Positions 1 through 19,041 of a stretch of 19,041 nucleotides of DNA are shown piece after piece. A program made the position numbers and the translations under genes. The DNA is from an uncultured Verrucomicrobiota bacterium (GTDB taxonomy: Bacteria > Verrucomicrobiota > Kiritimatiellia > RFP12 > UBA1067), in the NCBI GenBank assembly GCA_946631535.1, contig CAMPAF010000021.1, positions 1 to 19,041 on the forward strand, read 5' to 3'. Numbering within the stretch: the first letter of the stretch is position 1; each line of letters opens with the position of its first letter. The notes below the pieces were generated by a model that was given only the letters and a program-made list of their open reading frames with translations, was not told the origin of the DNA and ran no database searches.

Positions 1-1
1 G

Positions 2-1414
2 CCGTGGTCGGCCGGCGTGTACCGCAGCGACGACGGCGGACGCACCTGGCAGCCACGCAACAACGGCCTCAAGCAACTGGCCGGCAAGCCGGGCAGCAAC
101 GACCAGCTCTGCACCTGGACGGACTGCCTCGCCGTCGATCCGCACAACCCGGACGTGGTCTGGGCCGGCGGCGCCAGCTGGTGGTACACGGGCGTCTACG
201 GAACGACAGACGGCGGGCTCAACTGGAAACGCGCCTTTCCCAACGAACGGCCCGGTTGGATCAAGTTCTGGGGACCGACCGTTATGTGCCTGTCCCTCTC
301 GTCCGCCGACCCATCGCGCCTCGCGTTCGGCACGTCGGGCATGGTCTACGTCACGGAAGACGGCGCGGCCACCTGGAAGCAGCGCTACTCGGAGGAGCGC
401 ACGGACGGCAAGCTCGTCGGCACAGGCCTCGAAGTGACGTGTCTCCATTCAGTGACGCCCTCGCGGCACCAACGCGGGAAGTTCTACCTCGGGTATTACG
501 ACATCGGCTTGCTGGTCACAGACGACAATGGCCGCACGCTCACGCGTCAGATGACGGGCGTGCCCGGCAAGTTCTCCAACTCGTGCTTCTGCGTGGCCGA
601 GGCTCCCGATGACCCGCTAATAGTCTGGGCCGGGTTCGGCTCGTGGGGTGGCGGCGGTTCGGGTTGCGTGGCGAAGAGCCCGGACGGAGGCCAGACGTGG
701 TCGCCCTGCACGAATGCGGCGAGCGGCTGGATCGACCCGCAGGTGCGCGACCTGACCGTGCTCGGCGAGAAGCCGAATTACCACCTTCTGTATGCGAGTC
801 CGAAAGGTCTGATCGAGAGCGCGAACGGCGGCGCGACATGGGCACCGAGCGATCCTGCGGCATTTCCCGAAGCGCCGCGCGTACGGGCGCTCGCGCACAG
901 CGGCGACCGCCTCTACGCAGGCGTGGCAGGTACGAAAAATGAAGGAGGGGCAGTTTACGGTCGCGCAGGAGCGCGACCCTCCCCGGCGTGGCGACGTCTC
1001 ACGCCGCCCACGCTCAAGATCGGCGCGATCAAGTCCGTGGCGGCCGAGGGCGACCGCGTGCTCGTCACGGCGCGGAGCGAATGGCGCAACCACACGACCT
1101 ACGAGGGTGGCACGTGGCTCAGCACGGATGCGGGCGCGACGTGGCGCAAGGTGTTCTCGGACAAGTTCTGCGGCGCGGCGGTCATTGCGGGCGGCGAGCT
1201 GTTCGTGTCGCTCACGGACCATCCGTACCATGACCATTGCGTGGGCGGCGGCGTGATCCATTCGCGAGACGACGGCGTCACGTGGACCCATCTCGATGGC
1301 CCCGGTCTTCAGAACTGGAACGTCTCTGCGCTAGCCGTCGATCCGTTTGACAAGCAGACGCTCTGGCTCGGTACGGGCGGCAATTCCGTCTTCGTCGGCC
1401 GCCTCAACAGGTGA
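2..1414 (+). CDS. Asp-box (BNR) beta-propeller protein, 5' end missing
   Basis: The frame is open to the left edge, so the true start lies outside the window; the GTG at 17 is only an internal valine codon. The protein carries about eight Asp-box-like blade motifs, including [39 protein letters not shown] and SRDDGVTW. These alternate with segments such as LAVDPHNPDVVWAGG and LAVDPFDKQTLWLGTGG, which is the pattern of GH74/VPS10-like propellers and of exported BNR proteins. No catalytic residue can be assigned, so it may be a glycosidase or a binding protein. The stop at 1412-1414 overlaps the end of the convergent MBL gene by 11 bp. Positions 944-986 hold a GC-rich palindromic repeat, translated here as GRAGARPSP between two propeller strands. 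The fold is confident; the function is not. Confidence 0.85.
   Translation, partial: PWSAGVYRSDDGGRTWQPRNNGLKQLAGKPGSNDQLCTWTDCLAVDPHNPDVVWAGGASWWYTGVYGTTDGGLNWKRAFPNERPGWIKFWGPTVMCLSLSSADPSRLAFGTSGMVYVTEDGAATWKQRYSEERTDGKLVGTGLEVTCLHSVTPSRHQRGKFYLGYYDIGLLVTDDNGRTLTRQMTGVPGKFSNSCFCVAEAPDDPLIVWAGFGSWGGGGSGCVAKSPDGGQTWSPCTNAASGWIDPQVRDLTVLGEKPNYHLLYASPKGLIESANGGATWAPSDPAAFPEAPRVRALAHSGDRLYAGVAGTKNEGGAVYGRAGARPSPAWRRLTPPTLKIGAIKSVAAEGDRVLVTARSEWRNHTTYEGGTWLSTDAGATWRKVFSDKFCGAAVIAGGELFVSLTDHPYHDHCVGGGVIHSRDDGVTWTHLDGPGLQNWNVSALAVDPFDKQTLWLGTGGNSVFVGRLNR
944..982. repeat. REP-like palindrome inside the propeller gene
   Basis: Positions 959-978 form a perfect 8-bp hairpin: GGTCGCGC, loop AGGA, GCGCGACC. 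It is followed by CTCC at 979-982. GGAG at 944-947, followed by a decayed GGGCA, looks like the remnant of an inverted partner. The 23 bases at 962-984 are identical to the reverse complement of 18409-18431 in the glycyl radical enzyme gene. The reading frame passes through uninterrupted. Confidence 0.8.
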
Positions 1415-2612
1415 AGTCGTTTACGCCCACGATGCGCATCGACTCGTCTTCCGCCGAGAGCGTGTAGAGTCTGAAGGCGAATCCGCCCGGAACGACCTTC
1501 ACGACCGCGTGCCCCGGCGGCGTAAGGTAACGGGCAAGACCCAGCTTCTCGAACTGGCGCATCCTGAAATCCGGTATGGCGCCGTAGGCCACGAAACGCT
1601 CGCCTTCGTAGTTCGCGCGGGACATCATCCGCGAGAGCGACACGACGTTCTGCTGGTTCGGGCTCCACGCGCTCGACAGGAAAAGCTGCGGCCGGACGGA
1701 CTTGACGAACGCGTCGCGCATCGAAGGGAAGAAAGCGTGGTGGTTCGTCTTGCAGACGCTGACGGGCCCCACCACCTCGCCGATACGCTCCTCGTAGCTG
1801 AACTTCTTTCCGTCCGCACCCACAAACTCCCCTTCCAGGTCGCCGCCCGTGAAATAGGTGAAGTCGCCGTAGCGGATGCGGATCGCCGACGAGAGGGGAT
1901 TTTCGTTGATGTACTGCTTGCCGGTCTGCTTCACGTGCTCGCCCGCCACGTCGACGAGATTCTTCTTTCCATCCCACATCACGCCGTTCGCCGCGATGTT
2001 GCGGATCTCGAATACGCGCTTGTAGTAACCCGCCGGATCATGCTGCAGATGAATCTGGTCTTTGGCGCCGACCTTGAACGGCTCGCGTTTCATGCCGGCC
2101 TTCACCGCCGGTTCCAGCCATTTCTGGAAGACGTCGAAGTCCTCGTCGTCCACGTCCCGCCTGTATTTCCCCACGTTCGGATACTGGTGGTCGTAGTAGT
2201 TCAGGAAGCGGAACGACGCCGCCACGTCGGGGATTCCGGCAAAATGGTCGGAATGCCAGTGCGAGACCATGAGGTAGTCGATCTCGCGCTGCGGAATGAG
2301 ACGTTTGATGTAGCGGCGCACCCATTCGCCCGCGCGCCGTCTTCCCGAAGGCATCGGCGGGAGCGCTTCGGCATATCCTGGCCTCCGCTTCTTCACGTGC
2401 CCGCAGTCGAGGAGCATCGTGGTTCCGTCCGGGAAGATCAAGAACGTGTTCTCGGACGTGCCCGTGTGGATGAAGTGGATGTCCATCTCCCCGGGCTTCC
2501 ACCCGGGATAGATGCACCCCACCGCGTTGCCGCACGTGGCGCATCCCCCGACGGCGCCCGCCGCCGCGGCCGCCAAAGAATCGACGAGGAATTCTCTTCT
2601 GCTGATTTTCAT
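1404..2612 (-). CDS. Exported ComEC-like metallo-beta-lactamase-fold protein
   Basis: The product is 402 aa. The start at 2612 was chosen over an in-frame ATG at 2705 for two reasons: a strong AGGAGG-type ribosome binding site lies just upstream, and translation from 2612 gives a clean export signal. Residues 3-8 (SRREFL) form a twin-arginine motif, followed by an Ala-rich hydrophobic stretch and VGGC at 21-24, which could be a lipobox. The MBL domain follows. Residues 44-70 (DIHFIHTG...FPDGTTMLLDCG) match the opening strands of ComEC/Rec2-type MBL proteins, and HWHSDH at 118-123 is the metal-binding HxHxDH motif. A later TNHHAFFP supplies a further candidate metal ligand. It is predicted to be an exported hydrolase of unknown substrate. 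It lies 29 bp downstream of the esterase gene, so the two are probably cotranscribed, and its 3' end overlaps the convergent propeller gene. Confidence 0.85.
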   Translation of the reverse strand: MKISRREFLVDSLAAAAAGAVGGCATCGNAVGCIYPGWKPGEMDIHFIHTGTSENTFLIFPDGTTMLLDCGHVKKRRPGYAEALPPMPSGRRRAGEWVRRYIKRLIPQREIDYLMVSHWHSDHFAGIPDVAASFRFLNYYDHQYPNVGKYRRDVDDEDFDVFQKWLEPAVKAGMKREPFKVGAKDQIHLQHDPAGYYKRVFEIRNIAANGVMWDGKKNLVDVAGEHVKQTGKQYINENPLSSAIRIRYGDFTYFTGGDLEGEFVGADGKKFSYEERIGEVVGPVSVCKTNHHAFFPSMRDAFVKSVRPQLFLSSAWSPNQQNVVSLSRMMSRANYEGERFVAYGAIPDFRMRQFEKLGLARYLTPPGHAVVKVVPGGFAFRLYTLSAEDESMRIVGVNDFTC

Positions 2613-2641
2613 CCCGGTCTTCCTCCTGTCTTTTTGGGAAT

Positions 2642-4735
2642 TCACTTCACCAGGATCGTCAGGCGGCGGGCCTTGTAATCGCCGGCATTGCCCGCAAAGG
2701 TCCAATCTGGATTCGGGCCCTCCACGCTGTTGCCGATGCCGATATCCGCCGTGCCGTTGCTGTTGAAGTTGTTGTAGGCCATGATGGTCGTGCCGTTCTT
2801 CCAGTCATGGATCTGCAGGCAACCATATCCGGGATTAGGGCCGCCGGCCGCGTCGTTGAAATCATACAACTTGCCGTCTCCGCCGATGCCGGCCAGCCTC
2901 GCGGCCTGGCCGTAGTTGGAATTGAAGAACTCGATCACGCCCTCTTGCGGGCCTTCCTTCACGCATTCGCGGTTGGAGCGCACGACGAGGTTCCCGACCT
3001 TCTGCTGGAAGAACGCCTTCGTGACGGCGGGAACGCCCAACAGCGCGGCATTGTTTGTGAAGGCGTTCATCGCGGCGACCGCCCAGTCCACGGAATCGTC
3101 CTTGCAGACGAGCTCCATCACGTACGCCACGCGGGAGAAGGCGTCGGCCTTCGCCGCGTTGTCCACGGAATAGTTCCCCGCCTCGAACTTGCCTGACTCT
3201 GGAATGTCGGCAACGTAGACCGTGCGGAAACCTTCAAGCTCGGGCATCTTCAGCGCATCGCCCAGCTTGGACGGCAAGTCGCGTCGGCCGTCCGCCGGAT
3301 TCCGCGCGTCGATATCGAACGGGCCGAGCGGCAGCCCCGAATCGAACGAATACAGTGCGCCGATCCAGGGCTTGGACGCGAGATAGCGCAGACGGCGCGG
3401 CTTGGAGATTCCGTCCGCCTTGACGACGAGCTCCGCGCCCTTGAGCGTGCCCCCGCCGACACTGGCGTTCACGACCTTTGCCGGCTTGAACGCGCCCTCC
3501 GGCCCGGCGATCTCAAAACCCTGCACGCCGGAACGGTCCGCGTTGTAGACGTACCACGCGGTGGCGTCGTTGAAGGACATCTTGAACGTATCGCCTTCGA
3601 TCTTCCATTCCTTGAGCGTGGGCGAGTTGTCGATGAGGCCGTCGAATCCGTAGTCGCGCTTGAGGGCATGGAGGGCAAGCCGGCGCGCGACGGACTCCTT
3701 GTCGTTGGGATGGATGTCCCAGGAATTGCCCACGTCGCACGTGACGGCCATTCCCGCGTTCTTCTCCTCGCGCTCGAAGATGGCCTGTCCCTGCTGCACC
3801 TCGAACCAGCTGCGGCTGAACGGGGCGAGCTGCACGAAGTAGAGCTTGAGGTCGGGGTTCTGGAACTCCTTCGCCCAGCCGTCGTAGAGCGCGTGCATCC
3901 GCTCGCTGTAGCGCCGGCCCTGTCCGGCGTTGGCGCATCCCTGGTACCAGATGAATCCCTTGATGGCGAACGGCGCCCACGCCGCCACCATGCCGTTCCA
4001 GAGCGCTGTGGGCTGCTGGTGGGCGCGCTTGCCCGTCGCGGAGATTTCCGGCGGCGTCTTGAAGCTGCAGAGCGGGGTCCAGGTCTCGATGCACGTTCCG
4101 CCCCAGGACGAGTCGATGATTCCCACGGGGACATCGAGCGCATCGTAGAGCTCCAGCGCGTAGTAGAACGCCACGGCGGAGAGGTTGTAGCTGAACGTCT
4201 CCTTGAACGACTCGGGCGAGAAGTCGCGCCACACGGCCTTCCAGTCGTAGCGCGGCTCGACCTTCCAGACCCTGCCGTTCTTCGCGTAGCGGATGAACGG
4301 ACGGCGCGCCGAGGCCGTCATCACCGCACCCTGCCCGTCGCGGTAGCGCGGACTCGGTCCCCAGATCGGGCATTCCATGTTCGACTGCCCGCTCGCGAAC
4401 CACACCTCGCCGACCAGGACGTTCTTGATCTCTTCCGCGTTGGCGGGGCCGGACACCTTCAGGACGCGATTCTCCTTCGACGCGGGCATGGGGTCGAGCA
4501 TGACGCGCCAGGCGCCCTTCGCGTCCGCTTTCGCGGACTTGGTCTGCCCGGCGAACGAGACCGTCACGGCTTCGCCCGCATCGGCCGTCCCCCACACGGG
4601 AACCTCGCGACCGCGCTGCAGGACCATGTTGTCGGCGAACGGAGTTGCCGTCGCCACCTTCGCATCCGCGGCAAGCGCGGACAAAGCCGCCGCAGCGGCA
4701 AGAAACGCCTTAGTGGAAATTTCAATTGTTTTCAT
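2642..4735 (-). CDS. SASA-family (sialate O-acetylesterase-like) exported esterase with extra C-terminal module
   Basis: The product is 697 aa. Starting at 4735 gives a signal peptide (MKTIEISTKAFLAAAAALSA, ending near LAADA); the upstream in-frame start at 4759 would lie across the predicted promoter. Residues 30-105 form a beta-sandwich (DNMVLQRGREVPVWG). The SGNH/SASA domain follows: GQSNM with nucleophile Ser118, SSWGGTCIETW at 209-219, WYQGCANAG at 263-271, and the Asp340/His342 pair in WDIHPNDK. Many relatives have an acidic residue where this protein has CANA. Residues about 500-697 form a separate module rich in Asn and Gly (YGCLQIHDW, AYNNFNSNGTADIGIGN, PNPDWTFAGNAGDY) that I cannot assign to a named family. 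The likely role is de-O-acetylation of acetylated sugars such as sialic acids or plant and algal glycans. It is the first gene of a pair with the MBL gene at 1404-2612. Confidence 0.88.
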   Translation of the reverse strand: MKTIEISTKAFLAAAAALSALAADAKVATATPFADNMVLQRGREVPVWGTADAGEAVTVSFAGQTKSAKADAKGAWRVMLDPMPASKENRVLKVSGPANAEEIKNVLVGEVWFASGQSNMECPIWGPSPRYRDGQGAVMTASARRPFIRYAKNGRVWKVEPRYDWKAVWRDFSPESFKETFSYNLSAVAFYYALELYDALDVPVGIIDSSWGGTCIETWTPLCSFKTPPEISATGKRAHQQPTALWNGMVAAWAPFAIKGFIWYQGCANAGQGRRYSERMHALYDGWAKEFQNPDLKLYFVQLAPFSRSWFEVQQGQAIFEREEKNAGMAVTCDVGNSWDIHPNDKESVARRLALHALKRDYGFDGLIDNSPTLKEWKIEGDTFKMSFNDATAWYVYNADRSGVQGFEIAGPEGAFKPAKVVNASVGGGTLKGAELVVKADGISKPRRLRYLASKPWIGALYSFDSGLPLGPFDIDARNPADGRRDLPSKLGDALKMPELEGFRTVYVADIPESGKFEAGNYSVDNAAKADAFSRVAYVMELVCKDDSVDWAVAAMNAFTNNAALLGVPAVTKAFFQQKVGNLVVRSNRECVKEGPQEGVIEFFNSNYGQAARLAGIGGDGKLYDFNDAAGGPNPGYGCLQIHDWKNGTTIMAYNNFNSNGTADIGIGNSVEGPNPDWTFAGNAGDYKARRLTILVK

Positions 4736-4742
4736 GGCCGAG

Positions 4743-4751
4743 ATTATACCA
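4743..4751 (-). promoter_or_regulatory. Extended -10 promoter for the esterase gene; probable leaderless start
   Basis: Read on the minus strand this is TGGTATAAT, a perfect TATAAT with the TGn extension. Only seven bases separate it from the ATG at 4735, so transcription would begin at or next to the start codon. No Shine-Dalgarno sequence is visible in that gap. A clear -35 box is absent, as is usual for extended -10 promoters. Confidence 0.65.
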
Positions 4752-4762
4752 CAAACCAAATC

Positions 4763-4802
4763 GCCGCGGCATGGAGCCGCACGGTTTCATGCGCCCTGCG
4801 GC
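4763..4802. promoter_or_regulatory. Imperfect inverted repeat between divergent esterase and nhaC genes
   Basis: GCCGC (4763-4767) pairs with GCGGC (4798-4802), and GCATG (4769-4773) pairs with CATGC (4788-4792), with an asymmetric bulge. It sits between the two divergent -10 boxes, so it could bind a shared regulator. The evidence is weak: it is a GC-rich imperfect match. Confidence 0.25.
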
Positions 4803-4819
4803 TTCCACCCCCAATGTTT

Positions 4820-4828
4820 TGGTATACT
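4820..4828 (+). promoter_or_regulatory. Extended -10 promoter for nhaC
   Basis: TGGTATACT is an extended -10 box about 30 bp upstream of the ATG at 4858. It would give a short leader of roughly 20-25 bases containing AAGGA at 4839-4843, a rather distant ribosome binding site. It faces away from the esterase promoter, which uses nearly the same box. Confidence 0.6.
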
Positions 4829-4857
4829 ATCAAGCAGCAAGGAAAAACTACGCAACA

Positions 4858-6309
4858 ATGAAACTGACGCTTCGCAGAATACTTGTCGCCTTCGTCCCGC
4901 TCGTGACGTTGATAGGAATGATCGTACTGGGCGTCACCGTCTTCGGCCGTGACGCTGGCGACGGGCCAAGTCAGATATCACTTGTTTTCGCGACCGCCAT
5001 CGCAGCAGTCTTGGCAATGGCGGTGGAGCACGTTCCCTGGTCCACGCTGGAGCAGGGCATCTCGTTGTCCATCTCCAAGGCCGGAATCTCGATCATGATC
5101 CTTTTCCTGATCGGAATGCTTTCCGGCGCATGGATGATCGGCGGCGTAGTGCCGACGCTGATCTGCTACGGCGTGAAGATCATGAATCCGAGCATCTTCC
5201 TCGCATGCGCCTGCATCATCTGCGCCATCGTTTCCCTGATGACGGGCACGTCATGGACAACCGTGGCGACGATCGGCGTGGCTCTTCTGGGCATCGGCAC
5301 CGCACTCGGCGTGCCCGCGCCGTGGAGCGCTGGCGCGATCATCTCCGGCGCGTATTTCGGCGACAAGCTCTCCCCGCTGAGCGACACCACGATCCTTGCG
5401 AGTTCCGCCACGGGCACGGACCTGTTCGTCCACATCAGGTACATGCTCTTCACCACGTTTCCGTCGATGGCGCTTGCGTTGATCATCTTCCTTGTGGCAG
5501 GCTTCTTCCTCGTGGACGCCACCGCGGTCAACGCGCAGGATTTCGCAGATGGTCTTTCCAGCACTTTCCACATAACGCCCTGGACCTTGCTCGTGCCGCT
5601 CGCCACGGGAGTTCTCATCGTCTTGCGCCTGCCGTCGCTGGCGGTGCTGTTTCTTTCCGCGTTGCTGGGCGGCGTCTCGGCCGTCATTCTCCAGAGCGAC
5701 GTCCTGCTGTCCGTGGTCGGCGAGGAGCTGCCGTCCGTCACCGGATACTACAAGGCTCTCATGACCACGTTCTTCTCGTCGACGCACATCGCCACCGGCA
5801 GCGAAGCCCTTGACCGCCTCATCTCCACGCGCGGCATGTCAGGAATGCTCACCACAGTGTGGCTGATCATCTGCGCCGTGTCGTTCGGCGGCGTCATGTA
5901 CGCGGGCGGGATGCTCAAGACGATTGCCGACGTTGCCCTCGTCTGCGTTCGCGGCCTCGCCAGCCTCGTAGGAGCCACGGCTTTCACCGGCGCGCTCATG
6001 AACGTCGCTGCCGGCGATCAGTACATCTCCATCCTCATCACAGCCGACATGTTTCGCGACGCATATCGCGAGAAAGGCCTTGAGTCACGCCTCCTGTCGC
6101 GCACCATCGAGGATTCCAGCACCGTCACTTCCGTGCTTGTGCCGTGGAACACGTGCGCGATGGCGCAGTCGGCTTCGCTGGGCATAGCGACTGCGATGTA
6201 CCTTCCTTACTGCTTCTTCAACCTCATCAGCCCATTCATGAGCGTGATCGTGGCGGCACTCGGCTGGAAGATCGCCCTTCCTGGGAAAGGCCGACCTACT
6301 TCAGCTTGA
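4858..6309 (+). CDS. nhaC: NhaC-type Na+/H+ antiporter
   Basis: The product is a 483-aa integral membrane protein, a usual length for the NhaC family. Hydrophobic segments run throughout, about ten to twelve by eye. Family hallmarks are TGTSWTT at 129-135, GDKLSPLSDTT at 168-178 followed by TGTDLFVHI, and a second-half TAF(T)GALMNVAAGDQY region. The start at 4858 was chosen because upstream in-frame codons lie within or before the promoter and encode non-membrane sequence. The expected role is exchange of internal Na+ for external H+ (or a related substrate in some homologues), maintaining sodium and pH balance. It is transcribed alone, divergent from the esterase gene, and its end overlaps the convergent thioesterase gene by 14 bp. 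Subfamily substrate is not certain, since some NhaC relatives exchange organic acids. Confidence 0.9.
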   Translation: MKLTLRRILVAFVPLVTLIGMIVLGVTVFGRDAGDGPSQISLVFATAIAAVLAMAVEHVPWSTLEQGISLSISKAGISIMILFLIGMLSGAWMIGGVVPTLICYGVKIMNPSIFLACACIICAIVSLMTGTSWTTVATIGVALLGIGTALGVPAPWSAGAIISGAYFGDKLSPLSDTTILASSATGTDLFVHIRYMLFTTFPSMALALIIFLVAGFFLVDATAVNAQDFADGLSSTFHITPWTLLVPLATGVLIVLRLPSLAVLFLSALLGGVSAVILQSDVLLSVVGEELPSVTGYYKALMTTFFSSTHIATGSEALDRLISTRGMSGMLTTVWLIICAVSFGGVMYAGGMLKTIADVALVCVRGLASLVGATAFTGALMNVAAGDQYISILITADMFRDAYREKGLESRLLSRTIEDSSTVTSVLVPWNTCAMAQSASLGIATAMYLPYCFFNLISPFMSVIVAALGWKIALPGKGRPTSA

Positions 6310-6697
6310 AGCCCGTTCCCACGAACTGCGCGATGTCGCGTCCCTTGTCGTCCGCGACATCGACGTTCACGACGCAGGAATTGCGGCCGTCCTTCCTGTA
6401 GCGGGCCGTGGCGACAAGCCGGTCCCCCTTTGGAGCAGAAAGGAAACTTATGGACACCTGCTGGGCCACAGTCACCCTTTCGCGGTCGTTCGTGAGCGCC
6501 GCGAAGGCGAAATCTGCAAGCGTGAATATCGCGCCGCCCATTACGCCGCCAAAAGCGTTCCTGTGGCGGGGCGACAGGGTCATGGACGTGACGGCATGCT
6601 CGTCGTCGAGCTCGTCAAGCGTGATTCCGTTTTCCGTGGCGAACCGGTCGCAGGAAAAATACTCGCGAGCCTCTTCTACGGTCTTGAACATTCCCAT
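6296..6697 (-). CDS. PaaI-family hotdog-fold acyl-CoA thioesterase
   Basis: The product is 133 aa, the normal size for this family. The motif HRNAFGGVMGGAIFTLADFAFAA (about residues 45-67) is the PaaI-type N-x-x-G-x-x-x-GG...D signature, in which Asn and the helix Asp usually shape the active site. The rest follows the hotdog pattern (VTVAQQVSISFLSAPKGDRLVATARYRKDGRN). An AAGGA ribosome binding site lies 7 bases before the ATG at 6697, supporting this start over the ATG two codons later. It probably hydrolyses a CoA thioester in the cytoplasm; the acyl group is unknown. It begins 56 bp after the GH36 gene with no obvious promoter between, so readthrough from that gene is possible. Confidence 0.88.
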   Translation of the reverse strand: MGMFKTVEEAREYFSCDRFATENGITLDELDDEHAVTSMTLSPRHRNAFGGVMGGAIFTLADFAFAALTNDRERVTVAQQVSISFLSAPKGDRLVATARYRKDGRNSCVVNVDVADDKGRDIAQFVGTGFKLK

Positions 6698-6753
6698 TGC
6701 TTTATCCTTGTCTTTTTTGTTCTTTCCACAAATTGCAGACGTATCTTCATTGC

Positions 6754-8610
6754 CTAATCCCAGGCGATCTTCGCATAGCCGGACGACGGAACGGCAAGCC
6801 GCACAAGGCCCGCGCGGGCCTTGGTCTCGCCGGACTGCTTCCCGAACACGTCGAAGAACTCGACCCGTCCCGGCGCGGCCAGCTCCACCAGCACGCCAGT
6901 GCCGCCCGTCGCGTTGACGAGGTAGACGGGGCGGTCCGCGGCTCCAGAGCGCGCGCAGACGTCATTCGCATAGACGGCCACGACGCGCTCGGCCGCGCTC
7001 TCGCCCTCGATCCACGTGTAGCCGTTCTCCGCGTGGTGCGGCGTGAACTTCCCCCGCTGAAGCGCGTTGAGGTGCTTCTGCGAGAACGCGAGCCAATGGC
7101 GGATCACGTCGTTGTGCGCCGGCGGGATCGTCTTGAGGATCATCGAGTACTGGATCGTCGAGAACAGCACGTTCAGGATCGGAAGCGCCGCGCCCTCCGG
7201 CGTCTCGTCACGGCTCCAGACGAGCATGTCCGAGTGCACCGCGATGCCGCCGGACGTGAGGCGGAGGTCGCAGACGCGCTTGCGGTTGGCGGTTGGGTCT
7301 GCAGGGCAGTCGGCGCACCGCATCATGTTACAGTACTGGAGGATTGCCGTCCCCATGTAATGCTGCCGGAACTCCACCAGCACGTCGGGCTTGATCTTCT
7401 TAAGGCGCGCGAGGACGTCCTTCATGAGCCGGTTCACCGCGTCGGGAAGCGAGCGGTAGTCGCGTCCCGCATAGTTGTCCTTCAGGGCCGGGTCGTTCTT
7501 CGGCAGCACGAAGTTGTCGATGAAGTCCAACTTGACGCCGTCGAAATCCCACTCGCCGACGACGCGCTCGTAGGTGGAGATCAGGTACTCGCGCACCTCG
7601 GGGAACCGGGGATCGAGGACGCCGGTGTCGCCGCCACGCAGCATCATGTTCTTGAACTTCGGATAGTTCTTCGCCTCGTCGCCCATGAACGGGACTGCGA
7701 GCCAGAGCATGTACTTGAGGCCCGCCTTGTGCACGGCGGCGACATGCGCCTTCATATTCGGGAACCGGTTCGTGACCGGCATCCAGTCGCCGGTGGCGCT
7801 GTAGAACGTGCGGCTGTCGACCTTCTGCCATCCATCGTCGAGGATCATCGTCTTCATGCCGAGCGCGGCGGCGAGGCGCGCCTCTTCCTCCAGTTCGTCC
7901 GCATGCACGTCCTGCAGGTAGGCGTACCACGTGGAATAGAGCGGGGCGAACGTGGACTCCGGCGCGTGCGCGGGGACGAATCCGTTTCCCCGAGCGACCC
8001 ATTCGGAGCACTGGCGGACGGTCTCGGCGAATGCGCCGCCCCGCCGGTCGAGCAGGACGGACACCTCGTATTCGCGGAGCGGTGCGACGGGCGCGGTGAA
8101 GAACTCGCAGCGGCCGACCATCTCGCACGTCCGGTCATCCGCGTAGAGGCCGAACTCGAGGGCGTGAAACGCCTCGGAGCAGGCAAGCGCCACCGGCGCG
8201 CGTTCCTGCGAGTTGAAGCCGACGGCAATCGGCGTCTCCCGCGCCAGCTGGGACTTGAACTTCGACGACCATCCCCACCAGAGCTGCGGCCACACGTGAT
8301 AGCCGTCGCGCGAGAAGTCGCTCGTCCACACGTTCTGCACGCCCGCGCCCGGCACCCTGAAGAACACGCCGAACTGCGGGGGCTGTGCGGCGACGGACGA
8401 CGAGATCCTCACCGTCACCACGTCGCGCCCATTGTCTTGGGACGCCTTTACGTCGAACTTCCAGTCTCCAGGGTTGTTGCACGTCACCTCGGCCGTTCCG
8501 GCGTTTGTCGTGCCGACGGTGGCGATCACGCGTCCCTTGTGGTCCATGTCCGTCGCGAACGCGCCCGCGACGCCAAAGGCCGCGATGAATGCCATGATCC
8601 TCATTGCCAT
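6754..8610 (-). CDS. Exported GH36-like alpha-galactosidase (melibiase)
   Basis: The product is 618 aa. The start at 8610 has GGAG eight bases upstream; an ATG two codons later is the only nearby alternative. Residues 1-20 are a short hydrophobic signal peptide (MRIMAFIAAFGVAGAFA). A beta-sandwich N-terminal domain (about 25-205) leads into a TIM barrel: STWYAYLQDVHADE, MKTMILDDGWQ at 252-262, and GVKLDFID with the KxD nucleophile Asp362. The acid/base is probably one of the aspartates in RCADCPAD (431-438). A C-terminal beta domain follows. GH36/GH27 clan D members retain configuration and remove terminal alpha-galactose (or alpha-N-acetylgalactosamine). It has its own promoter and is followed by the thioesterase gene. 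The clan assignment is strong; the exact sugar is inference. Confidence 0.88.
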   Translation of the reverse strand: MAMRIMAFIAAFGVAGAFATDMDHKGRVIATVGTTNAGTAEVTCNNPGDWKFDVKASQDNGRDVVTVRISSSVAAQPPQFGVFFRVPGAGVQNVWTSDFSRDGYHVWPQLWWGWSSKFKSQLARETPIAVGFNSQERAPVALACSEAFHALEFGLYADDRTCEMVGRCEFFTAPVAPLREYEVSVLLDRRGGAFAETVRQCSEWVARGNGFVPAHAPESTFAPLYSTWYAYLQDVHADELEEEARLAAALGMKTMILDDGWQKVDSRTFYSATGDWMPVTNRFPNMKAHVAAVHKAGLKYMLWLAVPFMGDEAKNYPKFKNMMLRGGDTGVLDPRFPEVREYLISTYERVVGEWDFDGVKLDFIDNFVLPKNDPALKDNYAGRDYRSLPDAVNRLMKDVLARLKKIKPDVLVEFRQHYMGTAILQYCNMMRCADCPADPTANRKRVCDLRLTSGGIAVHSDMLVWSRDETPEGAALPILNVLFSTIQYSMILKTIPPAHNDVIRHWLAFSQKHLNALQRGKFTPHHAENGYTWIEGESAAERVVAVYANDVCARSGAADRPVYLVNATGGTGVLVELAAPGRVEFFDVFGKQSGETKARAGLVRLAVPSSGYAKIAWD

Positions 8611-8641
8611 AAATCTTACTCCAGTTGTTTTGTGGATGGAT

Positions 8642-8650
8642 AGTATAGCA
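8642..8650 (-). promoter_or_regulatory. Extended -10 promoter for the GH36 gene
   Basis: The minus-strand sequence is TGCTATACT. It lies about 30 bases before the ATG at 8610, giving a leader of about 25 bases that contains the GGAG ribosome binding site. No convincing -35 box is seen at 16-18 bases. Confidence 0.6.
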
Positions 8651-8705
8651 TTTTAAGAACGCCACGACGAAACCGTTTTCTTCCTTTCACGGGTAGTTTA
8701 TCCAC

Positions 8706-8741
8706 ATTGCGCGCGCGTGTACAATACGCGGCGGCGGCAAT
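8706..8741 (-). terminator. Possible imperfect stem-loop after the GH42 gene
   Basis: Immediately past the TGA at 8742-8744, ATTGC at the near end can pair with GCAAT at the far end around a CG-rich imperfect stem. There is no T-run after it, so intrinsic termination is doubtful. It may only mark the 3' end or stabilise the transcript. Confidence 0.25.
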
Positions 8742-11420
8742 TCACCGTCGGTATTCAACGAAAAAGGGAACGCCGGGGGCAAGTTCGAACGCCTGCGGCA
8801 CGGCGGTGCCGGAAAGGAGATCGCGGCCGGACGCCTCCAGGCGCACGTGCACGGGCCTCGCCAAGTGGTTGATGAACGTCACGCGCGACACGCCGTTCGT
8901 GCGGTAGCCGTGCGACTCCACGCCCCACACGCCGTGCTCGGAACCGACGTCCCGCACGCGCGGGAAGTCCGGCAGGTTCCACCCGCTGGCCCGCTCGGCG
9001 AAGAGAAGCGCAAGGCTTTTCTCCGACGGCGCGTCCAGATACGGGAATTCGTCCGCGTTGCGCGCGCGGCAACAGTCGTCGAACGCCGGCTTGTCGCGGC
9101 AGGCGAACACCTTCACGCCCTGCGCCGCCAGCTTCTTCAGCCCGTCGCGCGCCGTGTCCGGCAAGTGCGTGACGCACGGCAGGAGGACCACGCGCGCCGC
9201 CGTGAGCGGACGCGCCCGGACGCCGGTCTGCGCAAACTCCGCAAGCATCTCCTCCGTCACCACGCCGAGCGGCTGGCCGAGGAAGCTCGCCGCCCGGTAG
9301 CAGGGCAGAAACGCGCCCTGCTTCCCGAGGATCTCGGTGGACAGCGACCGGTGGATGAGGATGGTCGGCTCCTGGTTCGGAATCGGCGCGAGCGCGTCGG
9401 CAAGGCGGTTCAGGTCGAGCGACGCGTGCGCCCACGCGGCGAGGCAGACGGGACGTTCGAGGATGAGCCCGTTGAAGTCGCCCTTCCCGTCGTCGTACGC
9501 GCGCTCCCACACCCAGTGCGTCGTGGCTGACTGTCCGTGCACGGCGTTCTGCCAGAGCGCCGCGTAGACGTGCCGACCGGGAATGAACCGCTTCTCGCGG
9601 TCGGAGATGATGTGGTTCTCCGTATTGAACACCGGCGTGTCCGCCGCGCTCCGCTGGTAGTCGTAGCCGGCCGACATCGTCCACCAGTCGTGCGCCCATC
9701 CGCGCATGTTGTCGCCCTGCGTCTGGTCGCCCTTGTAGACGACGTAGGCGTCGTTGCCGTTGTACGCGCCCAGCCGGGCGAACGCGGCGGGGTCGACGGA
9801 GTAGGACGTGGCGTTGTTCCAGAAGTCGGCGAAGATCATGATCTTCGCGTGGACGGGAAGTTCCGGCGCGAGCTCGTGGACGACGTCCGCCATCCGCCGG
9901 TGGAACGCCGCGAACGATTCGCGGCTGAACCGCACGAACTCGAGCGTCGCCGGCGTGGCGGGATTGCCCTTGAAATCCTTCGGCATCGGCACGTCGGCGA
10001 ACGCGGCGTAGGACGTGCCCCACTTCGCGTTCAGCGCGGCGACGGTGCCGTGGCGCTTCTCCAGCCACGCGGGCCACTTCTTCCGCAGGACACACTGCGG
10101 CCCGAAGTGTCCCTGCTCCGGCTCGTTCGAGAGGCAGACCGAGTGGAGGGCCGGGTTCCCGCGCACGAGCGGGATCACCGTGCGCAGGTACTTCTCGATC
10201 ACCGCCTGCGCACGCTCGTCGTGGACGCAGTACTTGAAGAACCCGCCCGCGCAGCCGGAGAGGTGCGGCCACTTCTTGAGCGCCCACCGGGGAAAGTAGT
10301 GCGGACTCAGCAGCAGGCAGATCTGCACGTTCTCCTTCGCGCCGAGCGCCGCCGCGCGGAAGAACGGCGCGAGGCCGTTCGTGTCAACCACGTGCTCGCC
10401 CTTCAGCACCGACCACGGCCCGATCTCCATCTGGATGACGTGGTTGCCGAGCGGCGGCAGCTTCTCCTGCTCGCGCTGGACCGCGCCGAAATGCCCGAAG
10501 CCGGTCAGCATCACGTTCCCGCGCTCGCGCCGGCCGTCCGGCCATTCGCGCGTGCCGACGATCTGCGCGTGCGACGTCTCGACCGGTCCCGTGACGAAGT
10601 GCGGCACCGGCTCGTCGCGCACCGTCCCCGCGGCGATCGCCTGGAGACGCGCCTTCGCCTCGCGGCCGACCGTCACGAGCTCGCGCGTCTCGCGAACTGC
10701 CCGGTTCGTGAACCCGCGCGCGACGTCCTCGAGGATCCACGGATAGAAGTAGTCCATCACCGCGAGCGACGCGCGCGTCTTCGCGCCCAACCCCCTCCAC
10801 TCGAGGTCCGGCAACGCGCGCGCAAGGTCGTCGCGCAGGCGCCCCGCCTCGGCGGCGGCCCTGTCGAACGGCTGCGCGGGCGTCTTCTGCGGGATCTCCG
10901 CCCGCTCGAAGAACCGGACGTTCCGCACGCGCAGCACGTCCTTCGCGCCGCTCATGTTCTCCGCCAGCACGGCGAACTCCGTGAGCGGCAGGTGCAGAAG
11001 CCCGTCGTTCGCGCCGCCCCAGTGCGAGCCGATTCCCTCCGTGGCGAAGGAGAAGGACTCCCATTCGCCGTCGGTGGCGCCGGAGAAGCGGTACTGGAAG
11101 GTCTGTTTCGTGGAATCGACGATCCGCACCGTAACCTCGGTCGAGTCGAGCAGGCTGGCCTCGAAGGCGATCCGCCTTGCCGTCGGGCGCTCCGGCAGGA
11201 CGAAGCGCGCCGCGACGTAGTGCCCGCCGCCGCTGAAGTCGTAGTGGAGGCGCAGTTCGTCCCGCACCACCTCCGCGCGCCCCTTTGCGCCGGGGAACTC
11301 GCCCCCGTGCCAGAACAGGGGCGCATGCGTGCCCAGAAAGCTTTCGGCGGCGCGTGCGGAGGGCATTGCGATCACCGCCACGGCCAACAGACACCCGAAC
11401 TGAATCTTCGCGCGCTTCAT
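8742..11420 (-). CDS. Exported GH42-like beta-galactosidase (clan GH-A)
   Basis: The product is 892 aa. Residues 1-24 are a signal peptide (LLAVAVIAMPSARA). Residues about 30-175 form a carbohydrate-binding-like beta-sandwich, followed by a helical linker. The TIM barrel carries the clan GH-A acid/base in CLSNEPEQGH (Glu433) and a candidate nucleophile in VFNTENHI (Glu601). The stretch KRHGTVAALNAKWGTSYAAFADVPMP is typical of GH42. Residues about 690-790 (PTILIHRSLSTEILG, VVLLPCVTHLPD) resemble the GATase-like trimerisation domain, and a small C-terminal beta domain ends the protein. GH42 enzymes cleave beta-galactosides, but the extra N-terminal domain makes this longer than usual, so another beta-glycoside is possible. 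It starts 8 bp after the sialidase stop; its GAGG ribosome binding site lies inside the last codons of that gene, implying coupled translation. Confidence 0.82.
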   Translation of the reverse strand: MKRAKIQFGCLLAVAVIAMPSARAAESFLGTHAPLFWHGGEFPGAKGRAEVVRDELRLHYDFSGGGHYVAARFVLPERPTARRIAFEASLLDSTEVTVRIVDSTKQTFQYRFSGATDGEWESFSFATEGIGSHWGGANDGLLHLPLTEFAVLAENMSGAKDVLRVRNVRFFERAEIPQKTPAQPFDRAAAEAGRLRDDLARALPDLEWRGLGAKTRASLAVMDYFYPWILEDVARGFTNRAVRETRELVTVGREAKARLQAIAAGTVRDEPVPHFVTGPVETSHAQIVGTREWPDGRRERGNVMLTGFGHFGAVQREQEKLPPLGNHVIQMEIGPWSVLKGEHVVDTNGLAPFFRAAALGAKENVQICLLLSPHYFPRWALKKWPHLSGCAGGFFKYCVHDERAQAVIEKYLRTVIPLVRGNPALHSVCLSNEPEQGHFGPQCVLRKKWPAWLEKRHGTVAALNAKWGTSYAAFADVPMPKDFKGNPATPATLEFVRFSRESFAAFHRRMADVVHELAPELPVHAKIMIFADFWNNATSYSVDPAAFARLGAYNGNDAYVVYKGDQTQGDNMRGWAHDWWTMSAGYDYQRSAADTPVFNTENHIISDREKRFIPGRHVYAALWQNAVHGQSATTHWVWERAYDDGKGDFNGLILERPVCLAAWAHASLDLNRLADALAPIPNQEPTILIHRSLSTEILGKQGAFLPCYRAASFLGQPLGVVTEEMLAEFAQTGVRARPLTAARVVLLPCVTHLPDTARDGLKKLAAQGVKVFACRDKPAFDDCCRARNADEFPYLDAPSEKSLALLFAERASGWNLPDFPRVRDVGSEHGVWGVESHGYRTNGVSRVTFINHLARPVHVRLEASGRDLLSGTAVPQAFELAPGVPFFVEYRR

Positions 11421-11428
11421 CTTATGCG

Positions 11429-13702
11429 TTACCTCAACGGAACCTTTGTCACGCGGTCAACCGTCAGGTCGGCGCGGCGGAAGACCGAGAGCTTGCAGCG
11501 CTGCTCGGCCGGATTGAACGGACGGCACCCGAGCTCCTCGTAGTAGCTGACGAGGATTTCATCCTTCGTGAAGAAGATCGACGGGTAGCCGTAGCTGCTC
11601 ATCGGGTCGTTCTCGATGTCGCAGATGTACTCCCACGTCTTGCCGTCGTCGCGGCTCACGCCGAGCGAGAGCGGGCAGCGCGGATACTGGTGCTGCGGGC
11701 CGGGGAACGAGTTGTCCCACGCGATGAACACCCACCCCGTGTAGGGGTCCTTCCGCAGGAAGTACGGCGCGCACGGGCTCTTCAGCGTCGTGGGACGCTC
11801 CGTGCTCCACGTCTCGCCGCCGTCGCGCGACTCGGTCTCGTAGAGATACCCCTTCCCCGTGCGCGCGAGCATCTTGATCGTGCCGTCCCTGCACTCGAAC
11901 GTGGTCGGCTCGCAGAGCTGGTCCGCGACGGTCGTCTTGAGCCACTTCCCCTCGTGCCACGTCTGCCCCTCGTCGTCCGAGTAGAACGCGTTCACCCAGC
12001 CCACGGTCTCGAGCTTCTTCCCCAGCAGCTCGTTCGGGTGGAGGGAGAAGGAGACGAGGATGCGCCCCGTCGAGAGGCGGATCGGGCGGTCGTTCATCAG
12101 GTAGAGCCGGCGGTTGTCCTCCGAGAGCGGCACCTTCCCCTCCCACGTCTTGCCTTCGTCCTTCGAGAACGACACGTAGAAGTTCGCCGCGCCGAGCTTG
12201 TTCGAGAGGATGTTCTGCGCGGGCGCGCTCCACACGTTCATGAGCCGCCCGTCCTTGAGACGCAGCGGGTTCGTGCCGCCGCCGGACGTCGGCGCGCCCT
12301 CGGACCGCGCGAACGGGTAGAGCTTGCGCCACGTCCGCCCGCCGTCGTCGCTCTTGCGGTACCAGCCCTTGATGCCGCAGACGATCCCGCCGTCCTTGTG
12401 CGCGAACAGGCACGCGCCGCACGAGCCCGGCCCCTTCGCGTCGAGGTACACGCGCACGGGCTTGCCGTCCAGCCCGATGCGCTTGTCCGTCTCGTCCACG
12501 CGGAAGCGCGTGCAGACGACCGACTGCTTCCGCGCGTCGTCCCAGTACTTGATGTACGTGGTCGCCACCACCGTGCCGTCCGGCAGCAGGTGGATGCCCG
12601 GATAGCCGCAGTCCCACCCCGCGTAGCTGTGCAGGAGCTTCACGCGGTACGTGCCCTTCGTCTCCTTGGACTTGATCGCCGCGTACGGCCCCACCCACGC
12701 CACGAAGTGTCCGCGCGTGGGCGACTTCGGCGCCATGTCGCGGAACACGATCACGAGCCGCCCGTCGGGCAGCTGCACGCCCTGGTGGCGGTCGCCCGAA
12801 AGCGCCCACGGCGCGTCCTCGGCCTTCGACCACGTCTTGCCCTCGTCGCGGCTGAACATCATCAGGCTGCACCCCTCGTGCGTGTTCTCGCGGATGAGGC
12901 AGCAGAGCTCGCCACCGTCCGGCGAGCGGAACACGTACGGCTCGCACGGGTCCTTGCCCTCAACCGCGCAGACCGACTTCGGCTCGCTCCACGTGAAGCC
13001 GCCGTCCTTCGACACGCTCTGTAGCACGCCCAGCGGCGAACGGTCGATCCCCTCCGGCCCCGAGTGGTAGAGGCCGAGGTACGAGCCGTCATCCAACTGC
13101 ACGACCGACGAGAACGCCATGATGCAGCGGAACTTGCGTCCAAGCGCCGGCATCTCCTTCCACGTCTTTCCCTCGTCCTCGCTCATCACGGACGGCATCG
13201 CCTCGCCCCACTCGCGGTGGTCGCGGCAGTCCTTCGCGTCCGGCCGCATCTTCGCCTGGCTCCACACCCAGAGACGCGCCTTGCCGTCGGGTCCGACGAG
13301 GCGGTAGATGCTCGGACAGTTCACGTGCCGCCTGAAGCCTTCCGGGAAGCGGTCGTCGATGCGCGTCCACGTGCGGCCGCCGTCCGCCGACTCAGCCGCC
13401 GGACCGCACCAGCCGCCGTGCGGCGTGCACCACACCGCGATGATCCGTCCGTCCGGGAGAAGCGCCGTGGTGGGATGCCCCTGATAGAGGTCGGGACGCC
13501 CCTCGGCCACGATCACGTCCTTCGTCTTGTCGCCCGAGAGGTCCACCCACGGGAACGTCTCGGCGATGCGCGCCGTATTCCTCGCGCCGTTCGCGCCCAT
13601 GAGCCCCGCAGCCTTGCCGCCTGTGACAACCGCACGTTCCACTCCCGAGAGGGTCGCGCTTATCGCGACCAACAACAACAAAACACAGAACTGTTTCTTC
13701 AT
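11429..13702 (-). CDS. Exported sialidase-like protein with two tandem Asp-box propellers
   Basis: The product is 757 aa. [20 protein letters not shown] is a signal peptide, which sets the start at 13702; the longer frame beginning near 13924 overlaps the DUF2752 gene and is not export-like. Nine Asp boxes are visible: [65 protein letters not shown] and SRDDGKTW. Their spacing, and repeated segments such as [15 protein letters not shown] and [17 protein letters not shown], indicate two six-bladed propellers in tandem. GH33 sialidases use an arginine triad and a Tyr/Glu pair; I could not place these residues with confidence, nor a clear RIP motif, so sialic acid specificity is inferred. It starts 13 bp after the DUF2752 stop, has no Shine-Dalgarno site, and is followed closely by the GH42 gene. 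Confidence 0.82.
13648..13670. repeat. Possible decayed REP-like hairpin in the sialidase signal-peptide region
   Basis: GGTCGCG (13652-13658) and CGCGACC (13664-13670) flank a 5-base loop, and GAGGGTCGCGCT at 13649-13660 matches the REP-like unit found at 18412-18423. It is translated as VAISATL at the end of the signal peptide. The loop differs by one base in length, so chance similarity in GC-rich DNA is possible. Confidence 0.4.
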
Positions 13703-13709
13703 AGGAAAG

Positions 13710-13718
13710 ACTATGTCA
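13710..13718 (-). promoter_or_regulatory. Weak candidate extended -10 box before the sialidase gene
   Basis: The minus strand reads TGACATAGT, an extended -10 with CATAGT matching TATAAT at four of six bases. It sits exactly seven bases before the ATG at 13702, the same spacing as at the esterase gene, and no ribosome binding site is visible. The TGA is also the stop codon of DUF2752, so this may be coincidence. Confidence 0.3.
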
Positions 13719-14063
13719 AAATGTCGCGCCTGGAAGGTTTCGCGCGATTGTAAAGAGGACCATGACCCAGAATCCGATGTAGGGATACCATTTCTTGTTC
13801 GCGAATGGCCCCTTGTATAGACCCAGAACGAAAGGCGGCATGAAAACGATAAGGAAGCAATTGAACCTGAGCGCCTGCATGATGTCACCGTGGAGCAGAC
13901 AATGCAAAGCCCGCTGAGCGCCACACCCCGAGCACTTCAATCCCGTCACCCAATTGAAAAAACACCTTGGGAACAAACGGTATTCTTGAGGATCGAAAAA
14001 GAATAACGCTACAACATAGGCGACAGCAACCGCTGCCGCACCATACGTAAGCCACTTTTTCAT
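13716..14063 (-). CDS. DUF2752 small membrane protein
   Basis: The product is 115 aa. The diagnostic motif is [33 protein letters not shown]: Cys-x-x-Cys-Gly-x-x-Arg followed by HGDxxxAxxxN, the DUF2752 signature. Three hydrophobic segments are seen: residues about 7-24, 68-85 and 95-108. Function is unknown for the family; DUF2752 genes are often next to TM2-domain genes, as here. The start at 14063 is 8 bases from a strong hairpin whose lower stem contains the only AAGG that could serve as a ribosome binding site. Base composition is visibly more AT-rich than that of the glycosidase genes on either side. Confidence 0.85.
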
Positions 14064-14071
14064 TGAATCAA

Positions 14072-14103
14072 CCTTGCTCCGGCGGATGTCCGCCGGAGCA
14101 AGG
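14072..14103. terminator. Perfect 15-bp stem-loop between TM2 and DUF2752 genes
   Basis: Each base from 14072 to 14086 pairs with 14103 down to 14089, leaving only two unpaired central bases. There is no T-run on either side, so it is not a standard intrinsic terminator. On the minus strand the 3' foot of the stem includes AAGG, eight bases before the DUF2752 ATG. The hairpin could therefore hide that ribosome binding site, attenuate the operon, or protect the TM2 mRNA end. Confidence 0.7.
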
Positions 14104-14112
14104 AGTTAAAGG

Positions 14113-14355
14113 CTACGCCTTCTTGCGCAGGGACTCGATCAGGTTCGCGATGTCCAACAGCGCGGTGATATAGACAATCGGAGCGCAGCAGCAGAAGCCG
14201 ATTATCAGCTGGGCCTTGCCCTTGTCAGCATTGCCAGCCCACAGGTTATGGATACCATAGGCCCCAAGAAAGACCGCCAACAGGACGTACACCAAGGCAG
14301 GCTTATCCGCTGGCAGAGAGACATCCTTGCTCTTCAGATCATCAATCAGTTTCAT
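14113..14355 (-). CDS. TM2-domain membrane protein
   Basis: The product is 80 aa. After a charged 15-residue N-terminus comes KPALVYVLLAVFLGAYGIHNLWAGNADKGKAQLIIG, matching the first TM2 helix and the FLGxxGxHxxxxGxxxxGxxQL signature. A second hydrophobic helix containing an unusual Cys triplet follows (FCCCAPIVYITALLDIANLI). TM2 proteins are small two-helix inner-membrane proteins of mostly unknown role. An AGGA ribosome binding site lies close upstream of the ATG at 14355. It is the first gene of a run continuing into DUF2752 and probably the sialidase and GH42 genes. Confidence 0.85.
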   Translation of the reverse strand: MKLIDDLKSKDVSLPADKPALVYVLLAVFLGAYGIHNLWAGNADKGKAQLIIGFCCCAPIVYITALLDIANLIESLRKKA

Positions 14356-14404
14356 TTTTTATTTTCCTCTTGTTAAAATGCGCCGGAACATCCAACGCAA
14401 AGGC

Positions 14405-14413
14405 ATTATATCA
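14405..14413 (-). promoter_or_regulatory. Extended -10 promoter for the TM2 gene
   Basis: The minus strand reads TGATATAAT, a perfect TATAAT with TGn. A weak -35 (TTGCAC at 14429-14434) stands 18 bases away. The start codon is about 50 bases downstream, leaving a leader of roughly 42 bases with a good ribosome binding site. It occupies the 112-bp gap between TM2 and the second MBL gene, which otherwise shows only a short 5-bp palindrome at 14455-14466. Confidence 0.65.
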
Positions 14414-14467
14414 TTTCCCTCAGCCGGGGTGCAATGGGAATTTTTTATGGACTTTCGCCAGGGCGAC

Positions 14468-15424
14468 TCACATGAAAAGATAGTCTTTGACAAGCAGGTA
14501 GTTCTTCTTCACGCCCAGCTCCTGCATCCAGCACTTCGTGAAGTTCGTGCGCCACGGGCCGGAACCGGGCGTACCGTTCGTGACGCGATTGTCCCAGAGC
14601 CACGAAGGCGTCGGCCAGATTGCCGCCTCCGGCGCGACCGCCGCGTAGAACGCCTTGTCAACGCCGTTCTGGCCGTGGTGGGCGAGAAACACGATATCGT
14701 GCTTCAGGCGGGAACCGAGCTTCTTCATCGCGTCGCGTCCGCCCTCCACGCCCATGTCGCCCGTCTCCAGCCATGTCTTGCCGCCGGCCTTGACGGAGAT
14801 CATCACGGACGCGTTGTTGACGGGATTCCCGTTGTAGAGGAACGGCGCGTTCAGGATCTCGAACGACCAGCTGCCGAACTGCACGACGCGCCCCGGCGAA
14901 CAGTCGCCGTGCTTCACGCCCTTGAGGCGACCGTCGATGAGATCGGTGTAGAACTTGTCGAAATGCGGCTTCATGCTCTTCTCAATCGACTCCATCCACA
15001 TGCGGTCGGGGAAGTCGTAGATCAGCTCGCCGATACTCACGCCGCCCTTGTCGGGACGGTTCTCCGTCATCGCGACGAGCGCGCCGAAGTGGTCTTCGTG
15101 CGCATGGGTGAGGAACCAGTAGTCAACGTGTCCGCCAAGCGCGCGCAGAAACTCACCGAGGAACGGGCCGTCTGGATAGTGTCCGCCGTCCACGACGAGG
15201 ATCTTCCCCTCCGGCGAGACGAACACGGTCGACAGCGAAATGGTGTCGACCCGGCTAGAGAGCGCGTAGATGCGCCCGCCGCCCGACAGCACCTTGACCG
15301 TCTGAAGGTCCTTGAACTTGACATCCGGCGTCACCAACGCCGCCTTGCCCTTGGCGTTCTCGCCGAAAACGCCCGCCGCCGCCAACGCGGCGCCACCTGT
15401 CAGAAAATCCTTTCGCGTAAACAT
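14468..15424 (-). CDS. Exported metallo-beta-lactamase-fold protein
   Basis: The product is 318 aa. The N-terminus FTRKDFLTGGAALAAAGVFG is a Tat-like signal with RK in place of RR. The MBL domain shows STVFVSPEGKILVVDGGH at 65-82, the metal-binding THAHEDHFG (His107, His109, Asp111, His112), a TGDMG segment and LAHHGQNG, in the order expected for ComEC-like MBL proteins. Substrate is unknown. It begins 21 bp after the TIM-barrel gene with a good ribosome binding site (AGGAAAACAGGAA), so it is the last gene of the oxidoreductase/isomerase unit. It is only distantly similar to the other exported MBL protein at 1404-2612, but occupies the same last-gene position. Confidence 0.85.
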   Translation of the reverse strand: MFTRKDFLTGGAALAAAGVFGENAKGKAALVTPDVKFKDLQTVKVLSGGGRIYALSSRVDTISLSTVFVSPEGKILVVDGGHYPDGPFLGEFLRALGGHVDYWFLTHAHEDHFGALVAMTENRPDKGGVSIGELIYDFPDRMWMESIEKSMKPHFDKFYTDLIDGRLKGVKHGDCSPGRVVQFGSWSFEILNAPFLYNGNPVNNASVMISVKAGGKTWLETGDMGVEGGRDAMKKLGSRLKHDIVFLAHHGQNGVDKAFYAAVAPEAAIWPTPSWLWDNRVTNGTPGSGPWRTNFTKCWMQELGVKKNYLLVKDYLFM

Positions 15425-15445
15425 TTCCTGTTTTCCTTTGTGCGC

Positions 15446-16321
15446 TTAAAAATACTTTTTAAGTTCCTTGATCTGCGCGACCATCTTCTCCGCGAGGGCG
15501 GCGTCGGGCATGACGAGGTCGGGCAGACGCGAGAACGGGATCATCTCGACCGTGTACGGACCCGCGTAGCCGATCTTCGCGAACGCCGCGAAGAGCTTCT
15601 TGAAGTCGACCACGCCCGCAAAGAGATCGTCGCCGAAACCGTGCAGACCGCCCGCCGAGTCGCTCTCCGCGAAATTCTTGAGGTGGACAGCCTTGATGCG
15701 ATCGCCGAGGATCTCCGGGAAGTCCTCGGGGCGGCAGTTGAGGCAGCAGTTCGCCGCGTCGAAGTAAATGCCCACGCGCGTCGACTCGAACTGGTCGAGA
15801 AAGAGTTTCCACTCCATCGGCGAGATGAGGAAGCGGTTCCACACGTTCTCCAGCGCGAGGTTCACGCCAAGCGATTCGGCGGCGGGGATCAACTCGCGGA
15901 CCGACGCCGTCGCGTTCTCCCAGGCGTTCTTGTAGGAGACCTCGGCGTGCGAGGCGTCCCACGCGACGCGCGTCGCGCCGGGCACGACGAGCACGGTCTC
16001 GGCACCGAGCCACTCCGCCAGTTGAAGATACTTCTTCACGAAGGCGATGGCTTCCGCGCGCTCGGCGGAATCGTCCGCGCAGAGCCACTTGCCCCAGCCC
16101 GCGCCCGTCGCAAGCGAACGCAGCCCGACGCCTATTTCCTTGGCATAGGCGGCAAGCGCCTTCGCCTCGTCCTCCGTCGTGTCCACGGCAAGACAGTCGC
16201 CCACCGTGAGCTCGACGCCGTCAAGTCCCTGGGCCGCGGCCCAGTCGATGAACTCGCGCGGCTTCTTCTCGCCGCCGAATCCGCAGTAGATCCATCCGTT
16301 AAGCGCGATGTAGTTGTTCAT
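15446..16321 (-). CDS. Xylose-isomerase-like TIM-barrel sugar isomerase/epimerase
   Basis: The product is 291 aa, with no signal peptide. The AP-endonuclease-family-2/xylose-isomerase-like barrel shows the expected metal and catalytic residues on successive strands: Glu158 (NLALENVWN), Asp188 (GIYFDAANC), His213 (KAVHLKN) and Glu259 (YTVEMIPF). Such proteins interconvert ketoses or keto-sugars, or epimerise them, using a divalent metal. They are frequently encoded beside Gfo/Idh/MocA oxidoreductases, as here, suggesting they act on the same sugar. No Shine-Dalgarno sequence precedes the ATG at 16321; instead a 29-bp palindrome fills most of the short gap to the upstream gene. The exact substrate cannot be told. 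Confidence 0.88.
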   Translation of the reverse strand: MNNYIALNGWIYCGFGGEKKPREFIDWAAAQGLDGVELTVGDCLAVDTTEDEAKALAAYAKEIGVGLRSLATGAGWGKWLCADDSAERAEAIAFVKKYLQLAEWLGAETVLVVPGATRVAWDASHAEVSYKNAWENATASVRELIPAAESLGVNLALENVWNRFLISPMEWKLFLDQFESTRVGIYFDAANCCLNCRPEDFPEILGDRIKAVHLKNFAESDSAGGLHGFGDDLFAGVVDFKKLFAAFAKIGYAGPYTVEMIPFSRLPDLVMPDAALAEKMVAQIKELKKYF

Positions 16322-16335
16322 AGTTGGAAGACAGT

Positions 16336-16364
16336 TGAGAAAACAGGTCAGACCTGTATTCTCA
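16336..16364. promoter_or_regulatory. 29-bp near-perfect palindrome between oxidoreductase and isomerase genes
   Basis: TGAGAA/TTCTCA outer arms and ACAGGTC/GACCTGT inner arms share a single central base (16350), with one mismatch (16342/16358). The outer three bases (16362-16364) are the oxidoreductase stop codon. There is no following T-run. It could be an operator for a dimeric repressor or an RNA hairpin that sets the expression ratio of the two genes. Confidence 0.6.
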
Positions 16365-17408
16365 TTTTAGGGTGATTGGTTTACGGTTCTTCACGCTCTT
16401 CTCTTCGGCGAAGACGAGCTTCATCGTGTCCGCGACCGAATCGAGCGTCTGGTACTTGTCGGGCTTCACGCCCTTGGCGACGCAGTTGACGAAGTAGGCC
16501 AGCTCCTGGTGCCAGCCCGTCGGCCCGGCCTTGACGTCCAGCTTCGGCGTGATCGCCTTGCCCTTGACCGGATAGACGCGGTACCCCGAGGCGTCGAGCT
16601 TCAGCGTCGCCTTCTCGCAGACGATGGTGAACGACATCTCGAACGGGACGCCCTTCGCGGCGGCCCAGCCGCCCTCCGCCATCACGAGCGTGCCGTTGCC
16701 GTAGTCGTACGTGGCGACGACGTGGTCCACGCCGCCCTTCGAGACGATGCCCGTGGCGCCGACCGCCGTGACGGACTTCGGCATGCCGAAGAAGCACTGG
16801 ACCTGGTCCGCGTCATGGACGTGCAGGTCGAGGAGCGCGCCACCGGACCGCGCGCCGTCCATGAACCAGTTCTGCCACGCGTTGCCGTCGACCGACGGCG
16901 AGATGCGCTTGAACGTGGCCGACTTCATCTTCCCGGCCTTGCCGCTCCGGTAGTATTCAAAGGCATGGCGGTATTCGGGCCACGCGCGCACGCACAGCCC
17001 CACGTTGAAGAACCCCTTGGCCTTCTTCGCCGCGGCGACGATGCGCTTCATCTGCGCCGCGTCGCGGCAGAGGGGCTTCTCGCAGAACACGTGCTTGCCG
17101 GCCGCGAGCGCCGCGCAGACGATGTCGGCATGGTCCGGCGTGGGCACGCAGACATCCACGACGTCGACGTCCGCGTTGGCGATGAGCGCATACGCGCTTT
17201 CGTAGACCGTCACGCCCGTCAGGTCGAGCGGCTGCGAATTGTCGCCGCCTCCGATGTTCCCGACGACGGCGGACACATCGCCCGCGCGCTTCTTCGGATC
17301 GACGTCCGCGAGTGCGACGATCCGTGCGTTCTTGAGGTTGCGGTAGATGCCCCAGTGGGTCGTGCCCATGAAGCCCGCTCCGACGATTCCGATGTTGACG
17401 CGTTTCAC
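16362..17408 (-). CDS. Gfo/Idh/MocA-family NAD(P)-dependent oxidoreductase
   Basis: The product is 348 aa. The N-terminal Rossmann fold has GAGFMG at 10-15 and an acidic ADVD at the end of strand two, favouring NAD. The family motif EKP is at 110-112 (HVFCEKPLC), and the C-terminal substrate domain has GGALLDLHVHDAD at 189-201 with the conserved His-x-x-Asp. It probably oxidises or reduces a sugar, sugar acid or glycoside hydroxyl in the cytoplasm. The start is GTG at 17408, fixed by the Rossmann strand beginning at residue 4, with a weak purine-rich ribosome binding site. Its partner is the isomerase-like gene just downstream. The 56-bp gap upstream contains a -10 box, so it can be expressed independently of the glycyl radical enzyme gene. 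Confidence 0.9.
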   Translation of the reverse strand: MKRVNIGIVGAGFMGTTHWGIYRNLKNARIVALADVDPKKRAGDVSAVVGNIGGGDNSQPLDLTGVTVYESAYALIANADVDVVDVCVPTPDHADIVCAALAAGKHVFCEKPLCRDAAQMKRIVAAAKKAKGFFNVGLCVRAWPEYRHAFEYYRSGKAGKMKSATFKRISPSVDGNAWQNWFMDGARSGGALLDLHVHDADQVQCFFGMPKSVTAVGATGIVSKGGVDHVVATYDYGNGTLVMAEGGWAAAKGVPFEMSFTIVCEKATLKLDASGYRVYPVKGKAITPKLDVKAGPTGWHQELAYFVNCVAKGVKPDKYQTLDSVADTMKLVFAEEKSVKNRKPITLK

Positions 17409-17449
17409 TTTTTCTGCTCTCTTTCTGCCGACTCGGCGTTCGGGGCATT

Positions 17450-17455
17450 ATTATA
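17450..17455 (-). promoter_or_regulatory. -10 box for the oxidoreductase gene
   Basis: A perfect TATAAT on the minus strand lies in the 56-bp gap after the glycyl radical enzyme stop. It would start transcription about 35 bases before the GTG at 17408. The -35 region would fall in the end of the upstream coding sequence and matches poorly. Confidence 0.5.
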
Positions 17456-17464
17456 CAACAAAAA

Positions 17465-19041
17465 TCAGAATCCTTGCATCACGTTCTCGGCGCGGCGGAT
17501 GTAGGCGTCCTGCTCGACCTTGCTCATGTCGTTCCAGCGCACGTTCCAGCCACACACGCGCACCTGGAGGTTCTCGTACTTCTCGGGGTGCGCCTGCGCG
17601 TCGCGCAGCTCCTCCGCGCTGAACACGGTGAACTGGATCACGCTGCCGCCGTTCCCGTGGAATTGCTGGACGAGCGCCTTCATCACCTCCAGTCCCTTCT
17701 CGCCGGAACAGACCGACGGGTGCAGCATCACGTCGAGCGGGTAGTCGCCCGGCAGCTTCGTCACGTCGGAGGAGGCGAGCGTCGCCACGAGCGCCGTGGC
17801 GCCCTCGGTGTCCACGCCCATCGTGGGCGAGAGGTTCTTGCTGATCTCCTCACCCTTCCTGCGTCCGTCGGGCGTCGCGCCCGTCTTCCTGCCCTGCTCG
17901 ACGAACTGGCGCGCGCTGTGTCCGGAGGCGAGGAACACGCCACCCCGCGAATTGGGTTTACCGTCCAGCTGCGCGGCGAAGCAGTCAATCAGCGCCGAGC
18001 CGAGCGCGTTCGCCTCGGGGTCGTTGTTGCCCCACTTGCGCTTCGAGCGCAGCATCCGCAGGCGCAACGCCTCGTGCCCTTTCCAGTTTGCCGCCAGGAC
18101 CGCGCCGAGCTCCGCGAGCGACATCTCCTTCTTCTCGTAGACGATCTCCTTCACTGCGAGGAGCGCGTCCACCGTTGTGCCAAGCCCTGCGGAGAGGATA
18201 CCGGTGTTGTTGCCGCGCGGACAGCCGTTCGCGAAGCCGTCCTTGCGCGTCTTGAGCGCGTGCTCGGTGGAGAGCGTCATCAGGAGCGCGGGGTTCACCT
18301 CCGGCAGCGCCTTCTCGAACTCGAACGCCACCTTGCGGCAGCGGTCCGTCGTCTCGGCGAGCCGCCGCAGGTACTCGGCCTTGAAGGAGGGGAATGACGC
18401 TTCCCACTGGGGAGGGTCGCGCTCCTGCGCGTCCGCGGTCGCGCGGGAGCGCGACCCTCCCGGCTGGCCGTTCTGCGCGGTCGCGCGGGAGCGCGACCCT
18501 CCCGCCACCTCGGACAGCATCTTCTCCACGGGCTTCAGGAAGTTCAGATACCCGCATCCCGTGCGGTTGCAACTGTCGGCGAGGTCGAACTCGTAGCACC
18601 CGCGCAGGACCATCGTGCGGCAGTCTTCGTCGGACGCGCCGCACCACTTCTTGAGCGCCCGCGCGGCCGGCTCCTCGCCGATGAAGGCGATGGACCGGTG
18701 GCGGCGCGCCATGTCGAGCATCTTCCTCCACGCCCAGTCGGGCGTGTTCGGCGCGACCTTCACGAGGAACTTGGGCGTCGTCAGCGCGCACTCGTCCATC
18801 ACGTCGAGGATGATCTTCGAGACGTGGTTGAACGCGCTCGCGCCGTCCTTCGTCGTGCCGCCGAATCCCGCCGGCTGGTTCCAGTAGTTGTTGACGGAGC
18901 CCCACTGCCAGAGGAAGTGCTTCAGCTGCTCGCGGAACTCGGCCTCGGTCGTGCGGCCCGCCGCGATGTCGGCGTCGTAGTACGGCGTGAGGAACACGTC
19001 GAGCTCCGTGAGCGAACGGCACTGGATGCCGTCGAGGTGCT
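17465..19041 (-). CDS. Glycyl radical enzyme (PFL-like family), 5' end missing
   Basis: The frame is open to the right edge; about 524 C-terminal residues are present, whereas family members usually have about 750-850. Residue numbers here count from the internal valine codon at 18997. Near the C-terminus, RVCGWN (Gly at 17549-17551) followed by QDAYIRRAENV is the glycyl radical loop. LRGCYEF (Cys134, codon at 18596-18598) sits where the family has its thiyl-radical Cys in GCxE. HGNGGSVIQFTVFSAEELRDAQAHPEKYENLQVRV is the standard lead-in to the radical site. RVCGWN and GCYEF differ from the textbook RVAGY/GCVEP forms, so the reaction (lyase, dehydratase or decarboxylase) cannot be assigned. 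About 34 residues at 165-198 are encoded by REP-like repeats, at a loop that is variable in the family. An activating radical-SAM enzyme is not in the window. Confidence 0.85.
   Translation of the reverse strand, partial: HLDGIQCRSLTELDVFLTPYYDADIAAGRTTEAEFREQLKHFLWQWGSVNNYWNQPAGFGGTTKDGASAFNHVSKIILDVMDECALTTPKFLVKVAPNTPDWAWRKMLDMARRHRSIAFIGEEPAARALKKWCGASDEDCRTMVLRGCYEFDLADSCNRTGCGYLNFLKPVEKMLSEVAGGSRSRATAQNGQPGGSRSRATADAQERDPPQWEASFPSFKAEYLRRLAETTDRCRKVAFEFEKALPEVNPALLMTLSTEHALKTRKDGFANGCPRGNNTGILSAGLGTTVDALLAVKEIVYEKKEMSLAELGAVLAANWKGHEALRLRMLRSKRKWGNNDPEANALGSALIDCFAAQLDGKPNSRGGVFLASGHSARQFVEQGRKTGATPDGRRKGEEISKNLSPTMGVDTEGATALVATLASSDVTKLPGDYPLDVMLHPSVCSGEKGLEVMKALVQQFHGNGGSVIQFTVFSAEELRDAQAHPEKYENLQVRVCGWNVRWNDMSKVEQDAYIRRAENVMQGF
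18411..18502. repeat. Cluster of three REP-like units (inverted doublet plus one) inside the glycyl radical enzyme gene
   Basis: Unit a (18411-18434) is GGAG, then GGTCGCGC, loop TCCT, GCGCGTCC. Unit b (18437-18460) is the reverse orientation: GGTCGCGC, loop GGGA, GCGCGACC, then CTCC. Unit c (18479-18502) repeats unit b. Units a and b are two bases apart and together make a near-perfect 52-bp palindrome at 18410-18461. The 29 bases at 18434-18462 recur exactly at 18476-18504, 42 bp (14 codons) away. The encoding gene reads b and c as GGSRSRATA and a as QERDPP. Confidence 0.85.

Follow-up and report, generated by a model that had tools for sequence, protein, structure and literature searches.

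The stretch of DNA analysed here in full, referred to below as the window, comprises 19,041 nucleotides from an uncultured Verrucomicrobiota bacterium and holds, at its end, a gene on the minus strand for a glycyl radical enzyme (GRE), whose relatives in the PDB include trans-4-hydroxy-L-proline dehydratase (6vxc). The minus-strand frame of this gene runs uninterrupted across an insert of palindromic units. The features concerned are:

17465-19039, minus strand: GRE open reading frame, 524 amino acids seen, 5' end beyond the window; PFL-like (E 2.6e-49) and Gly_radical (E 6.4e-20)
18410-18462, minus strand: REPIN formed by units a and b head-to-head; encodes about GGSRSRATADAQERDPP; inverted repeat I2; present too in the G005 orthologue (alignment to L094)
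18411-18434, plus strand: REP unit a, foot GGAG, loop TCCT, one stem mismatch (T opposite T, third pair)
18437-18460, minus strand: REP unit b, foot GGAG, perfect 8-bp stem, loop TCCC
18463-18507 (ends approximate), minus strand: extra 45 nt (15 codons), spacer plus unit c; missing from the 91%-identical G005 orthologue
18479-18502, minus strand: REP unit c, foot GGAG, perfect 8-bp stem, loop TCCC; direct repeat of b
959-982, minus strand: fourth full REP copy, in frame in a BNR/Vps10-like open reading frame, peptide GRAGARPS; also in G001 (L151)
about 13639-13660, plus strand: half REP unit inside a sialidase-like open reading frame (11429-13924, minus strand); 86% inverted match I8, weak and perhaps due to chance

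A preliminary description of this locus had claimed three GGAG-foot hairpins with an 8-bp stem and a 4-nt loop, their REP/REPIN nature and their in-frame insertion into a catabolic gene, and each of these points holds. The hairpins are present at 18410-18504, with the single mismatch in unit a. Units a and b stand head-to-head with a spacer of 2 nt, the inverted arrangement of two REPs that characterizes a REPIN, and the unit is dispersed in the nearest genome. The gene remains open through the insert and is matched by both enzyme families. A search of the window with the 23-mer of the unit at up to three mismatches returned four matches and none in each of 200 shuffled sequences. Folded as single-stranded DNA, positions 18405-18508 reach -49.4 kcal/mol (z -6.84), and none of 200 shuffles was as low.

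The nearest genome, G001, shares 25% of the sampled 31-mers with the window; several of the relatives derive from the rumen or another ruminant gut. In G001 the 23-mer occurs 472 times (249 + 223) at up to three mismatches and its reversed control not once; the refuting outcome proposed earlier, absence of the unit elsewhere in the genome, did not occur in this nearest genome. At up to two mismatches it is present in 27 of 97 relatives, with 393 copies in G001, 258 in G005, 122 in G004, 84 in G006 and at most 33 in any other, and the GGAG REP family of the window looks clade-bound. A scan independent of the family (stem of at least 8, loop of 3-5) over 764 kb of G001 yielded 588 strand-wise hairpins, for which the tetranucleotide directly 5' of the stem was GGAG in 89 cases, GTAG in 14 and the next most frequent word in 11; a third-order Markov control gave 182 hairpins with GGAG twice and GTAG once. 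CGTC stood at the foot of nine of the 588, counted over hairpins of any kind; the window family, with its GGAG foot, does not have the CGTC end of the Rickettsia elements. In a search that did not require pairing at that position, the third stem pair was of the Watson-Crick type in 159 of 166 units (T-A 83, A-T 56, C-G 20), compared with 66.7 of 166 predicted for independent sides. The two positions covary, and the units are both dispersed and hairpin-forming. A short palindrome with a conserved 5' foot in more than 100 copies is what defines a REP, and this is what the family presents; its foot, however, is GGAG, with GTAG as a minor second class in G001, and not the published GTAG/GTGG.

Placement relative to genes was assessed by scoring the 180-nt flanks of each cluster of units with our own coding model trained on long open reading frames rather than with a standard gene caller; this flank-coherence test took the place of two home-made gene callers, which lost real genes on iteration. 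The sample from G001 consisted of 1,114,892 bases in 60 pieces, 58 of which belong to contigs listed as REP-bearing, and contained 167 units in 116 clusters, six at piece ends, leaving 110 assessable. Both flanks were coding in one frame without a stop in 63 of these (57%), one side was coding in 25, neither in 21, and the flanks were in different frames in one; the corresponding figures for random sites in G001 were 59%, 27%, 10% for neither and 3.4% for different frames. The picture was the same in G005 (36 units, 23 clusters, one at an edge), with 14 of 22 clusters in frame and 60% at random sites. Across both genomes, coding flanks lay in different frames of one strand in a single one of 132 assessable clusters, and clusters of two units in +- orientation made up 12 of 116 in G001 and 5 of 23 in G005. 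The REPs of the window family do not avoid coding DNA and are somewhat enriched in non-coding DNA, given the 21 of 110 sites with neither flank coding. The preliminary description had regarded REPs as normally intergenic and an in-frame cluster as unusual. The first part agrees with the literature, where REPs are mostly intergenic according to the available part of PMC3733652; for this family it understated the case, since more than half of the assessable G001 clusters lie in frame within genes, and the extragenic location that gives REPs their name does not hold here, just as it fails for some REPs of PMC3733652. Hairpins with other feet were in frame in 149 of 282 assessable cases (part of the G001 sample), about as often, so the coding share alone says only that REPs are not excluded from genes. 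GTAG-foot clusters were in frame in two of nine cases in G001 and two of five assessable ones in G008, counts too small to ascribe a role in coding DNA to the TAG of the foot.

Among the matches listed, the hosts of in-frame units, named from reading the sequences rather than via a family search, are PurF, methionine synthase (two inserts), an FkbH-like protein (three), a transporter, a GH2-like enzyme with five units and a second glycyl radical enzyme. The consensus unit is open in all six frames, and all six are used: the first unit of 77 in-frame clusters is read as GGSRSCAT in 35, VAQERDP in 17, GRAGARPS in 9, EGRAPAR in 7, RVALLRD in 5 and SRRSATL in 4 (chi-square 54.3, p 1.8e-10). In single-unit clusters only (n = 45) the counts, in the same order, are 15, 10, 8, 5, 4 and 3 (p 0.019). 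We read this bias as a filter for linker-like, hydrophilic peptides; the dominance of the GGSRSCAT frame could in part be due to the choice of target. A preference for an upstream C at the target was considered as a cause and set aside, as it would favour RVALLRD, a rare frame. The core length of in-frame +- REPINs is 2 mod 3 in 14 of 15 cases, and a core of this length together with two conserved bases on each side would give an inserted length of 3n.

Orthologues differ at REP sites by whole codons. The GRE orthologues from G005 (91% identity) and G001 (80%) carry a single REPIN in the loop, and the window is 45 nt longer than G005. We surveyed this loop in the best 120 of 1686 database homologues, of which 100 loops were parsed and 20 were missed by the pattern. 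The parsed loops span 11-59 amino acids (median 27) and, sorted by peptide patterns such that one loop may count in several classes, contain the GNGERG repeat in 18 cases, GGAG-type peptides in 17, GTAG-type peptides in 11, KVESVKC/TLNS in 11, SGGV in 5 and LQLQLE in 4; 36 of the 100, mostly short, fall outside all repeat classes. The loop of P0004, a protein 89% identical to the window GRE, contains NGRDARCPSATGETPVVPV, which is also what the REPs around the RAYT in glucuronate isomerase encode (see below), and the same loop in one relative, G071, holds a complete RAYT gene read in frame. Insertions have landed repeatedly in the loop between ...KPVEKML and FKAEYLRRL, with different repeat families in different relatives. 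The view that the site is variable in the family is borne out, and close homologues do not share the segment with non-repetitive DNA; they show one REPIN, other repeats or a short loop. AlphaFold, given 30 aligned rows, produced a poor model of the window GRE (mean pLDDT 56.5), which agrees only on an insert between two helices. Similar differences occur in other hosts. The PurF loop carries REPIN peptides in G001 and G005 that differ in mid-peptide, five relatives lack about 15 residues there and others have other sequence; in the FkbH-like protein an 18-residue insert corresponds to a clean gap in four relatives. At the DNA level, presence and absence are clean for few sites and several alignments are ragged; apparent empty sites are not all clean (L151/window, L303/L196, L146/L255). 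Tandem arrays of 30 nt also differ in copy number between G001 and G005 (L290/L310).

Y1_Tnp genes, the candidates for a mobiliser, are found in 74 of 97 relatives. As regards the proposed search for such a RAYT (Y1) gene, G001 and G005 possess Y1 genes, but none of those examined (three of three in G001, five of six in G005) is closely flanked by the GGAG-GGTCGCGC REPs of the window family, the nearest copies lying 1.35 kb away in G001 and 1.43 kb away in G004. The mobiliser of the window family may be lost, unassembled or different. For other REP families of the order, a RAYT with its own REP on either side was found. In G081, GGAG-foot REPINs with a stem other than that of the window lie to the left and right of a standalone Y1 gene. 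This is in keeping with the earlier statement that a GGAG or GTAG foot is typical of RAYT-mobilised REPs. The published REP heads are GTAG and GTGG (PMC2817692 and the available part of PMC6006769), and no word beginning with GGAG appears in the main text of PMC2817692, PMC3733652, PMC6006769 or PMC8266576, so that these printed sources do not confirm a GGAG foot for RAYTs. Hairpins with GGAG or GTAG feet are not enriched around 33 general Y1 loci (10 in 95.6 kb, 0.105 per kb, compared with 0.143 per kb in G001 and 0.098 at GRE loci). The association of REPs with RAYTs emerges only within a subgroup of RAYTs and with each locus's own REP family: of the 25 best loci of the RAYT group (L333-L357, in-frame and standalone), 24 are bracketed within 700 bp by a single hairpin family, as against 2 of 56 controls of equal geometry, and five weaker loci (L358-L362) have no two-sided hairpin family.

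Several Y1 genes of the relatives lack a stop codon and form part of larger open reading frames. Pfam recognized host domains before and after the RAYT in L330 and L318 (glucuronate isomerase), L317 (FAD_binding_2), L315 (SNF2, Helicase_C), L364 (ResIII, EcoEI_R_C) and L365 (N6_Mtase, Eco57I); the Pfam match to the host covers one side in L176 (FAD_binding_2), L316 (SNF2, Helicase_C), L313 (PFL-like) and L363 (Eco57I, above the cut-off); the other side of the host is taken from likeness to L317 for L176, from a contig join for L313, from likeness to L365 for L363 and from reading alone for L316. By reading, the RAYT occupies the same place in the hosts of L363 and L365. Y1_Tnp itself was found by Pfam in L330, L317, L315, L316, L313, L318, L321, L363, L364 and L176, and not in L365, whose RAYT was recognized by our RAYT profile only. 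This profile, built from seven RAYTs, five of them in-frame cases, gave 32 matches reaching 99 bits in 97 genomes, 10 of which lie inside a host open reading frame, the five seeds included. The HUH and Tyr motifs are invariant across the seven rows of the RAYT alignment (A2). REPs occur on both sides of the in-frame RAYTs of L330, L317, L176, L315 and L313, with a GGAGC foot in the case of L315, and the RAYTs of L330 and L364 themselves contain REP peptides. L320 and L321 are terminal RAYT fusions, and for 9 of 17 loci with long open frames around a Y1 gene (L319, L322-L329) no host gene was apparent by reading. The Pfam tables of the eleven chimeric open reading frames scanned contain no intein or splicing domain, and the in-frame element appears to be simply translated. 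In G071, the N-terminal half of a GRE runs in frame into a RAYT exactly at the insert loop of the window and continues up to the contig end; a second contig begins with the same 55 nt and carries the C-terminal half, and the exact overlap yields an open reading frame of 1131 amino acids. The same 55-mer occurs without a RAYT in two relatives, G064 and G075 (four loci, each gene twice), and since the join is an assembly overlap, a mixture of strains is possible. Among the best 120 of 668 matches to the combined GRE and RAYT protein, no second GRE chimera was present.

Glucuronate isomerase chimeras account for 20 of the best 120 of 1510 matches, all sharing one break position of the host in the alignment; the HUH motif PNHVH is present in all 20 and the Tyr motif in 19. 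P0206 equals the isomerase of P0191 except for one residue and the C terminus, and has no in-frame RAYT. On a quick isomerase tree of 90 rows, comprising the 20 chimeras and 70 of 100 plain isomerases, the presence of the RAYT changes at least 10 times, eight of these changes being forced by well-supported branches, compared with 18.3 for shuffled labels. The identities of host and RAYT parts correlate (rho 0.64; none of 2000 permutations as high), which makes an old insertion with repeated loss likelier than many separate insertions. The pair P0199/P0208, with 75% identity in the host and 45% in the RAYT, suggests replacement of the RAYT in some pairs. In the one pair evaluated, G005 versus G015, the RAYT part has a dN of 0.103 and a dS of 1.113, the host parts 0.168 and 0.731, values that argue for strong constraint on the RAYT part. 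The predicted structure of an isomerase-RAYT protein (pLDDT 71.6, pTM 0.55) consists of two confident domains with low-confidence, REP-encoded joins. In a Foldseek search the leading matches were glucuronate/uronate isomerases and an amidohydrolase; they were followed, at E 1.7e-3, by 4er8, the structure of a REP-associated tyrosine transposase in complex with a REP hairpin.

In our preferred explanation, to which we give a probability of roughly 0.8, the insert in the GRE gene consists of a REPIN and an additional REP from a GGAG-foot family that expanded within a small clade of Kiritimatiellae by copying of the RAYT type, and it has survived in a tolerant loop. These REPs, like others, would be copied by an HUH transposase of the RAYT type acting on single-stranded DNA. 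Copies that break the frame or the fold would be lost, leaving stop-free copies of 3n length in tolerant loops, where they would be translated into linkers rich in Gly, Ser and Arg; RAYT genes may persist likewise, as translated internal domains between REP-encoded linkers. A bolder reading, towards which we incline by a narrow degree, is that the RAYT transposons of this clade live inside proteins: a stopless REP-RAYT-REP element would be translated from the start of its host, the REP linkers would let the enzyme fold around an active transposase, and the element would hide much as an intein does, without splicing, the REPs in the GRE of the window representing its non-autonomous form.

Alternatively, the palindromes could be mobilised by an agent other than a RAYT, as has been proposed for CGTC repeats and Rickettsia palindromic elements that lack a dedicated transposase. 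That no cognate RAYT was found for the window family among the Y1 genes examined speaks for this; we nevertheless consider it unlikely, because GGAG-foot REPs stand on both sides of the RAYT in G081, the in-frame RAYT of L315 has a GGAGC foot and this very loop, in P0004, contains a peptide encoded by REPs that flank a RAYT. Far less probable is a spread of the units as a protein module, selected as a functional linker or tag. The frame bias, seen also in single-unit clusters, is what such selection would produce, yet all six frames occur, orthologues have unrelated peptides or none, it is the pairing of the DNA that covaries, and in 46 of the 110 assessable G001 clusters at most one flank is coding. 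Least credible of all is that the units are short motifs such as DNA uptake signals, or slippage products of a local low-complexity stretch, and not insertions: loop contents of the GNGERG type in other relatives do resemble tandem repeats, and the 30-nt arrays vary in copy number, but the unit of the window is a dispersed palindrome of 24 nt, or about 50 nt as a REPIN, it is lacking at up to two mismatches in 70 of 97 relatives and it shows as gaps of many codons against orthologues, for which reason we set this explanation aside.

For the in-frame RAYTs, a different possibility is that they are domesticated and serve their host in glucuronate isomerase instead of being selfish passengers. 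The strong constraint on the RAYT part and the correlated identities of host and RAYT would fit a domain that has become useful. We find this doubtful, albeit less so than a mobiliser other than a RAYT, since the presence of the RAYT changes repeatedly on the isomerase tree, P0206 does without one although it is nearly identical to the isomerase of P0191, and RAYTs sit in unrelated hosts too.

The usual view of compact bacterial genomes is that their mobile DNA persists between genes. In the genomes studied here it appears, judged from their sequences, to survive inside genes, the hairpins being coding about as often as chance predicts and some transposase genes probably forming internal domains of metabolic and restriction enzymes. 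The insertions are a natural record of which protein loops tolerate them, and a transposase next to its own REPs makes the question of how REPs spread directly testable. In the open-licence literature on in-frame transposases, RAYT fusions, REPs of Kiritimatiellae and in-frame palindromes of Verrucomicrobia we found no report of in-frame RAYT genes, and the available part of PMC4853749, on another bacterium with many mobile elements, does not show them. The survey of TnpA-REP proteins, as far as its available text goes, left out the longest proteins, which it took for fusions or annotation errors (PMC6006769); this suggests why such fusions went unnoticed.

Among known systems, the REPs and REPINs associated with RAYTs (TnpA-REP, REPtron) are the closest, sharing the 4-nt foot with a hairpin, the head-to-head pairs, the many copies and the REP-flanked RAYT genes; they differ in that the foot here is GGAG, with GTAG second, and not GTAG/GTGG, that coding insertions reach the frequency of random sites and that RAYT genes lie in frame inside hosts. 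In subclass 2.4 of TnpA-REP, REPs occur in frame within the tnpA-REP gene, between the HUH and Tyr motifs, and the motifs NH[IFV]H and YIxNNP resemble those of the RAYTs described here, but the host of the REPs is there the transposase itself (PMC6006769, available part). In-frame REPs in known proteins have been described for several species, the GTAG cases mostly from Opitutus terrae, a member of the Verrucomicrobia; in the portion of that work available to us these are intragenic GTAG/CGTC REPs inside open reading frames (PMC3733652), unlike the whole RAYT genes inside host open reading frames found here. The classic case is that of the Rickettsia palindromic elements, likewise palindromes in frame in unrelated proteins, which differ in forming families of about 150 bp with a conserved peptide reading frame and a CGTC end (PMC10969869, PMC3733652, both as far as available). 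Inteins and IStrons also place mobile genes inside host genes without abolishing them; IStrons, according to the available part of PMC4227781, come nearest in strategy but use splicing, unlike the element described here, which appears to be translated as it stands. In-frame REPs are thus already known from Opitutus and Rickettsia, and the window is a heavy case of them, a plain REPIN in an extraordinary setting; the in-frame RAYT genes of its relatives are the larger finding.

Two loci in relatives' genomes carry REP-like peptides, in frame, within a REP-associated transposase (RAYT) that itself lies in frame inside a host enzyme, namely the glucuronate isomerase chimera L330 and L364, with a ResIII/EcoEI_R_C host, in which the peptides follow about residue 886 and separate the HUH from the Tyr part of the transposase. 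The arrangement in both loci is one of three nested levels, a repeat within a transposase within an enzyme. RAYTs are also hosted by two Eco57I-type methylases (L363 and L365) from genomes of different families of one order; as judged by reading, they occupy one common position, with FYTPREIV on one side and KILDPACGSGAF on the other.

In the 764-kb sample of G001, the genome nearest to the window, there are eight copies of the hairpin with a GGGA foot found on either side of the isomerase RAYT. They are orphan REPs, a profile search of G001 having given only weak matches to the group of this RAYT. At L290/L310, a 30-nt REP unit encoding 10 residues forms a tandem array whose in-frame copy number differs between G001 and another relative, G005. 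The ALPSGQ repeats at the C-terminal end of a different type of Y1 gene (L175, L187) likewise vary between these genomes. Near the beginning of contig G018:C172 lies a RAYT of the same group as the in-frame ones, L366, whose reading frame contains a TGA. At L367 (G036:C233), a sequence resembling glutamyl-tRNA reductase is followed downstream, beyond a masked stretch, by an open frame with a Y1-like segment.

Among homologues of the glycyl radical enzyme, P0122, P0125, P0127, P0132, P0143, P0161, P0163 and P0184 (1100–1260 residues) are fused N-terminally to other enzymes, the partners being beta-lactamase-like, esterase, beta-helix and fucosidase. The variable loop that carries the REP insert in the window is occupied in L037/L098, P0048, P0070 and P0115 by a GNGERG/GNGEWG repeat of dissimilar appearance.
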